The translations under genes and the position numbers were made by a program. This document shows positions 1 through 64,000 of a stretch of DNA of 64,000 nt, piece by piece. The stretch is from a virus. The notes under the pieces are model-generated. The model did no database searches. It was not told the origin of the DNA and saw only the letters and a program-made list of their open reading frames with translations. How positions within the stretch are numbered: position 1 is the first letter of the stretch; every line of letters starts with the position of its first letter. The stretch lies in IMG/VR virus record IMGVR_UViG_3300037485_001404, positions 1 through 64,000 of that record; one strand, 5' to 3'.

Positions 1-107
1 CTGAGAGATTGGATAAGATGGGTGATCATCACAATGCACTATTGAAATTGGTAAGAGAGAAGGCACCAGATATTTACGTTGAGTTTTGCAATATGGAGAT
101 TAAGTAA
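1..107 (+). CDS. Partial hypothetical protein, 3' end only
   Basis: Open frame running in from the left edge (first full codon at base 3) and ending with TAA at 105-107. About 34 residues are visible and they are rich in charged amino acids, with no recognisable motif. The stop overlaps the start of the next gene (TAATG arrangement), which is typical of translationally coupled phage early genes and is the main reason to accept it as real. The start lies outside the window, so length and function cannot be judged. Confidence 0.5.
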   Translation, partial: ERLDKMGDHHNALLKLVREKAPDIYVEFCNMEIK

Positions 108-253
108 TGGAACCGAATTTGAAGCAACAGATAAATGAATTGCTGTTCCAGGTATTGAATGAGAGAACAACGCTGAAAGAGTTTGACGAGATCGCTTGCA
201 GTATCTATAAACAAATTTTAGATCATAATGATGAGATGACGAGGAAAGAATGA
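107..253 (+). CDS. Small hypothetical protein, 48 aa
   Basis: Short frame with ATG at 107-109 overlapping the upstream stop, and TGA at 251-253 overlapping the ATG (250) of the next gene. Both junctions are coupled overlaps, giving a compact + strand cistron chain. The product is acidic and probably helical (it begins MEPNLKQQINELLFQ), with no signal peptide or membrane segment. No family recognised. Support is the gene packing and not homology. Confidence 0.5.
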   Translation: MEPNLKQQINELLFQVLNERTTLKEFDEIACSIYKQILDHNDEMTRKE

Positions 254-468
254 AAGCGAATATCGAATTTAATTTGCCAGAGGAACAAGATGAATTTGAA
301 TGCGCCGTTGATGCAACGAAGTGGAAGAAAGTGTGTGAAGATTTTGCTAATAAACTCAGAAACCATTGGAAATATGGCGCTGACGTAAATGCAGAGGGTT
401 TGATAAATCTTGAGAAAATCAAAGAAGAATTCTTTGACTGCCTACATTCTGAGGGTCTTAGTCTCTAG
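250..468 (+). CDS. Phage hypothetical protein, 72 aa (FNLPEEQ-type family)
   Basis: Starts at ATG 250, overlapping the upstream stop. The N-terminus, MKANIEFNLPEEQDEFE, followed by a KW/KYG region (LRNHWKYG), resembles a small protein family widespread in tailed phages, in which a short beta strand with FNLPE is followed by a helix. Function of that family is not known to me. The 3' end overlaps the end of the convergent ThDP-enzyme gene by 11 bases (458-468), so the two operons meet tail to tail with no room for a terminator. Confidence 0.7.
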   Translation: MKANIEFNLPEEQDEFECAVDATKWKKVCEDFANKLRNHWKYGADVNAEGLINLEKIKEEFFDCLHSEGLSL

Positions 469-2200
469 GTAGATGTGGAAACATATCATCATACTCACTA
501 GAAACCATCTTACCGTCTATCATCTTAGAAGCAATCCGGGGCTGCAATACTTGATTTCTCGGTGAGATCACATCGAGAATACAAGGCAACGGATTATCTT
601 GCATTCTTTCGATAGCTCCACGAAGACTGGACACATGCTTTACATCTTCATAATCTATCCCATAAGCAGAAGCTACATCGCTGAGCTGCGGAAGACCCAA
701 GCCAGTATTCATTCCTTCTCCAATATGCCTACCATCTTGGAAGTTCTTCTGGGTTTGTCTGATCAATAGGTATCCGTCATTGTTTACCACTATGATCTTT
801 ATGGGCCAACCATTCCTTGCTATAGTACCTAATTCTTGGATATTGAATTGAATTGAACCATCTCCAGTGATGCAGTAGACAGATGGATCTGCTTCTTTCT
901 TCCTAGCCTCTGCCACTCCAATTACTGCTGGCATATAACCCATGGTAGACAGACCTCCGGTAATGATACACCGTTGTCCTTCCTTAACTCTAAAGGCTTG
1001 AGCAAACGCATGGAAACAAGAACCTGTGTCTACTACAAACACATCACCTTCTCTACTCAACTGCGACAATATATCCATTAGAACATAAGAATTGATACCG
1101 TCGCCTACATCTCTTATATATTCTTTTAAGCATACCGGGAATTGAAATTTCCAACTCTGAGTCACAAATCTCCATCTCTCTGTATTATATGACTCAGGTA
1201 GCCTGTACCGTACCATCTGGACAAACTCTCTGGCATCCATCTCTATCTTCAGGTCTATGTTCAAAGAAGGTTTTTCTAATTCATCCCAGTCTATGTCTAC
1301 CATTATCTTCTTAGCTTTCGGTGCAAACTTGTCATAATCATGACCAATAAGCCCGATAGCCATTCTACATCCAATGGATATAAGCAAATCACAATTGTTT
1401 ATTGCGAAGTTAGCAGCTCTGTCTCCATAGGTTCCAGGGTGGCCTACAAAGCAAAAGTGATCGTAGGGAACTAGATCCATCCCTAGTCTACTGGTAACAA
1501 TAGGGATGTTATGTGTCTCAGCCAAAGCAAGTAGTTCAGTCCTAGCACCAGATACCCTTACGCCAGCGCCAGCTAGGATTAAAGGCTTCTTAGACTTGAG
1601 GATCAAGTCCATTGCTTTGTCTATTTCTGATCTATTGTTTAGTTTGATCTCCATAGGGCTATACCCTACCTGTAGATCAGGGTCCATTTGCATCCCTTGA
1701 ATATCGAGAGGCACTTCAAACCATACAGGTCCTGGTCTACCCTGTTTTGCTTTGTAGATGCACTTCTCTAGCTCATACTTTACACGGTCTACATCTTCGA
1801 TCATGATGAAGTATTTGACTACATGCTCAAATATAGGTTCGGTATCCCAACCTTGCAATGGAAATTGTCTGACGTTAGTTACTCTGGCTTGGGATAATTT
1901 CGATTGACCAGCGAGGATTATACACGGGGAGCCATCAACGTAAGCACCGGCTACCGAAGTGAGCGTGTTGAGCGCCCCAGGGCCAGCCGTGACCATTGCC
2001 ACACCAGGTCTCCCGGTGAATCTCCCCAAGGCTTCAGCCGCCATGACTGCAGCTTGCTCGTGATTATGGCAGACGAATTGCATCTCTGGATGGACACAAA
2101 TTGCATCGGTTAGATGCATTATCATCCCACCTGAAACCATAAAGATTGTCTCTACGCCTTCTGCGTACAGTCTTTGTATGATGTAATCAGCTACTCTCAT
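458..2200 (-). CDS. ThDP-dependent acetolactate synthase-like enzyme
   Basis: A 580-residue protein with the three-domain layout of the acetolactate synthase/pyruvate oxidase superfamily. Seen: the ThDP-activating glutamate in HNHEQA (E48), a central domain, and the ThDP/Mg motif GDGS (446-449) closing with NN (473-474). Family knowledge: such enzymes decarboxylate a 2-oxo acid and either ligate the carbanion to an acceptor or release the aldehyde; the substrate cannot be read from the motifs. It is the last gene of a three-gene minus-strand operon and its ATG abuts the aldolase stop at 2200. An enzyme of this kind is not part of the classical meta-cleavage route to which its two neighbours belong, which argues for a synthetic role. 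Full length, with no frameshift. Unusual cargo for a phage. Confidence 0.88.
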   Translation of the reverse strand: MRVADYIIQRLYAEGVETIFMVSGGMIMHLTDAICVHPEMQFVCHNHEQAAVMAAEALGRFTGRPGVAMVTAGPGALNTLTSVAGAYVDGSPCIILAGQSKLSQARVTNVRQFPLQGWDTEPIFEHVVKYFIMIEDVDRVKYELEKCIYKAKQGRPGPVWFEVPLDIQGMQMDPDLQVGYSPMEIKLNNRSEIDKAMDLILKSKKPLILAGAGVRVSGARTELLALAETHNIPIVTSRLGMDLVPYDHFCFVGHPGTYGDRAANFAINNCDLLISIGCRMAIGLIGHDYDKFAPKAKKIMVDIDWDELEKPSLNIDLKIEMDAREFVQMVRYRLPESYNTERWRFVTQSWKFQFPVCLKEYIRDVGDGINSYVLMDILSQLSREGDVFVVDTGSCFHAFAQAFRVKEGQRCIITGGLSTMGYMPAVIGVAEARKKEADPSVYCITGDGSIQFNIQELGTIARNGWPIKIIVVNNDGYLLIRQTQKNFQDGRHIGEGMNTGLGLPQLSDVASAYGIDYEDVKHVSSLRGAIERMQDNPLPCILDVISPRNQVLQPRIASKMIDGKMVSSEYDDMFPHLPRD

Positions 2201-3186
2201 TACCTACTCAACCTTTCTGCTACCTCAAGTATGATATCTTCTTGTCCCCCAACTATTCCTCGTTTGCCTAGCTCGCGGATAACTTGGTGTGGGTTGACGT
2301 TATACCTCTCTGAGACTCTGATAATGTGCTTGATAAATCCTGAAAACACACCCGATATTCCACTGGTGATACATTCATTAGAAATGCTGTGAGTTTTAGC
2401 GAACAGTTTCTCAGCTAGGAGTACAGCATCAAACAACTTATCTAGGTTTATACCACAATACTCACGGTAGATAGAGACCAGTATTTCAATGGGAGTATTA
2501 CCTGCTCCAGCTCCAAAACCCTTAGCTGTACCGTCAATAATGGTGGCTCCTGCCCCGATTGCTTCCAGGCTATTCGCAACGCTTAGGCCGAGATTATTAT
2601 GGGCATGAAAACCAATAGGTATTGGGAGGTATTTGGACAGTTTGGAGATCCGCAGTCTCACATCATCGGGGAACATCGTGCCAGCGGAATCCATCAAAAT
2701 GACAGCTTCCGCTCCATATCTCTCCATCTTTTCTGCTTCCAATAACAACGCTACAGATTCTAGCATGTGAGACATCATCAATACACCATAAGGTATCTTA
2801 CCTGCAGCCCTTACATGCCGGATATGCCGTTCAGTTATGTTAGCTTCAGAGCAATGACAAGCTATTCTAAAGATGTCAGCTCCTGCCTCGATTGCAGGTT
2901 GGATGTCTTTTTTGATCGTGGCAAACCCAGGTATGGCAAAGACTTGTAGCTTGGCTTTCTTTAATGCTGATTTAGCAGCTCTAAGCATATCGAAGTCGGA
3001 TTCTTTTGATTCCCCGAGCTGAAGGGAACTAGCACCAAGTCCATTACCATGGCCTACTTCTACAGCATAAATTCCAGTTGCATCTAAGGCTTTACAATAT
3101 TGCGTTATATGGTCTACGGATAATTGGTGAGAAGCTGCATGATTCCCATCTCTCAAGGTAACATCTGTAAAGGTGACTCCTTTCAT
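2200..3186 (-). CDS. 4-hydroxy-2-oxovalerate aldolase (DmpG-like)
   Basis: A 328-residue protein of the HMGL-like TIM-barrel aldolases. Seen: TLRDGNHA near the start (R12, D13, H16 correspond to the catalytic Arg, metal-binding Asp and catalytic His of DmpG) and the metal ligands HAH in GFHAHNNLG (H194, H196). The C-terminal GGQEDIILEVA part is also typical. Known reaction: reversible, Mn-dependent cleavage of 4-hydroxy-2-oxovalerate to pyruvate and acetaldehyde, with acetaldehyde channelled to an acylating dehydrogenase. That partner is the gene just upstream, sharing a 4-base ATGA overlap (3183-3186), so a heteromeric complex is likely. Slightly shorter than the usual ~340 residues. Hydratase and decarboxylase genes of the degradation pathway are absent nearby. 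Confidence 0.92.
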   Translation of the reverse strand: MKGVTFTDVTLRDGNHAASHQLSVDHITQYCKALDATGIYAVEVGHGNGLGASSLQLGESKESDFDMLRAAKSALKKAKLQVFAIPGFATIKKDIQPAIEAGADIFRIACHCSEANITERHIRHVRAAGKIPYGVLMMSHMLESVALLLEAEKMERYGAEAVILMDSAGTMFPDDVRLRISKLSKYLPIPIGFHAHNNLGLSVANSLEAIGAGATIIDGTAKGFGAGAGNTPIEILVSIYREYCGINLDKLFDAVLLAEKLFAKTHSISNECITSGISGVFSGFIKHIIRVSERYNVNPHQVIRELGKRGIVGGQEDIILEVAERLSR

Positions 3187-4040
3187 ACTCCCCCCTTTTC
3201 AATTTCTTCAGCCAGTGCTATAGCAGCACAGTTGATAATGTCCAGGTTTCCGGCATAGGTTGGAAGATAATCTCCTCTCCCTGTTACCTTTATCGTCACA
3301 CAAATCCTGCCATTCTCAAGTATAGGCCAAAGGATTATCTGATACCCCTGAACATACACTTCCATTTCTTTTTCAAGAAACTTGAGACAATTATTCAAAG
3401 TATTCAAGTTGGCCATTTGTACTTTTGCATAGATAGTAGTTTGCATATCAATAGGGGGTTGAGCGGGGTTGAGATTTAGTATTGCTTTTGATCTAGTCAC
3501 TCCAGTGAACAATTTGATAGCACTCTCAGTGGCGTGGATGTACTCATCCAGATTGGCGCGCGTTGCAAGCCCCGCACTGTATGATGAAATACTAGATACC
3601 ACTTCGATATATTCTACCTTAAGTTGAGTCTTACTTATGGCCCATGCAATTGGGATGGCAGCTTGTCCACCGCATGTGATCAAACTTAGATTGTTATAGT
3701 TCAAGCATTCCAGCATATTTATTGCGGGGATGCAAGACTTCCCAATCTTGGATGGAGTCAAGTCAATGACACGAATACCGAGCTTAGATAGCACTTCATT
3801 ATGGATCAAATGAGACTCAGCAGAGGTGCAGTCAAAGACCATTTTGCAGCATTTAGGATTATCTTTGATATAGTCTATCCCTCTATCGCTGCATACGACT
3901 CCTGTTTTTGCGCCCACCGCCATTCCAGGGGAATCGAAGTTCCTTCCAAGAAAAGCAGTGCATTCTAAATGCTTCGACCTCATTACTTTGATCAGTAGAT
4001 CCGTACCGACATTCCCGGTCCCTAAGATTGCAACCTTCAT
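3183..4040 (-). CDS. Acylating acetaldehyde dehydrogenase (DmpF/MhpF-like)
   Basis: First gene of the minus-strand metabolic operon, 285 residues. Seen: an N-terminal Rossmann motif GTGNVGTD (residues 7-14), the FDCTSA segment (69-74), and the catalytic cysteine in TCGGQAAIP (C123), all as in acylating acetaldehyde dehydrogenases. Known reaction: acetaldehyde + NAD + CoA to acetyl-CoA + NADH, reversible. In bacteria this enzyme forms a channelling complex with the aldolase encoded next. A strong ribosome site (GGAGG on the minus strand, 4049-4053) sits 8 bases before the ATG. A sigma70-like promoter lies just upstream. Around 20-30 residues shorter than typical, but all key residues are present. 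Confidence 0.92.
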   Translation of the reverse strand: MKVAILGTGNVGTDLLIKVMRSKHLECTAFLGRNFDSPGMAVGAKTGVVCSDRGIDYIKDNPKCCKMVFDCTSAESHLIHNEVLSKLGIRVIDLTPSKIGKSCIPAINMLECLNYNNLSLITCGGQAAIPIAWAISKTQLKVEYIEVVSSISSYSAGLATRANLDEYIHATESAIKLFTGVTRSKAILNLNPAQPPIDMQTTIYAKVQMANLNTLNNCLKFLEKEMEVYVQGYQIILWPILENGRICVTIKVTGRGDYLPTYAGNLDIINCAAIALAEEIEKGGV

Positions 4041-4059
4041 GATATTTTCCTCCGAAAAG

Positions 4060-4088
4060 AAGATACCTTAAGATTGTGAGAAGTTCAA
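4060..4088 (-). promoter_or_regulatory. Sigma70-like promoter for the metabolic operon
   Basis: Read on the minus strand: -35 TTGAAC (4083-4088), a 17-base spacer, and -10 TATCTT (4060-4065). It is followed by a short leader with a GGAGG site and the ATG at 4040. Matches are 4-5 of 6 in each box with ideal spacing. It faces away from the + strand promoter at 4121-4149. Confidence 0.6.
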
Positions 4089-4091
4089 GCA

Positions 4092-4110
4092 GTGTCTATA
4101 GATTAGACAC
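4092..4110. promoter_or_regulatory. Operator-like inverted repeat between divergent promoters
   Basis: Perfect 7-base arms GTGTCTA (4092-4098) and TAGACAC (4104-4110) with a 5-base centre. It lies between the -35 boxes of the minus promoter (4083-4088) and the plus promoter (4121-4126), so a dimeric regulator bound here could control both directions. No adjacent regulator gene is visible. Confidence 0.45.
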
Positions 4111-4120
4111 CTAAAAGGGG

Positions 4121-4149
4121 TTGACAAAGGGTCCGGGAGGGGGTAGGCT
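4121..4149 (+). promoter_or_regulatory. Sigma70-like promoter for the nuclease/helicase genes
   Basis: Consensus -35 TTGACA (4121-4126), a 17-base spacer and a weaker -10 TAGGCT (4144-4149). It lies about 80 bases upstream of the first + gene at 4230. The leader contains a short palindrome, GGAAAAGGTTTTCC (4179-4192). Confidence 0.55.
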
Positions 4150-4229
4150 TGACTCTCCCCTGCGAGGACCGCCAAGTTGGAAAAGGTTTTCCTATCAGGC
4201 ACTTTCGCACAATATGAAAGGTTCCCACT

Positions 4230-4610
4230 ATGTCGTTTCAGAATCTCGATCTGACCAAAGTCTACCACAAGTATGCAGAAAAAACTAAGGGTGAAGTTAT
4301 CGTAGAAGGGTTCTTTATTGGGTCCACTCAAGGAACCTATGGGATCCAGCATAATTTCCGTACACTGGACGGGAAACTTCATGTGCTTAACTCTGCTGGT
4401 CATCTGAATTACGCTGTAGAACAGCTTACCGTAGGCAACTTTTGTCAAATTAGATATGACGGGGAAATCCGTCTGACCAAAGGACCTATGGCCGGTAAGA
4501 ATGCTCACCAATTCCTCGTTGCAGTAGACCCCGATCGCAAAATGGGTGTAGACCCTACTCCTGTGCCTATCGAGGAACCCAAGCCCGACAATGACGATCC
4601 ATTGTTCTAA
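4230..4610 (+). CDS. Possible OB-fold / ssDNA-binding-like protein
   Basis: A 126-residue protein, first gene after the 4121 promoter. The body reads as alternating beta strands (for example GEVIVEGFFIGST, HVLNSAGHL, GNFCQIRYDG) compatible with an OB fold. The C-terminus is a proline-rich, acidic tail ending DNDDPLF, reminiscent of the acidic, phenylalanine-terminated tail by which bacterial and phage SSBs recruit partners. It sits 23 bases before a Cas4/RecB-like nuclease, the sort of neighbour an ssDNA-binding protein would have. No sequence family is firmly recognised, so the SSB-like role is inference from fold impression, tail and context. Confidence 0.5.
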   Translation: MSFQNLDLTKVYHKYAEKTKGEVIVEGFFIGSTQGTYGIQHNFRTLDGKLHVLNSAGHLNYAVEQLTVGNFCQIRYDGEIRLTKGPMAGKNAHQFLVAVDPDRKMGVDPTPVPIEEPKPDNDDPLF

Positions 4611-4633
4611 TCTTTATCTGGAAAGCATACCCA

Positions 4634-5554
4634 ATGACAGATGAAAATCAGGTAAAGTATATTTCCTATTCAGCATCCAATACTCTCTTAGGGTGTGAGC
4701 GGAAATATTGGTTTGAGAAGGTAGTAAAACAAGCGTATGACGCAGACTACTCTGATGATAAAGAAGCTCTTTGCGTAGGCAAGGCGTATCATCAAACTCT
4801 TGAATTGTCCAAGCATAGCTCGAAGAATTACAGCGATGAACTTCTCAACAAAGCTATCAAAGAGAATAACCTCTCCGATCATCATCGCTACATCGTCTTT
4901 GCCTCTCTCATTGCATACTACAAACTCAGAAGGGGATCGGCTCTCCAGTGTATCGCTTGTGAAATCAAGGTAGGCAATGAACAATTCGTAGGGTATATCG
5001 ATGCCGTCCTTGTGGATTCCTATGGCAACTGGTGGATCTGTGACCTCAAGACCTCTGGACAAATTCAGGAGGGGATGTTCGCTAGGCTCACTATGGACAC
5101 GCAACTTAATCTGTATGCCTACTTTGCATCCCAGGTAGCAGAACAACTCAATCTCTCCATGGATCAATTCATGGGAGTAAGGTATTGCGTTGTCGGTAAG
5201 TCGAGGATGAAGGTCAAGCCCACTGAATCTCTCATTGAGTTTGCTACGAGAGCCAACGTAACCTGTTATGATATTGAGATAGAGAAGCAGGACATGCAAC
5301 CTGTTGCCGCATTTAATTCTATGATGCGGTTATTGGACAGAGCTAATGCACTGACAGAAGTAGAAATAGTTCCTAATAGGAACAATTGCATTCAGTATAG
5401 CTCACCGTGTCCGTATTGGTCGCAGTGTCATAATGGCAAGACTTATTCAGCCTGCTGTGAAGCCGTGAAGTCTTTTGATCAAAACTCAATCAACGATCGA
5501 AGTCGGATTCCAGCGGTTACTGTAGTGGAAAATGACTTAGATATTTTAGCATAA
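4634..5554 (+). CDS. Cas4/RecB-like PD-(D/E)XK nuclease
   Basis: A 306-residue protein with the ordered motifs of the RecB/Cas4 nuclease clade: an N-terminal SYSASNTLLGCERKYWFE with Cys21; His53 in GKAYH; the active-site set E110, D123 (GYIDAVLVD) and D137-L-K139 in WICDLK; then QxxxY (Q157-Y161). Three cysteines near the C-terminus (NCIQYSSPCPYWSQC) together with Cys21 could bind a 4Fe-4S cluster, as in Cas4 and AddB. Known role of the clade: metal-dependent exonuclease that resects DNA ends in recombination. It lies between the SSB-like gene and a proline-rich unknown, with a helicase further on. No cas1 or cas2 nearby, so a CRISPR role is unlikely. Confidence 0.85.
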   Translation: MTDENQVKYISYSASNTLLGCERKYWFEKVVKQAYDADYSDDKEALCVGKAYHQTLELSKHSSKNYSDELLNKAIKENNLSDHHRYIVFASLIAYYKLRRGSALQCIACEIKVGNEQFVGYIDAVLVDSYGNWWICDLKTSGQIQEGMFARLTMDTQLNLYAYFASQVAEQLNLSMDQFMGVRYCVVGKSRMKVKPTESLIEFATRANVTCYDIEIEKQDMQPVAAFNSMMRLLDRANALTEVEIVPNRNNCIQYSSPCPYWSQCHNGKTYSACCEAVKSFDQNSINDRSRIPAVTVVENDLDILA

Positions 5555-5568
5555 GAAGGATAAGTACA

Positions 5569-6303
5569 GTGAAAATAGCAATTAAAAATCTCGCAGTTGA
5601 TGTGTACCTTGGGATTATTCGTCTACAAATTGAAATCTCAAACGAAGTTAACTCTCTCGACTGCAACTTTTTTCATCCGGTAAGCAATGAAAAGAAACCC
5701 CTCCCTGCTGAACTGGAGTCGTGGATTTTTGCAAAACAAATCCACGCAGAGCAGATCTTCAATGGAAGATTCTCCGCAAAGTCTGTTGTCGGATCGATTG
5801 AACCTTCCAAAGTACCTGGGATGCCTATTGATAGCGGTGTGCCTGTTCAAGCTCTCGTGGAACCTTTGGCTCCTGTGCCGCCACCTCCACCCGTGATCCA
5901 AGCGGCAAAACCGCCGGTCATGGCTGCAGGGGTTCCACTCTCCGGTCCCAAGGGGATTCCTCCACCCCCTCCAAAACCGCCCGCACCGCCGCCTCCTAGC
6001 CCCGTAGCGACACCGAAACCAGTACCGCCTCCACCAGTACCACCCGTAGTTAAGGCAGATAGTCCTTCAGGAATACTTTACGGGAGAAACAATCCAGAAC
6101 ATACTAATCACCTAAGAGCTATCTTGGTTGCTAAGTACGGTAAAGACTGGTCTACTGATCTTCCGGTCAAGCTCAGAGCACAAGCTATGATCCCATTGCT
6201 TGACGGTAATGTCGTTATTCTGGCTGCAGACGGTAAGACTGTACATCCTTCTTTCCCACAGAAGGTGATAGACTTTATGGATGCAAAGCTTCATTCATTC
6301 TAA
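5569..6303 (+). CDS. Proline-rich hypothetical protein, 244 aa
   Basis: Starts at GTG 5569 after an AGAAGGA ribosome site. Three parts are visible: an N-terminal domain of about 75 residues, a long proline linker (about residues 95-160, runs such as PPPPPKPPAPPPP) and a C-terminal domain of about 80 residues (RNNPEHTNHLRAILVAKYG onward). No catalytic motif seen and no family recognised. The linker suggests a tether joining two interaction domains. The + strand position directly behind the nuclease gene makes a role in the same DNA-processing module plausible but unproven. Confidence 0.65.
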   Translation: MKIAIKNLAVDVYLGIIRLQIEISNEVNSLDCNFFHPVSNEKKPLPAELESWIFAKQIHAEQIFNGRFSAKSVVGSIEPSKVPGMPIDSGVPVQALVEPLAPVPPPPPVIQAAKPPVMAAGVPLSGPKGIPPPPPKPPAPPPPSPVATPKPVPPPPVPPVVKADSPSGILYGRNNPEHTNHLRAILVAKYGKDWSTDLPVKLRAQAMIPLLDGNVVILAADGKTVHPSFPQKVIDFMDAKLHSF

Positions 6304-6309
6304 TTTTCC

Positions 6310-6382
6310 GGTAGTCGGTCTCCAAGCAATAAACTTTCGTCAATCAAACCTCAGCGACGGAACACGTTAGATACCGGCTACC
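6310..6382 (+). promoter_or_regulatory. Possible structured mRNA leader
   Basis: GGTAGTCGGT (6310-6319) can pair with ACCGGCTACC (6373-6382), 10 pairs with one G-U. An inner CGTC/GACG pairing (about 6339-6359) fits inside the 53-base interior. It is followed by TTTCCTTTTAGGAGACACT and the ATG at 6402, so the fold would sit directly before a ribosome site. No known riboswitch class recognised. It was checked as a tRNA because of its 73-base length, and rejected. Confidence 0.35.
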
Positions 6383-6401
6383 TTTCCTTTTAGGAGACAC
6401 T

Positions 6402-6656
6402 ATGTCATTTACAGAAGAACTTAGAAAGACTATCGAAGATTTTAGTAAGAAGCATAACAAGAAAGTGTTCATCATCGGCGTTCTGGATAATGATGAAGAG
6501 GATTTTGTTACGTGCATCTACGGTACAGCTAGTATGGGAACACTGGCTAAATGCCACCTGTCTATGGGGGCAGCATTGGCAGATACTATAAAGGACAAGG
6601 CTGAATCTGAATGTGGTTGTCCTGAATGTATTAAAGAGAGGGGAGATGTAAATTGA
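6402..6656 (+). CDS. Hypothetical protein, 84 aa, Cys-containing C-terminus
   Basis: Good ribosome site (TTAGGAGACACT) and ATG at 6402. Alpha/beta-looking small protein whose middle (KVFIIGVLDNDEEDFVTC and following) resembles the product of the next gene, suggesting distant tandem paralogues. The C-terminus carries CGCPEC, a possible metal knuckle. Function unknown. Its stop overlaps the TTG start of the next gene. Confidence 0.65.
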   Translation: MSFTEELRKTIEDFSKKHNKKVFIIGVLDNDEEDFVTCIYGTASMGTLAKCHLSMGAALADTIKDKAESECGCPECIKERGDVN

Positions 6657-6925
6657 ACCCAGAAGGAATAAGTAATATCGCTAGAAATCAACTAGAGATA
6701 GACCTAAAGATTGCTTTGACAAAGATTATGGCAGACCATGGAACCAATGTTCTTATGTTGTCTTACCTGAAGAAAGAAGGTGACGAAAACACCTTTGGAT
6801 TGTTTATCTTTGGTTTGGGAAGTAGGAGAGATCTTACTGCAATGCATGCAAATAGTGGCAAGAGTCTGCAGCAGATTGTTGCAGGTAAAGTGGGTCTAAC
6901 CCCTGTAGAGGGAGACATGAACTGA
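6653..6925 (+). CDS. Hypothetical protein, 90 aa, paralogue-like to upstream gene
   Basis: Starts with TTG at 6653 overlapping the upstream TGA, with GAGGGGAG upstream as ribosome site. The core (NVLMLSYLKKEGDENTFGLF, then a small helix) lines up by eye with the 84-aa neighbour: strand, acidic turn, strand, Gly-rich turn, helix. It lacks the C-terminal cysteines. Likely a tandem duplication that diverged. Function not recognised. Its TGA overlaps the ATG of the next gene. Confidence 0.6.
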   Translation: MNPEGISNIARNQLEIDLKIALTKIMADHGTNVLMLSYLKKEGDENTFGLFIFGLGSRRDLTAMHANSGKSLQQIVAGKVGLTPVEGDMN

Positions 6926-7329
6926 TGTCTGCTTGTTTCAATTGCTTTTGGTACAGCGGGATATCTTATCTTAGTAGTAACCCCTGCAGTTGGGTTGAAG
7001 AGTTTCAGCATCCATCGCAAGGAAGACCAGCTGATTGTCCTCTTAGGGCCGATGAACAGTATAAGAAACAACTCCAAGAAGAAGTGAGAAGAATGATGGA
7101 AGAGAAGGGATTAGCAGGAACTATGTTGAGAGTCAATAATAATGTCTATGTAGTAGACTGGATTCTGTTTGACGATAGCGACAGTGTGCTGTCTAACGGT
7201 AAGAAAATATTCTCTTCACAGTGTAAGGCTAAAGAGTTTATCCGCACACTTGAAGCAGCTAGGGATACATTGAAAATCAATGTTCTAAAACTCAGAATCA
7301 CTGAAGCTTCGATGACACTAGACTCATGA
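6925..7329 (+). CDS. Hypothetical protein, 134 aa, Cys-rich N-terminus
   Basis: ATG at 6925 overlaps the previous stop. The first 40 residues hold four cysteines (MSACFNCFWYSG, NPCSW, ADCPL) in a pattern that could bind zinc. The rest is a mixed alpha/beta segment with an ORN/transport-like HVYVVDW strand set but no recognisable catalytic motif. The stop overlaps the helicase start (7326-7329, ATGA). Probably part of the same transcription unit as the helicase. Function unknown. Confidence 0.6.
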   Translation: MSACFNCFWYSGISYLSSNPCSWVEEFQHPSQGRPADCPLRADEQYKKQLQEEVRRMMEEKGLAGTMLRVNNNVYVVDWILFDDSDSVLSNGKKIFSSQCKAKEFIRTLEAARDTLKINVLKLRITEASMTLDS

Positions 7330-8618
7330 CTATCATCCTGTACCAGCATCAATTGGAAACGTACGATAGGCTGGTAAAAGAAAAGTACCTGCTTATCGGA
7401 TCAGAGCAGGGTACAGGAAAGTCCTTTCCTGCAATTAAACTAGCCTGTGAACTTAAAAGACGCTGTGTCATAGTGTCTCCCGCGTACCTTTGTGAAAACT
7501 GGTATCGTGAGACTAAGGTTTGGGACGAGAACGCTGATGTCTCTATCTTTCCCAAGATGGCACGCATAACAATTATCAGCTACGACAGAGCATATAAATC
7601 CACTCAGTTGTTCCAATCTATTCAATGTCTAATTCTAGACGAGGTACAGAAGATTGCCAACCTGAGTACCAAGAGAACAAAAGCTATACATGAAGCAGTA
7701 AAACTCTACCGTCCTGAATATGTGGGCCTACTCTCTGGAACACCTATGCGGAATAGAGTACCGGAACTCTATTCTCCTTTAACCCTTCTAGATTATGGCA
7801 GAGAGATGGGTTTCAAAATTGCATTTCCATCTCAGTTTATGTTCAATATGACCTTCTGTGAAATGTTTAATCAGAAGATAGGGTTCAGGTCTATAACGCA
7901 GTTCAGGGGATGCAAGAATGAGGACCTACTGAAAAAATGGCTGCAGCCAGCGATGATCAGATATAAATTGGATGAGTGTACGGATATCCCGGAAGTCGTA
8001 TACTGCAATAGAACTATAAATGCAGATGTGGATAGGGACCTGGAACTTCTCATGGGCACCTCTGTAGATAGAATCCTCGAAGGAGGATGGGAGAATATAG
8101 CGATACCTGATACCCCTCCTGCACACATCATGTCGGCTAAGATGGAATCAGCTATGATGAAGGCTCCATCTACAGTGGAGATTGTTCTAGAGGAACTAGA
8201 ATCCAATAACCCAATTGTAGTATTCTCTGATCATGTTAGACCTGTCCACATGATGGCCGAAGCATTGAGGGAGAAGAAGTTTAAGGTCGCTACGATTACT
8301 GGTTCTACTCCAATGAAAGAGCGTGACAACAATGTTCAAGCATTCCAAGCTGGAAAGCTAGACGTACTTATTGGGACCATAGGTGCTATGTCCACAGGGA
8401 TAACGCTCACAAAGTCTAGGGTCTGCATTTTCAACGATATGTCGTGGGTACCAGCAGATAACATGCAGGCTGTGGGAAGAATTAGACGTATCACTCAGAC
8501 AAGAAAATGCCTCGTTATCCAAGTGACCCGTAAAGGGATTGATTCTAAGATAACGAGGATGCTGAATGAGAAGGCAAAGACCATTAAATCTATTATAGAT
8601 TCAGCTAGTCCTTCTTAG
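7326..8618 (+). CDS. SNF2-type DEAD-like helicase / ATPase
   Basis: A 430-residue superfamily 2 helicase. Seen: Q-motif-like YQHQLETYDRL, Walker A GSEQGTGKS (K32), Walker B DEVQ (105-108), motif III LSGTP (136-140), and in the second RecA domain VFSDHVRP, the VLIGTIGAMSTGITLT segment, and motif VI QAVGRIRR. This pattern is typical of short phage SNF2/DEXDc helicases that translocate on double-stranded DNA. With the Cas4-like nuclease and SSB-like gene upstream it suggests a recombination or replication-restart module. The 3' end overlaps the end of the convergent structural gene by 14 bases (8605-8618). Confidence 0.88.
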   Translation: MTIILYQHQLETYDRLVKEKYLLIGSEQGTGKSFPAIKLACELKRRCVIVSPAYLCENWYRETKVWDENADVSIFPKMARITIISYDRAYKSTQLFQSIQCLILDEVQKIANLSTKRTKAIHEAVKLYRPEYVGLLSGTPMRNRVPELYSPLTLLDYGREMGFKIAFPSQFMFNMTFCEMFNQKIGFRSITQFRGCKNEDLLKKWLQPAMIRYKLDECTDIPEVVYCNRTINADVDRDLELLMGTSVDRILEGGWENIAIPDTPPAHIMSAKMESAMMKAPSTVEIVLEELESNNPIVVFSDHVRPVHMMAEALREKKFKVATITGSTPMKERDNNVQAFQAGKLDVLIGTIGAMSTGITLTKSRVCIFNDMSWVPADNMQAVGRIRRITQTRKCLVIQVTRKGIDSKITRMLNEKAKTIKSIIDSASPS

Positions 8619-11600
8619 GTCTAATCTTCATCATATCTATCAAATTCTTCATTCTCTCAGGGTCACCCTTCTCAAACATCTTAGGATCTAGGTCTTCTGG
8701 TTTCTCATAGATTGGCTCAAGTATCTTGCCTGCTGTACTCTTGTCTACTCTTCCAAGTGCTCCAGACTTAGCTAAGATGTCATAGGTTTCATCCCATTCC
8801 TGGAAGCTTCTATCCATAGCTTGAGCTTGTGCAGCCAAGTCGTCTATTTCTTCTTTGCTGTAACCCAGAGCGGGTCCAACATCGTTGTACCATTTATCAT
8901 AGAAGAAAGAGTTATCAGGTCCGGTGTACTTATTGAATCCAAACTTGACAAGTAAATCCTGCCAGGGATAGTAATGCTCTTTAGCCTGCGATTCACGTTG
9001 TCTGAGTACGTCAAACCCTACTTGCTCTGAGGCACTCATTGCCTCGCTCATTTCGTATTCTCTTCTCATATTTCTCATGATGTATGCGATCTTGAGAGGA
9101 CCGATATCTTTGATAAGCCAAGAAGAGAACACGTTGCTGCGAAACATGGTATCACCGAACATGTTCCACTTCATTGTACTGTAGTAATCCTGGAGTTTGA
9201 TAATCTCCATGTCTATTTCTTGAGCTTCTTTGAACTTGCCTTCTTTATGTAGAGCATTCCTATTGCTTCTCATGATATTGACTTTGGACTCCAGAAATGG
9301 GAGTTCTTTAGTCACAGATTCATAACCCATAGCTGAGGATGTTTCTATCCAATCTTTAATAGCTACACCACCGTAGGCCAGACTTGAACTCCACATATCC
9401 TGGACACCACGGGATGAAAGAGGAACTCTCATTTCAGAAGGAATAGCCAAGGGAACCGCCCTGTCGATATCTTTGAACCCGTAACCAAAAGCTGCGAGTT
9501 GGTTCTCATGACCCTCGAAGAGTTTAGAAAGCCAGTATTCTCTCTCTTCTCTCTCCTTATCCAGTTTAACCTTCTCCATCACGGATTGTCCAAAACCGTT
9601 CTTGAGGAAGTAAGCGGCTCCCATCATTCCTACCAAACCAAACCCGCTAGCATAGACCATTCCTTGCAAGGGCAATGGCATATTTGTGTTACCTGTCTTC
9701 CTAAGCATCGACTCGAATCTAGCTATTCTATTTGCAGTGAATCTAGCTGCATCTACTGAGTTGATTATTACCTTGTACGGACCTTGAGTAATAGCAGAAT
9801 AGAACAGAGACATCTTAGGAAACAGAGGTGAAATGTTATTGATCATAATGGGTGCGGATAATGGACCGAACTTACCGATCACCTCTGAATGAAAGGTCTG
9901 CATAAAGTTCTGTGCAGCAACGTAGGGGGTTCCAGCCTTTACTGCTTTATCTATAGCTAACACCTGCGCCCATACCACGTTAGTGGGGGCTGATCTTAGA
10001 CTATCTTGAATCAACTTGGCTGCTAGCTGTCTGGAATCTGATCTTCCAGATACTAGCAATACTTTAGCTGCCTCGTAGACAGTAGCCGCATTCTCAAGGG
10101 CCATGTGAGAGATGGCAAGTTCAAGGTGTTCTTTTGCATTTCGAGTGAGTAAGTCTTTCCCTTTCTCCCAGAAAGATTGCCATGAACTGGCGTATCCTAC
10201 CCCTCCCATTTTTGTGCCAGGTCTAACATCCAGCAATGCCCTCTGAGCCATTACTGTATTTCTGTGGTCGGCATCTATCAATCCTGCCAAAGTTCTATTG
10301 ATTATAGGACCGAGGTTGGCTCGGTTACTAAGTGCTGTGGCATCTTTTCTAAACAGAACTTGAGAGGTGAAAGACCACCCAATCCTTGCCGCAGAAGCAA
10401 AGAACTTAAACACATAGTCAGGAGCAATACCAAATGCTGCACCAGGGATACCGCCTAAAGAAAATCCAGCTACCCCAAGACCTACTCTTACCGGAGCCTT
10501 TACATACTTCGGGACTCCCCTTAATGCACTAGACCCTGACTGAGTTAGCATGAAGTTTATTGCAGTAATTGCATTGTAGAATAAACTCAGAGGATTAGAT
10601 AATCTTGTGGTCAATGCAGCAGCATTGAGAAAGAGATCCGTGAGAGGCTTAATGACAACGAGGGTAGCGAGACCACCAGGGACTTTTCCCGCTATGTTGT
10701 AAGCTGCCCGAGTGAGGGTTGTCTCAAGATGGTAGAATTTGTTATCCAGTCTGGCAAACTGTTTCATATCTCTACCACCGGCCATGAAAGTCTTGACATA
10801 GCTGTCTACTTTTTCATACCCCATACTCTTAGTGAGTAATCTGTATTTATCCAACACGGTCCTTGAGTGGGCTAGATATGCTCCTTTGATTATTCGTCTA
10901 GAGCTTTCTTGCAGTGTCAGTACAGGGTGTGAGATGTCAGAGGCATCGTCCAATCTGTTAGCCTTGGCGATTTGTCCTGCTTCTGAGGTACCAAATGATC
11001 GTGAGAAATCTTCACCTGTGTATAGAGTATCGGACAAATCATCGATATCATAATTTCTAATCTTCTCGTTCATGACACGTTGTTCGCGCCATTTCTTTGG
11101 GGGTATGTATGTTTTGGTTTGAGCGTACCTCTGGTCTGCATTCTGCTTCTCCAAGATACTGACATGCTCACTAAATACCAAAGAATCCATATCCCTGAAC
11201 CATTTACGTTCTGACCATACAGTTTCCCAGAAGTGCTCATCCTTCTCTGAGAATTCTTTCAGATAGTCAAAGTCTTTATTCGCTTCGTCAACTATTCTTT
11301 GGTAATACTTTGCTCTCTCCTTCGGAGGAAGCTTAGATATATGGTCAGCATCGTATTGTCTTCGGAGTTCTGTATGCCTTGCTATAAACCCTCTTTTATT
11401 GTTATTGGTATAGATACCTTGAGTGTTCTCATTTTCTACCATAAACATCTGCTGAATAACCTTACCCTTGCTGGTAAGGTAGTGCCCACCTTCGTATCCT
11501 CTATGCCCGTCGTAGAAGCCCGAGAATCCAGCCATACCATCTATCTTCTTAAGGGCTAAGGTGACATCTTCTCCCCAGTTCAGAATAGCTCTATGGCGAG

Positions 11601-14600
11601 AGGACACACGCTGACTCCATATCTTATAGATCGCTCTATCGCCTTTTCTATTATCTTCTGCGAATGTAGCAAGGCCCTGGACTGAGGCATAGCCTGTCCT
11701 AACTGCCATCTCATGCTCGCCCATAGTAGCTGTCCACCAGCCTTCATAGGCACTGCGATTAAGCTCTTTGAGCTTCGCTTCGGCACTAACCTGGAGCCGT
11801 GTCAGGTTGAGATAGCCTCTCTGCAAATCCTTCCAAGCATCAAAGGCATTGGTAGGGACGAGAAATTGAGCTAGAAGCATTTCCTTGTCCATCTCTTTAC
11901 CAAAGATCTGTTGGTGCATCTCCGATAACCCTTCCAGCATTCCTTCTGGCAAGTGTGTCAGAGCAGCTTTAATATTTGAGATGTGAGCTTCCATCACGTT
12001 TCTATACTCTGCCGGATTCTCTATCTTGCGGAGCTTATATGCCAAACCCCCTGTCAATTCCATGAACATTTCATATTTACGCTCATGACTGAATGGCATA
12101 TTCTCTGTGAAATCATTCCAGAGAGGAGATAAATCTCTCATAGCTCGGATAGCGGAGGTTCTGAATCTCTCAATGTTGAATTCATTGATAGCGTGAGAAG
12201 CCTTAGCTAATGCGGTGAAGAAAGAATCTGAATCCCCGTATTCGACTACATTCTTAACTGATTTCTCTATATCTAGAACCCAAGACCTCTCCCTATTGTA
12301 CTGCTTCAATGCTTTATGAAATAGAGTTGTGGAAGAGGTGTACCCTTTGGCGGTATTCTTAAGTTCTTCTTTAACCATTCTAAGTTGGTCTTCAAAAGCT
12401 TTAATATCTTGAGGTCTATCGCCCATAGCGGATTCTTCTATAAGGCTTTCGATATCCGATTTCTGCTTTCTAAGATTTGCGCCTGTCACTGTGTCAGTTA
12501 GCTCTTTGTACTCAGCGGTGAGGTTCTCAGGAATAGCTCTCCCCATAGTCATATGGTTTGATATCTTTTCCAGATTGACCAGCATCTTTCCTTCGTTTTC
12601 AGCAGGGAAAGATTTATCAGTCAATAAGTCTCTGTGATGCTCAATGATATTAGAATGAATATCGGGTTGATCGTTCCCATTCTTGAAGATATAATTGACA
12701 AGATTGGATGGTCTGTAGGAAGATTGACTTGAGAGTCTTCTCTGCTTTACAGCGTACTGAGATTGGGTTATTGAATCCTCCATGGAAGAAAGAATCATTT
12801 TCTCTCTGTCAATATCCATCAATCTTTGTTTCTTATTCCATACCTCGACGACTCTTTTTGTTCTCCTAACTGCTCCTCTGAATCCCTCCGAGGTCCCTTT
12901 CATCTCATAAAGCTTGGTGAGCTTCTTTGTCACCTGCTCTTTGGTGAAATTAGATTGTGTCCTGAAAGCATCACGGAGAGTAGCATTGATCTCTACTGCA
13001 GTTCTAATGATTTCATCGTTGCCACCAGAGTTCTTGAGAATGGCCTTCAGTCCCTTGTCAGCCATTCGATAGGATTGCTTGATATCCTCTGCTCTCCTAC
13101 CTAGCTTCTCTACAGTCTTTATTCCAGCAGGGATATTCAATTCCATACTGGATACGCCTTCAAGGATTCCAGCGTTCTTTCTTTTGTTCAACTGTCTTGA
13201 TACGTCATCTGTCTCAGAGTTGAGAAAGTTGTTGAACATATCAACCATGACTTTTCTTCGTACATCATTGACACCAACTCTACCTATGAATTCCTCCATT
13301 GGAGTGTGGATGCTTTCATGGTTCTCTTTCACATAATCCAATAGCTCTTTGGTGTCAGAAGCTCTTCGGTACATTTCTCTCTTAGCTTCTTGGATATCCC
13401 TCATGGATGCTTTATATCCAGGCTCTGCTGTTCTGCCTTCATAGGCAGATTCTATTTTACTCACTCTATTCTGATACGCGAAGTTGATTGCATTGGCATT
13501 TCTGTAGCTCTCAGGTGTCTGACCTGCTACCTCTAAAAGATGAACATCGATCATCTTCTTAATCTCAGGATCGTCTACTCCGATATCAAGAGCTGTTTGA
13601 AGCATATCTGGACTGGTGTCTAGTTTGGTTTCGATTCTTTCCTTGAGTCTATTAGCTCTGGTTACGTTTACTAGTTCATCCTTAATAAGCTTCTGAGGTA
13701 CCCCTTTTATCAGAGGTATTTCCATTTCGCCCGATAAAGTTCTTTCTGCGGTTCCCCTGGAATAGAGATCTTGTGCTATGAGTCTAGCTTGCTTCTGACT
13801 CTTAGGTGTGAAGTCATATCCATGTAAAGCGCCTCCAGCTCCTTGAAGAATTGCAGGCAGCGCAGTATCCAAGACACCCATCCCATCTTGCGGGTATTCC
13901 CGTAGGAATGCCCCCTCTGTGGCTTGGGTGAGTGCAGCCATAGCGCGAGGATGATTTCTCATGGCTCTTATAGCTGCAGCAATCTTTCCAGATGATTTGG
14001 ACATGTTGACTATAGCTTCTGCCTTAAGAACTTGTTCTGCTAGAACCGTTGTAGGTGAAGCATATTTCCCGAGCTTAGATGCCATAGACATCATTGAGAG
14101 GTCATCGTAGAAACCATTTCTAGTAGCGTAGATAAAAGTGTCAGTTACTTGGTCCTGAAACTTTTCCCAGACTTTCTTGTTGACAGATTCAATGCTCTCT
14201 CCAGGCTCTACAATTACCGTAGTGCCGTTGAAATTCATTTCTTTGTCATCATCGAGAACGTCAATCTCTTTCTTTCTATCCCCTGCGAAATCTATTCCTT
14301 CTGGTACCGGAACATAGTCATAGGTTCCTCTTGCCCATCCCACCAAAGCAAGGGGTGCATTGGCAACTATATGATCCATCAACTGAGCGCCGGATTTGAT
14401 AAGAGTACCTAGGTGCTCTGTATCTGGGAATAGTGGATCCCCCCGTTTGAAGTGAGCTTTATTCTCAGCGACATTCATTATTCTCTGTCTGAGCTGAAGA
14501 CCTTTAGATTCACTATCAGGAATACCTGCCGCTTTCTCTGCATCCACGATTTGTCTGGTCAAAGCATCGGCAAGGATTTCATCCTTGTTTGCTTGGATCA

Positions 14601-15150
14601 TATTAGTCTTAATCAATTGCTGCAGGTCTACTTCACCTTTTGGACCTATCTGTAAATCTTGGATGTCCACAGTTTGCGGTGGAGGGAGATCTTCTTCATC
14701 CTCGTCTTTATCTATCGCTTTCCCTGAACTCACAAGGTCCTTAGCAATACCCCAAGCCCCTACCGCAGCTTTTCCTATCCCCCTGAATGCTGGACCCAGT
14801 ACATGCTTTTCTATACCTCCTTCATCTGGGTTAATAAGCCAATCAGGAGATACGAAGGGTAGCTCAGCTCTGCGTTCACTTTCTGCTTGCATAATAGCTT
14901 GCTGGTGAGGTCTTAGAATATGTTTACCCGGTTCAGGCTTTCCACCTTCTACCTTTTGCATAGCTTGTGCAATTTCATTGACCGGAGCTGCTTCTGTTTC
15001 AACTGCTGCCGGTGTGGGAGTAGCAACAGGCTTCTTTGGTTTAATTGCTTCGGGAGTAGCTTCTACTCCCATAGCTTTAGAGATCTCGTCTTGAATGGTT
15101 TCCTCTCCCGATTGAGAGGCTGTTTCATCTTGGTTCAGTTCTTCTTCCAC
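8605..15150 (-). CDS. Giant virion protein, 2181 aa (putative internal/ejection protein)
   Basis: Starts at GTG (minus strand, 15148-15150) with GAGAGGT upstream. The N-terminus is acidic and proline/alanine-rich, followed by long helical, charged stretches (coiled-coil-like through about residues 400-1250). A hydrophobic block lies near residues 1480-1660 with several potential membrane segments (for example GGLATLVVIKPL, VGLGVAGFSLGGIPGAAFG), and further helical regions follow. It is the last gene of the structural operon, where T7-like phages encode their large internal core protein that is ejected to span the cell envelope. No lysozyme or peptidase motif was recognised. Function by position and character, not by sequence family. 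Confidence 0.75.
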   Translation of the reverse strand: MEEELNQDETASQSGEETIQDEISKAMGVEATPEAIKPKKPVATPTPAAVETEAAPVNEIAQAMQKVEGGKPEPGKHILRPHQQAIMQAESERRAELPFVSPDWLINPDEGGIEKHVLGPAFRGIGKAAVGAWGIAKDLVSSGKAIDKDEDEEDLPPPQTVDIQDLQIGPKGEVDLQQLIKTNMIQANKDEILADALTRQIVDAEKAAGIPDSESKGLQLRQRIMNVAENKAHFKRGDPLFPDTEHLGTLIKSGAQLMDHIVANAPLALVGWARGTYDYVPVPEGIDFAGDRKKEIDVLDDDKEMNFNGTTVIVEPGESIESVNKKVWEKFQDQVTDTFIYATRNGFYDDLSMMSMASKLGKYASPTTVLAEQVLKAEAIVNMSKSSGKIAAAIRAMRNHPRAMAALTQATEGAFLREYPQDGMGVLDTALPAILQGAGGALHGYDFTPKSQKQARLIAQDLYSRGTAERTLSGEMEIPLIKGVPQKLIKDELVNVTRANRLKERIETKLDTSPDMLQTALDIGVDDPEIKKMIDVHLLEVAGQTPESYRNANAINFAYQNRVSKIESAYEGRTAEPGYKASMRDIQEAKREMYRRASDTKELLDYVKENHESIHTPMEEFIGRVGVNDVRRKVMVDMFNNFLNSETDDVSRQLNKRKNAGILEGVSSMELNIPAGIKTVEKLGRRAEDIKQSYRMADKGLKAILKNSGGNDEIIRTAVEINATLRDAFRTQSNFTKEQVTKKLTKLYEMKGTSEGFRGAVRRTKRVVEVWNKKQRLMDIDREKMILSSMEDSITQSQYAVKQRRLSSQSSYRPSNLVNYIFKNGNDQPDIHSNIIEHHRDLLTDKSFPAENEGKMLVNLEKISNHMTMGRAIPENLTAEYKELTDTVTGANLRKQKSDIESLIEESAMGDRPQDIKAFEDQLRMVKEELKNTAKGYTSSTTLFHKALKQYNRERSWVLDIEKSVKNVVEYGDSDSFFTALAKASHAINEFNIERFRTSAIRAMRDLSPLWNDFTENMPFSHERKYEMFMELTGGLAYKLRKIENPAEYRNVMEAHISNIKAALTHLPEGMLEGLSEMHQQIFGKEMDKEMLLAQFLVPTNAFDAWKDLQRGYLNLTRLQVSAEAKLKELNRSAYEGWWTATMGEHEMAVRTGYASVQGLATFAEDNRKGDRAIYKIWSQRVSSRHRAILNWGEDVTLALKKIDGMAGFSGFYDGHRGYEGGHYLTSKGKVIQQMFMVENENTQGIYTNNNKRGFIARHTELRRQYDADHISKLPPKERAKYYQRIVDEANKDFDYLKEFSEKDEHFWETVWSERKWFRDMDSLVFSEHVSILEKQNADQRYAQTKTYIPPKKWREQRVMNEKIRNYDIDDLSDTLYTGEDFSRSFGTSEAGQIAKANRLDDASDISHPVLTLQESSRRIIKGAYLAHSRTVLDKYRLLTKSMGYEKVDSYVKTFMAGGRDMKQFARLDNKFYHLETTLTRAAYNIAGKVPGGLATLVVIKPLTDLFLNAAALTTRLSNPLSLFYNAITAINFMLTQSGSSALRGVPKYVKAPVRVGLGVAGFSLGGIPGAAFGIAPDYVFKFFASAARIGWSFTSQVLFRKDATALSNRANLGPIINRTLAGLIDADHRNTVMAQRALLDVRPGTKMGGVGYASSWQSFWEKGKDLLTRNAKEHLELAISHMALENAATVYEAAKVLLVSGRSDSRQLAAKLIQDSLRSAPTNVVWAQVLAIDKAVKAGTPYVAAQNFMQTFHSEVIGKFGPLSAPIMINNISPLFPKMSLFYSAITQGPYKVIINSVDAARFTANRIARFESMLRKTGNTNMPLPLQGMVYASGFGLVGMMGAAYFLKNGFGQSVMEKVKLDKEREEREYWLSKLFEGHENQLAAFGYGFKDIDRAVPLAIPSEMRVPLSSRGVQDMWSSSLAYGGVAIKDWIETSSAMGYESVTKELPFLESKVNIMRSNRNALHKEGKFKEAQEIDMEIIKLQDYYSTMKWNMFGDTMFRSNVFSSWLIKDIGPLKIAYIMRNMRREYEMSEAMSASEQVGFDVLRQRESQAKEHYYPWQDLLVKFGFNKYTGPDNSFFYDKWYNDVGPALGYSKEEIDDLAAQAQAMDRSFQEWDETYDILAKSGALGRVDKSTAGKILEPIYEKPEDLDPKMFEKGDPERMKNLIDMMKIRPKKD

Positions 15151-15175
15151 TGGTAGTACCTCTCAACGGGAATAG

Positions 15176-16582
15176 TCAATTGGGTGCCTGACGGGTAGGT
15201 GTTGCGCCTTCGACTTGAGGAGTTCCCACTTCAGATTCAAGTGCAGGCCATCCAAATCCAGCTCCCATGTACTGATTGATTCTAGCCCTGTGTTGATTTA
15301 CTGCGGTTTCATTTCCTGCGGGGTAATTGCCTCGAAGGTCACTGAAGATCCTTGTCAACGCAGCTTTCATTCCAGCTTTTCGTTGAAGATCCGTGACTGG
15401 TTTACCTGCTGATGCCTTATTGACTTCGGCTTCAGCAAATGCCCATACAGATTCTGGAGATAGGTTTGGGATACCTCTGGTACGTGCTTTCAACTCTTGA
15501 AGGGACAAAGCTCCTTCAGGGGCCTGTGCCTTAGCTAGCAATGCCATATTGTCTGAAATGGCTTTGCGTTGCTCAGGCGCTTGTGGCTGTCTGAACTGTA
15601 CCTTCGGTACAGCAGCATTGGCATTCCTCGGGCTTGGTGCAATAGGAGGAATAATGTACGTGGCACCTTGAGTTGTGCCTTGCTTATCCCCGGTAACAGT
15701 CTGACGGAGAATCCCAGTATCCATAAGAGTCTTGAGAATCCTTTGGACTTGTTCCTCAGTATTACCAGCTTCTCTGAGAGATTTCTCAAGCATTGCCGTT
15801 TTATTTGCAATGCCTTGTTCTGTTGATTTCCCTTCTCCCTCTAATCTCTTACCGAGAACGGTCTTGGATTCATCCGCTCCTTGCTGAGCATTGTAAGCAT
15901 CGGTAGGTTGGAATTTAGATCCGACATCAAGATGGGTCATTCCTCCAACGGTACCGGCTGTCATCTTGCCGAGATTCTGGATAATGAGATCCCACATCTC
16001 ACGTTTTCTATTCACGTCTGCTTCATTGCGATAATCCTGAATAGCTGAGTGCATATTAGCTCGTTGGCTAGCAATATCACCGCCGATTGAGTTCTGTGTC
16101 CCGGAGATAGCGGATTGTGCCCAACGTCCTTGAGCATCAGTAGGTGAAGGTAGTCCAGGTGCAGGTGGGGTAATTAGCCTGCCAGCTTCTGTGGCCGCTG
16201 CCTGTGCTGCAGGTGCCATTTCTTTTTCAGTAATAGTGGTAGATTTAGAGTCTGAAGATCCAGCCTTACCAGTGCCTCCAGGAACCACACCTTTTCCAGG
16301 TACTCCAGGGGTATTCTCTTTCGCCTTTGCAGCGAGACCTGAAGCAGGTGCCGCACCTGTAGCAGCAGGAACAGCTCTGGTCTTAGAAGCAGGTGCCGTA
16401 GTAGTCTTGCTCACAGACGGAGTAGCAGCAGGTATTGACCTAGCTTTTGAGGGAGCCGGAGTAGGAGCTGTTGCAGGCTCTCCGCTAGGAGGAAATTCTT
16501 GCCAAACCCAAGAGCCATCAGGTTGCTTGACTTTGTATCCCCATTTCTGCGTGGTAGGGTCTTTAGCTTTAGTCCATGCCAT
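15176..16582 (-). CDS. Virion-associated protein, Ala/Pro-rich, 468 aa
   Basis: Begins MAWTKAKDPTTQKWGYKVKQ, a short beta-rich opening (KWGYKVKQPDGSWVWQEF), then a long low-complexity Ala/Pro/Ser/Thr linker (about residues 35-130), then a helical C-terminal two thirds. Located between the 282-aa and 2181-aa proteins, so most likely another component of the internal core or tail complex. No family recognised. The linker may be flexible or unfolded for passage through the tail. Confidence 0.65.
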   Translation of the reverse strand: MAWTKAKDPTTQKWGYKVKQPDGSWVWQEFPPSGEPATAPTPAPSKARSIPAATPSVSKTTTAPASKTRAVPAATGAAPASGLAAKAKENTPGVPGKGVVPGGTGKAGSSDSKSTTITEKEMAPAAQAAATEAGRLITPPAPGLPSPTDAQGRWAQSAISGTQNSIGGDIASQRANMHSAIQDYRNEADVNRKREMWDLIIQNLGKMTAGTVGGMTHLDVGSKFQPTDAYNAQQGADESKTVLGKRLEGEGKSTEQGIANKTAMLEKSLREAGNTEEQVQRILKTLMDTGILRQTVTGDKQGTTQGATYIIPPIAPSPRNANAAVPKVQFRQPQAPEQRKAISDNMALLAKAQAPEGALSLQELKARTRGIPNLSPESVWAFAEAEVNKASAGKPVTDLQRKAGMKAALTRIFSDLRGNYPAGNETAVNQHRARINQYMGAGFGWPALESEVGTPQVEGATPTRQAPN

Positions 16583-16593
16583 GATTTTATCTC

Positions 16594-17442
16594 CTATGTA
16601 TTCGATGCGGAATTTACTGTCCTACCAACTTTAGTTCCTGTAGCACCTCCAGCAGCAGCTCCTGCCGGACCTCCATAATAGCCACCAACTACTGCACCGA
16701 TCACGCCAAAAGCACCAGATAGAATAGATGCAAGATTTCCGGCTTTAGCTTGAGCTTCCGCAGCCTTTTTAGCCAGATTGAGTATCCTGTTCATTCTGGA
16801 CTTGGCACCTTCTATGTTCTTATTGGCAACGTCTATTTCAAGCTGCCCTTTAAGAGCCGCCATTTCTACATCGAATTTCTCTTTGTACCCAGCAGCTTCT
16901 AGCTTCAATTTCCCTTCGAGTCTTTGAATATCATCTTTATTCGCTCTACCTGCTTGGAGATCTTGATATAGTTTTTGCATCCCAATATCTGAGATGTAAG
17001 CATTCTGGTGTAGAGCCAATTCTCCACCTTGGATACCTAAGTCAAATGCTTTGATTGCCAGAGCTGTTGCTGCCTCTTCTTTGGCATCGGCAGTCTTTCT
17101 AAGATATCTTGTCAGTGCAGAAGTCTGTCTGCCTGCAAGCATATCCTCTTTCATTTTTGAACCCTGGATATTGAGGGTATCTTGTTCCTTGCCCTGAGTA
17201 GGTAACATCTCTGCTGCCTTCATTTGGGCTTCTTCCATCGCAGCACTGGTCTTCTCTGGTGTTCCCATCCTGGCATTCTGAGCTGCTGCCTTGGATACAT
17301 CTTCTACTAATTGACCGCGCTGTATTTGACGCTGTTCTTTTGCTTCTGGCTGTGCAATATTGATGAACTTGTCATACGCTTTCTCACGCATCCTAGTTGC
17401 GGTATCAGGATCTACCCCGAAATCTTGAAACTCAATCGCCAT
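16594..17442 (-). CDS. Putative internal virion protein with Gly-rich membrane-active tail
   Basis: 282 residues. The first ~220 are highly helical and charged. The end is a glycine/alanine hydrophobic segment (ILSGAFGVIGAVVGGYYGG, then PAGAAAGGATGTKVG). Such Gly-zipper tails occur in phage ejection proteins that insert into membranes. The start overlaps the end of the upstream homing-endonuclease gene by 11 bases. Context, between other large virion proteins, supports an ejection role. Assignment is by character only. Confidence 0.65.
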   Translation of the reverse strand: MAIEFQDFGVDPDTATRMREKAYDKFINIAQPEAKEQRQIQRGQLVEDVSKAAAQNARMGTPEKTSAAMEEAQMKAAEMLPTQGKEQDTLNIQGSKMKEDMLAGRQTSALTRYLRKTADAKEEAATALAIKAFDLGIQGGELALHQNAYISDIGMQKLYQDLQAGRANKDDIQRLEGKLKLEAAGYKEKFDVEMAALKGQLEIDVANKNIEGAKSRMNRILNLAKKAAEAQAKAGNLASILSGAFGVIGAVVGGYYGGPAGAAAGGATGTKVGRTVNSASNT

Positions 17443-18139
17443 TAGATATCTCCTCTAGCCCAGGGAGGTTGAAAAACTCTAGTGCGGAGATACCTTTCGA
17501 CAAAGCATAATAATAGCTTTGATTCCTTTTACCTGTCAGTCTGTAAAGGTCTGTCAAAAGTATTCTCCCCCCGTTCAGGGTGAATTCCACATTCTGCCTA
17601 GTATTTCGGCTTTGCAGGGTTCTCGGAATCCAGACGCAGTTATCCTTAGAATACCCCTTAGAGTTGTCTACCCGCTCTATGCTCATGTCTTCCGAAGGGG
17701 GATACCCCATATCTGAAATAAATGTGCCAAAATCTTCCCACTCTTTGCAAACAGAGATACCTCTGCCACCGTATCTATCAAATGAAGCATTCGCGGGGTC
17801 TGAACATCTCCTCCACATGTTCCTGAAAGCCGCAGCAGCCTTCTTAGAGAGCCCTGTTGCGTTAAGAGTTATAAACTTGCCAGACAAGAACTGTGATTCT
17901 TTATAGGACTCAAGATTATTTTTCTGTTTCTCTGTGGCGAGACATCCACATGACTGAGTGCGCCCTAGGACGACATTTCTCAATTGCGTATCCTTAGTCT
18001 TGCCGCAAGAACAAATAAACCCGCCTCTCCACCTAGTAACACCAGAATTATTTCTGTGCATATACACTAGCTGACAAGTGAGTCTTCCATATTCCTTCCC
18101 TAGACTATCCGTAGCTTTAATGTGGTCTGAAGAGATCAT
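17432..18139 (-). CDS. HNH-type homing endonuclease-like protein (copy 1)
   Basis: 235 residues. The N-terminal half has a small zinc-finger-like unit (FICSCGKT and TQSCGCLA). The centre has the phage homing-endonuclease signature RYGGRGISVCKEW, then DMGYPP, SIERVDNSKGY and NCVWIPRTLQSRN. A C-terminal helix-turn-helix-like part (LLTDLYRLTGKRNQSYYYA) may read DNA. Same architecture as the gene at 50011. It sits inside the structural operon with a 4-base overlap upstream (18136-18139) and 11 bases downstream, which looks like insertion of a free-standing mobile endonuclease between virion genes. Known role of such genes: cut an allele lacking the insert to promote their own spread. Confidence 0.8.
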   Translation of the reverse strand: MISSDHIKATDSLGKEYGRLTCQLVYMHRNNSGVTRWRGGFICSCGKTKDTQLRNVVLGRTQSCGCLATEKQKNNLESYKESQFLSGKFITLNATGLSKKAAAAFRNMWRRCSDPANASFDRYGGRGISVCKEWEDFGTFISDMGYPPSEDMSIERVDNSKGYSKDNCVWIPRTLQSRNTRQNVEFTLNGGRILLTDLYRLTGKRNQSYYYALSKGISALEFFNLPGLEEISNGD

Positions 18140-18465
18140 ATTTCACTCCCCGACAACACCATTTCAGAATATTGTTCAGGCTGTTTAGCCTTACCTTGCA
18201 GTGTCATCATATGCCGCAACATCCTCTGTCTAGGAGTCAGCTCTGGGCTTGGTTGCACATTGGCTTGCTCCTGTGCCTGAGGTGTCTGCAGTGCTGCATT
18301 GAATGCCGATGGCCTAATTGGTTTATTAGGATTTGGCGTTCCTTCCATTCCCTCCATAGGGAGAGGGGGAGTAGGCTCTTCTGGATCGCCTTGTTCCCTA
18401 GTTCCCGGTCTGGTAATGAATGCCGGATTTTTCATTTGTTCAAGGATCTCTCTTAACCTACTCAT
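18136..18465 (-). CDS. Small virion-operon protein, 109 aa
   Basis: Begins MSRLREILEQMKNPAF, then a proline/glycine-rich middle (EEPTPPLPMEGMEG) and a Gln-rich end. Overlaps the upstream gene by 4 bases (18462-18465) and the endonuclease by 4 bases. Low-complexity composition matches neighbouring internal-protein genes. No family recognised. Probably a minor structural or assembly component. Confidence 0.6.
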   Translation of the reverse strand: MSRLREILEQMKNPAFITRPGTREQGDPEEPTPPLPMEGMEGTPNPNKPIRPSAFNAALQTPQAQEQANVQPSPELTPRQRMLRHMMTLQGKAKQPEQYSEMVLSGSEI

Positions 18466-19181
18466 GATAGATACCCCGCAGCCGCAGACCCTATGCCGAA
18501 GAGTCCACTAATAAAGGATGATAGATTATTGCCCTTAGCTTCAATCTCCTTCAAAATCATATCCCTCTCAAGACCGCCAATGGCAGTTATATCCTGCAAT
18601 TGATTATTCAAATCAGTTTTCAGTAGGGTGAAATACCTGTCCAAGTCTGCAGTGTCTAGCTGTCCCTGTTGAGCGATGGCAAGCAGATCCATTTCTAGAA
18701 TGCCTTTGTTGTAAGCATCATTCATAGAGTCTATTCTATCAGCGGCGTTCTGGAAAGAGGAGAACTCTATTTTATTCAGAGCTTCCTTTCCCTGCTGCTG
18801 AGTCTCTCGTTGTTTGAGATTTGCCCCAACTTCAAGCTGTCGTTGCTTTTCAGGAATATCAGTCTTGAGCTTTGAGCGATCATACAATGCAGAGCGTACT
18901 TTTTCTGCAAAATCTCCAGTACGTTCATCAATCGATTTAGATAGATCGTATGCTCCCGTGGTGGCTTGTTTCCTTCTATCATATTCCCCTGCATCGTACT
19001 TATTCTCTGCTGCGATATCTGCAGATGCACTAGGCTTAGCTGTTGATAGTCTAGTTCCAACTCCGCCGTACTGCTTGTTCGCTGCTTCTGTAGCCTGTTG
19101 CATCATCCTACGGATAGCAGAGTATTCCTGCGGATCTTTTTCTGCTGTGCTTGCCATTACATCTGACGTAAATGCTGCCAT
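18462..19181 (-). CDS. Helical virion-operon protein, 239 aa
   Basis: Predominantly helical, Ala/Gln/Lys-rich (many heptad-like stretches between residues 30 and 190), ending in a short Gly/Ser/Ala hydrophobic tail (FISGLFGIGSAAAGYLS) like that of the 282-aa protein downstream. The start abuts the stop of the 1294-aa gene at 19181. The two helical proteins with Gly-rich ends may be diverged relatives, or partners in an ejected pore. Inference only. Confidence 0.6.
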   Translation of the reverse strand: MAAFTSDVMASTAEKDPQEYSAIRRMMQQATEAANKQYGGVGTRLSTAKPSASADIAAENKYDAGEYDRRKQATTGAYDLSKSIDERTGDFAEKVRSALYDRSKLKTDIPEKQRQLEVGANLKQRETQQQGKEALNKIEFSSFQNAADRIDSMNDAYNKGILEMDLLAIAQQGQLDTADLDRYFTLLKTDLNNQLQDITAIGGLERDMILKEIEAKGNNLSSFISGLFGIGSAAAGYLS

Positions 19182-22100
19182 TACGTGTTCCTCCCTTCCG
19201 CTCTTCTACTGCCACCACCAATGGATTTGTCTCTACCGCCGGATTGCTCTCCTCCCGAAGAACTTCTGTTTTTAGGGGTATTGCGCTCTCTGTAAGGATC
19301 CTCTTCCTCTTCCGTGATATCAGTCTCTTTTGCTGTAGTTCCCCAGGGGACTTGGGGAACGTAGGCATCCGGTACTTCCTCCGCTCTCCATGCTCTCGCT
19401 GCTTCTTCTGCCGCCGCTACACGTTCTGCTTCAGCCGCTGCTACTGCATTTTCAACTATAGCTCTGACAGCACTGTTCCCGCCATAGGGATCGGCAACAG
19501 CTACTGTGTTCGAGCTGGCGGCTGCTATACGTGCTGCCTCTTTATCTTCTGCTACTTTTTTCTCGGACGCTATCAGTGAATTTCTTGCAGCTTCCTCTGC
19601 TGCTGCTTCCGCTGCTCGAATGGATGCGCCGGATGCCGCTGCTGCTGCAAAAGCTTCATCAGATGCTGTCTTAGCTGCAGCCTTGGCTGCATCTCTTTCA
19701 TCTGCTTCCTTCTCTTTTTGTTTAATGAAAGCATCCCATTTAGCATCTTCGGCTGCTTTATCAGTAGCTGCTTTATCAGTAGCTGCTTTATCAGTAGCTG
19801 CTTTATCTTCGGCTGCTTTAGCAGCCGCTGCTCTTGACTTTTCCAAGAATTCTGCAAGAGAACCTGAGTCGGCAGTAGGACTTCCTACTGGTCCCGGAGT
19901 AGCAGGTGCAACCTCCAATCCCTCCTCTTCTCCTTCTCTGTGCATAGTTCTCTCAGTATCAGCTTCTTGTTCAGCGTCTACCGCTCGCTCTGTTTCATCT
20001 GTATCGGATGTCTCTTTTTCATCGCCCCATTTAATTGGAGTATCTTCTACCTCTGCGTCTACTTTCAACTGTTCAGTAGCTTCCTCTCCAAAGGTATCCT
20101 TGTATTCCTGCTCAGACATACCAGGATTTATTTCTTTTTTTGGCTTCTCTTCAACCGTTTGTTGTTTATCTATTCTCTCTCTAGGAGGTTTTTCGTCAAC
20201 GGTTGTTGTAGTCGTAGTCTTTGTCTCTGGAACCACAGGAGGAGCTGTAATTCCGATATCTGCCGTTTCAGGTCCTTGAACTCCAACTCTTACTGGACCA
20301 TATTCTTGAGCTGCCACAGGAATATTGAATTCAGTAATAATGCCAGTCAGGATTGCTTCATCCAATGGCTGATACTTTCCATCTCCCATTTTAACATAGG
20401 GAACGCCATTGATTTGAGAGATGCTAGCAGGGTCTATCTTGAGAGACTGAAGGACTTCAGGTTGAACCCCAAGCGTCATTCCTGCCGTACCCAGTTCTTG
20501 TTGTTTCCCTGTCTCCAGAGCATACTTCATGAGTTGGTCTGGACTGAATATACTCCCATCAAACTTATTGGCCATATTGTCTATCGTTGCACCTGTGGTA
20601 GTAGTTTCAGCCTTAGCTGCTTTAGCCTTAGCAAGACCATCATCAATGGCTTTCCTATTCAGGTCTGCTTGCTCAATTCTAAGTCTCAATGCAGCTTGCC
20701 ATGGTTGACTCTCTGCAGGTCCCTCTGGTATTGGAAGCTTTCTTGCTTGAAGAATGTACCTTTGGAAAATCTCTGAGAGTTTATCTGGCGGCAATTGTTG
20801 AAATGCTTTAATTCTATCAGTAATGCCTAGCAACTCAGAAGTATCTCCAGACCTAATGGCTGACTCTATAGCAGAGGTGTAGGTGCTAGCATTAACCGCA
20901 ACTCCAGCAGACTGAAGAATCAAATTATACAGCTCTGGTGATTGTTCTTGAATTGACTTTATTGCATCTCGGTATGAGTACGACATTGCAATATCGCCAA
21001 GTTCTTTCGGATCAATCTTTCCAGATGCAATTGAGGCTGCTACAACAGGATTGACACCTAATCCTTTTCTGTACAGATCGAACCCAGAACCCAAGGTTGT
21101 TACCACCTGGCGCGAGATCTCGCCTGGTAGATTGCTCAGAAAACTCGCATTTGTGTCTGACAAACCTTTGAGCCTACCACCTGTCAGTTCACCTTTTTCG
21201 TCAAAGGTGGCTTCTTTGTCGATAGCTTCATTTCTTTTGGTCAAGTTATCCTTGGCTGTCTTGATGCTTTGATCATAGCGGGTTTTTATTTCCCGAGCTT
21301 TGCTGAAAATCTCACTAGCTTTACCTTCGATAAGACCTGGGTTGTCCTTCAAAGTTTGAGCTACTTGATTCTGCTTTTGCTCATCCGACATTTTACTCCA
21401 GGTAGCATCGTCTATGCCCATTGCAGATCTCACGGCATTCTCTGTGAGACTTCCGGCAAATGTTTTCAAAGATTCGACGAGGCTCGTTTTCATTGTTTCA
21501 AGTCCGGCATCCAAGTTGTTAGTCCTTGTTGCTTCTGCAATACCTGCCTGAACAATCGAACCAATAGTCTGTCCTGGATTCACCGCCATTTGCTTGACAA
21601 GGGTTTTAAGCTCCGCCTGTTTCTGTTCAGGCGTAAGCTTTGGATCGTTCATAACTCTGAGGATATCGAGTTGCTGTCTAGCATCCGGGGAAATTTGGAC
21701 TTCCCTGTCCTTCCCCTGAGAGTCCTTCGTCACTACAGTAATCGATCCTGTTTGCTGCAGTGAATTCAGCCAGGAGAATAGTTGATTCCCTGTCTGCTCT
21801 CCAGCCTTTCCGATAAACTTGGTAATCTCCTTTCTTTGATCAGCACTCATGCCACTATCCGGGTCATTAAGCATACTGTACAAAGTACCGGAAAGGTTTC
21901 CACCTTGAACTGCTTCTGCCCACATTTGAGCTTCGATGGTTTTACCGCTTTTCTGCAAATCATCGACAATAGCTTTGCCGATAGCAGTAAAACTATCTTC
22001 ATATTTCTTGCGTGCATCGGCGAACTGGCCTCCAGCTTCATCGACAAAAGATTCAAACCCAGCACTCATTTGATTTCGGATTGCTTCTTTTTTTCTATTT

Positions 22101-23065
22101 GATTCTCTGATATCAGCCGATTCAGTGTCGAACAGTCTTTGAAGCGACGATTCAAAATCCCCGCCGAACAATCCCGAAGAGAAATTGAGAGAGTTTTCAA
22201 CTTCTGATTTAATAGTGTCCGCACCCAACTGCGACAACTCCAATGCAGTGTATCCGGTGTCTCCCCTATCTCCGTACCATTTGAGATCTGTTTCATTTCC
22301 GGGAATCCCCATCATCCTTTCATATTGACGCTTGGATTGGAAAATCCCAGAGATATCTCCGGTATGATCCATTGCTGCCAACTGTTCCATAGCTGCTCTA
22401 GCTTCGGATGAATCACCTTTTCCGCTCTTATTCAAGTTGTCCAGGGTGTCCATAGCTTGATTGATGTAAGAAGCTGTCTCCGGGTCTTTCGAGAACATTT
22501 CCCCTACTACATCTTGGAAACTCTTCGCTACTGCCTTGCCCCCAACCATTTTGGTGTAAGGACTGAGGACCTCCTGAAGTCTTTTCTGTTCTTCTTGCTT
22601 TTGTCTGACAACAGGGTCTACGCTACTTTCGGTGATATCCTGAATAGAGTATTCTCCACTCGGATTTACCGTGAACATAGATTTGTCAGACATACCTACA
22701 GAGGTAGCGCCTTTCGTGAGTAATTGATTCACTCTTTCCTGCAGCACAAAGCCGAAAGAGCCAAGTCTGGACGCTACCCCTTGCACCTGGGCATGAAATT
22801 GACCTTGCTCGGTTTCCTGGAGCTTCTGCTGGGCTTTGTCGAGCTTCTCTCCCTGTTGCCCAAGAGTGCCTCTCTCAGGCGCTGAGGTTTCAGTTCCCTT
22901 GGGCTTGACCTCATTGGGTTGGTTCAAGTTTGCAGGGTGCCTTGCGCCTTGCATTCGCTGCTGGTGTGAGGTGAGTTCCCCACCGGCAGGTTCACCTGGT
23001 GCTTGGGCCTCCTCTTCCCCCGTGAATCCGGGTGCAGCCCATTTTGATCTATCGGTTAATGCCAT
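19181..23065 (-). CDS. Large virion protein, 1294 aa, with Ala-rich repeat tail
   Basis: Long helical protein with Gln/Glu/Lys-rich segments from the start (HQQRMQGAR, KLDKAQQKLQETEQ). The last ~300 residues are low complexity: a Thr/Glu/Pro segment, then an Ala/Lys/Asp region with perfect DKAAT repeats encoded by a 15-base tandem repeat (19752-19811), then AAAEEAARN-type alanine helices. Lies third from the end of the structural operon, in the place of the T7 gp15-like core protein. No enzymatic motif recognised. Probably an internal/ejection protein; the repeat tail may form an extended helix. Confidence 0.68.
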   Translation of the reverse strand: MALTDRSKWAAPGFTGEEEAQAPGEPAGGELTSHQQRMQGARHPANLNQPNEVKPKGTETSAPERGTLGQQGEKLDKAQQKLQETEQGQFHAQVQGVASRLGSFGFVLQERVNQLLTKGATSVGMSDKSMFTVNPSGEYSIQDITESSVDPVVRQKQEEQKRLQEVLSPYTKMVGGKAVAKSFQDVVGEMFSKDPETASYINQAMDTLDNLNKSGKGDSSEARAAMEQLAAMDHTGDISGIFQSKRQYERMMGIPGNETDLKWYGDRGDTGYTALELSQLGADTIKSEVENSLNFSSGLFGGDFESSLQRLFDTESADIRESNRKKEAIRNQMSAGFESFVDEAGGQFADARKKYEDSFTAIGKAIVDDLQKSGKTIEAQMWAEAVQGGNLSGTLYSMLNDPDSGMSADQRKEITKFIGKAGEQTGNQLFSWLNSLQQTGSITVVTKDSQGKDREVQISPDARQQLDILRVMNDPKLTPEQKQAELKTLVKQMAVNPGQTIGSIVQAGIAEATRTNNLDAGLETMKTSLVESLKTFAGSLTENAVRSAMGIDDATWSKMSDEQKQNQVAQTLKDNPGLIEGKASEIFSKAREIKTRYDQSIKTAKDNLTKRNEAIDKEATFDEKGELTGGRLKGLSDTNASFLSNLPGEISRQVVTTLGSGFDLYRKGLGVNPVVAASIASGKIDPKELGDIAMSYSYRDAIKSIQEQSPELYNLILQSAGVAVNASTYTSAIESAIRSGDTSELLGITDRIKAFQQLPPDKLSEIFQRYILQARKLPIPEGPAESQPWQAALRLRIEQADLNRKAIDDGLAKAKAAKAETTTTGATIDNMANKFDGSIFSPDQLMKYALETGKQQELGTAGMTLGVQPEVLQSLKIDPASISQINGVPYVKMGDGKYQPLDEAILTGIITEFNIPVAAQEYGPVRVGVQGPETADIGITAPPVVPETKTTTTTTVDEKPPRERIDKQQTVEEKPKKEINPGMSEQEYKDTFGEEATEQLKVDAEVEDTPIKWGDEKETSDTDETERAVDAEQEADTERTMHREGEEEGLEVAPATPGPVGSPTADSGSLAEFLEKSRAAAAKAAEDKAATDKAATDKAATDKAAEDAKWDAFIKQKEKEADERDAAKAAAKTASDEAFAAAAASGASIRAAEAAAEEAARNSLIASEKKVAEDKEAARIAAASSNTVAVADPYGGNSAVRAIVENAVAAAEAERVAAAEEAARAWRAEEVPDAYVPQVPWGTTAKETDITEEEEDPYRERNTPKNRSSSGGEQSGGRDKSIGGGSRRAEGRNT
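19752..19811 (-). repeat. 15-bp tandem repeat inside the 1294-aa gene
   Basis: Three perfect copies of GCTGCTTTATCAGTA (+ strand) at 19752-19766, 19767-19781 and 19782-19796, plus a fourth that differs in the last four bases (19797-19811). In frame on the minus strand this gives repeated DKAAT pentapeptides. Copy number could vary between related phages without frameshift. Confidence 0.9.
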
Positions 23066-23077
23066 TATTGCACCTCT

Positions 23078-23596
23078 TTAGATTACGGTTACAGTAACAG
23101 TGTCCAATGCAAGTGGTACCACTGTTACATTATCACAATTGACTTCAGACTCAAGAGTCACCAAGTTACCATTGACATATTTAACAACTCTAGTCTGGGT
23201 ACCAAATCTTAAAGTATCTTTGACATAGAGCTGTCTAACGTCTTCAAACTGAATCTGACTCTTAAATCCAGACTGTCCGGGAGTAAGCCTAAAAGAAATG
23301 AGTCTACAGTTTATAGTAGTAAAAGTTGTGCTAGAAGCTCTCAGCACACAACACTCTACTCTCCCCATAGTAGTTATTCTACTAGAAACTACACCAAGAT
23401 TGTGAAAGACTTGAACATCTGTGGTATCCTGAATAGGAATGGTAGCTGTATACTCCGCAACATCGGGGCCTACCTTCTGTTTATGGAGATTAGATTCCAC
23501 AAGGTATTTAATGACTCGATTATAGTTGAACAGAAATTGTATAAACCAAGTAGGTTCTACTCCCTCTGCTGCAAATGGCGCTCCATCAAATTTCAT
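23078..23596 (-). CDS. Tail/virion protein, 172 aa, beta-rich
   Basis: ATG overlaps the end of the 1835-aa gene by 4 bases (23593-23596). The body is beta-strand rich (TVPLALDTVTVTVI at the end) with few charged helices. Located between nozzle-like and internal-protein genes. No family recognised. A small tail accessory protein is the simplest guess. Confidence 0.6.
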   Translation of the reverse strand: MKFDGAPFAAEGVEPTWFIQFLFNYNRVIKYLVESNLHKQKVGPDVAEYTATIPIQDTTDVQVFHNLGVVSSRITTMGRVECCVLRASSTTFTTINCRLISFRLTPGQSGFKSQIQFEDVRQLYVKDTLRFGTQTRVVKYVNGNLVTLESEVNCDNVTVVPLALDTVTVTVI

Positions 23597-26500
23597 CGAT
23601 CACCACTCCTTGTGTCTTTCTGAGGTACAAGTCTTGTGTTAAGCAATAGTCCTTCGACGCTGATATGGTAGATAGGACAGTCTGTATCCGCCGATTCTTC
23701 GCGTAGGATAAAAGCAATTTGAGCCGTTCGTTTTCCGAGTGTATCTCTGAGGGTTTTAACATATCGGTCTGTACCGTAAATTGGATTTGTTCCATTAGTG
23801 TCTGCACCTAGTATATTATAAGTTTCTAGTGGCGTTTCGGTGGTACTGTAGTTCTCAGAATAATACACGGCCATGGAGAAATCGCTAGTATTACCAAACT
23901 GGAAGATAGCATTTCTCCAGAATTTGAATTTGATATTGGCTGCTTCTCCTCCTTGGTAAGCCTCCTGTGCAGGAGCATTAGGGGTGTATCTGGTCCTCAG
24001 TGCAAAAGGAATAGGTGAATCATAGTCATTGTACCGAGTGAGTTCGGTCTCGGTTCTCATTTTACCGACGAATCCTCGGGTGGAGGCAAAATAGTATCTA
24101 CCGTCCCTTTCAACCCATCGGAGGGCATCGATACGAGTATTCACTAACCAACCAAGTACACCGTCATTATAAGAATAATTATACTGAGCATCGGGGTGGC
24201 AAATATGGTCACTGTAGGGACTGACGTATGGCGCTCCTAGATAGACATTCTTGCTATAGGTATCTGTGTACCCCGCTGCCAAGGAGAAGAGGGTTCTGTC
24301 TTTGATGGTGTATTCATCGAAAACCTTATTCAGTTTGAACATAGGCTCTACGTTCACACCATCGGTGTAATGAGGTCCTGTGTCATGGAGGAAATAGCAG
24401 TAGGAATCTGTCACTGGTAGATTGTAATGACTGAATGCTCCAACTGTAGTCTGAAGCCTCTTTACGGTATAATCCAACAACGCTTCACCGAAAGTCACAG
24501 CATATATGGAGTTGGACTTGAACATCAGTGCTTGAGACTGAAAGGGTGTTCCACCTGTAAGCTGTGTACCATCTTGTGATCCTAAATCATGATAGGCATC
24601 TTGTTTGAAAGTAGGGATGAAGTTGTTGATTATGGAACTAGAGATAGCTGCTGTCCAGACGAATGCGTTAGGGTAATTATCTACTCTATACGTGAAAGTT
24701 GTTGCCACATAATCGGCTTTAGCTTTCTCTATCGTAACATCAAACGGATCTCCGGGGGAAGGGCGAATAGCCGCATTTATTTGATAGCTTTCAGGGTCTC
24801 CCCTGAACTTAAATACGATAGAGTCGAAGATTTCTGAGGTACCAGTGTTATGGTAGATTTCTGGGTAGGCCCTGTATACCTCCATTCTTCTTTTTTGGGA
24901 ATTCGGCGATACCATTGAAAGCACGAAGAATGAATTCGCAGAGAGGTCTATCTCATATCCATTATTCTTCCCGTAAGAAGAGTGGATGTATTCCCGTAAA
25001 CCTAAATCAGAATCCGCAACCGCTACATCTTGATAATCCAAAGTACCTATAGCGGCAGAAAATCTCTTGGAGATCTGGACTAAAGGATTGTTGGTCAACA
25101 AAGGATTCGCCGTAAAGTAAGGTAAAGCTAAATCAGACAGACTTTCAGCTAACCCTAACTTATATGGAACAGGGACAGGGAACACTCCAGGAGTATCGGC
25201 AATAATAACATGACTCATTGAGATAGAGGTTATGCTTGGGGCGAAGTCGGGGTATATCCCCTGTTGAATATCGAAGCTGGACGCTAGGACAAGAGTATTT
25301 CCGCCATCCTTGACTTCGCGGACGATGTACCAACCTGAAAGCTCCATACACACAGAGTTGTAATCTTTACCCCTAATAATCAAGAATGCTCCGCATTCAG
25401 GCGACGGACTAGCTCCAGATATCGGGAATTCTAAAAGAAAACAAGTATTAAGATAACTGGGTGCGAATTTCTTTGTCGCATTGACTGCAAAAGAACTTGC
25501 ACCGAAACTGAGAGAAGTAGCTACTGCTTGGGTCCAAAGCTCAAAACTGTTCAAGATTCTAACTTTTATCTCATTCTCGCTAATCCTAGTATCTATCTGC
25601 ATAGCAACATCTAGACTAGGGTAGTTAGAGGGAATCTTTGCTGCGTCTGCATCTGAGAGAACAAGATTCAAATAATCGCCAGCGGGAAAACCAGTTACAT
25701 TCCCTATGCCGACAGCTTGGATATTCAGGAACAACGAAGGGACTGAAAACCCAGTAACTGCCGTCACATCCAAATACGCCAGGGTATTTCCGAAGATGGA
25801 CATACTATATCCAGGGAGAGCTGGCTCGCTAACGGTTTGACTCGGGTAGATAGGAGACACTACAGAAACTACCGTAGCTCCTACCACATTTGACAATCTG
25901 ACAGGGGTTAACTCCAGCCGAGATACAGGCCCGAACCCTGTCACAGATGCTGCTGCTGAAGTGAAAGTCAGTCTAGACTCCCAATCCAATATCTCTGAAT
26001 CATCCCCTGACTTGTATCCGCCAAGTCTACCAGGTCCTTGGATTACTAGTACTTTACTAGTAAGGGAACTTATTACCCCAGAAGCGGAAGGAGAAAAGGT
26101 TAGATAGGTCTTACTACCTGTATTATCATTCACACATTCCACATAGGCATCTTTACTTAATACCTCTGCAGCGGTATACGCTTGAATGAAATCAAACGCA
26201 GTGAGGGAATGCCCGTTTAGAATTCTAGGTTTCAAAGCGGCATCAAGATTCTCATCTGTCCACTTAGTTGTTGCTTCAAGCACTACATCTGAAGAAGATG
26301 CGTCAGTCCTTCTAGTAAACACATCTCCAAGGAAATCTATAGAGGTCCCCCTTGGAAAATCCTTGGAAGTAGCTCTAAGCTTCAACTTAAGAGCGGTAGT
26401 TGCATGAGCCAGTCCCAAATAGAACTGTTGAGATAGGTCATTGTACACCACAACCGGACTTGCTATGACGTGAAGTCCGGCTACCAGTGAGATCTTGAAG

Positions 26501-29100
26501 GATGTGAAATCGGAGAAACCCGAAGCGGCAGTTTGTGCCGGAAAACCCGAAGCCGCAGCTCTATTTGCCACTACAAGCCCAGTCCCTGGGTCTAATCCAA
26601 AAGGCATTGTCTGAAGGGTTAACTGGAAATTATCATTGAATGGAATAGGGTTCGATGTCTCTGCTACGTAGGCAGATCCGGGAAAGTTAGGTAGAAATAC
26701 GGAGAGGCTGGCATATGCCTTGAAGTATCCTGCAAGGGTAGTTGTAGTATGGAATACCCCTAATGGCTCTATGATGAAATAAGGATGGCTTGAAATATTA
26801 AGCCCTATCAACCTATTTCCAGCGGAAAGAAGATATTTACATCTTGGAGCTGGTACGTTGTTACCTTCATCCAGAATATACAGTTTTCTTCTCTCTGCAG
26901 GATTGAAGAATTCTGTCTCACCTATAGTAAAAGTGAATTTGTTATGCGGAACCCCGGTCAATACCGTTTTCTCAAGTCTGTAATTGAGTTGTGCATCCGC
27001 TAATGGGTCTAGGGCATTCCTGTAGACATTCAAGGATACTGGATAGAACATACCCCTAGAAGTTGGGGGTGCTTTTACACAGACTTCGACCAGTTCGGCA
27101 TAATTGCTACCGTCCCTCGCTGCCTGGGGAGTAAAAACCACCTCTCCGGGTTCTGTAGACCTAGACTCGTAGGTCCTACCCAGAGAATCCACATAGGAGT
27201 AGGTAAAACACAGATCTATTTTCTCACCTATCCTGGCATTTGCTCCATATTGACTAGACGGGATGTTACTTCTGGTCCCAGGGATAGACCTGATAGAGAT
27301 TAACTCCGGTTTCGGGATATTCTCACAGGCTAGAGAATCACCAAGCAACCTCCAAGGACTTCCGTCAGAAGAAACGTGACACAGTGAATCAGCAAAAGCT
27401 ATGGAACTCTGGACTGAGGTATTGTCAAGTAATTCTCCGGTCTGATATTCAGAAGAAAATGGTATAAAGGCACTCGATAGCAGGTGTATCAGATCCCACA
27501 TAGCCCCAAAATACAGCGTATCTGTGGAGCTAAATGTTACCTCTCTGTCGAGATACGCATTTGTCAAATCTGTGCTAATGATTCGATAGGTAGGAGTATC
27601 CTCACTATCGCTGTTAAAAGAAAGGGTTAAACCTGTTATCAAACCACTCAGCGGTAAAGTTCTACTTGTACGAGTGACGTTGATCTTAGAATACAGGTAT
27701 AGGTTTAGGGTGGTCCCAAGATAAGATACCTTAATCGAGGGGGTTATCTCAACCACGGTAAAAGTAACTGAAGCTTTACTGCCTGAAGTTTGAATAATCT
27801 CATAGGTTAAAATATCACCGACGAGTAGTTTGGAAGCATTATTCAAATTCGAGGTTATGTCAAAATACCCGTCAATACCTGCCGTTACTGCTGCTGCCAC
27901 GGCTACCCAAATATCGGCTAATAGGGTAGGGGCAGTAGGGAAGAACTCACTAAAATCCACCTCTCTAAACAGATTACTGTTATTTGCGGCTACTAAGGTA
28001 TTTAGATTTGTAGCTAGATTCAAATATGAGGCTAGGGATTGTATTCTCCCTGCATTTAATCCTAACCCATACATGAACCTATTGAGGCCACTTGCGGTAT
28101 TAGATCCTATTAGAGTTATAGGTGAAATGTAGAAACGAAATGTAGTGCTATCAACAGCAGCACCACTACTTCTTATCAGTTTGAAGTTCTGACCGGAAAC
28201 GTACGCCATCCTGAAATAATTCTTGACTACAGTAAATCCTGTTCCAAAGGTGCTAGCACCAGTACACCCGATTACAATTGTCCTACTTGCATGGGTGTTA
28301 GAGATTACTTTCTGACCGGAAAGATTATAAGTCCCTACTATCATTGCAGGAGACCCTACAGGAAAGAGATATCTTACATCATCCACTGTCCAAGTAGAAG
28401 CAAAGACAATAGTAGCTTGGGTATTTGCCACATTTACAGAAACAGAGGCAATATCCGACTCAACAACACAGTTTGGTTGAATTCCAACACATAGCTGTAT
28501 CTGGTAACTAGCTGCAGTTACATCAACCGTACTGGACCCTGCGATAAATGCAGGGTAGGCTGCTGTCAGTACTACTCTCAGATTATTTGCGTCGCACTTA
28601 GAGATAACGAAATATCTTCTACTTAGAACTGCTGCAATTGGTATAGGGTATATGCTGGGATAGGTTAAAGAAGTAGAGGTACCTATCAGCATATGATTTG
28701 TAGAAAGAATTATTTCAGGGTAGTCCTCCCAATCTGTCCAATCTACAAGTACGTGCGTGCTAGTCAAATCTCTAGTGGACTGATACCCGAGATATTTGTC
28801 TAGTGAGGCTGATATCATTCCTGTATTGTATGGAATGAATTTGAGGTCTGGTACGGCTATGGCCTCCCATTCGAGTTCTAGGACTGTCGATACTCCGGTA
28901 TTGTAATGAACTCTAGCCGGAAACTCACATCCGTATTGCCCATATCCTGGTCTTTTCTTGATAACCCCTTTAGTGGAGATATCGGCATTTTCCATAAGAT
29001 CGCAGTATCCGTCCGGGATAGCAGTGACAGCAGAGCTTCCATCAATCCCGTGGGAGGAATCAATGGTGAAAATAGTATTAGGGTCTTGTTGAACTCCCAT
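23593..29100 (-). CDS. Nozzle-like tail protein, 1835 aa
   Basis: The N-terminus reads like T7 gp12-type nozzle (tail tubular B) proteins: an opening stretch, then YCDLMENADISTKGVIKKRP, the asparagine/KRPG-type motif that begins this group. The remainder is almost entirely beta-rich, Ser/Thr/Val/Tyr-dense, as expected for a beta-propeller or beta-barrel tail protein. About twice the T7 gp12 length, so extra domains are present. It directly follows the adaptor gene (29100 shared), the conserved adaptor-nozzle order of short-tailed phages. Function by motif, order and composition. Confidence 0.72.
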   Translation of the reverse strand: MGVQQDPNTIFTIDSSHGIDGSSAVTAIPDGYCDLMENADISTKGVIKKRPGYGQYGCEFPARVHYNTGVSTVLELEWEAIAVPDLKFIPYNTGMISASLDKYLGYQSTRDLTSTHVLVDWTDWEDYPEIILSTNHMLIGTSTSLTYPSIYPIPIAAVLSRRYFVISKCDANNLRVVLTAAYPAFIAGSSTVDVTAASYQIQLCVGIQPNCVVESDIASVSVNVANTQATIVFASTWTVDDVRYLFPVGSPAMIVGTYNLSGQKVISNTHASRTIVIGCTGASTFGTGFTVVKNYFRMAYVSGQNFKLIRSSGAAVDSTTFRFYISPITLIGSNTASGLNRFMYGLGLNAGRIQSLASYLNLATNLNTLVAANNSNLFREVDFSEFFPTAPTLLADIWVAVAAAVTAGIDGYFDITSNLNNASKLLVGDILTYEIIQTSGSKASVTFTVVEITPSIKVSYLGTTLNLYLYSKINVTRTSRTLPLSGLITGLTLSFNSDSEDTPTYRIISTDLTNAYLDREVTFSSTDTLYFGAMWDLIHLLSSAFIPFSSEYQTGELLDNTSVQSSIAFADSLCHVSSDGSPWRLLGDSLACENIPKPELISIRSIPGTRSNIPSSQYGANARIGEKIDLCFTYSYVDSLGRTYESRSTEPGEVVFTPQAARDGSNYAELVEVCVKAPPTSRGMFYPVSLNVYRNALDPLADAQLNYRLEKTVLTGVPHNKFTFTIGETEFFNPAERRKLYILDEGNNVPAPRCKYLLSAGNRLIGLNISSHPYFIIEPLGVFHTTTTLAGYFKAYASLSVFLPNFPGSAYVAETSNPIPFNDNFQLTLQTMPFGLDPGTGLVVANRAAASGFPAQTAASGFSDFTSFKISLVAGLHVIASPVVVYNDLSQQFYLGLAHATTALKLKLRATSKDFPRGTSIDFLGDVFTRRTDASSSDVVLEATTKWTDENLDAALKPRILNGHSLTAFDFIQAYTAAEVLSKDAYVECVNDNTGSKTYLTFSPSASGVISSLTSKVLVIQGPGRLGGYKSGDDSEILDWESRLTFTSAAASVTGFGPVSRLELTPVRLSNVVGATVVSVVSPIYPSQTVSEPALPGYSMSIFGNTLAYLDVTAVTGFSVPSLFLNIQAVGIGNVTGFPAGDYLNLVLSDADAAKIPSNYPSLDVAMQIDTRISENEIKVRILNSFELWTQAVATSLSFGASSFAVNATKKFAPSYLNTCFLLEFPISGASPSPECGAFLIIRGKDYNSVCMELSGWYIVREVKDGGNTLVLASSFDIQQGIYPDFAPSITSISMSHVIIADTPGVFPVPVPYKLGLAESLSDLALPYFTANPLLTNNPLVQISKRFSAAIGTLDYQDVAVADSDLGLREYIHSSYGKNNGYEIDLSANSFFVLSMVSPNSQKRRMEVYRAYPEIYHNTGTSEIFDSIVFKFRGDPESYQINAAIRPSPGDPFDVTIEKAKADYVATTFTYRVDNYPNAFVWTAAISSSIINNFIPTFKQDAYHDLGSQDGTQLTGGTPFQSQALMFKSNSIYAVTFGEALLDYTVKRLQTTVGAFSHYNLPVTDSYCYFLHDTGPHYTDGVNVEPMFKLNKVFDEYTIKDRTLFSLAAGYTDTYSKNVYLGAPYVSPYSDHICHPDAQYNYSYNDGVLGWLVNTRIDALRWVERDGRYYFASTRGFVGKMRTETELTRYNDYDSPIPFALRTRYTPNAPAQEAYQGGEAANIKFKFWRNAIFQFGNTSDFSMAVYYSENYSTTETPLETYNILGADTNGTNPIYGTDRYVKTLRDTLGKRTAQIAFILREESADTDCPIYHISVEGLLLNTRLVPQKDTRSGDR

Positions 29101-30086
29101 TATCTCCTCCCGACAGGTCTGGATTGTGGGATATTGTTGTACCTAGTTTTTCGGATGTGCTGACCCAAAACTCTACCGCCAGTATCGCCTTTGAGAGCTT
29201 CAAGTTGAAGCTTCAAAGTCTCCATCGCAGAAGGATCTGTTTCGTTCAGAGCGCCACGGATTCTAAGGACAGCCCAATCAACGAGGAATTGATCAAAGGC
29301 TTCACCGAAGATAGAAGTGCCAGTGGTGTAACCAAAGGTCACATTATCATCCAACTCAGCAAGACCTGTCCATACCGCACCAGGAAGGGTACCGATAGGG
29401 TATGTAAGATATTGAGTTCTACCTGCTGGCGCTGTGGTTAAAGTGATTGTCTTAGCCACAGTGTCTACAGCATTGTAGCTGTACATTGCTTTGATTTCAC
29501 CTGTGAGTTGATCACTGATAGAGATGAAAGCAAGAGAGGGGATAGCTTTATTTGTATTGATTCTAGAATCGTTCAAGCTTTCCACAGTGATAACATTAGT
29601 ACCCAAAGCAGTAATACGTCCACCAAAGATACCCAGCATTGGGATTCTTCGATTGATGATTAGATGGGCAGTAAAGTCGGTAATAGGAAGCGGGTAAAGC
29701 CCAATAACATTGTTCATGATGGAGCATACTTGAGGGAAGTATGTTTTGATTTTACTTGAAATATAGGGATATGCTTCTTTTCTAGAAACGATAGGTATCC
29801 TAACGTATCCCCATGGAGTCTGAGATTCATGAACTGGACTTGGAACTTCTACTTGCTCTATCCTTTTAGACCAAAGATTCTTGGGTAATTCATACTCAGA
29901 TACGCCAGCGGTAACGGAAAGTAGATGCTCTTGAGCAAAAAGCATATCATTGCTTTTCACCATATGGTTGTAAGTATACCGATAGGCAGAGTTTATCAGT
30001 CTGAGGATATACTCATCGTCTACGGGGTTGGTATCATATTCTAGACATTGATCCCTTATGGTGTTTACCAATTCTAATGTTTGCAT
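29100..30086 (-). CDS. Head-tail adaptor (T7 gp11 / tail tubular A-like)
   Basis: 328 residues opening with a helical bundle (MQTLELVNTIRDQCLEYD, then DEYILRLINSAYRYTYNHMV) and followed by a beta segment with VTAGVSEYELPKNLWSKRIEQV. This arrangement, in which a helix pair is followed by a strand ending in YELPxxxxRI, is typical of podoviral adaptor/tail tubular A proteins that dock on the portal. Encoded between the 511-aa protein and the nozzle-like protein, with single-base junctions on both sides. Confidence 0.75.
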   Translation of the reverse strand: MQTLELVNTIRDQCLEYDTNPVDDEYILRLINSAYRYTYNHMVKSNDMLFAQEHLLSVTAGVSEYELPKNLWSKRIEQVEVPSPVHESQTPWGYVRIPIVSRKEAYPYISSKIKTYFPQVCSIMNNVIGLYPLPITDFTAHLIINRRIPMLGIFGGRITALGTNVITVESLNDSRINTNKAIPSLAFISISDQLTGEIKAMYSYNAVDTVAKTITLTTAPAGRTQYLTYPIGTLPGAVWTGLAELDDNVTFGYTTGTSIFGEAFDQFLVDWAVLRIRGALNETDPSAMETLKLQLEALKGDTGGRVLGQHIRKTRYNNIPQSRPVGRR

Positions 30087-31621
30087 TATTCTTCACCTCC
30101 TGTAGGAGTTTCTTCTTCTTTTCTCTTCTTACGCTCAGCTAACCACCCGGATAGTGCAGCACCCCCAAGGATTGCTGACCCACCATACTTCTTGAGATAC
30201 TCTTGAACCTTCTCCTCTGGAATATCTTTTCCTTGTTCTCTAAGCTTATCGACAATACCTCTGATATTACCGCCTCGGGTATGTTCAATCTTGTGTGCTG
30301 GAATGCCACCAGTCTGATAGACTTTGACCCCAGTTTCTTCTGGGACTTCAGCTTCAAGAGCCTTGAGTGCATAGGGAGAGTTTCTGCCAGCAACATCTGA
30401 ATAGAGATTGCCTCTAACTTCAGCTTGCTTTTTCATCGCTTCCCTGATTACATTCTTACCAGCTGATCGTATCTTAGCGTAATCTTCCGGGTGTTCTCGA
30501 ATGTATTCTTTCATGTTTCCATAATTTGCGAGGTCAGGGCCTAGATGGGTGTAGCTTGCAAAGGTTGCATCTGGGTCATAAGGGAAAGTAGGATGTACCC
30601 CTAGCTGCCCTACTACTATAGGCCATTCTTGCGAAGCTTCATCCGGCACTGATTGTATCATACCTCCTTTACTCATCATAGTTTTGCGGCCAGAGGTATT
30701 CTCTACGTCTAAAGGTATCCATTCACCGATGAAGTCAGGCCAAGGTCTTCCGGGCTGAACCTCCCTTAATTCTTCTGGGGATGGAGGTTTGCCCTCTCTA
30801 TTCTTAATCTTTTCTATAGACCCTCGAATCCCTTTTTCTCTTCGCTCTTCTCTACCCTTAATCCTTCTGGCTTCACTCTCAGAAAGAGCTTCAAAATTTA
30901 ATCTACTACCTCTTTCCCTATCAAGTACTCCACGGGCCTCAGGACGTTCAAAGATACTAAGAGGAGCGACTCCATCGACTGTGTGATCTATTTCGCTATT
31001 AGCTAATAGTTCTTCAGTTAATTCCTGTAATTCGGTCAGAGATACTCGATCCGTAAGTGCCGAGGATATTCTCTCCCTCGTCTCCGAATCAATGTTTAGT
31101 GGACGATCTGCATTCTCACGATAAACTATCCCCGCAAGTCTATCCCTAGCCTCTCCGATTAACGGGGTATCCCCCGTCATCGGGTTGGTGTTTCGATAAG
31201 TATAAGAGGTTCTCCTACCCGACAAGTCAAAGCTGTGAGAAGTTTGATTCTCAGGTATTGCGCCTTCAGCTACAAAATCAGGTCTTCTTCCGATTTCATC
31301 GAAATTAACCGTCATATCGCTCATAGGAACATCTGGCATAGTTTCATGAACAATAGGGATATCTTGAACCAACTGCGACGGAGTATTAGCTATGGCTCTA
31401 AGTCTATTCCTAACCCCTGTCAAATTACCGTGAGTTGGGTTATTCCTCACAGAGTTCATTAGCATTGAATATTCAGCGGTCTTGGGAGTATCATGTGCGA
31501 GCATTTCGATTTCACGCATGAGACTACGAACAGGGACATGTTCTGCGACCCTACCAGCAGCTCTAGCAACAGGTGCCATGTGCGGTACAGTAAATCGTCT
31601 GGGTCTTATGTTTACTGGCAT
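30086..31621 (-). CDS. Virion-operon protein, 511 aa, Arg/Glu-rich
   Basis: I place the start at ATG 31619-31621 (MPVNIRPRRFTVPH) because AGAGGAT precedes it at good distance, and the longer frame would begin inside the terminator hairpin at 31642-31671. The protein is highly charged, with a central Arg/Glu stretch (EARRIKGREERREKGIRGS). It has a repeated TRGGNIRGIVDKL-type end and a C-terminal Lys-rich anchor after a Gly/Ala segment (SAILGGAALSGWLAERKKRK). No family recognised. Position between head genes and the adaptor suggests a minor head or connector role. Confidence 0.65.
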   Translation of the reverse strand: MPVNIRPRRFTVPHMAPVARAAGRVAEHVPVRSLMREIEMLAHDTPKTAEYSMLMNSVRNNPTHGNLTGVRNRLRAIANTPSQLVQDIPIVHETMPDVPMSDMTVNFDEIGRRPDFVAEGAIPENQTSHSFDLSGRRTSYTYRNTNPMTGDTPLIGEARDRLAGIVYRENADRPLNIDSETRERISSALTDRVSLTELQELTEELLANSEIDHTVDGVAPLSIFERPEARGVLDRERGSRLNFEALSESEARRIKGREERREKGIRGSIEKIKNREGKPPSPEELREVQPGRPWPDFIGEWIPLDVENTSGRKTMMSKGGMIQSVPDEASQEWPIVVGQLGVHPTFPYDPDATFASYTHLGPDLANYGNMKEYIREHPEDYAKIRSAGKNVIREAMKKQAEVRGNLYSDVAGRNSPYALKALEAEVPEETGVKVYQTGGIPAHKIEHTRGGNIRGIVDKLREQGKDIPEEKVQEYLKKYGGSAILGGAALSGWLAERKKRKEEETPTGGEE

Positions 31622-31632
31622 AAGATATCCTC

Positions 31633-31671
31633 TAAAATAAAAGCTATCAGACAATTAAATATCTGATAGCT
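31633..31671 (-). terminator. Rho-independent terminator within the structural operon
   Basis: Perfect 10-bp stem: AGCTATCAGA (31642-31651) and TCTGATAGCT (31662-31671), 10-base loop. On the minus strand the stem is followed by a T-rich tail (TTTATTTTA, 31633-31641). It lies between the 119-aa gene and the 511-aa gene, so it should lower expression of tail and internal proteins relative to capsid genes. Confidence 0.75.
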
Positions 31672-31729
31672 CACGCATAGAGAGAGAGAGAAACAGCAAT
31701 TAGTATCTAGACCTACCCATCTGAGATAC

Positions 31730-32089
31730 TTATACCGGCATCTTCCCAGGGGGGATTGCAGCAGGTGCGCCTGCGCCCATAGCCCCAATTCCAGGTGCTA
31801 CGTCCGGTCCCTTCGGAGGTGCCGTAAGGATAGCTTGGATCTGTGCCAGTTTGTCAGGGTCAACTTCAAACCCTGCCATGGTGAGAGCTTCAGCGAGTGG
31901 GTCTTGACCCATCATATCGCCTTCTCCTCCACCCATGATATCTTGTCCCATGATATCGTCAATCTGGGATTCATCACCTTCAGGCTCTGCATGAGGAACA
32001 GCGCCCATATCATCAGCAGGATCATCAAGCATCAAGGGCTTATCTTTAGCCAAGCCAATAGGCTTTTTCTTAGCAGGAGGGAAAGCCAT
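31730..32089 (-). CDS. Small acidic Met/Gly/Pro-rich protein, 119 aa
   Basis: Low-complexity sequence with a basic N-terminal patch (AKKKPIGLAKDK), an acidic Met/Gly/Asp-rich centre (DDIMGQDIMGGGEGDMMGQ) and a Pro/Ala end. It is the last gene before the operon terminator and follows the 288-aa virion protein by 2 bases. Might be a minor head or scaffold accessory; nothing in the sequence fixes a function. Confidence 0.55.
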   Translation of the reverse strand: MAFPPAKKKPIGLAKDKPLMLDDPADDMGAVPHAEPEGDESQIDDIMGQDIMGGGEGDMMGQDPLAEALTMAGFEVDPDKLAQIQAILTAPPKGPDVAPGIGAMGAGAPAAIPPGKMPV

Positions 32090-32091
32090 TG

Positions 32092-32958
32092 TTATTCTCC
32101 AAATGCAAGTGGCACTGCGGCCATGATTGCGTCAAGCTGCAGGACAGAAGCTGTAAAGCCAGTAGTCCACGCAGCACCGTTACAGGTTCTGACAAAGCAC
32201 TGCAAGGGACCAGTGATTACGCCATTCAATGACGCAACACGCTTGTTATTCAGATGAACAACCGTATTGGCATCCACACCGTTGGCATTGTATCCGTATT
32301 CCATCCTAAGTCCGAAGGACCCAGAAGAAGGAACCTCGAATACATCAGACTCAGTAATCGTTCCAGATGTCGTCTTACGCAGACGAATTTTACCCTTACC
32401 TGATGCAATCTGAATAGCCAGGAACACATTGCCATCACCAGGTTCTTTGGCAGGATCGGCAATATTGGCCTTAGTAGCCTGTGAACCCATAACGCCGAGT
32501 TCAGCATAAGTTACACCGGATGCCTGTGAAGAGCCAGTAAGACCGGCAATATCCCAAGCACATTCAAAAGAAGCATCAGAGGTGATCCACAAAGCATTAT
32601 CCTGGATAACTGCCATGCCTTCAGAAACGGCAGCAGCTCCAAGCACAAGACGGCCACGGTGAGTGGCTGCTGTGGGATCGATAATTCCCGTACCAGTGAC
32701 AGCACCAGCGGCGCTGGTATAGATAGCCAAGATCTGGTTGGAATTGTAGACGTAGTAAGGGTCGGCTGCGCCATTCACAGGACCTACGATGAAAGTCGTA
32801 GGAGTTGCAGTGGCTGCAATAAGCTTACCTTGAAATGATTCACACAGACCAGAAATAATACCGGACAGGGCCAAGCCTGACCAAGAGAAACGGCTACAGG
32901 CAAGATGCCGGTTAAGGGCATCCATTTGCAATTTCGTAGTTCCAAGTTGACGTGTCAT
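32092..32958 (-). CDS. Putative capsid decoration/virion protein, 288 aa
   Basis: Beta-rich, Gly/Ala/Thr/Ser-rich protein with few charged helices (ITSDASFECAWDIAGLTG, FGLRMEYGYNANG). Encoded two genes after the capsid protein, separated only by an endonuclease gene, the place where decoration or head-stabilising proteins are often found. Its ribosome site lies in the loop of a 7-bp hairpin (32961-32981). No family recognised. Confidence 0.6.
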   Translation of the reverse strand: MTRQLGTTKLQMDALNRHLACSRFSWSGLALSGIISGLCESFQGKLIAATATPTTFIVGPVNGAADPYYVYNSNQILAIYTSAAGAVTGTGIIDPTAATHRGRLVLGAAAVSEGMAVIQDNALWITSDASFECAWDIAGLTGSSQASGVTYAELGVMGSQATKANIADPAKEPGDGNVFLAIQIASGKGKIRLRKTTSGTITESDVFEVPSSGSFGLRMEYGYNANGVDANTVVHLNNKRVASLNGVITGPLQCFVRTCNGAAWTTGFTASVLQLDAIMAAVPLAFGE

Positions 32959-32960
32959 GA

Positions 32961-32981
32961 TAACTCATTCCTTCTGAGTTA
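32961..32981 (-). promoter_or_regulatory. Hairpin presenting a ribosome site in its loop
   Basis: Perfect 7-base arms TAACTCA (32961-32967) and TGAGTTA (32975-32981), 7-base loop. On the minus strand the loop reads GAAGGAA, the ribosome site of the 288-aa gene whose ATG begins 3 bases downstream of the stem. Could tune translation or protect the mRNA 5' end. Confidence 0.45.
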
Positions 32982-32996
32982 ATTGTTTCGGTCCAC

Positions 32997-33791
32997 TCAT
33001 GGTGTTCCCATGAGTTTCATCTTACGTTTTTCAGATCTAGGAACATAACCCATCAAGAATGCTATATCGAGATGTTTGTTTCTCTCTTCTATAGCTTCCT
33101 CAAGGGTATTAAAGGTACCAGCTCGTAGCGGTTTTCCGCCTCCATACACTGCCGCAGAAACCTGGACAATATACTTGCTGCCCTTTTTGTTTATCCAAAG
33201 CATATCAGGATTACTGTACGGACCAGGATCTGGCTCCCAAACTTCTTCCGTAGAGTCTGGAAAATTAAGTCTAGCGTACTCCCCGAAAAACTTACGGGCA
33301 TAGGTATCATAGCACTTAGCTGCCCGTACTTCATCGTGAAAGAAACCAAGATTCTTTAGAATCTTTTCGACCCTAATCATTACTCGATACTTGCCTGTAC
33401 CTTCATCCCAGAACACACCTTTATAAAAAGAGCTAGTCTTAAAATCGCTCCTCTTCCTGTTTTGCTGATTCTGAGTAGTATCTACTATCCTGAGATTACA
33501 CTTTCGATTGTCTAGAGTGTTTCCATTAATGTGATCTACTATCTTGCCGGAAAGGAAAGGTAGTCCTAGCACAAAGTGGCTTAGTTTGTGGATACGTTGA
33601 TCATACCCATGCTCAGCCACTCTCTTGTGAACCGAAATCCTTTCCTCCCCGACACCCCCCTGAACGCTGCAGTAGCGAGCGAGCTGGCACAGCCACTTGA
33701 ACGGGCTAGCCCTCTCAAAGTCTTCGCTATCAATCAACGCCTCGGCGATCACTTCGTTACTTCTCCAAACCTTCAACATTGCTGTAGTCAT
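32997..33791 (-). CDS. HNH-AP2 homing endonuclease-like protein
   Basis: 264 residues. An HNH nuclease core is clear (VDHINGNTLDNRKCNLRIV, then TTQNQQNR: the H-N-H pattern of HNH_3). It is followed by an AP2-type DNA-binding domain (SFYKGVFWDEGTGKYRVMI, then RAAKCYDTYARKFFGEYARLNFP) and a second, weaker repeat of the same kind at the C-terminus. This fusion is typical of free-standing phage homing endonucleases. It is inserted between the major capsid gene and the next virion gene, a favourite target because the capsid gene is conserved. Its ribosome site is inside a hairpin (33795-33818). Confidence 0.88.
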   Translation of the reverse strand: MTTAMLKVWRSNEVIAEALIDSEDFERASPFKWLCQLARYCSVQGGVGEERISVHKRVAEHGYDQRIHKLSHFVLGLPFLSGKIVDHINGNTLDNRKCNLRIVDTTQNQQNRKRSDFKTSSFYKGVFWDEGTGKYRVMIRVEKILKNLGFFHDEVRAAKCYDTYARKFFGEYARLNFPDSTEEVWEPDPGPYSNPDMLWINKKGSKYIVQVSAAVYGGGKPLRAGTFNTLEEAIEERNKHLDIAFLMGYVPRSEKRKMKLMGTP

Positions 33792-33794
33792 TCC

Positions 33795-33818
33795 GCCTCT
33801 CTCCTTTCAGAAAGAGGC
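33795..33818 (-). promoter_or_regulatory. Hairpin sequestering the homing-endonuclease ribosome site
   Basis: Arms GCCTCT (33795-33800) and AGAGGC (33813-33818), 6 bp, extended by 2 bp after one mismatch. The AAGGAG ribosome site of the HNH-AP2 gene (minus strand, 33801-33806) lies between the arms, and the ATG is 3 bases past the stem. In a long capsid transcript this fold would hide the site. Comparable control is known for phage T4 homing endonucleases. Confidence 0.5.
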
Positions 33819-33859
33819 TAACATACTCCAGCAACAAGATCAAGACGCCTCAGCAAAGT

Positions 33860-35683
33860 CTATAGAATAGATATGCTGAAATTCCGTGCATAACAGGTGT
33901 CACGCAGGTTCTCTACGGTATTTTCGCCCATTATTGTGAAGTATGACTCAATAGCGTTAGTTCTACGGCCAGAACTATTCAGGGACAGGAATGCCTTTTG
34001 CCCGTCTGCTTCAACAGGCTCCATCTCTCCGCCGTACATCTGCAGAGAGTCTTTAGGCATACCAACAACGCGGTCAAGGCGCTGCGAGCTATTCATGTTC
34101 ATCTCGTAGGTCTTGGTGCCAACTTCAATCAGCTTGGCAGAAGTACCACGAATACCCTTACCGTCCGTAATTCTACGGTCGGTTTCGGACAGGGACAGGA
34201 ACGAGCTATAGACCAAGGGATTCATGTCCAGCAGATTGAACTGCGTCACTTCCTTGGAATTAGGATCCTTATCCCGGTTACGGACAAAGTGCTCAACCAG
34301 CGTTGAGAACAGAGAGTTGAACGTCATAGGCTGACCATTCAAATCCTTCTTCGTAGGCAGGTACTGCTGGACCTGGTACCGAGGGATACCATGAACCATT
34401 CCGGTTTCATTATACAGGAGGGTTTCAATACCTGTCATAATGTAAGGGTTGATCATGGAAACATCGATCTTGGTAACATCAGCAAGGGTATCAACAACTG
34501 GATCCCAGCCAAGGCCGAGCATACGACGGGCAGAGTCATAATCGTCCGAGGTATTGAGGTACGTGCTGTTGGTGAACGAACTGAAGTCCACATTGCCCGT
34601 TGCCCAAGCTTGCGCTCCCGTAGGAACATAACCGGGAAGAACAACGAACGTAGCAAGAGGTGTCGTAGTAGCACCGCCACCGCCCATTGAGGCAGGGGCA
34701 AACACGCCGTAGAAGTTGATTGCCGTAACAATCGAAGGTGCAGTCTGGGTGTTATCCCGACCGCGATACAGCGTAGCCGTAACCGCTCCCGTTCCGTCAC
34801 ACCACATGGTAGACGATCCGCCCTGTTGAACATGCTGATCGGCAGTCCAAGTAGTGTAGGGAGTGTAAGTAGTACCATGGTTAGCTGCAGCCCGACGAGC
34901 AGGTGCAACCAGCACTTCATTAGAAGACTGGTTCACACGGACAACTCGGAAAGCATCGAAGAAGTTGATATAGCTTCCCGTTGCAGACTTGAAACCGATA
35001 GTCAAGAACCGAGGAATACAGGTTGCAAGAGCTTTGTTCACGGTATTGGTAACAGCTTCATCGTAGGAAGCATACATCAAGGAAATGACCATGCCTTCCA
35101 TAAGGTGAGCGGCGGCACCAATTGCAGTGTCAACGCCGGAGAGCTTAATCTTCAACAGCGTGGTAGGACTTGCGAGTGAGAACGTAGTATCCGTCGTACC
35201 ATCTGCGCCCTTGTTCAAAGCACCAAGGCCGATCGGCGTAGCCATACGGCCAGTACCATCGCCCAATTGCTGAAGGTTGAGGAAAGACTTCTGGAACAGT
35301 GTCTTCTGTTCATACTCAAGCTTCATGTGGGAGACATAAGCTTTCTTCTCGTTGTCGGTCAACTTTGCGGTAATCTTGTCGAAGTACATCGTCATCGTCT
35401 GGTACTTCGGCACTGCAAATCCCTGGATACCATATGCACGATCGTTATGTGCAAACGTACCACCTGTCTGAGCAAGACCACCAAAGGCAAAACCACCCGG
35501 ATCAACCGTCAGATGATAGCGAATCTCTTTTCCGCCAGCCCACTCTTTACGCTTGGTAATAGAGTCAAGACCTGACACTGTACGCCAAAGAACCTTGGAG
35601 CCATTTTCCTGTACAAACTTCAGAAGGTCTGAAGATGTAAACTGTGCATTCGAGAACTGTGAGGCTTGAGATACATTAGGCAT
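33860..35683 (-). CDS. Major capsid protein (putative)
   Basis: 607 residues, third in the order portal, scaffold, capsid. Opening MPNVSQASQFSNAQFTSSDL, then a beta-rich N-arm region (KEIRYHLTVDPGGFAFGGLA) and a mix of helices and strands with a long Gly/Thr/Ala insertion. It has a C-terminal part (ERTITDGKG-like and NSSQRLDRVVGMPKDSLQMYG) with the spine-helix/strand look of HK97-type shells. Somewhat large for a capsid protein, so an inserted surface domain is possible. Assignment rests on gene order plus size and composition; mass spectrometry of virions would settle it. Confidence 0.72.
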   Translation of the reverse strand: MPNVSQASQFSNAQFTSSDLLKFVQENGSKVLWRTVSGLDSITKRKEWAGGKEIRYHLTVDPGGFAFGGLAQTGGTFAHNDRAYGIQGFAVPKYQTMTMYFDKITAKLTDNEKKAYVSHMKLEYEQKTLFQKSFLNLQQLGDGTGRMATPIGLGALNKGADGTTDTTFSLASPTTLLKIKLSGVDTAIGAAAHLMEGMVISLMYASYDEAVTNTVNKALATCIPRFLTIGFKSATGSYINFFDAFRVVRVNQSSNEVLVAPARRAAANHGTTYTPYTTWTADQHVQQGGSSTMWCDGTGAVTATLYRGRDNTQTAPSIVTAINFYGVFAPASMGGGGATTTPLATFVVLPGYVPTGAQAWATGNVDFSSFTNSTYLNTSDDYDSARRMLGLGWDPVVDTLADVTKIDVSMINPYIMTGIETLLYNETGMVHGIPRYQVQQYLPTKKDLNGQPMTFNSLFSTLVEHFVRNRDKDPNSKEVTQFNLLDMNPLVYSSFLSLSETDRRITDGKGIRGTSAKLIEVGTKTYEMNMNSSQRLDRVVGMPKDSLQMYGGEMEPVEADGQKAFLSLNSSGRRTNAIESYFTIMGENTVENLRDTCYARNFSISIL

Positions 35684-35686
35684 TTA

Positions 35687-36886
35687 TTAGCCCTTTCTTA
35701 ATTTGAGTCGTCCTTGATCCATACCCTTCAAAACTTCTTCAAAAATTCCAACAGGGTTATCTTGGTCCGCAATCAGTCTTTTCATGCCTGTTTGATTGGC
35801 TGCGGGCTGACGCTGTGAAGTAGAAGACTGAATCCTTGATAGATTCTGCTCTTTCTTGCTTTGCGTAGCTTGTCCGACTTCTCTATCGACGTTTCTAGTG
35901 GGTTTATCCTGTGAGATCAGTTCCAGAATTGGTTTGATCTTCAGGTTTAGCATAGCATCGAGTGTCTTGACTGTGACCACTTCTTTCCTACGAGTCTTGT
36001 CTCTTGCTTCCATCATAACATATTTCATCTGATCTTCAATAAGCGACATGTATTTTTCTGGGACCTTAGAGCCAAGCAGAGATCTCTTACCATCGAGCCA
36101 CGATCCAACGGTGTGCCGGTCGGCATCCATCGCCGCCTTCCTTCGATCTTCGACCAAAGCGGCCTCTCTCTCGGTCAGAGCATCCATCTTAGCCTGAAGC
36201 GCAGCATAATTCTTTAGCTTCTTCTGGGTATCTCTTTGCTGGGGATCTTGATTGAGTTCTTCTGCTTTAGCCATGATCCATTGTCTGACTACTTCATCGT
36301 CAAGGTCCTCAGTAAAGATATTCAACAGTCTATGAGGATCTTTTTCAAGCATATTGTCTATATTGTCGAGAGATTCTCTATCCTTTCTAAGAACATCTGT
36401 TTCTTTCTTCAGTGCTTGATAGTTAGAATAGACTTTATCAGCTACGATAGCTTTGGACACAATAGTGTTAAGCTGTTCAGGGGTACTAATATCGAAATCG
36501 TACTGCTTGCCGTCAATCTCTTGGCTGAATTTGTGTTTAGTGAAATCTGTCTTATTTCCTTTTTCATTAGCGGGTCGGTTTTCCGTAGAGGATCCATCTT
36601 CTTTAATAGATTCTGCTGCAGTGTCATCAGTTGACTCACCATCTCCCTCCTCATCACCTAGTCCGAGGAAATCTTCTTCCGTAGCAGCTCTACCGGACTG
36701 AGATTCAGTAAGATTTGGCATCTCTTCTGATTCAAGGCCCAGAAGCTTTTCCATATCCGCAAACATTGACTGACTATCTGTGTATCCACCTTGAGGAACA
36801 CTCGGGGTAGACGAACCTCCTCCTGAATTAGGAGTAGGTGCTGCCCCACTTTGAGCTACCGGGGTATTTTGTACGTTATCTGCCAT
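35687..36886 (-). CDS. Capsid scaffolding-like protein, 399 aa
   Basis: Acidic, Ser/Gly/Gln-rich N-terminus (MADNVQNTPVAQSGAAPTP) with an Asp/Glu stretch near residues 60-100 (LGLGDEEGDGESTDDTAAE), then a long helical, Glu/Lys/Arg-rich central region, and a basic C-terminal end (KGMDQGRLKLRKG). This composition and the place between portal and capsid genes are characteristic of tailed-phage scaffolding proteins, whose basic C-terminus binds the shell. The 3' end lies 3 bases before the capsid ATG. Confidence 0.72.
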   Translation of the reverse strand: MADNVQNTPVAQSGAAPTPNSGGGSSTPSVPQGGYTDSQSMFADMEKLLGLESEEMPNLTESQSGRAATEEDFLGLGDEEGDGESTDDTAAESIKEDGSSTENRPANEKGNKTDFTKHKFSQEIDGKQYDFDISTPEQLNTIVSKAIVADKVYSNYQALKKETDVLRKDRESLDNIDNMLEKDPHRLLNIFTEDLDDEVVRQWIMAKAEELNQDPQQRDTQKKLKNYAALQAKMDALTEREAALVEDRRKAAMDADRHTVGSWLDGKRSLLGSKVPEKYMSLIEDQMKYVMMEARDKTRRKEVVTVKTLDAMLNLKIKPILELISQDKPTRNVDREVGQATQSKKEQNLSRIQSSTSQRQPAANQTGMKRLIADQDNPVGIFEEVLKGMDQGRLKLRKG

Positions 36887-36907
36887 TGCTGTTTCTCCTA
36901 TATGCTA

Positions 36908-38887
36908 TTATATTGTCGGACCTTGCATCGTATCTACTGGAGTTGGAGGTGCCCTAGCCGGAGGTGGTGGCTCATTTCCAAATGGTTCACCCTGATCTTG
37001 ACCGGCATTTTCTCCTCCTGCCTGCAGAGGTTTTTGTTTGGCCAATTTCTTAGCCAATTCCTCGGTGTGTTTCTCACCGTGTGCCCAAATAGTCTCTTTA
37101 AGCTCTTCTTCTAGTGCCTCGAAGGTTGCACTGTGTATGAATTCATCCACCATGATAGCATGTGCTTCATGATCGTCCCATTTACGAACTTCTACCTTCT
37201 CTCCCTTCAGGATCTTAGTAATCTCTGCATCCTGCAATTTAGCAGACTTCTCAAAGATATTCTTTACATCCAACATGCTACCATCTACGAGCAAAGGTCC
37301 AATCTTACGCATATCCCCACCAGCCTTCTCAAAGAATCCACTCTTGATGAATTCAAGGAGTTGCTGTTTACGTGCTGCCGGGTCTACGGGGATGTACTGA
37401 CCATAGTCTACATCAACTCCGTAGTCTCCCTTGATATCGGCTACACTGAAGAATTCATCATTGGCAAATCCTTCAATTCCTGTAACCTTGAGCTTTCTAG
37501 TATCTGTCATGAACTGTTTGGTGATCTCAAGACCCATAACATAGATATCACGAAGGAACTGTTTCTTCTTATTGAATAGCCGAATTCTATATTTATCATC
37601 CATCTCTAGTGCCATCTGGACAGCATAAGAAGATAGCTCACGAGGGATTTGACCCTGAGAAAATTCATTCATACCGTACAGATTGTTTATCCATGCCTGA
37701 AGGATTTCATATGCTCGCCATACATCAGAAGTAACATTGGAAGGCTTAAACTGAACAGGTTGAGCGCCAAGAGCAGGGTTGAAAGTACCAATGGCAGATG
37801 GGTCATTAGTATCCATATCATCATTGGTAGCGCCTTCTGGCTTCAAGAATTTAGCTGAACCGTGGAGTGAGATATTCTCCATGATCTGAGTGATCAGAGA
37901 ATCGATGCTTTTCTGTATCTGCCAAGCGTATACGATACGGCTCATGCCAAATACATTACCTGGGATATCAATATCTGTAAGCATTGCGTAAGGGAGTCGC
38001 CTATGCTTAAAAGTATTGTTTTCCCTTCTAAGGATCTTGGGAGCGATAGGATCAAAGAAAAACACATGTGCTCCAAGGAAACCATTCCAAGGTTTACCTG
38101 GTTCCCAGTACTCATAGATAGTGAGCTTTGTCTTCTTCTTTTGTTCAGACATCTCCCCTATCTCTTGGTCATTTGAGACAGCTTTCATGTGGGTATCGAT
38201 CATGGCTTGTTCTTCGGGCTTATCAAAAGAGAACATAGCCTCAGAGTATTCTATCTCTCGTTCTTCTATAGCATGATTTGCTTTTGCCAAGCATGAAGCG
38301 TTGGCATCGGGGAAAAACTTATCTGGCATGATATTCCGAAGTTCGTAGTCACCTTCCATCTTGAAATCTACAGTGGTGATATCCACGTTCTCAGGGATAT
38401 CATCCAAAGGAAAATCTCCCCCGTCTGGATTCCATCCAACATAGAGGATTCCATTCCCGTACACTGAAGTATTTAGATATGGACCTGATTCAAGTTCTTC
38501 CTGTAGACCTGTATGCTTCTTGAAATGTGGGATGTATGCCTGAGCATTCTCTGCCGCTTTCTTATTGGTAGAGTCTTGATTCAGCGGAGTACAGGTCACT
38601 ACTGGTTCTGAAACACAAAGTTTGGAATGCAAGAAAAGAACAGCCTTTATAAGGTCTAATCCTTCTATGTTCAACGGAGTTGTTTCACCCTGAGGAGGTT
38701 GAAACAAAGCATTTGTCAATAGACCTGTATCTAATCCACCTTGAGAATATTCGCTGATTCCTTGATGGAAATGCTTGCACGCATCAAATTCTATCTTCAT
38801 GATATCTTGTTTGTCTTTAGACTCTTTGTATTTACTTGCGATTGAGGCGCACAGTTCCTCATCATTAAGGATTCTTACCCTGGCCAT
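36908..38887 (-). CDS. Portal protein (head-tail connector)
   Basis: 659 residues starting MARVRILNDEELCASIASKY. I prefer ATG 38885-38887 over an upstream GTG because GAGGT lies 7 bases before it. Features of podoviral portals are seen: an N-terminal helical region, a beta/helix core (YEYWEPGKPWNGFLGAHVFF), a long central helix region with SLITQIMENIS, and a Pro-rich C-terminus (EPPPPARAPPTPVD). It follows terminase and precedes scaffold and capsid, the canonical order. Role: dodecameric gate for DNA packaging and docking site of the adaptor. Confidence 0.82.
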   Translation of the reverse strand: MARVRILNDEELCASIASKYKESKDKQDIMKIEFDACKHFHQGISEYSQGGLDTGLLTNALFQPPQGETTPLNIEGLDLIKAVLFLHSKLCVSEPVVTCTPLNQDSTNKKAAENAQAYIPHFKKHTGLQEELESGPYLNTSVYGNGILYVGWNPDGGDFPLDDIPENVDITTVDFKMEGDYELRNIMPDKFFPDANASCLAKANHAIEEREIEYSEAMFSFDKPEEQAMIDTHMKAVSNDQEIGEMSEQKKKTKLTIYEYWEPGKPWNGFLGAHVFFFDPIAPKILRRENNTFKHRRLPYAMLTDIDIPGNVFGMSRIVYAWQIQKSIDSLITQIMENISLHGSAKFLKPEGATNDDMDTNDPSAIGTFNPALGAQPVQFKPSNVTSDVWRAYEILQAWINNLYGMNEFSQGQIPRELSSYAVQMALEMDDKYRIRLFNKKKQFLRDIYVMGLEITKQFMTDTRKLKVTGIEGFANDEFFSVADIKGDYGVDVDYGQYIPVDPAARKQQLLEFIKSGFFEKAGGDMRKIGPLLVDGSMLDVKNIFEKSAKLQDAEITKILKGEKVEVRKWDDHEAHAIMVDEFIHSATFEALEEELKETIWAHGEKHTEELAKKLAKQKPLQAGGENAGQDQGEPFGNEPPPPARAPPTPVDTMQGPTI

Positions 38888-38892
38888 GGCTA

Positions 38893-39165
38893 TCACCTCG
38901 GTGTTCTAGTGAACCTTTGTTTGAGCTGTGTTTCTGCCTTCTTCTTCTGCAGAATTTTAGTTTCATTTTCATAGATAGAGAGCACTTTTCCGAGAGTGTC
39001 AGTATCCTTTCGGATATTGGCAATATGCTCTACAACGTACGAGGTCCTAACATCGATTGAATGAAGTTTCTTGTTTATCTCCATCAACCATCCCAGAATG
39101 AGTATAGAAAGGGAAATAAGGATTCCCAACATTGCTACAAATAAGATCTGTGTTCCCTCGTTCAT
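38893..39165 (-). CDS. Small single-pass membrane protein, 90 aa
   Basis: A hydrophobic segment at about residues 7-27 (ILFVAMLGILISLSILILGW) follows a short N-terminus. The rest is charged and coiled-coil-like, ending in a basic tail. Encoded between terminase and portal with 4-base overlap upstream (39162-39165). Topology resembles an i-spanin (Rz-like) or a small holin-associated protein, but the location away from the endolysin is unusual. Function undecided. Confidence 0.6.
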   Translation of the reverse strand: MNEGTQILFVAMLGILISLSILILGWLMEINKKLHSIDVRTSYVVEHIANIRKDTDTLGKVLSIYENETKILQKKKAETQLKQRFTRTPR

Positions 39166-40697
39166 CGTGCTCTCCTGCGTTGTAAATTACCTACCCATAG
39201 CAGATTTCTCTTTTGGAGATTCTGCTTATCAGCCTTTCTCTTTTCTACTGCATCGATATGTTTCTGCAATATTTCTTTCTTTTCGTCTACTGCTGGTTCT
39301 TCGTATTTCTTCAATGGAGTTGGCATCTGTCGAGAGAAGTACATCAGAGTGTCCAGGCAATGATCATCCTTCTTGACTACACCTCCCTTACCGTCCTCTG
39401 AATACCTGTAGTTATTGATCTGCTCCACTAACTTTGCTGCACCTACTCTGAATATCTTGATCTTCTTATTATGAAGCATATCCCGAGTACACATGATAGC
39501 TTCTTGCCTATTCTTTAACAAGCAAGGCTGAAATCCAAGAGATCTGGACTCTGCACCGAACCAAGCTTCTGAGTTATCATATATCGAAAGGATATACCTA
39601 AACTTAGGGTGTGGTTTCTTCTTCTCAATGGCTGCTATGATATCACTAGCTGTTGCTAGTTTACCTCCACCCCAAGTGAATTCATCACCGCAAGTGCAGT
39701 ACCAAATCCCTGTCGTTGGATCCTCTGCAAAGATTCCAATTCCTGTAGTATGTGATGCGGGGTCTACAACTCTAGCTTGTCTCCAATGATTTGGGATTGG
39801 AAAATCTTCTACTATCTCGAAGTCCACATTCTCGAAAACAGCTCTTGCCTTGGGTTCTATGTACCAGTCACCGGAAATACGAGCTGCTCTTTCATGCGGG
39901 GACATGTGAGCAAAAGCGTCCATAGCTCTGGCTAGCTTTTCCGGGTTATCTCGATAGAGAGGGTTCTTATAGAATGGCCAAGAATGTAGAGAAAGCGAGC
40001 CTGATTCTACCATACCATCGAGTAAGATACGGATGTCGTCATTTTCTACAAGAGGAGTGAAGGCAAGGTTTATACAACCGTCCTTGTCGAGAGTACGGAC
40101 AATAAGTTCATTGATAATCTGAGTATCTGGAGGAAGTTCATCAATATAAATTAAGTGACAGGCGAATCCCATTTTAGTTGAGTCTTGTTGACTATAACTT
40201 TTAACCTTGAGGATGTCTCTATTCTTAAATATTATTGAATCGATGTTTCCTTGGTTTGTCTTCTTAATATCCTCAATAAACCACGGAGGAATCATTTCAG
40301 ATAAATACTGTCCCCACATAACATTGTTGACAAAATCGATCGTCGGCCCTAGAATCCAGATTACTTCCGGTTTCGATTCGAGATATTTTATATCGAATTC
40401 CGGGGTAGACATCTTTTTCTGCCAATTCCCTTTACACCCCCAAAGATTGTAATTGGCGCTATATGGGTGTACCCTGCATATTCTCCAAGCCAGGTCTCTC
40501 ATTGCTGAGAAGGTCTTAGAGGATCTGTTCCCACATCTTAAGAGCTTCGCTAATGAAGGATCTTTGAAATAAGCTAGCTGCTCCTCAAAAGGCTTAGCAG
40601 TCGGGTTATTTGGAATAAAAGTGGATAGCAGTCTACTTCTCTGCTTTATCTTTTCCTCTAAGATGGCTTCTATTAGGTCTATTCTATCATTATCCAT
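39162..40697 (-). CDS. Terminase large subunit
   Basis: 511 residues. ATPase domain: Walker A-like CGNRSSKT (K61, T62) and Walker B LIYIDELPPD (D186-E187), with an RLLSTFIPN-type start. Nuclease domain: RVVDPASHTTGIGIF with the first catalytic Asp, ILSIYDNSEAWFGAE, and DDHCLDTLMYFSRQ with the last Asp, as in RNase H-like terminase nucleases. Role: ATP-driven packaging motor that cuts concatemers and fills heads through the portal. Stop and start junctions with neighbours overlap, so it is co-transcribed with portal and capsid genes. Confidence 0.92.
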   Translation of the reverse strand: MDNDRIDLIEAILEEKIKQRSRLLSTFIPNNPTAKPFEEQLAYFKDPSLAKLLRCGNRSSKTFSAMRDLAWRICRVHPYSANYNLWGCKGNWQKKMSTPEFDIKYLESKPEVIWILGPTIDFVNNVMWGQYLSEMIPPWFIEDIKKTNQGNIDSIIFKNRDILKVKSYSQQDSTKMGFACHLIYIDELPPDTQIINELIVRTLDKDGCINLAFTPLVENDDIRILLDGMVESGSLSLHSWPFYKNPLYRDNPEKLARAMDAFAHMSPHERAARISGDWYIEPKARAVFENVDFEIVEDFPIPNHWRQARVVDPASHTTGIGIFAEDPTTGIWYCTCGDEFTWGGGKLATASDIIAAIEKKKPHPKFRYILSIYDNSEAWFGAESRSLGFQPCLLKNRQEAIMCTRDMLHNKKIKIFRVGAAKLVEQINNYRYSEDGKGGVVKKDDHCLDTLMYFSRQMPTPLKKYEEPAVDEKKEILQKHIDAVEKRKADKQNLQKRNLLWVGNLQRRRAR

Positions 40698-41269
40698 TAG
40701 CTAAGTATCTCTAATTCTTCTTGAGACATGAACAAATGAGTAACTCTCCTGCATCCTCTGACACATTGCTTAAGGTGTTCCTCCATCGTACAGAGATGGC
40801 ATTCTCGTGTCTCAAGGTTAACTATGACTACAAAATCATCGTCCCTCCTATAGGGACTAACTTTACTTGTTTTCAAATACTGTCTATACTTGCCATCTTT
40901 GGAGGTTGTTTTTACCTCTATTGTTTTAATTACCCCTTCGCCCATGTCCCAAATGAGGTCCGGTCTTCCTCTACCTCCAACTCTCTTTATATTATAGCCT
41001 AGTGACCTTAGATAGGATTCAGCGAGTAGTTCACCCAGTACGCCATTCCTCACCGAAGCCATCGGATGATTTTCGTTACTGGGCAGTATCCCTCTTGCTC
41101 TTCTCTCCGGCACCCTTTGCCCTAATCTGCAATCGGAACAGTATTTCCCATGCCAGCGTTTCCCTTCGCAGTCCACGAAGATTTGCTGGTGGCTAGCTCC
41201 CTGTCTCCCTATGGAGGTGTGCCCCAAAGTACGACCACAACCCTTACATGCTCTCTCTTCTTCACACAT
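40697..41269 (-). CDS. PD-(D/E)XK nuclease with N-terminal zinc ribbon
   Basis: 190 residues. The N-terminus has CKGCG followed by a second pair in GKYCSDCRLG, a likely zinc ribbon. The C-terminal half matches the restriction-endonuclease-like fold: GVLGELLAESYLRSLGYNIK, GRGRPDLIWDMG with the active Asp, and IEVKTTS with the Glu and Lys. Similar small nucleases occur beside phage terminases or as mobile endonucleases. It is placed immediately before the terminase large subunit (shared base 40697). It could help DNA processing during packaging or be a homing-type gene. Not decided by sequence. Confidence 0.75.
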   Translation of the reverse strand: MCEEERACKGCGRTLGHTSIGRQGASHQQIFVDCEGKRWHGKYCSDCRLGQRVPERRARGILPSNENHPMASVRNGVLGELLAESYLRSLGYNIKRVGGRGRPDLIWDMGEGVIKTIEVKTTSKDGKYRQYLKTSKVSPYRRDDDFVVIVNLETRECHLCTMEEHLKQCVRGCRRVTHLFMSQEELEILS

Positions 41270-41284
41270 TTTGAATTAGTACCT

Positions 41285-41554
41285 TTAAGGGTGTTTCGCC
41301 CGAGCTGCATTCAGCCTATCTCTTAAATTCACGTCTGAGATTTTCGTTCGCTTGTCTTTTTTCTCTTCTAGTCCGCGTTTCCTTACTGCTGCTCTAATAT
41401 CTATTCGATTAGGACGAGCTGCTGAAATGGTCTTTGCATCAACGAAATCTGAAAGATTGCTGTTTTTGACCTTCTCAAGAAGTTCTTTTTGATCCTGTCG
41501 AGAAGTCATTTTCTTATCACTGTGGTTATACATTGTATGGGTATCTCGAATCAT
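41285..41554 (-). CDS. Small basic protein, 89 aa
   Basis: Highly charged, Lys/Arg/Asp-rich and helical, with no recognised motif. GGAG-type site (GGAGAAGAA) lies before the ATG at 41554. Overlaps the upstream gene by 4 bases. Second gene of the structural operon. May be a DNA-binding or virion accessory protein. Function unknown. Confidence 0.6.
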   Translation of the reverse strand: MIRDTHTMYNHSDKKMTSRQDQKELLEKVKNSNLSDFVDAKTISAARPNRIDIRAAVRKRGLEEKKDKRTKISDVNLRDRLNAARAKHP

Positions 41555-41856
41555 TTCTTCTCCTTTTTCTCAAACTTCTTATCGCGAATCTTCTCGCGAG
41601 CTTTATTGCTGTCGGAAGTATTATCACTCCTGGTATTCCAGTAGGCTTTTCCTCCACCTTTCTCGAAGTGAGAACCCCCTGTAACGTGAGATGCTACAGT
41701 ATTCACGCCAGGATCTCTTCCAAGCTTCTGCATGAGATTCTCTCTTGCGAGAGACACTCTTTTGCCGTATCCGAATTTATCCTTGGATATCTTACTGCGG
41801 ACTGACTTGTATGCTCTATTTCCGCCAGCCGACGTGAATTTGTCGCGTATGGTCAT
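41551..41856 (-). CDS. Small basic protein, 101 aa, first gene of the structural operon
   Basis: Basic, Gly/Ser/Lys-rich protein ending in KFEKKEKK. An AAAGGAGAA site precedes the ATG, and the minus-strand promoter at 41889-41917 lies just upstream, so it leads the long structural transcript. No family recognised. Possibly nucleic-acid binding, on charge alone. Confidence 0.6.
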   Translation of the reverse strand: MTIRDKFTSAGGNRAYKSVRSKISKDKFGYGKRVSLARENLMQKLGRDPGVNTVASHVTGGSHFEKGGGKAYWNTRSDNTSDSNKAREKIRDKKFEKKEKK

Positions 41857-41888
41857 AGCTTCTCCTTTAATCTAGGGAAACACACTCC

Positions 41889-41917
41889 AGTCTAGCAGGT
41901 GCCTAGACTTTGGTCAA
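41889..41917 (-). promoter_or_regulatory. Sigma70-like promoter for the structural operon
   Basis: Minus strand: -35 TTGACC (41912-41917), 17-base spacer, -10 TAGACT (41889-41894), with the ATG about 33 bases on. Five of six and four of six consensus matches. It is back to back with the + strand promoter that follows, only 3 bases between the -35 boxes. Confidence 0.62.
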
Positions 41918-41920
41918 ATA

Positions 41921-41949
41921 TTGCAAACTTTGAGCGCCCGTGGTATGAT
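41921..41949 (+). promoter_or_regulatory. Sigma70-like promoter for the tail/lysis genes
   Basis: -35 TTGCAA (41921-41926), 17-base spacer, -10 TATGAT (41944-41949). Downstream lies a short tandem repeat of about nine bases (ATACTTTAG type, 41957-41979) before the first + gene. Confidence 0.6.
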
Positions 41950-42005
41950 CGTTCAGATACTTTAGATACTTTAGATACGCTCTCCCAAAAAGGCAGCACA
42001 CATTG

Positions 42006-42509
42006 ATGAATATTAAGGGCTTTGACATCTTGGATGCCATCGACATACAGGAAGACCCTTGTGAGTTCAAGCCCACAGATCGTCAGATCTCCTTCAAAAT
42101 CAGACTGTTGAAAACAGTCTCTCCTGCTGTCCTATCAAAACTGAGCGCGGATTCATTACATATCATAAAGACACAAGTAGCTCCATTCTCTATAGATCGA
42201 GTGAGAGAGTGGATAGAAGATAATCCATGTTTCTTAGAATGGTGTTTGCTTACAGATATATCTGAAGTTAAGCTATACAAAGCTAAACAAACAGCAATAG
42301 ATACCATCATAGAAATTATGAGCCTATCGGAGACAGATGAGAAGACTATGGCTCTACGACTAAAAGCTGCTGAAGCTATCCTTAAAACAGAGAAGGTAAC
42401 TACAAAGACAGTAAATAATCTAAAGATGCCAATGTTAGGTGTTCCTAAGGACCTACAGAATAAACCTGTAGAAGCGTTACAAGCAGAACTAACACGGTTG
42501 CAAGGATGA
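42006..42509 (+). CDS. Terminase small subunit candidate, 167 aa
   Basis: Helical protein; start taken at ATG 42006 (TTG 42003 is an alternative and closer to the AAGG site). N-terminal helices (FKIRLLKTVSPAVLSKL) are followed by a region with FLEWCLLTDISEVKLYKAKQ and ALRLKAAEAILKTEK, then a C-terminal tail. The size, helical composition and ILKTEK-type end resemble small terminase subunits, which bind the packaging site and form rings. It is divergent from the large subunit across the late promoter pair and leads the + late operon. Assignment is tentative. Confidence 0.5.
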   Translation: MNIKGFDILDAIDIQEDPCEFKPTDRQISFKIRLLKTVSPAVLSKLSADSLHIIKTQVAPFSIDRVREWIEDNPCFLEWCLLTDISEVKLYKAKQTAIDTIIEIMSLSETDEKTMALRLKAAEAILKTEKVTTKTVNNLKMPMLGVPKDLQNKPVEALQAELTRLQG

Positions 42510-42513
42510 ACCT

Positions 42514-42936
42514 ATGACTAATTACCAAACGATACCTCTATTGAGGCGGGATACCGTACATGGAGGAACGTGTAGTCTCCGAGTGGTTACAGGACAAACG
42601 AAGGAAACTAGAGCGTTCGATATTACCAATGATGATTCTATCGATGGATTATCGGTACACTACCAGGGATATAGATGGGGTGGAGCCATGACGGTCCAAC
42701 TCCAGCATTCTATGAACGGCAACGGTTCTTTGTGGTACGACGTAGGACTTACACATGATCTAGGCACAGGTGGTGCAGATGAAACTACACCCGCAGATCT
42801 TGATGAGATTCACTGGTATGCCCCTCCATCAGGTAACTTCTTTCTCCCTAGCCTTAGAATTAAGATCTCCACGGCGGTAGTAGATACCGGAGTTGTTCTT
42901 GAAGATCTCTTCAGGACAGTTAGGGGGCTTAAATGA
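42514..42936 (+). CDS. Virion/tail protein, 140 aa, beta-rich
   Basis: Short beta-rich protein (TVQLQHSMNGNGSLWYDVGL) resembling the N-terminal modules of small phage receptor-binding or baseplate-like proteins. Good AAGGA site. Overlaps the next gene by 4 bases (42933-42936), which has similar character. Family not recognised. Probably a tail or fibre accessory protein. Confidence 0.58.
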   Translation: MTNYQTIPLLRRDTVHGGTCSLRVVTGQTKETRAFDITNDDSIDGLSVHYQGYRWGGAMTVQLQHSMNGNGSLWYDVGLTHDLGTGGADETTPADLDEIHWYAPPSGNFFLPSLRIKISTAVVDTGVVLEDLFRTVRGLK

Positions 42937-43901
42937 GTGGACAATATCAACTCAGGGAAATCACAATCCCCAGTCAGTTACGTCTTGTCACCAATGCCGA
43001 TCCTTTACTGCTTCCACTGGGAACTATTTCCGGTGTCGATGCTTCTACCCTTACTACCTCGGTTGTTGTAACCGCAGTAGCTAATATCCCAGCTCAGACC
43101 GCAGCTATGATGATCCAAGAATCATGGGATGGTGGTGTTACCTGGGATGATCTTTCAGGTCTGGACGCGGATACCATTAACGCTGTAGGTACTTTCAAGG
43201 TCAAATTTACCAACACTACAGGTATTTGTTCCCCTCAAATTAGGTTGAAGATCACTCCAACAGGGAATGGAACGCTGTATCTCACCAAGGTATACTGTAC
43301 CACCAATCCGCATGGGCAGATTATTCCCCGTGACTCCTTTACCGCTACAGGTGCTGGCACTACGGATTTCGGAGCTTCGGCTACTGCGTTGCGATGTGCT
43401 TCGCTGCTAGGTAATGTTAATGGCATTGCAGACTTTGGAGCGGGGGTAGCCACTGCTCAAACTCTTAGGGTGTATGATGCTGCCGCTGCTTCAGGAATTA
43501 CAGTAAATCATACTGACCTATTAGCTATCCAAGCACAGCTTACTACTATGCTGGGATACATCGATGGGCTTGAGACACTCGTAACTGATTTGAAAACCCA
43601 GGATAAACCAGAATACTCTTCTGCATTCGCTCCTGTTAGCGGGTTGTCTCTCGTATTGGTATCTAATGTCTGGCTCCAATTCATTGCCAGTACATCTGCA
43701 AAAGCAGTAAGATTCCAATATGTAAACGAATCAGGGTATGCTATTGAACTAGGCTTTGGGGCTGGTGGAGCGGAAGCGTCTAAGGTCGTACTAGCAGAAG
43801 CGGGAGATGTTGATCTTCTGATACCTGCAGGCACCCGGCTCTCCCTTAGATGCGCCACTTCAAACACGCTCCCTGTATTCTGGTTTAGTGCATTTGTTTG
43901 A
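42933..43901 (+). CDS. Virion/tail protein, 322 aa, beta-rich
   Basis: Beta-rich, Thr/Ala/Gly/Val-rich. The first ~140 residues (SWDGGVTWDDLSG, IRLKITPTGNGTLYLTKVY) resemble the preceding 140-aa protein in style, followed by a helix around LLAIQAQLTTMLGYIDGL and a second beta domain. Likely a fibre or tail-knob component preceding the large fibre gene. The stop overlaps a TTGACA box of a possible promoter (43898-43925). Confidence 0.6.
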   Translation: MSGQYQLREITIPSQLRLVTNADPLLLPLGTISGVDASTLTTSVVVTAVANIPAQTAAMMIQESWDGGVTWDDLSGLDADTINAVGTFKVKFTNTTGICSPQIRLKITPTGNGTLYLTKVYCTTNPHGQIIPRDSFTATGAGTTDFGASATALRCASLLGNVNGIADFGAGVATAQTLRVYDAAAASGITVNHTDLLAIQAQLTTMLGYIDGLETLVTDLKTQDKPEYSSAFAPVSGLSLVLVSNVWLQFIASTSAKAVRFQYVNESGYAIELGFGAGGAEASKVVLAEAGDVDLLIPAGTRLSLRCATSNTLPVFWFSAFV

Positions 43902-43925
43902 CAAAGGATTAACTCATACTAGGTG
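43898..43925 (+). promoter_or_regulatory. Possible promoter before the tail fibre gene
   Basis: TTGACA (43898-43903) overlaps the upstream stop; a 16-base spacer leads to TAGGTG (43920-43925), a poor -10 box. Listed because the same TTGACA-N16/17-TAGG arrangement recurs at 4121 and at 55367-55394. An AAGGAGG ribosome site precedes the fibre ATG. Confidence 0.3.
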
Positions 43926-43951
43926 AAAGCCTACTTTCCAAGGAGGAAACT

Positions 43952-46441
43952 ATGAGTATAAAGAATTCAGGAACAACTCGACACGGACGACTAACAAAGA
44001 TTCTGTCTGATGATGGAATCGAAATGAAGGACGCTGCACGGATCAGGTCAGGAGCCGTTGACCCTTCTGTCACTGCAGTAGACGCACCTGCTGCGTCACT
44101 CTATATGAGTTCTGCCACAGGCAAACTATACAGGAAATCTGACGCGGGACTGACTACAAACTGGCAGCTTCTGAACTTCAGCGAGTTCACGAATGACCCG
44201 ACAGGATTCATTAACGAAGAGACAATTGTCGTCACGTATGATGGACCAAACCGACAGTTCTCTCTGTACAACACAGCGACTCCAACGAAGATTGAGTTCC
44301 TGTTGCTTGGGAAATATTACACGTACCCTGCATCTGTCGGAGTTCCATGGATTGTCCCTACGGTCCTAGGGGGCGCAACACCTATCCAACACACAAATGC
44401 AGATGGTATCTATTACCTGCGTGTGAGTGGAGGAAAAGGTGGATACACTCTAGGGCAAGTGGTATTCGACATCGTTCCTCAGCTATTCACAGACCTTCAA
44501 ATCGCTGTCGCTTTCAAAAATGCTACTGCACAATTCGGTATGCGAGAATGCCATAACTTCATGCCTCACGAGGACCATGAAGAGTTCCACTACACGAATG
44601 GATGCTACCTTCGTGCCGCTGCTGTGCTGACAGGCTACACTCTCCCGTCTACAAACACAGCACAAAATATGATCGCTGTTGCACAGATCACAGTCTATGA
44701 TGAAGATTTGTCAACGTCGATTCTCGCAACACCTGCAGCCGTGTGGAATGTGAACACCTACACTTCCGGTGCGTATACTATTGCGTACCATGCCGGTCCT
44801 GCAGGACTGATCAACTTCTATACCACAGCACAAGTGCCGTATATCTCGAATGCTGCAGCTCCTGCCACTGCAGACGCAACGCCTATCAACTACACGTCAC
44901 TCGTCGCTGGAACAGGAACTCTGACGAATGTTGCGGAAGATAACTACGTCAATATCTTCACCCTAGCTCTTCCTGTCACCGCAGATGCCGAGTCACAGAA
45001 ATTCCGGCGCATATTCTTCACAGGGCAGAGAACCTTCACGACTCTCGCCGCTGCACAGCTTGAAGTTCCGTCCCAAGTAGATTTTGGGCAGCTTAGAACT
45101 GCTCTGCCTGAGATGGTCGTGACCTCGATGATCTCGTACCGAAAGAATGCTCTGGGGGTAGGCGCTGTCGCATCAAGTATGGGTCAGTGCATGCTCGATG
45201 CCACGGCAACTCCTGTCGTGTTCACGGGAACAAGGGCTTCGCTCATTGGTGTGACTGGCGTGTCACCCTCGGACCATCAGTCCCTCTCCAATCGGAATGC
45301 CACAGGCGCGACTGTGGCTGATTGCACCCATCCGTCCTACGCTATCAGTACAGAAGGGGTTGCATGGACTGGTGGAGGCGTCCTGAGCGCCACAGAGCTT
45401 ACGGTGCAATCGTCCCTCGATAAGCTGTCAAGCACATTCGCCGGGACAGGAGCTGTCGGTCTTGTCAGCGCAGCGGCACAGAACTTCAGCGGGGCGAAAA
45501 GCTTCTTAGCCCTCGCCACTGCAGTACTCGGCCTAGCAGTGACAGGAGGTGTTGCTGCGGCTGGTACTCTGTCCCGAGCAACGACTATCTGGAACCTTGG
45601 AAACGCACTCACAATCAATGAGACAGGATGTGTCATTGACAGAGTAGCTGGCGGGGATATTGCAATTGGTGGTGTTGCTGCTGTCGCAACATCCATTACG
45701 CTTGGAAAAGCCAGCGCCACAACATGCACAACTTCGGTTGTCGATACGACAGAAGCGACGGTCGGCGGCTTAGGTGCGCTGAAGGTTTCGGGTGGTATCT
45801 ATGTTACCAAAGCATTGTTTGGTGGCAGCACAGCCACATTCGCGACGAGTGTGAGTGCACCACATCTTATTTGTCCCACTGGCGGAACAGCAGCTACCAC
45901 AAAAATCACGCTGTCTGGCACGACTTGGCAGTTTGGACTTGATACCACTGTGAAGAGTTCCATTACCGAAGCAGGCGCGGCGGTGTTTGCGACGAGCATA
46001 ACAAGTCCAATTCATTCTCTTAATTCAGACTCTATAAACGCAGGACTACGCTTCAACGACGCGGCTGGGACAACGGCGCGGTGGTGGCTAGGGAACAGAC
46101 AAGCAGACAATTATTTCTACGTGCTGGCAGCAGGCGCAACCGACGTGATGAATTGCTCACCAACAGGCGCGTGGACGTTTCCGGTGTCGGCCACCATTGG
46201 CACTGCCAGTGGAACTGAAGCACAGACAATTCACGGGTATGTACAAATTGCTGGCCATGCTGCAGGTAAAGTTGGTTTCTTCGGAACAGCGGCTGCAGTT
46301 CAAGCAACGGTAGCAGATGCGGCAGTATCGTTCAGAAGTGACACATTAGGAAATCTCGCAACAGATTGTGGATCACTGCAAACCGCAGTAAACGTGTTAA
46401 TAGATGCATTACAAGCATACGGGTTCGTGAAAGCAGCGTAA
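43952..46441 (+). CDS. Tail fibre / adhesin-like protein, 829 aa
   Basis: Long beta-rich protein. The N-terminal part (SGTTRHGRLTKILSDDGIEM, then ASLYMSSATGKLYRKS) resembles virion-attachment modules of fibres. The central and C-terminal part has repetitive Thr/Ala/Gly-rich strands, including GALKVSGGIYVTKALFGG, a motif often seen in phage tail fibres, and a short helical end (LGNLATDCGSLQTAVNVLID) typical of a trimer tip or assembly segment. Role: host recognition. Base composition is visibly more GC-rich than the AT-rich glycosyltransferase genes downstream, hinting at separate origin. Receptor unknown. Confidence 0.72.
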   Translation: MSIKNSGTTRHGRLTKILSDDGIEMKDAARIRSGAVDPSVTAVDAPAASLYMSSATGKLYRKSDAGLTTNWQLLNFSEFTNDPTGFINEETIVVTYDGPNRQFSLYNTATPTKIEFLLLGKYYTYPASVGVPWIVPTVLGGATPIQHTNADGIYYLRVSGGKGGYTLGQVVFDIVPQLFTDLQIAVAFKNATAQFGMRECHNFMPHEDHEEFHYTNGCYLRAAAVLTGYTLPSTNTAQNMIAVAQITVYDEDLSTSILATPAAVWNVNTYTSGAYTIAYHAGPAGLINFYTTAQVPYISNAAAPATADATPINYTSLVAGTGTLTNVAEDNYVNIFTLALPVTADAESQKFRRIFFTGQRTFTTLAAAQLEVPSQVDFGQLRTALPEMVVTSMISYRKNALGVGAVASSMGQCMLDATATPVVFTGTRASLIGVTGVSPSDHQSLSNRNATGATVADCTHPSYAISTEGVAWTGGGVLSATELTVQSSLDKLSSTFAGTGAVGLVSAAAQNFSGAKSFLALATAVLGLAVTGGVAAAGTLSRATTIWNLGNALTINETGCVIDRVAGGDIAIGGVAAVATSITLGKASATTCTTSVVDTTEATVGGLGALKVSGGIYVTKALFGGSTATFATSVSAPHLICPTGGTAATTKITLSGTTWQFGLDTTVKSSITEAGAAVFATSITSPIHSLNSDSINAGLRFNDAAGTTARWWLGNRQADNYFYVLAAGATDVMNCSPTGAWTFPVSATIGTASGTEAQTIHGYVQIAGHAAGKVGFFGTAAAVQATVADAAVSFRSDTLGNLATDCGSLQTAVNVLIDALQAYGFVKAA

Positions 46442-46455
46442 CAAGGAGAGACAGT

Positions 46456-46794
46456 ATGAAGTTTAATTTGAATGTGGAAATCATAGGGATCAACGGAAAA
46501 CCAATGACGAAAGAGGTTGGAGGTAAGGAAAACGACACCTTTCTCAATATCTGCAAAAGCGTAGTTTCATCTGTTCACCCAGATGACCCTAAGAACCTTG
46601 AGCATCTTAATAAGTCGATGAAGATTTATGAAAAGCTCGAAGCAGCAGTTGACGGTGAGGTAGAGTTCAAGAAAGAGTCTATGGTGTGGATTAGGGACAG
46701 AATGCAGAAGTTCCAACTAAATAACCTTGTCATCTTTAAGTTCACAAAGCTTTTCGATGAACCGTTGACGCAGGGCCAATTAGACGAGGTTTAA
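46456..46794 (+). CDS. Small hypothetical protein, 112 aa, after tail fibre
   Basis: Start set at ATG 46456, 5 bases after AAGGAG, not at an upstream in-frame ATG inside the fibre gene. Mixed alpha/beta, charged, no motif recognised. Immediately follows the fibre gene, where many phages carry a fibre-assembly chaperone or a small tail accessory protein. Either is possible. Confidence 0.6.
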   Translation: MKFNLNVEIIGINGKPMTKEVGGKENDTFLNICKSVVSSVHPDDPKNLEHLNKSMKIYEKLEAAVDGEVEFKKESMVWIRDRMQKFQLNNLVIFKFTKLFDEPLTQGQLDEV

Positions 46795-46797
46795 GCT

Positions 46798-47025
46798 ATG
46801 GCGAAAAGTAATTTGACAGATGCGGAAAAAGCTGAATTTACCTTGTGTAGTACCTCTTACCTTCATGAGCAACTAGGTCAGATTTTCCCTAATTGGGCAT
46901 CTGATATGGAGCGAATGATGCACGAATGGGTCGATGCAGGAACACTGTCGGCAGCGAGTAAGGCAAAGATTAAGACTGAGATTACTGCTGACAGTATAGC
47001 TTACAAGGCGAAAGGAAAGAAGTAA
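46798..47025 (+). CDS. Small hypothetical protein, 75 aa
   Basis: Small helical protein (SDMERMMHEWVDAGTLSAASK) ending in a basic tail. Begins 3 bases after the preceding stop, and its stop shares base 47025 with the next gene. No family recognised. It could act with the preceding 112-aa protein. Confidence 0.55.
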   Translation: MAKSNLTDAEKAEFTLCSTSYLHEQLGQIFPNWASDMERMMHEWVDAGTLSAASKAKIKTEITADSIAYKAKGKK

Positions 47026-47609
47026 TGCATCTCGGTGAAAGATTCTATACTGATTCTGAATTGAAAGACTTCGGTTTCAAAAGCCTCGGAAGAAATGTTC
47101 GGATCAAAAGAAATGCTGGGATCTATTTCACCGAGAATATCTCTATCGGAGACAACGTAAGAGTCGATGACTTCACTGTCATCGTAGCAAGTAAAGAACC
47201 TGTAGTGATAGGAAGCCATGTCCATATAGCCAGTCTTTGCTATATTGCAGGTAGTGACGGTTTCGTTATGGAAGATTTCTCTGGGTTTTCTCCCGGTGTA
47301 CTAGCCTTCACTGGAAGTGATGACTATACCGGGGGGAAACTCACCAATCCTACTATTCCACACCAGTATGCTGGAGGACCTGCAGGTAAAATAATCCTCG
47401 GTAGACACGTTATCATTGGAGCTGGTACTATCCTTCTGCCTAAAACTTCATTAGGGGAAGGATGTTCTGTAGGAGCAGCTTCCTTAGTTAAGTCTGGGGA
47501 TTATCCTCCTTGGGGTATCTATGTGGGATCTCCTGCTAGATGGCTTAAACAAAGGAAGAAAGACCTACTTACACTAGAAAAGAAGTTCTTGGAGGAATGG
47601 AATCAATGA
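47025..47609 (+). CDS. Left-handed beta-helix acyltransferase
   Basis: 194 residues with a run of hexapeptide repeats ([LIV]-G-x4 rungs such as IGDNVRVDD, IGSHVHIAS, LGRHVIIGAGTILLP, LGEGCSVGA), and a typical insertion loop. The end is GIYVGSPARWLKQRKKD, characteristic of the galactoside/xenobiotic acetyltransferase (WbbJ/LacA-like) class. Known activity of the class: acetyl or acyl transfer from CoA to a sugar hydroxyl or amine. It opens a block of sugar-handling genes after the fibre genes and likely decorates a glycan. Confidence 0.85.
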   Translation: MHLGERFYTDSELKDFGFKSLGRNVRIKRNAGIYFTENISIGDNVRVDDFTVIVASKEPVVIGSHVHIASLCYIAGSDGFVMEDFSGFSPGVLAFTGSDDYTGGKLTNPTIPHQYAGGPAGKIILGRHVIIGAGTILLPKTSLGEGCSVGAASLVKSGDYPPWGIYVGSPARWLKQRKKDLLTLEKKFLEEWNQ

Positions 47610-48265
47610 TAGTAGATGTAGTAATGCTTGCGGATTCTAAATCTCCATCTTTGATACAGATGACTCAGAATGCTATTGACACGCTTCATGCCAGTGAGAC
47701 TGATCATCAGTTCAATGTAATTCTAGTAGAGTCTAATCCGCATTTCAAGGGCTATGAAAATGCTCACAACATACATCCAGACTTTAAGTTCAACTATCAC
47801 GGATATATGAAATATGGGTTGCAGCACATCTCTCAACAGTTCTCTGATTTCATCTGTCTAGCAAACAACGATCTAATATTCCATAACCGATGGTTCTCTA
47901 AAATTCTAGAAGCTAGTGAAGCATTACCCGCTGTCCAATCATTCTCTTCTTTCAGTCCAAATGACCCGTGGCCGCATGAATCTGGTTGGTTTCTAGGATA
48001 TGGAGTTGGTGGAGTCGTTACAGGCTGGTTCCTTACTATGAAAAGAGAGATTCTAGATATCATCGACCTCTCAGAAGATGTTTCCTTCTGGTGTTCTGAT
48101 AATATCTACAACGATGAACTGATTAAGCATAAAATTCTACACGCTCTTGTTAGAGATAGCCACGTTACACACTTGGGAGGGTCTACTCTTTTCACCCTAT
48201 CCTCAGCGGATATCGGAAGACTCACTGCCGGACAGGTTGAAGCCTACAATAAGAGGATTAAATGA
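47606..48265 (+). CDS. GT2-like glycosyltransferase, 219 aa
   Basis: GT-A-type fold: start VDVVMLADSKSPSL, a parallel-strand section ending in CLANNDLIFHNRW (the NND stands where the metal/nucleotide-sugar binding DXD sits), and a C-terminal helix segment. I use ATG 47606, overlapping the previous stop, since the earlier ATG is too close to the GGAGG. Compact for the family but without truncation signs. Substrate not readable from sequence. Confidence 0.65.
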   Translation: MIVDVVMLADSKSPSLIQMTQNAIDTLHASETDHQFNVILVESNPHFKGYENAHNIHPDFKFNYHGYMKYGLQHISQQFSDFICLANNDLIFHNRWFSKILEASEALPAVQSFSSFSPNDPWPHESGWFLGYGVGGVVTGWFLTMKREILDIIDLSEDVSFWCSDNIYNDELIKHKILHALVRDSHVTHLGGSTLFTLSSADIGRLTAGQVEAYNKRIK

Positions 48266-49005
48266 AAATACACATCGTATCTCCTCCATATCACTCTTCG
48301 TCAGGGGGAATTAAGGTTCTTCACTATTTAGGATATCTTGCCAATTGGCTAGGACATTCGGTTGATATGCGTACCCTAGGCATGAATCCAGACTGGGGGC
48401 CTTATCATAAGACTGTCATAAACCCAGATATCTACATTCACCCCGAGATAAACCCTGCTACTACCCCAGAAGATGGAAATATTGTCAGATGGGCACTGTA
48501 TTATCCAGGGAGAATAGCTGGGCCAGTGCCTTACCCGGAACATGAACTGGTTTACAGCTTCCACACCAAATACTTGGAAGAAACACAGAAAGCATCCCCT
48601 CACAGGCCAGTAAAAGTATTTTGCTTGTCAGCAGTAGAGCTTCCGGGGTTTACATTTCCCGTAGAACGTACAAATTTGACTTGTTTCTGGGAAGGTAAGG
48701 GAGATAGAACAGGCACACCTACTGAAACTCAAGCAAATGAGATAACAAGAGGCTGGCCTGCTCCACGATCTGAGCTTATTAAGTTTTTTAAGCAGTGTAA
48801 GACTCTATATTCTTGCGATCCATGCTCAGCTATCAACGATGAAGCTATAATGTGTGGGTGTAAAGTAATGCTGTGGGACGGTAAGCAATATAATCCCTAC
48901 ACTGAAGCTGATCCCGAACTGGTGCCTATGGAGATGACTCGGGATTTGAAAAAAGTTGAGCTTTTCCTTAATGAAGTCGCCAAACATTTTTGGATTAAAG
49001 AATGA
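48262..49005 (+). CDS. GT-B-like glycosyltransferase, 247 aa
   Basis: Opens MKIHIVSPPYHSSSGGIKVL, a typical GT-B/GT4 N-terminus with Gly-rich turn. The C-terminal part has LYSCDPCSAINDEAIMCGCK, resembling the nucleotide-sugar binding loop of GT4 enzymes in which E precedes an aliphatic/CG pair. Short for GT4 (usual ~350), so the domains are reduced. Overlaps both neighbours by 4 bases, giving a coupled three-gene block. Confidence 0.65.
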   Translation: MKIHIVSPPYHSSSGGIKVLHYLGYLANWLGHSVDMRTLGMNPDWGPYHKTVINPDIYIHPEINPATTPEDGNIVRWALYYPGRIAGPVPYPEHELVYSFHTKYLEETQKASPHRPVKVFCLSAVELPGFTFPVERTNLTCFWEGKGDRTGTPTETQANEITRGWPAPRSELIKFFKQCKTLYSCDPCSAINDEAIMCGCKVMLWDGKQYNPYTEADPELVPMEMTRDLKKVELFLNEVAKHFWIKE

Positions 49006-49736
49006 AAATAGGAATAGGTATCACGACAAGAAATAGACCAGAACTTTTAGCCTATGCTTTGAAGCATTTCTTAACTTTCCCTACCTTCCATAAGTCAATT
49101 ATCGTAGTTTCGGACGATGATTCAGATGAAGCACCGAAGATACCAGAAGAAGTACACCTTCTTACCTCGAATACTAGGCTTGGAATAGCTAAGAATAAGA
49201 ATAAATGCGTAGATTACCTTAGATCTCAGGGTGTAGACCACTATTTCTTGTTCGACGATGACTGTTTTCCTATCAAATATGCCTGGGATTTACCATTTAT
49301 AGCTCTTTCAGCTACAGATAACATCCACCATAGCCTATACCTGGTAGCTGCTGGTGAGGTTTCTGTGAAGGAGACCCATGAACACTATCTTTCTTACTAC
49401 AATTGTGGTGGATACTGTCTATTCTTCACGAAACATGCCATGGATCTACTGCAAGGAATGAATCCTGAGTTCGGAATCTATGGTTTCGAGCATTCTGAAC
49501 TGTCTAAACGTGCTTTCGATAAAGGTTTGACAGGGTTGAACCAGTTCAATGCTCCTATTAGAGCATCCGAATACCTATTTTCTCTCGATATGGATTCCGG
49601 TTGGCTTCACAAAGAGTCGCCTTTGGGTCCTTTCACAGGGGTTTTCACCTCTTCTGTTGAAAGAGAACGGCCTCTAATTGCTGGATATATCGAAGAAAAT
49701 AGGAAGGTGTATGAAAAAATTGTCCTAGGGAAATAA
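49002..49736 (+). CDS. GT2-like glycosyltransferase, 244 aa
   Basis: GT-A fold: MKIGIGITTRNRPELLAYAL, then VVSDDDSDE and HYFLFDDDCFP, the second being the likely DXD metal site. Family knowledge: GT2 inverting transferases using nucleotide-diphospho sugars. Third glycosyltransferase-like gene of the block. No membrane segment, so it probably works on soluble acceptors (virion protein or DNA) or on a lipid carrier brought by host enzymes. Confidence 0.78.
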   Translation: MKIGIGITTRNRPELLAYALKHFLTFPTFHKSIIVVSDDDSDEAPKIPEEVHLLTSNTRLGIAKNKNKCVDYLRSQGVDHYFLFDDDCFPIKYAWDLPFIALSATDNIHHSLYLVAAGEVSVKETHEHYLSYYNCGGYCLFFTKHAMDLLQGMNPEFGIYGFEHSELSKRAFDKGLTGLNQFNAPIRASEYLFSLDMDSGWLHKESPLGPFTGVFTSSVERERPLIAGYIEENRKVYEKIVLGK

Positions 49737-49768
49737 TTGTGTTAACGTCTTGCTCACGGAGAGAGCTT

Positions 49769-50014
49769 ATGATATTCAACCTGTTCGCGCTGTTAAGTAA
49801 TAACATCAAGAGCATACCCCTGTTGATTCTTATGGGCCTAATGGCTTGGATGGCGAGCACCCTATCTGATGTGGAGGAAGGTATCGCAGGGATGAAAACA
49901 GAAATAGCTGTAATGAATGAGAGTCTTAGATTGCATATGGTTTATACCTACCCTAATACGGGTGTTCCTGCCTTCGTTCTACCTCCTAGCCTTCAGAAAA
50001 AGGAAATACATTGA
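49769..50014 (+). CDS. Putative holin-like single-pass membrane protein, 81 aa
   Basis: Start set at ATG 49769 after CGGAGAGAG; a GTG at 49739 is possible but less well placed. A hydrophobic segment (about residues 10-30, IKSIPLLILMGLMAWMAS) is followed by a helical then Pro-containing tail. It lies directly upstream of the endolysin, separated only by a homing endonuclease gene, so a holin or spanin-type role in lysis is likely. The exact class is open. Confidence 0.58.
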   Translation: MIFNLFALLSNNIKSIPLLILMGLMAWMASTLSDVEEGIAGMKTEIAVMNESLRLHMVYTYPNTGVPAFVLPPSLQKKEIH

Positions 50015-50649
50015 ACCATACCTTAGGTAAATACATTTTTGACAGAATAAATAAACTGTTTATCCTAGATATCGTTGTCAAGAATGGAAAAACCTATTTT
50101 CAATGCTCCTGCGATTGCGGTATCCTCTGCGAAAAAGATGTCTATAAAGTCCTGTCGGGTCACACTAAATCTTGTGGCTGTAATCTGGTCAATAGGGACT
50201 ACCAAAAAAGACATGGGGGGCACAAATCTTCAGAATACGGCACCTGGGAAGCAATGAAAGCCAGATGCAACAATCCTAAAAATAAGAAATACAGGCTGTA
50301 TGGAGGAAGAGGAATAAAGGTTTGCGATAGGTGGAATGATTTTGTAAATTTCTACGAGGATATGGGCCTCCGCCCGGAAGGGTTAACTCTGGAGAGGATA
50401 GACAGTGACGGAAATTACTGCCCTGATAACTGTAAATGGGCTACTTATTCAGAGCAGAATAGAAATACAACTCAAAATCACTACCTAACTCTTGGAGAAA
50501 CTACTTTAACTATCGTTGGGTGGGCCGAGAGATTGGGATGGGATCCCGCAGTAATCCACGCTAGATTAAAATATGGCTGGTCCATAGAGGATACTTTAAC
50601 AATACCGAAAAGGAATAGGAGTCCCAATGGTACAAGAGAAGCCTTCTGA
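50011..50649 (+). CDS. HNH-type homing endonuclease-like protein (copy 2)
   Basis: Starts with TTG 50011 overlapping the upstream stop, after AAGGAAATACA. 212 residues with the same layout as the gene at 17432: Cys-rich N-terminus (CSCDCGILCEKDV, SGHTKSCGCN), the signature LYGGRGIKVCDRW, DMGLRPEG, LERIDSDGNYCPDNCKWATY, QNRNTT, then a helix-turn-helix-like end (VGWAERLGWDPAVIHARLK). It lies between the putative holin and the endolysin, overlapping the endolysin start by 23 bases, so it appears to have been inserted into the lysis cassette. Confidence 0.82.
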   Translation: MNHTLGKYIFDRINKLFILDIVVKNGKTYFQCSCDCGILCEKDVYKVLSGHTKSCGCNLVNRDYQKRHGGHKSSEYGTWEAMKARCNNPKNKKYRLYGGRGIKVCDRWNDFVNFYEDMGLRPEGLTLERIDSDGNYCPDNCKWATYSEQNRNTTQNHYLTLGETTLTIVGWAERLGWDPAVIHARLKYGWSIEDTLTIPKRNRSPNGTREAF

Positions 50650-51844
50650 TAAGTTTTTGAAATTTGTATCCGCAGTTAAGGCCGAATCAATTGAGTTTCC
50701 TGAACTGAAACCGTATCTGGTAGCCCAAGCCATTCTTGAATGTGGCAGGGGTATTACAGAGTTGTTCGACCAATACAATAACCCTTTCGGAATGCACTAC
50801 CATGATTTCCTGGCACCTTACGGTATCGGCGTTCAATATGTGGCCTGCGACGGACCTGGGCTTTATACCAAGTTTGATAATTATTCATCCGCTATTAAGG
50901 GTTTCTACAAGTGGTTCGATGCCTGGGCACACTATGGCGACTGGAGAACCGAGGCACGCAAAGGCGGGCTTGCTTTTCTGAAGCACATCGGACCTTTCTA
51001 CTGCCCTCCCGGATTCACTGAATCCTGGAAAACTGCACATGGAGGTCTTGACTATGCGGACTATATCGTTAACAACCTGCTGGTAGAAGCTAAGGTTTTG
51101 TTGAATGATGCGACAGCAACCCCCGATAAACCCACCCCAAAACCAGTACCGAAGGATTTTACCTATCTTTCTGCAGATACTGCTGAAGCAAAGAACTTGG
51201 TCAATGCTTTGGTGTCTAATTTTCCAAAAGAGTTTAGCTTTAAGCTGTATAAACCACCTACGGATACTCCAGTAGAGCCACCAAAACCCCCAAACCCGCC
51301 AACAACTGCCGGGAAAAAGATACTTCTGAACCCAGGACACAGTGCTTCTTCCCCTGGCGCGGATGGACTGTCATCTAGCGTCCATGAAGAGGTGCAAAAT
51401 CTCCTTGCCGCAAATATTATGGCCTCAGATCTCAGAGCTGCAGGGCATACTGTAGATATCTTTAGGTCAGAGAGCAATGATCTTCAAGCTGTGGGAGACA
51501 AAGCTAAGGGGTATGATGCTGCATACTCTCTCCATCACAATGCTTTTGACAAGAAAGAGCATTACGTCTGGATATTCGGCCCGAGTGGAGAAGCTAACCA
51601 AGCATCTAAAGATCTTGGAGCCAAGATTACTGCAGCAATTGGAAAAGCTCTTAATCTTGCAGATAATGGGATGGAAAAGTCGGGATATACTGTCCCCAAT
51701 CTGTTCGCGAAGAATTGCAAAGGCCCATCTGGTCTTATTGAATTCTATTTCATTGATGCATATGGGGATCTTAATGTTGTTAATGATAGAACAACTAAAG
51801 CGGCACATGCAATGGCTGGAGCAATGATTAAATACTTCGGGTGA
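50627..51844 (+). CDS. Two-domain endolysin: glucosaminidase + amidase_3
   Basis: 405 residues. Residues about 1-165 form a glucosaminidase-type domain (LVAQAILECGRG with the catalytic Glu, NNPFGMHYHD, IKGFYKWFDAW). A Pro/Lys linker follows (about 165-226). Residues about 228-405 form an N-acetylmuramoyl-L-alanine amidase (amidase_3) with the zinc ligands in LLNPGHS, HEEVQNL and SLHHNAF, and the late catalytic Glu in GLIEFYF. No signal peptide, so export by a holin is expected. Two muralytic activities in one lysin make it potent. The ribosome site AGGAGT lies in the overlapping 3' end of the endonuclease gene. Confidence 0.88.
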   Translation: MVQEKPSDKFLKFVSAVKAESIEFPELKPYLVAQAILECGRGITELFDQYNNPFGMHYHDFLAPYGIGVQYVACDGPGLYTKFDNYSSAIKGFYKWFDAWAHYGDWRTEARKGGLAFLKHIGPFYCPPGFTESWKTAHGGLDYADYIVNNLLVEAKVLLNDATATPDKPTPKPVPKDFTYLSADTAEAKNLVNALVSNFPKEFSFKLYKPPTDTPVEPPKPPNPPTTAGKKILLNPGHSASSPGADGLSSSVHEEVQNLLAANIMASDLRAAGHTVDIFRSESNDLQAVGDKAKGYDAAYSLHHNAFDKKEHYVWIFGPSGEANQASKDLGAKITAAIGKALNLADNGMEKSGYTVPNLFAKNCKGPSGLIEFYFIDAYGDLNVVNDRTTKAAHAMAGAMIKYFG

Positions 51845-51847
51845 TGT

Positions 51848-52006
51848 ATGAAAAAAGAATCAATGATTGAAGAACACCGGAGATTAGTGAGAATTCTTAC
51901 TACTGGAACTAAAGCTGAGCAATTGAAAGAAGCTAAAGGCCAGAAGGAAGAACTCAAAGAGATGATCAAACCTAAAATTCGAGAGAAACTATCAAGGAAA
52001 GGGTAG
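51848..52006 (+). CDS. Small hypothetical protein, 52 aa
   Basis: Short frame with ATG 51848 four bases after the endolysin stop and TAG at 52004-52006, one base before the next gene. Lys/Glu/Arg-rich, predicted long helix (EEHRRLVRILTTGTKAEQL). The tight packing supports a real gene. It could be a lysis-cassette regulator or coiled-coil partner; no family recognised. Confidence 0.55.
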   Translation: MKKESMIEEHRRLVRILTTGTKAEQLKEAKGQKEELKEMIKPKIREKLSRKG

Positions 52007-52007
52007 T

Positions 52008-53051
52008 ATGATAAGATTGGGGGTATTGTCTCCTTCGCCAATAGATACCACGGGTTTGTTTAGGGTAGGTTGGCCTCTAGCTCTATTACGTAGGCAAACC
52101 CCTAATTTTGTATATACGTACATCAATGAAGTATCCTGGCTATCGGCATCTCAAATTGATGCTTGTATGTTTCAAAGACCGTTTACTCCTGAGCATGTGA
52201 CAATCCTTAATAGGTTCAAAGAAGAAAGTGTTCCGACCTGGATTGAGTATGATGATCTTCTTACCGCAATACCGAAGCACAATCCTTCTTTCGATACTTA
52301 CGGTAAGCCAGACATACTGGAAGCATTGAAAATAATACCTGCTCTGGTAGATATTATTACAGTTACTACCCCTTACCTCAAAGAATGCCTACAATCCCCT
52401 TCAGTGAAAGATGTTAGAGTTGTCCCCAATGCTTGGGATGACTATCATCTTCCGATGGAACAAGAGAAGCACGCGGTCAACAAATCTCTCCGTATCGTAT
52501 GGAGAGGAAGTCCAACACATATTTCCGATCTTGATCTATATGCCGATCCGGTTATTAGACTGCACAAAGAGGATCCAAGCATTCACTGGTTCTTCCTTGG
52601 GTTTAGACCTTGGTTTACTAGACAAATGGAACAAACACACTGCCATGTCTTCGAGAAACCTCTAGATATGGTAGAATACATTAGATTTTTAGGGACTATC
52701 AGACCAGATATTCTCGTAGTACCTTTGACAGATGATCCGTTTAATAGGGCTAAGAGCAATATTGCTTGGATGGAAGCATCCTTTGCAGATGCTGTGACTG
52801 TTGCTCCTGATTTCCCTGAATGGAATAGACCTGGGATTATAAACTACAAGGATTCTATTCTAGATACGCTATCGGATACGATAGTGAACATTGATTCGTT
52901 GAAGCACAATACAAAACTATCCTGGGATTTCATCCAAGAAAATCTTCTTCTCTCCAAGGTTAATTATTTGAGATGGGAAGTGCTGGAAGAAATAATAAGT
53001 AAGAAGAAGCCTATTACGACTTCTTTCTTACCTCTAGGATCGAGACCCTAA
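52008..53051 (+). CDS. GT4-like glycosyltransferase, 347 aa
   Basis: Starts at ATG 52008 after GGAAAGGG. GT-B look: N-terminal MIRLGVLSPSPIDTTGLFRV, a WIEYDDLL acidic motif, then a second domain with RIVWRGSPTHISDLDLYADP and a late SNIAWMEASFADAVTVAPD, equivalent to the E-x7-E nucleotide-sugar loop of GT4 enzymes. Fourth glycosyltransferase-like protein of this block, separated from the others by the lysis genes. Last + gene before the 1.4 kb non-coding region. Confidence 0.7.
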   Translation: MIRLGVLSPSPIDTTGLFRVGWPLALLRRQTPNFVYTYINEVSWLSASQIDACMFQRPFTPEHVTILNRFKEESVPTWIEYDDLLTAIPKHNPSFDTYGKPDILEALKIIPALVDIITVTTPYLKECLQSPSVKDVRVVPNAWDDYHLPMEQEKHAVNKSLRIVWRGSPTHISDLDLYADPVIRLHKEDPSIHWFFLGFRPWFTRQMEQTHCHVFEKPLDMVEYIRFLGTIRPDILVVPLTDDPFNRAKSNIAWMEASFADAVTVAPDFPEWNRPGIINYKDSILDTLSDTIVNIDSLKHNTKLSWDFIQENLLLSKVNYLRWEVLEEIISKKKPITTSFLPLGSRP

Positions 53052-53626
53052 CGCTAAGGAACCATACGGTACTATACCAGAACCTCACCACATCTCAATA
53101 CGCACTACCTCTATTCCACTTTATCGCACAATGCCGTCATGATAACATACAACGCATTACCCTCTCGACACTATAGCATACTTCACCTATTCTTCAAAGT
53201 ATATGATACCACCCTACCTACATAAAACCTCGCTCGACTTCTACGCCACGGGACGGCATCTTACCACTACCGTACCGAACAGCACTCCACTTTACCCTCA
53301 CTCCATGGAACAACACCTAACCAAAGCCCGACCGCATCTCACATCGCTTTATCCGGATAGCAAGTTAAGAGACTATACCTCCATGCCACGAGGCTCGGCT
53401 CGACCACAACCTTACATGACGAAACAATGCTATACCCCAACTGTACGGTCCCGTATAAGATTTCACCTTCTGCAGTACCGATACCAAACCACAACACCAA
53501 ACTACATAACTATGCCGTCACCTTTCCCACCTTATCGGATCTCACCTTTACTTCACGCGAAGAAACTTTACCCCCTACATTAAGGCATCCTAGCTTAATC
53601 TACCTCGACCACAACTAAGTCCACTT

Positions 53627-53707
53627 GACCATCGCCTTACGTCATAATATCCTATCTTGCAGGAACGCAATCCCAGTATACAATGATTCAACACGACCAT
53701 CGCCTTA
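53627..53707. repeat. 13-bp direct repeat pair in the G-poor region
   Basis: GACCATCGCCTTA at 53627-53639 and again at 53695-53707, 68 bases apart. Part of a family of degenerate words in this non-coding region. Confidence 0.85.
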
Positions 53708-54029
53708 TCAAACACTGGTTCATCTTACCATCACACCAATGTACGTGGCTCTACCCCCATCTAATCTTATTGCACCCCACCTCTGCTGGAAAGCACATAG
53801 CGCAGCTTTACCTACACCGCAAGACACGTAACGCAGCATTGCCGCTACCTTGACGAATCGAACAGAACAATACCGCTACTTTATTGCCAGATTACTTGAC
53901 CTCAACCCACCTTTAATAGGCGGTACGTGGCATAACTTTAACGGCACTGGACCAAACCTGGACCAAAGACGAATTTACTCCTAACACATACTACGCGGCT
54001 TTACCTTTACCTGCATTAACCTACTACAC

Positions 54030-54403
54030 CTTCGATTGAAGTTAGTTTACCCCACCTACAACCTCACATCGCTTTATCAAACCAATACTACACTTGACTT
54101 TACCTAGACGAAAAATTCATATTATATCACCGAAACTGCAACCTATTTCACTTTACCGTGGCATTGCGCCAATCCAGTCTACCACAACAACATACCGCAA
54201 AATCCTACCATCACCGAACTGTACCGAAGACAACCATACCCTTACAGAATCCAGCGAAACCAGGCCCGCACTGAAGACAACGAAACCAAACCCTCACTAA
54301 ACTGCACCGTGACAGAAGGTGGCTTAACTCTAACTTTACATCGATGGCTTTAGTGCCACCCTTCGATTGAAGTTAGTTTACCCATCCTACAACCTCACAT
54401 CGC
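54030..54403. repeat. 43-bp near-perfect direct repeat pair
   Basis: Copies at 54030-54072 and 54361-54403 agree at 41 of 43 bases. Each begins CTTCGATTGAAG, which can fold on itself, and ends CCTCACATCGC. A 16-base piece, CTCACATCGCTTTATC, of the first copy (54063-54078) also occurs at 53338-53353. Confidence 0.9.
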
Positions 54404-54477
54404 CTTTCTTATAACAGTCAATCTCCCACAGACTGTTCCCACCAAAATCATCCGGATTCTCCAGTCATTTCAAGCAC

Positions 54478-55326
54478 TTAGAGCCATCCGGGTGGTAAAT
54501 CTTCTTCGTATCCCGGCAATTCTTCCAACTGATAAAGAAATGCGCCTTTGTTTCCACTGCCTCTCCATGATCCTAATCCCTGATTCTTACCAAGGTCTAG
54601 CAATACCTTCAACGCTTCAAATGTAAATGGTGATCCCTTTCTAACTCTAAGCACTGTTCCCATTTCCGTATCCACAGGTAAGACTTCTGAAACAGCGATA
54701 GCAGTCTTTCGCTTGCCCATAACATCAAAGTGAATAGCTCGCTCACAATAAGCGGGATTGCCCTCACTGTCACGAGCAATATCGCGGTCAGGGCGCATAA
54801 ATTCATCAACAGCTTTAAGGTCCAGAGCACCACAACCACCAGCAGCCACTTTAGTCTTGACAATGGATCTATCCTCCGTAGAAAGCATCACTTCGAGATT
54901 AGCCTTGATGTTACCAAGGATCATATGAGTAGACACCATAGGCCAACCCTTTTCATCTCTCATGAAAACTGTTGCCTGCTTTTGAGTTCCTTCTTTTACT
55001 GCTTCATCAAACTCTTTCTCAACGTCTACGATCAACTCCAGCAATTCAGGGATAGTCTCAGGCAAAGCTTCATTCCTTCCAAGTCTTGCTTGAAAGGATC
55101 TGACTATCCCCTGTAGTTCCATTATTTCTTTCTCCACAGCCAATGCACTACCGGAATACTTTGCCAGTGCCTTGGTGACCTTGGCACCGAGCTTGTTGGC
55201 TTTCTCCAATTCTTTCTTGGTCTTAGAGAGGACGTGCTCATTGTAGATCGATGCTTTAGGGCAAGTGCCCAACATGTCTCGGATAAGCTTGAGGCGAAGG
55301 CGATAGTACAGAAAATTCCCAGTCAT
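54478..55326 (-). CDS. RAMP/Cas7-fold-like phage protein, 282 aa
   Basis: Single minus-strand gene with a good AAGGAG site and an upstream TTGACA promoter. The N-terminus (FLYYRLRLKLIRDMLGT) is a beta strand as in RAMP ferredoxin-like folds. The middle has FMRDEKGWPMVSTHMILGNI and a SEVLPVDTEMG-type segment. The C-terminus has QGLGSWRGSGNKGAF, the Gly-rich turn seen at the end of a group of phage proteins that resemble Cas7-like RAMPs. The pattern fits that group in my reading, but no catalytic residue is evident. It stands alone, without cas neighbours. Role unknown; RNA or nucleotide binding is an inference from fold resemblance. Confidence 0.55.
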   Translation of the reverse strand: MTGNFLYYRLRLKLIRDMLGTCPKASIYNEHVLSKTKKELEKANKLGAKVTKALAKYSGSALAVEKEIMELQGIVRSFQARLGRNEALPETIPELLELIVDVEKEFDEAVKEGTQKQATVFMRDEKGWPMVSTHMILGNIKANLEVMLSTEDRSIVKTKVAAGGCGALDLKAVDEFMRPDRDIARDSEGNPAYCERAIHFDVMGKRKTAIAVSEVLPVDTEMGTVLRVRKGSPFTFEALKVLLDLGKNQGLGSWRGSGNKGAFLYQLEELPGYEEDLPPGWL

Positions 55327-55366
55327 AATTGCTCCTTATGCGTTAAGTGACTTCAGAACCGTTTTT

Positions 55367-55394
55367 ACCCTATCACACCCACCGAGGATGTCAA
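55367..55394 (-). promoter_or_regulatory. Promoter for the RAMP-like gene
   Basis: Minus strand: consensus -35 TTGACA (55389-55394), 16-base spacer, -10 TAGGGT (55367-55372), preceded by TGTGA (extended -10-like). The ATG is about 40 bases downstream with AAGGAG before it. Confidence 0.55.
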
Positions 55395-55624
55395 CAGGCA
55401 AAGCTTGGACAGCCAAAATCCCGACCACACTTTGGACACCGCAACCCCTTGATATCATTAGACCGATCCAGGGAGATCTACTATATTGAATGACAAAAAA
55501 GACCCCTTTATCCAATAGTCCTAGCACCAAGGCTGAAATCGATTTGGACCCTATACTGATGCGATCTGCTCGAAAAGATTCAACCTTGAGCCTCTGAACG
55601 CGACAAATTTCAGGGCTTATCTGA

Positions 55625-55640
55625 TTGACCGGCCAGTCAA
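55625..55640. promoter_or_regulatory. Palindromic operator candidate (site 1)
   Basis: TTGACCGGCCAGTCAA is almost fully self-complementary (one mismatched pair). It lies 9 bases upstream of the -35 box at 55650. An 11-base core, CGGCCAGTCAA, is repeated exactly at the palindrome 59979-59997. Shape and length recall TetR-family operators. Confidence 0.5.
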
Positions 55641-55649
55641 GCCACCCTC

Positions 55650-55678
55650 TTGTATTCCACCTTATAACATGCTATGCT
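55650..55678 (+). promoter_or_regulatory. Promoter for the lipoprotein gene cluster
   Basis: -35 TTGTAT (55650-55655), 17-base spacer, -10 TATGCT (55673-55678), followed by the GAGGAG site and ATG 55700. The palindrome at 55625-55640 sits just upstream. Confidence 0.5.
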
Positions 55679-55699
55679 TCTACTATGAGGAGAATTCCA

Positions 55700-56332
55700 A
55701 TGAGAAGACTGTTCGCGATCTTAACGCTTTCTGCCTGTACTAACGCATCTTTAGAACCAGTACCGATAACTTATCCCAGAGCTACTCTACCCTTTCTTAT
55801 CGAGGGTATTCCGTACACAGGTATAGCTGCAGCCCAGAGGAAAACCTCACAGAAGATAACAGTGAACACACAAAAGGATTCACCGTATCTGTTTATGACT
55901 ACCTGCCATAGGGAACAGTTATTTGAACGTCCGGCACTAAACTTCGACTTCACTTATGTGCCCCAGTTCTGGATAGAGAACACATCCTACTGCCTTATAA
56001 AGTTCACAATGATTTCTGCTCAAGGAAAGACCTTGGTTGGATTCATCGATTTGTCCTCAGAAGATGATCTCCCATATCGCCTTCAGTGTAATGGAAGTTC
56101 TACTTCTCCAGTAGGATATTCTATTTGTCAGTCTCGTTCTGGTTTGATACAGAGAATATCATTTGATGTTAGAGTGGTAGTAGAACCAGCAAAGGGATGT
56201 AGTCTACCTGAACCAGACGGCTTCAGCTACAATATCCCTCTATCTTCAGGTTTATGTCTTTATGTGTTCAGGGCTACCGATGGAAGATTTGCTAGATTAA
56301 CTACCTACGGGTACACTGAGGTGCTACCATGA
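55700..56332 (+). CDS. Putative lipoprotein, 210 aa
   Basis: Start at ATG 55700 after GAGGAG (earlier in-frame ATGs lack a site). A short basic n-region and hydrophobic h-region end in a lipobox-like LSAC (MRRLFAILTLSACTNAS), so lipidation and export are likely. The mature part is beta-rich with several cysteine pairs (TTCHREQL, NTSYCLIKF, LQCNG, GYSICQ, GLCLYVF) that could form disulfides outside the membrane. Possibly a lysis or superinfection-exclusion lipoprotein, or a spanin subunit with the next gene. No family recognised. Confidence 0.62.
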   Translation: MRRLFAILTLSACTNASLEPVPITYPRATLPFLIEGIPYTGIAAAQRKTSQKITVNTQKDSPYLFMTTCHREQLFERPALNFDFTYVPQFWIENTSYCLIKFTMISAQGKTLVGFIDLSSEDDLPYRLQCNGSSTSPVGYSICQSRSGLIQRISFDVRVVVEPAKGCSLPEPDGFSYNIPLSSGLCLYVFRATDGRFARLTTYGYTEVLP

Positions 56333-56535
56333 TAGTTCCATTCCTTCCCCTTATTGCGTCAGTGGCCACTTACTTCGTCAACCTATTCATAAAAGACAAA
56401 GCGAAGCAAGAAGAGTACAGACTTAAAGTTCTTCAGGCTGTAGACTCTTACAATGCTACAGCTCTGGATTCAGCAAAGTTAAGGTCAGAGTATGTGAGGT
56501 TGAAAAATAAACTTAAGGCTGGACCTACTACTTAG
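56329..56535 (+). CDS. Small membrane-anchored protein, 68 aa
   Basis: Overlaps the lipoprotein gene by 4 bases. N-terminal hydrophobic segment (FLPLIASVATYFVNLF) then a charged helix (AKQEEYRLKVLQAVDSY). Topology of an inner-membrane i-spanin-like or holin-accessory protein. Given the lipoprotein upstream, a two-component spanin is possible but the order and lengths are not typical. Confidence 0.5.
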   Translation: MIVPFLPLIASVATYFVNLFIKDKAKQEEYRLKVLQAVDSYNATALDSAKLRSEYVRLKNKLKAGPTT

Positions 56536-56549
56536 GGTTTTTGTAGTAT

Positions 56550-56577
56550 ATCGTTTCTATAATTTCTTAGAAACGAT
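56550..56577. promoter_or_regulatory. Perfect 10-bp hairpin between two genes
   Basis: ATCGTTTCTA (56550-56559) and TAGAAACGAT (56568-56577), 8-base loop. No T-run follows on either strand, so it is not a standard terminator. Possibly an operator or RNA stability element before the 121-aa gene. Confidence 0.5.
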
Positions 56578-56608
56578 TGTGGATATCTGTATAAGAGGAG
56601 TGGATATA

Positions 56609-56974
56609 ATGACAAAAGAGACTCATGAACCTATCGGTTCTTTCGGTGTGAATGAAACACTGGAAGTTATTTCCTTTGGGATGCTTACTGCGAAAGGAAT
56701 CGTAGACTCATTGAAGTCGGATGGAAAACTTGATCCGTCAGACTATACCAACTTTCTTCCGGGTCTTATGCAAATACCGGATGCGTTGACAGGGTTGACG
56801 GATATCCCTAATGAGTTGAAAGAACTTTCACCGGAAGAGATGATCCTTATTAGGGACCATATTCTCACTTCACTCCCTGATATCGGTGAGAAGTGGATCG
56901 TTGTCGCCAAGGAGTCTTTCACCATCGGATTCTCAATCCTCAATATCCTTAAGGCGATCAAGAAGACTGCATGA
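56609..56974 (+). CDS. Phage hypothetical protein, 121 aa
   Basis: ATG 56609 chosen after AAGAGGAG; the longer frame has no site. Helical, beginning with a Thr/Glu/Gly opener, with a Gly/Ala helix (VISFGMLTAKGIVDSLKSDG) and an ELSPEEMILIRDHIL segment, and ending in a hydrophobic/basic tail (FSILNILKAIKKTA). The pattern, in which a DG/loop is followed by IPDxL...DIPNELKELSPEE, resembles small unknown proteins of several phages. A membrane association is possible. Function unknown. Closed by a terminator. Confidence 0.6.
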   Translation: MTKETHEPIGSFGVNETLEVISFGMLTAKGIVDSLKSDGKLDPSDYTNFLPGLMQIPDALTGLTDIPNELKELSPEEMILIRDHILTSLPDIGEKWIVVAKESFTIGFSILNILKAIKKTA

Positions 56975-56992
56975 AAGATGCCTCCGTTTTAG

Positions 56993-57027
56993 GGTTCTAC
57001 AATGCTTCTTGTAGGACCTTTTATGTT
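56993..57027 (+). terminator. Rho-independent terminator
   Basis: Stem GGTTCTACAA (56993-57002) with TTGTAGGACC (57009-57018), 10 pairs including one G-U, 6-base loop TGCTTC, then TTTTATGTT (57019-57027). Ends the lipoprotein transcript. Confidence 0.75.
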
Positions 57028-57147
57028 ATAGTCCTTAGTATATTAAAGGTAGAACGAAGTGCCACTAAGATTCCTCATCCTTTCAAACGCCCAATTTAGC
57101 ACGCTGGCAGATTACATCTCCCTATGTAGCTGCCGGAGGTGCGGGGT

Positions 57148-57498
57148 ATGACTCATTTAGATATACTATTAGACAAACGAAAAGAAGCTAGAACTGAGGT
57201 AAAAAGAGTTGAGCAATCCATTGCAGTAGAAGCTTGTCCCCATAAATTAGGACAACTTGTAACCTATACCCATAAAGGTGGAAAGGTTCAAGCTATAATA
57301 ACTCAGATCAGCTTTAGGGTTACTCCTCCTTATTATTACATATCACTGAGTGTTATCAATGAGGACCATACACTGAAGAAACCTAGAAGAGTTTATCGTG
57401 AGAGTAGTTTAACTATACTAGACCTCAAAGATGGAAAGAACGATGCTCTCCTCAAGAAAAGGGTCAAAGAGTTATCGGAGAAAGGATTCATCCTCTAG
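57148..57498 (+). CDS. Hypothetical protein, 116 aa
   Basis: Start ATG 57148 after GGAGG with an 8-base gap. Charged N-terminal helix (ILLDKRKEARTEVKRVEQS), then a beta-rich domain beginning KLGQLVTYTHKGGKVQAII, reminiscent of small SH3/KOW-like barrels, and a helical end. No family recognised. It lies between the terminator and the repeat region. Confidence 0.55.
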   Translation: MTHLDILLDKRKEARTEVKRVEQSIAVEACPHKLGQLVTYTHKGGKVQAIITQISFRVTPPYYYISLSVINEDHTLKKPRRVYRESSLTILDLKDGKNDALLKKRVKELSEKGFIL

Positions 57499-57552
57499 AC
57501 TATCCATAATAGTAACATGGTATATTGTTGTTCCTCCCTAACAACAAGCGAT

Positions 57553-57573
57553 GGTGGGGGAGGGGAGGGGTGG
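57553..57573 (+). other. G-rich tract (possible G-quadruplex)
   Basis: GG T GGGGG A GGGG A GGGG T GG on the + strand; mirrored by a C-rich tract (CCCCC TA CCCC ACA CCCC, 57730-57747) that would be G-rich on the minus strand. The pair brackets the direct repeats. Confidence 0.5.
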
Positions 57574-57589
57574 TATAGGTCTTCCCTTA

Positions 57590-57662
57590 TAAAATAACGC
57601 AGGGCCACCATAATACAGTGTCGTACAAAGAGATTCTTTATGTAAAATAACGCAGGGCCACC
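57590..57662. repeat. 20-bp direct repeat pair
   Basis: TAAAATAACGCAGGGCCACC at 57590-57609 and 57643-57662, identical, starting 53 bases apart. The second copy runs directly into the 24-bp tandem array. Confidence 0.92.
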
Positions 57663-57734
57663 TTGAGAGCGATTTTTTGTACCCCCTTGAGAGCGATTTT
57701 TTGTACCCCCTTGAGAGCGATTTTTTGTACCCCC
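57663..57734. repeat. Three tandem 24-bp repeats (iteron-like)
   Basis: Three identical 24-base units (57663-57686, 57687-57710, 57711-57734), each TTGAGAGCGA, then TTTTTTG, then TACCCCC. Size, copy number and the A/T run resemble initiator-binding iterons of plasmid and phage origins, but no initiator gene is in view. Confidence 0.92.
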
Positions 57735-57879
57735 TACCCCACACCCCTACGCCATCCCACATTACCCTTATCCCGCCATGATATATCTAGGCATAGTATT
57801 ACCTAGTCATAATAATAATTAGTCTTATCCTGCCTTGTCTGATTCTATCCTGATATGACCTGTCAGAATAGACTGTCGG

Positions 57880-57978
57880 GCTAACATCACACCAAAACGT
57901 GATCAAACTTCTTGAGCAATTCCAGCGGGTTTCGCCAAATCACGCGCTAACATCAAGCACACTCCCGCGCTAACATCA
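57880..57978. repeat. Three dispersed GCTAACATCA repeats
   Basis: Ten-base word at 57880-57889, 57946-57955 and 57969-57978, all in the same orientation. The last two are preceded by CGC, giving CGCGCTAACATCA, and are 23 bases apart. Confidence 0.75.
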
Positions 57979-58345
57979 CGCCACTCCCTGATATTAACCA
58001 CCAGTTAAGATCCCCCTTACCTCAACAATTTCCCTAGCTTACACCCTATTCATTCCTTTTATATCCATCTACCCTACATAAGATTTCCTCTATGACCTGA
58101 CCTACATCGCCAGCCGCTCATCATTCCTCCCCTATGATGACTTACCATAGGATATCCTTCACCTTTACCGCCAAGTGTCTAAGCATTTTTTCCTCTCAAC
58201 TCCTTGGACACCTCCATCTAGCCATCCAACACTCTTTCCATTATCAACTACGACACAAAAAGTTATTCACCTTTCACTATTCAACCATCTATTCCTTGTA
58301 CACTACACTTAAACATCAATCGTAATAATTCTACACGGTTAATGT

Positions 58346-58362
58346 TTGGCACGATACCTGCA
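58346..58362 (+). promoter_or_regulatory. Sigma54 (RpoN)-type -24/-12 promoter motif
   Basis: TTGGCACGATACCTGCA matches the YTGGCACGrNNNTTGCW consensus at every fixed position except one, with GG (58348-58349) and GC (58360-58361) at the required 10-base spacing. It faces + and would transcribe toward the gene at 58698. A chance match is possible; no enhancer site was identified. Confidence 0.4.
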
Positions 58363-58602
58363 ATGTGTTTTTTCGATGGCGCAGTATACTCCGGTCATCT
58401 TGGCACCCAACTGATTGCGTGGTTTGGTGTCCTCCCGCATAGCGTAAAGCCAACCGGGAAGTTACTCGTCGACGATGCCCGTTCCTTGCCCCGTCAACAA
58501 AAAGGCGGTCGGTACAGCAACAACCGGGACTAAGCGGAGGAAAGGATAACTCGAAATCCTACTAGGCTATAGGAAAGAGTATATCAAAACTCTTCCTGCT
58601 AT

Positions 58603-58629
58603 GATGAATACAATGCCATTGTATTCATC
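58603..58629. promoter_or_regulatory. 27-base near-perfect palindrome
   Basis: GATGAATACAAT (58603-58614), 3-base centre, ATTGTATTCATC (58618-58629): a perfect 12-bp inverted repeat. The tiny centre favours a DNA operator over an RNA hairpin. Shortly upstream, AGGAAAGAGT and ACTCTTCCT (about 58571-58597) form a second, imperfect inverted repeat. Confidence 0.6.
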
Positions 58630-58697
58630 TCAATGCTGGTATACAACATGCTAGCAGTGAGATGAAACAAGACAATAACGATGAAAAGGATAAGACA

Positions 58698-58943
58698 ATG
58701 TGTTTGATTCTCTGTATCTCTGATGGATTTGGTGTTGAACAATACTGTGGTTTCTTCCATGATGTTGACCTCGATGAATACAATAACGATGATGAAGATG
58801 AAGACTGCGATAACATCTTCTCTCTGTTCAAGGTGAATGATGATGACTGGCTTAACAAAGAGGAGACATGGTTTAATGAATTCCATCCCTCATTCTGGTT
58901 GGCTAGACATGGCAAGGAATTGTGCTTCGGTGACTACGTTTAA
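58698..58943 (+). CDS. Acidic hypothetical protein, 81 aa
   Basis: ATG 58698 chosen over an upstream ATG (58662) because AAGGA lies 7 bases before it. Very acidic centre (DVDLDEYNNDDEDEDCDN), aromatic C-terminal half (WFNEFHPSFWLARHG). DNA-mimic-like charge pattern, as seen in some anti-restriction or inhibitor proteins, but that is only a resemblance in charge. First gene after the control region, so early expression is likely. Confidence 0.55.
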   Translation: MCLILCISDGFGVEQYCGFFHDVDLDEYNNDDEDEDCDNIFSLFKVNDDDWLNKEETWFNEFHPSFWLARHGKELCFGDYV

Positions 58944-58953
58944 GGAGAATGAT

Positions 58954-59610
58954 ATGCTAGTGAATACTAATGGTTTCAATGTGACTCGTGCTATCGTGGA
59001 GAACATCAAGACAGTGGACCGTATCACTTACTATGATATGGTTGCCTTAATGGAAACAATCAACAGTCTTACCAATCCTATCCTGGATTGCATCGTCTTG
59101 AAACGTGGAGAGAATGGCATCATACCGATGACAAAGGTATCACGTCTGAGTCAATTCGATATGACTCATGTACAGAACCTGAACATGTGGAAGAAGAACT
59201 ATCCTGACTTGTCAGGGTATAGCATCGTGAGATGCAAGTACAATTCCAACCTCGATATCGTCCCATCTACATACGATGAACTTGTCAAGGTGTGTGAGAT
59301 ATGGGATAGTGAAGCGGAACATTACGAAGCTCCTACCAATGACGGTATCTACTGTCGTATCATGGGAGATATATCTGAGCATATGAAACAGGTTGTGGAT
59401 GAACAGGGAACAACACTACAGCAGAAGATAGATTATCTATCCAACGTTGATACCTTTCCCAGCAATCAACGCCTCACCCTGTACCCTGAAAAAGGTGGTG
59501 TCTATCTTGACTTTGTTATCGAGAAGATAACTGAGAAAGGATGGACAAAGATGATCAACGGTGGTCTAGTATACCGATTGCCTGATTGTACCTGGACTTC
59601 CCATACTTAA
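58954..59610 (+). CDS. Hypothetical protein, 218 aa
   Basis: ATG 58954 after AAGGAG; an in-frame ATG further upstream overlaps the previous gene and lacks a site. Mixed alpha/beta with many aromatic and acidic residues (QFDMTHVQNLNMWKKNYPD, GIYCRIMGDISEHMK). No catalytic motif recognised. Early-region location. Confidence 0.58.
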   Translation: MLVNTNGFNVTRAIVENIKTVDRITYYDMVALMETINSLTNPILDCIVLKRGENGIIPMTKVSRLSQFDMTHVQNLNMWKKNYPDLSGYSIVRCKYNSNLDIVPSTYDELVKVCEIWDSEAEHYEAPTNDGIYCRIMGDISEHMKQVVDEQGTTLQQKIDYLSNVDTFPSNQRLTLYPEKGGVYLDFVIEKITEKGWTKMINGGLVYRLPDCTWTSHT

Positions 59611-59613
59611 TGC

Positions 59614-59647
59614 TTGACAATCTGAGCATCCATTGTTATGGATGCTC
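59614..59647 (+). promoter_or_regulatory. Promoter overlapped by a 10-bp palindrome
   Basis: -35 TTGACA (59614-59619), 17-base spacer, -10 TATGGA (59637-59642). The perfect inverted repeat GAGCATCCAT (59624-59633) / ATGGATGCTC (59638-59647) covers the spacer and -10, as an operator would; no T-run follows, so a terminator is unlikely. Confidence 0.5.
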
Positions 59648-59683
59648 TAGTGGTCTTAGTGTTAATACTCAATGGAGTTACCA

Positions 59684-59944
59684 ATGAAAGCTTTCTGCCT
59701 CTTCGCTTTACTGTCATGTTGTGCTACTGCTTCTCCCGTACCTGATACAACATACCGTTGTGTCTGTAACAACGTAGACAAGGGCAGATGTGAAACCATT
59801 TACATCAAATACTCTGAATACACATGGTATGTTAATTTCTATTTCAAAGAGACTACCATCTTGAAACGATTGAATGAGTGCAGAGTAGATCGAACTGCGA
59901 CAGACCCTTTCCCTAACCTTAACCTTACGATAGGTAGACTATGA
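59684..59944 (+). CDS. Small secreted or lipoprotein, 86 aa
   Basis: ATG 59684 follows GGAG; an earlier ATG (59672) lacks a site. MKAFCLFALLSCCATASPVP is a signal peptide with a lipobox-like LLSC, so export is likely. The remaining ~65 residues contain further cysteines (YRCVCNNVDKGRCETI, ECRVD). Unknown family; could act in the cell envelope, for example in superinfection exclusion. Confidence 0.55.
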   Translation: MKAFCLFALLSCCATASPVPDTTYRCVCNNVDKGRCETIYIKYSEYTWYVNFYFKETTILKRLNECRVDRTATDPFPNLNLTIGRL

Positions 59945-59978
59945 CCCTTAACCTTTCTGACACTGAGGGATACTGACC

Positions 59979-59997
59979 TGACTGGTCGGCCAGTCAA
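59979..59997. promoter_or_regulatory. Palindromic operator candidate (site 2)
   Basis: TGACTGG (59979-59985), 4-base centre, CCAGTCA (59990-59996). It shares the exact 11-base core CGGCCAGTCAA (59987-59997) with site 1 at 55625-55640, and lies before the small gene at 60025. Confidence 0.5.
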
Positions 59998-60024
59998 CTA
60001 GGGTAGACTATGAAAGGATTCTTT

Positions 60025-60279
60025 ATGAAACGCATGAAATGGAATGGATTAAACCTTGAAGTGACTGAGTTGATACTCCTCCGAAATGGATGGGAGTATT
60101 ACGTGATCGGTGAACGTACTCAAGATATCTTCAATGCTTTGGTATGGGGTTTTGAAATAGAGTTAGGTGACGTATCCTATGAAGAGATTAAGCCATACAT
60201 CATGTGTAGCGAGATGCTTGACAAAGACAGTGATGCTCTCCCAATTCCAGATGGAGAATGGATGGATAACAATGAATAG
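60025..60279 (+). CDS. Hypothetical protein, 84 aa
   Basis: ATG 60025 preferred (AAAGGA 6 bases before); an upstream ATG at 60010 is also in frame. Acidic alpha/beta protein (ELILLRNGWEYYVIGERTQ, WGFEIELGD). No motif recognised. Overlaps the next gene by 8 bases. Confidence 0.55.
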   Translation: MKRMKWNGLNLEVTELILLRNGWEYYVIGERTQDIFNALVWGFEIELGDVSYEEIKPYIMCSEMLDKDSDALPIPDGEWMDNNE

Positions 60280-60466
60280 ATTGCAGAATATGCGTGATAG
60301 GTTTGCAGAGTTAATTCAGCTTGACAGTGGAGCATGTAGCGTGATAGCGATGGAAGTTGTAAGACTGTACCTCGAAGATACAGGTAACACTGACCTAGCT
60401 AAACGATTGATAGGACCAATCAACTATCGCTTAGCAGAGATAAGGGAGCAAGATCCAAATGGCTAA
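60272..60466 (+). CDS. Small hypothetical protein, 64 aa
   Basis: ATG 60272 inside the end of the previous gene; stop overlaps the ATPase ATG (60459) by 8 bases. Helical, with RDRFAELIQLDSGACSVIAM. No family recognised. Coupled translation with the ATPase suggests a related job. Confidence 0.5.
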   Translation: MNRLQNMRDRFAELIQLDSGACSVIAMEVVRLYLEDTGNTDLAKRLIGPINYRLAEIREQDPNG

Positions 60467-61916
60467 AGTTAATCCACCGTTCACATGGAAATTTGCAACA
60501 CCTCCACCGATTAGACCTGATATGATGAAAGGAATAGACAATGGACCAGAAGACAAGGTTGAGCATACTGAGGGAACAGATGCGATTGAAACAGGAACAG
60601 ATGGATCGGCAACTGGAGAACCTGAAGATAATTCAGGAACAGATGAAGGAATTGAGCCTGATGATACAGACAGTGAAGGGGTATTAGATGGAGAAGATAT
60701 GCCCAATCCAAGCGGAGATCCAGGAGAGAACACTGACAGCCAAGAAACTAAAACTCCTGATAGAGAAGATGAAGAGGCAAATCCTGACAATGGAGAAGGA
60801 GATAGTACTGAGGACGAACCAGATGACTCACAACAGGGAGATGATAGCGACACTGAAGGACAATGCCAGGGAAAGCTCTGCGAGCTAGTCCAACAGCATG
60901 ACGAGATGATAGGCGAACAGGCTAAGATAATGCTTAGTCTTAAGCAGGAGACTAGTGCTAACACTGCTACCATGAAGTCTCATGATAGGGTATTGAAAGA
61001 GCATCATGATCGTTTCCAGTCAGTCAATGCCGGTATGGCCAAATTGTCAGATAGACTTGACTCTTCAGGCAAATGGGCTAACACTGTCAATGAGAAATTG
61101 CTTAGCCTTAACGAAGCAATCAAGCTACGACAGAACATTGTCCGTATTGAATTGACAAAAGATGATGAAGTTGTCAAGGCAGTAGAAGGCCAACACTTCA
61201 TGTTTGACGTGTTGCTAAGAACAGTCATGACGGGCAAATTCGTATGGCTTGTTGGCCCGGCAGGTAGTTTCAAGACCGTATCTGCTAAAATGGTAGCAGA
61301 TACGCTAGACCTGCCTTTCTACTGTACGTCAGTGTCTAGTCAGACCTCGGTCACGGCATTAGTAGGGTACATGGATGCAGGTGGTACCTACCGACCTAGT
61401 GCCTTCAGGAATGCTTATGAGTTTGGTGGTGTATTCCTGCTAGACGAAGTTGATGCAGGCAATCCCAATGTTCTAACGGCATTGAATAGTTCTGAGAATA
61501 CGTTCTACTCATTCCCTGATCAGATGGTCCAAAGGCATCCTGCTTTCCGACTTATCGCTGCGGGAAATACGTACGGTACTGGTGCATCAAGGCAACACGT
61601 TGGACGAAATCAGCTAGACGAAGCCACGTTGAACAGGTACGTGTTCATTGAATGGCCTTATGATAATGAAATGGAGATGAATCTAGCCACTAACAAGGAA
61701 TGGTGTAAACTTGTACAGCATGTGAGAAAAGAAGTTGACAACATGGGTATGCAAATCATAATCTCACCTAGGACAACGCTAATGGGGGAAGCATTGCTAA
61801 AGAAAGGTATCAAGCAGAAAGATGTAGTCAACATGGTCATCATCAAAGGATCCAATGCCGATACCAAGGCGAAGATAGAGAGAGTGATCAATGATTATAA
61901 CAGACAACTCAAGTAA
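60459..61916 (+). CDS. MoxR/CobS-like AAA ATPase, 485 aa
   Basis: The N-terminal ~140 residues are a Pro-rich start followed by a very acidic low-complexity linker (Glu/Asp/Thr/Ser). The AAA core follows: Walker A GPAGSFKT (266-273), Walker B VFLLDEVDA (D329, E330), sensor-like LIAAGNTYGTGASRQ, arginine-finger region LDEATLNRYVFIEWP. Canonical Gly of Walker A before Lys is Phe (F271), unusual. Family knowledge: MoxR/CobS ATPases remodel partner proteins, often with a VWA or CobT-like partner. The next gene is a typical phage neighbour of this ATPase. The phage substrate is unknown. Confidence 0.82.
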   Translation: MAKVNPPFTWKFATPPPIRPDMMKGIDNGPEDKVEHTEGTDAIETGTDGSATGEPEDNSGTDEGIEPDDTDSEGVLDGEDMPNPSGDPGENTDSQETKTPDREDEEANPDNGEGDSTEDEPDDSQQGDDSDTEGQCQGKLCELVQQHDEMIGEQAKIMLSLKQETSANTATMKSHDRVLKEHHDRFQSVNAGMAKLSDRLDSSGKWANTVNEKLLSLNEAIKLRQNIVRIELTKDDEVVKAVEGQHFMFDVLLRTVMTGKFVWLVGPAGSFKTVSAKMVADTLDLPFYCTSVSSQTSVTALVGYMDAGGTYRPSAFRNAYEFGGVFLLDEVDAGNPNVLTALNSSENTFYSFPDQMVQRHPAFRLIAAGNTYGTGASRQHVGRNQLDEATLNRYVFIEWPYDNEMEMNLATNKEWCKLVQHVRKEVDNMGMQIIISPRTTLMGEALLKKGIKQKDVVNMVIIKGSNADTKAKIERVINDYNRQLK

Positions 61917-62697
61917 ATTTCTGGTACGCTTTGATAGCGTACAAGAGATGATGGAACACAATGAAATGATCCCTGAATACAACGATGCTGATGAATTCAG
62001 GGGAGGAGTAACCTATAAGCAAGCTGAGGATCTGCTCCTCAGAGGATGGCCTGAAGGTAGACGTAAGCTAGGTGCTATCACTCATGCTAGTGGGTTCTCA
62101 GAAAAGCAATCCAATAATGTATTTGATCTGATCGAATCGGTATCAGGTAGCATGGTAGATATGGGCAAGTATCTATCAGGTGAGCCAGAATGTATGCTAG
62201 AATTCACAGCGGGGAGATCAGACAAGCTAGTGTCTATTCTCTATGCTCCTAAGCTACACAAGGAAGTAAGCAGCAATGCTATCTTCATGTTAGGTGCTTA
62301 TCTGATGCAAGCAATTGATTCGCTAGAGGCTGATGGGTATCGGACTGAGATCATCTATCGATTTGGAGTAAACGGAGAACGAGCATATGCGGCTGATATC
62401 TACATCACACTGAAGACTTTCACTTCTATCATGGATGAAGACTTCCTAACATTCTGCTTGTGTCATCCTGCATTTCTCAGATGTTTGCTATTCTGCTACA
62501 TGGGAAAGATGAAACTTCGAGATCCTGCTAAGTTGAACGATCACTTAGGATATCCCTGTAGTGCAACGGACAAAGAGAAAGAGAACTATGATATCGTTAT
62601 CGAAGACTTAGTGCTGTATTCGGAACTATCGACAAAAGAATCCATCGAGAAATGTTTCGGGAAGTACAATTTGCACTTGACAGAAGAGGAAGAGTAG
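61891..62697 (+). CDS. Partner protein of the phage MoxR/CobS-like ATPase, 268 aa
   Basis: Overlaps the ATPase gene by 26 bases. Begins with FLVRFDSVQEMMEHNEMIPEY, followed by FRGGVTYKQAEDLLLRGWPEG, a pattern I associate with a phage family usually found directly after MoxR/CobS-like ATPases. The centre is alpha/beta, with VNGERAYAADIYITLKTF resembling a VWA-like strand, but no MIDAS motif is clear. C-terminus acidic (HLTEEEE). Likely co-acts with the ATPase. Function unknown. Confidence 0.6.
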   Translation: MIITDNSSKFLVRFDSVQEMMEHNEMIPEYNDADEFRGGVTYKQAEDLLLRGWPEGRRKLGAITHASGFSEKQSNNVFDLIESVSGSMVDMGKYLSGEPECMLEFTAGRSDKLVSILYAPKLHKEVSSNAIFMLGAYLMQAIDSLEADGYRTEIIYRFGVNGERAYAADIYITLKTFTSIMDEDFLTFCLCHPAFLRCLLFCYMGKMKLRDPAKLNDHLGYPCSATDKEKENYDIVIEDLVLYSELSTKESIEKCFGKYNLHLTEEEE

Positions 62698-62738
62698 GAT
62701 ACTGAGATACTACTGTTGAGATTCCAAGGAGATCGATA

Positions 62739-63038
62739 GTGGGACTGAGTAGGTTTACGGACGTTGGGATAGTTACGATGATCCATCCGAGTCGAGAATC
62801 GACAAGGACAGGATCCCCAAGTATCTGTTTAGAGATTGATGTGGGAGAAGGGGAGAAGCACTTCGTCATGGCGACAGGACGACAGATGCTTGAATTCGTT
62901 AACGATAAGCTAAAGACAGGAGATACTATATACGTCGAAGGGAAACAGAAAAGAGACAAGACGTTCAGTGCAGAGATGCCGAAAAACATCATCATCAAAT
63001 TCGCTAATCATATCTCAATTCTATCCGAGGTCGGATAG
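62739..63038 (+). CDS. SSB-like OB-fold protein, 99 aa
   Basis: Starts with GTG 62739 after AAGGAGATCGATA. The sequence begins GLSRFTDVGIVTMIHPSRES and continues with strands around CLEIDVGEGEKHFVMATGRQ, a helix (MLEFVNDKLKTGDTIYVEG) and a closing strand, the order of SSB/PriB-type OB folds. No acidic tail, unlike the candidate at 4230. Probably ssDNA binding in replication or recombination. Confidence 0.62.
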   Translation: MGLSRFTDVGIVTMIHPSRESTRTGSPSICLEIDVGEGEKHFVMATGRQMLEFVNDKLKTGDTIYVEGKQKRDKTFSAEMPKNIIIKFANHISILSEVG

Positions 63039-63074
63039 GTTGAGTCGAGCTACGACAAGAAAAGGAAACAGCAT

Positions 63075-63542
63075 ATGACAGAAGTTATCGCAAATGTGGA
63101 AGTTAAGGCCAAGTCGAAGAAAGGTCCCCAAGGACCTATTAAGCAATACGTTATCATCGGCGCAGAGCTTGGTGTGTTCGAGATGCTCGAAGAGTATTGC
63201 GAACGTACTGGAGCTGCCAAGGAAGATCTTCGGGCAGCTCTCAACCTTGCTTTTGCAACGGATGCCCGAAAGTCTATCCGGGTTCCCTTTGACCATCCTG
63301 CACTCGTTCTGGAAGCCAAGGCGAAGCGTGACCACACGCAACGTTACTTGTTCATCTTCGCCGATGGTACTGCGGCATACAGCTCTAAAACGCCAGAGAG
63401 CTATATCTCTGTCATTGACCTCAAGAACAAGACCATGACCAACTCGGTTGGAACCTTGGCACTCCCTTGGGAGAAGGGCGAATTCCACGGCACCCGGCCT
63501 GTCTCGAAGAAGGATAAGCCTGTCGAGGTTACTCCTGCCTAA
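63075..63542 (+). CDS. Hypothetical protein, 155 aa
   Basis: Well-formed start (AAAAGGAAACAGCAT before ATG). Basic N-terminus (KAKSKKGPQGPIKQYVII), then a helix-rich part with EMLEEYCERTGAAKEDLRAA and a beta-rich second half. The helix segment could be a small DNA-binding unit. No family recognised. Confidence 0.6.
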   Translation: MTEVIANVEVKAKSKKGPQGPIKQYVIIGAELGVFEMLEEYCERTGAAKEDLRAALNLAFATDARKSIRVPFDHPALVLEAKAKRDHTQRYLFIFADGTAAYSSKTPESYISVIDLKNKTMTNSVGTLALPWEKGEFHGTRPVSKKDKPVEVTPA

Positions 63543-63616
63543 GCACTATACCAAGACATTAACCTGATAGGGAAGATATGCCAATATCTTTCCTATCTCT
63601 ATTTGGAGATCCTAGG

Positions 63617-63940
63617 ATGATTAAATTTAGAGCCAGTAAAGAACAGCTTTGTCAGATTATGGCTAATGCTGTTAATGCCTCTGCCCCGATGGGTATGGGA
63701 TTTCTTCGCTACGACAAAACTAAGCAGTATAAGCCTGAAGACTTTGAAGATAACGTTGCATCTGGAAACCTAGAACTAGACTATGTTGACGGTAGGATGG
63801 TTAAGTTATCCATTCGTTCTGCAGAAGAAGATACCTACACACTACGGGAACCGAGACCTGATTACCAATCTTGGTGCCGGAAATACCATACCGTGGCTGA
63901 TCTGGTCACCAGTGCTGGTGCAGAGGTACTTGACACCTAA
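63617..63940 (+). CDS. Phage hypothetical protein, 107 aa
   Basis: ATG 63617 after GGAG is used; the earlier ATG (63578) would add 13 residues. The sequence MIKFRASKEQLCQIMANAVN, then ASAPMGMGFLRYDK, resembles a small protein of unknown function found in many phages, whose N-terminal helix carries NAVNAS.PMGMG. Tyr/Glu/Asp-rich C-terminus. No function known. Confidence 0.65.
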   Translation: MIKFRASKEQLCQIMANAVNASAPMGMGFLRYDKTKQYKPEDFEDNVASGNLELDYVDGRMVKLSIRSAEEDTYTLREPRPDYQSWCRKYHTVADLVTSAGAEVLDT

Positions 63941-63991
63941 CTGGTGCTCAACATGCTCTGTTGAGTCTCCTATCGCTATTTTGAGGGTATT

Positions 63992-64000
63992 ATGGTCCGC
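63992..64000 (+). CDS. Start of a further gene, cut by the window end
   Basis: ATG at 63992 with GAGGG at 63983-63987, and only two further codons visible. Listed because the ribosome site and spacing match neighbouring genes; nothing can be said about the product. Confidence 0.3.

Follow-up and report, generated by a model that had tools for sequence, protein, structure and literature searches.

A three-gene operon in the phage genome described here appears to encode one half of a branched-sugar pathway of the erwiniose type, namely the half that makes the donor and ligates it; the pathway would draw its acceptor from the host and lead to a surface-glycan product; we consider this reading about 75% probable. 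The window analyzed covers positions 1-64,000 of a virus record of 75,234 bp, the ends of which match each other exactly over 127 bp, as would be expected of a complete, circularly read genome. Since the record encodes terminase, portal, endolysin and family A DNA polymerase, it represents a tailed phage. The operon is transcribed leftwards in the order acylating acetaldehyde dehydrogenase (ADH), aldolase, ThDP enzyme, and the relevant features of the window are as follows.

3183-4040, minus strand: acylating acetaldehyde dehydrogenase of the DmpF/BphJ family, branched-sugar subclade (285 aa; assigned by TIGR03215, motifs and tree)
2200-3186, minus strand: class II 4-hydroxy-2-oxovalerate aldolase of the DmpG/BphI family, branched-sugar subclade, with DmpG communication domain (328 aa)
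458-2200, minus strand: ThDP-dependent carboligase, JanthE-related (YerE-like), with canonical GDG motif (580 aa; predicted from sequence and fold)
4041-4229: divergent intergenic gap upstream of the operon, with a GGAGG ribosome-binding site just before 4040 and no promoter detected
4092-4110: perfect 7-bp inverted repeat with 5-nt spacer (GTGTCTA-TAGAT-TAGACAC), a possible operator, not significant
47597-48265, 49002-49736 and 52008-53051: glycosyltransferase-like genes

The initial annotation described three intact genes coupled by overlaps, with all catalytic residues and with a promoter and operator-like palindrome of their own, and that description holds in part. All three open reading frames are complete, they overlap by 4 nt (ATGA) and 1 nt, and purine-rich ribosome-binding sites precede ADH (GGAGG) and the aldolase (GGGGGGAG). 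Likewise, the catalytic residues are all present: the Arg/Asp/His set and metal-binding His pair of the aldolase (R12, D13, H16, H194 and H196), C123 and the NAD motif GxGxxG of ADH, and E48, D447 and N474 of the ThDP enzyme. The promoter was not borne out, since 10 sigma-70-like sites were found in 5 kb versus 11.4 expected, and none sits immediately upstream of 4040 on the minus strand. The palindrome is exact, but a gap this long would hold approximately 0.19 such repeats by chance and no exact second copy occurs in the window, so that an operator is not supported. The GC content of the operon (0.435, versus 0.443 for the genome) and its GC3 are ordinary, arguing against recent import. A terminase search and scan returned distant phage relatives only, and so neither a close sister phage nor an empty site was available for comparison. 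Elsewhere in the genome, a second glycan block (47025-49736 and 52008-53051) holds a hexapeptide acyltransferase-like gene together with the glycosyltransferase-like genes, a very large open reading frame of 2181 aa occupies 8605-15150 on the minus strand, and a search for tRNA genes in the phage found none.

The ThDP enzyme possesses the N, M and C domains of its superfamily. By sequence, its nearest characterized relatives are the ketone-accepting lyases of the YerE-like/JanthE kind: a search of PDB sequences placed JanthE (8rph) first with 333 bits, ahead of 5ahk (242 bits), a Pseudomonas protegens enzyme that we take to be the PpYerE of the literature, and of acetolactate synthases (222 bits or less). 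Identity to JanthE is 32-34%, with a TM of 0.93. Foldseek with an AlphaFold model (pLDDT 88) returned JanthE structures as its first six matches (TM 0.91-0.94), a supporting rather than independent result, since the input alignment was rich in JanthE relatives. In the phylogenetic tree, the phage enzyme and its closest viral relative (L098/L193) are sister to the JanthE/CDG clade with support of 95/86 (97/88 after removal of two long rows), and PpYerE branches off separately and at a greater distance; the branches are long, so that the split from acetolactate synthases is more secure than the precise sister grouping. At residues 446-448 the phage enzyme carries GDG in place of the CDG that marks the JanthE clade and that is present in most bacterial and in 54/55 viral ThDP enzymes found with the aldolase and ADH (together, the triad). 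It is therefore a sister rather than a direct ortholog of these enzymes, and its acceptor may differ.

Two characterized enzymes of the same kin are ErwE, of erwiniose synthesis in Pectobacterium atrosepticum, and JanthE, of Janthinobacterium sp. HH01. The system described here differs in being phage-borne, in lacking RfbF/G/H and a reductase, in having GDG versus the CDG of JanthE, and in that its ThDP enzyme is known from sequence. ErwE prefers 4-hydroxy-2-oxo acids (butanoate, pentanoate and hexanoate) to pyruvate as donors and forms erwiniose from CDP-4-keto-3,6-dideoxyglucose (PMC12247030). Erwiniose has ten carbons (PMC8657720), i.e., a C6 sugar plus the C4 unit left after 4-hydroxy-2-oxopentanoate loses CO2. 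YerE, of yersiniose A synthesis, catalyzes a like type of reaction, adding an acyl anion to CDP-3,6-dideoxy-4-ketoglucose; however, its donor is pyruvate, giving a C2 branch, and no aldolase is needed.

In the pathway that we propose, ADH would convert acetyl-CoA to acetaldehyde and hand it to the aldolase, in which the DmpG communication domain is retained (PF07836, 79.9 bits). The aldolase would join acetaldehyde and pyruvate into 4-hydroxy-2-oxopentanoate, with the (4R) enantiomer as the predicted product. Next, the ThDP enzyme would decarboxylate this compound and place the resulting C4 acyl anion on the keto group of a 4-keto-3,6-dideoxyhexose nucleotide, yielding a C10 branched sugar (C6 + C4). 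The keto-sugar, and probably the reductase, would be drawn from the host. Since bacteria use this trio to put a C4 side chain on a surface sugar, the phage probably remodels the sugar coat; the product would most likely alter a surface glycan, e.g., by changing a receptor or excluding other phages. The initial annotation had arrived at 4-hydroxy-2-oxovalerate made from acetyl-CoA and pyruvate and its ThDP-dependent transfer to a keto-sugar, and the kinship of the ThDP enzyme and the sugar-gene context support that prediction; of the C4 (or C2) unit that it proposed, C4 is the most likely.

The genomic surroundings of related triads point the same way. A bacterial scan with the phage and JanthE sequences as queries recovered 56 loci, 38 of which had both an aldolase and an ADH within the fetched stretch. 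Among these 38, as named by NCBIfam, RfbF occurred in 35, RfbG in 33, RfbH in 37, all three in 32 and a shared SDR in 33; at least one Rfb gene was present in 37/38. The 18 loci without the aldolase/ADH pair, many of them cut by contig ends, had any Rfb gene in 9 cases. Because the bacterial loci were found through the ThDP enzyme, its link to the pair is better judged from the viral set described below. Three Pseudomonas loci (L010, L011 and L014) have two adjoining ThDP genes alongside the aldolase pair, one PpYerE-like (by tree for L011) and one JanthE-like, and could produce sugars bearing two types of branch.

Viral contigs were scanned with alignments of the aldolase and ADH rather than of the ThDP enzyme, giving 67 and 72 loci, respectively, and these formed 63 groups after rows with an identical 100-residue core were merged. 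All three enzymes were present in 58/63 groups. An RfbH-type dehydrase bearing the His-for-Lys signature (SFYPAHH or SFFPAHH) occurred in 26 of the groups. In 35 such viral records that were checked, a gp23 capsid protein of the T4 type was present in 11 and a terminase domain in 8; many viral records are incomplete, and some may derive from algal viruses or from host DNA. Several triad-bearing records of 130-327 kb carry T4-type gp23. The triad is thus common on uncultured viral contigs and is a wider viral trait than one phage. Detection required alignments of relatives: scans of the viral contigs with the single phage ThDP enzyme or aldolase gave no match, a scan with the closest pair of ThDP enzymes recovered only the record of L098 itself, and the INPHARED phage records yielded no aldolase of the triad type, the only full-length match being a Salmonella contig. 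Five viral loci (L130, L131, L095, L181 and L187) have the ThDP gene broken into two open reading frames by a frameshift, insertion or assembly error. In four short viral contigs (L190, L191, L192 and L199) the order is ADH, ThDP enzyme and aldolase, the last of these on the other strand; these contigs may represent a distinct viral lineage.

The nearest relative of the phage ThDP enzyme (55-56% identity) lies in a 192-kb record, IMGVR_UViG_3300025316_000590 (L098), in a run of genes for SDR, RfbF, RfbG, RfbH, GT47, FkbM, an unassigned product, ThDP enzyme, ADH, aldolase and two GT2 enzymes. The triad and RfbF/G/H, all six, therefore occur in one viral record, which also has a terminase-like match. 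Together with the 37/38 bacterial loci, this record gives a strongly positive answer to whether the triad lies beside sugar genes elsewhere, as the initial annotation proposed to ask. The phage shares with erwiniose-type clusters the adjacent donor aldolase, ADH and ThDP enzyme; the RfbF/G/H and SDR reductase genes of such clusters are found in the genomes of its relatives but gave no tblastn match in its own 75,234 bp, so that the acceptor would have to come from the host. The absence of RfbF/G/H would also fit the same chemistry on a different acceptor, with the C4 unit transferred to a non-CDP ketone (e.g., a keto sugar carried on dTDP or GDP, or a precursor for decoration of the virion or phage DNA) and the phage glycosyltransferases acting as partners. 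Consistent with this alternative, the GDG enzyme falls outside the CDG clade, T4-type relatives (L108, for example) have an RfbH-type dehydrase and a dTDP-glucose 4,6-dehydratase-like SDR in place of RfbF/G, and the phage has glycosyltransferases at 47-53 kb. These glycosyltransferases and the acyltransferase could be users of the operon product. However, the closest ThDP relative, that of L098, sits with a complete CDP set, and we regard a non-CDP acceptor as unlikely, though the likeliest of the alternatives.

Enzymes of the aldolase and dehydrogenase families catalyze reversible reactions, and both phage proteins pass the general cut-offs of their families (aldolase versus TIGR03217 (DmpG), 333.8 bits, cut-off 286; ADH versus TIGR03215 (DmpF), 343.2 bits, cut-off 282.25). 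The trees nevertheless place the pair with sugar clusters. Both proteins fall in a sugar-cassette clade (support 100/100 for the aldolase and 100/97 for ADH), outside MhpE/F and the catabolic enzymes of Arcobacter, Thermus, Parageobacillus and Pseudosulfitobacter, and ADH is 50-61% identical to triad ADHs versus 39-42% to the two catabolic ADHs compared. Not all members of this clade come from sugar clusters, as it takes in two plasmid pairs (L003 and L004; 47-48% aldolase identity) that have other neighbors and no Rfb genes. One of these, on a Paraburkholderia symbiotic plasmid (L004:7108-12321), is accompanied by an SDR and a distantly related ThDP enzyme (27%) and may reflect a further biosynthetic role for the aldolase/ADH pair.

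The aldolase also differs from catabolic enzymes in its active site. With BphI numbering set by sequence and by the LLLPG and GVYSSF motifs, the phage residues F83 and F281 correspond to L87 and Y290 of BphI. Among the catabolic aldolases compared, L and Y occupy these positions, whereas bacterial triad aldolases have H at 87 in 33/34 and F at 290 in 33/34, and viral triad aldolases have H at 87 in 59/60 and F at 290 in 55/60. The phage enzyme therefore lacks the Leu87 and Tyr290 that determine 4S stereospecificity in the catabolic BphI/DmpG/MhpE subgroup, and at position 87 its F differs from the H of its triad relatives. BphI is strictly 4S; Y290F alone loses stereocontrol, and L87N or L87W combined with Y290F gives 4R-specific enzymes (PMC3962088). 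Since the F/F combination resembles these engineered variants, the product is predicted to be (4R)-4-hydroxy-2-oxopentanoate.

These observations bear on a degradative or detoxifying role, in which 4-hydroxy-2-oxovalerate would be split to pyruvate and acetyl-CoA, or acetaldehyde removed, to feed central metabolism, the ThDP enzyme being incidental. Reversibility and the family scores would allow it, and the comparable pair of the prasinovirus MpV-1 was read in this way (PMC5371798). The meta-cleavage systems DmpFG, BphIJ and MhpEF share with the phage the two enzyme families, catalytic residues and communication domain, but they lie in separate clades, the phage has F/F for L87/Y290 of BphI, and it lacks their hydratase and decarboxylase partners. 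The initial annotation had noted that the hydratase and decarboxylase are missing, and indeed no homolog of either, nor of the tautomerase, dioxygenase or hydrolase, was found in the 75 kb; none of these partner genes lay beside the bacterial or viral triad loci fetched. Given also the tight linkage of the ThDP enzyme in 58/63 viral groups and the altered stereo-determining residues, a degradative role is improbable.

The strongest NCBIfam score of the ThDP enzyme is to the acetolactate synthase model TIGR00118, and prasinovirus homologs have been annotated accordingly (PMC5371798, PMC5454428). The score, 343.3 bits, falls far below the cut-off of 538.35, and for none of the acetolactate-synthase models within its 25 best NCBIfam matches did the enzyme reach the cut-off. 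Grouping with biosynthetic acetolactate synthases, which the initial annotation took as evidence against a sugar-ligating role, was tested and is absent: an AU test with two reference synthases in the set rejected a clade of the ThDP enzyme with them (p 6e-5), JanthE is nearest by both sequence and fold, and no homolog of the regulatory (ACT) subunit IlvH was found in the 75 kb (tblastn, E <= 1). It is thus very improbable that the ThDP enzyme is an acetolactate synthase supplementing branched-chain amino acids from precursors supplied by the other two genes.

The chemistry proposed for the operon is already known from bacteria. Among viruses, MpV-1 encodes an acetaldehyde dehydrogenase and an oxovalerate aldolase with a TPP/acetolactate-synthase-like gene, a likeness drawn from the published description; it differs in being an algal virus, and its genes were read as detoxification and amino-acid synthesis (PMC5371798). 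A 2026 groundwater virome study classed one 4-hydroxy-2-oxovalerate aldolase as an amino-acid gene (PMC13303688). In the literature searched, which included few subscription journals, we found no report naming the triad as viral branched-sugar synthesis. Returning to the erwiniose-type reading, we think it slightly better than an even chance that the phage operon is a stripped module that diverts a host keto-sugar in order to remodel the host surface, and that viral branched-sugar synthesis from virus-made (4R)-4-hydroxy-2-oxopentanoate is a hitherto unrecognized function widespread among tailed phages, T4-type ones included, with or without sugar-nucleotide genes. Viral genes annotated for amino-acid metabolism or detoxification would then become one biochemical module with a defined product. 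The phage ThDP enzyme adds a GDG-type member to the relatives of JanthE that could serve in the synthesis of tertiary alcohols, and BphI relatives with natural (4R) specificity are predicted on the basis of the two residues whose mutation by chemists reversed the stereospecificity of BphI. For the viruses themselves, these results suggest that sugars ranking among the most elaborate of those on bacterial surfaces are also virus-made.
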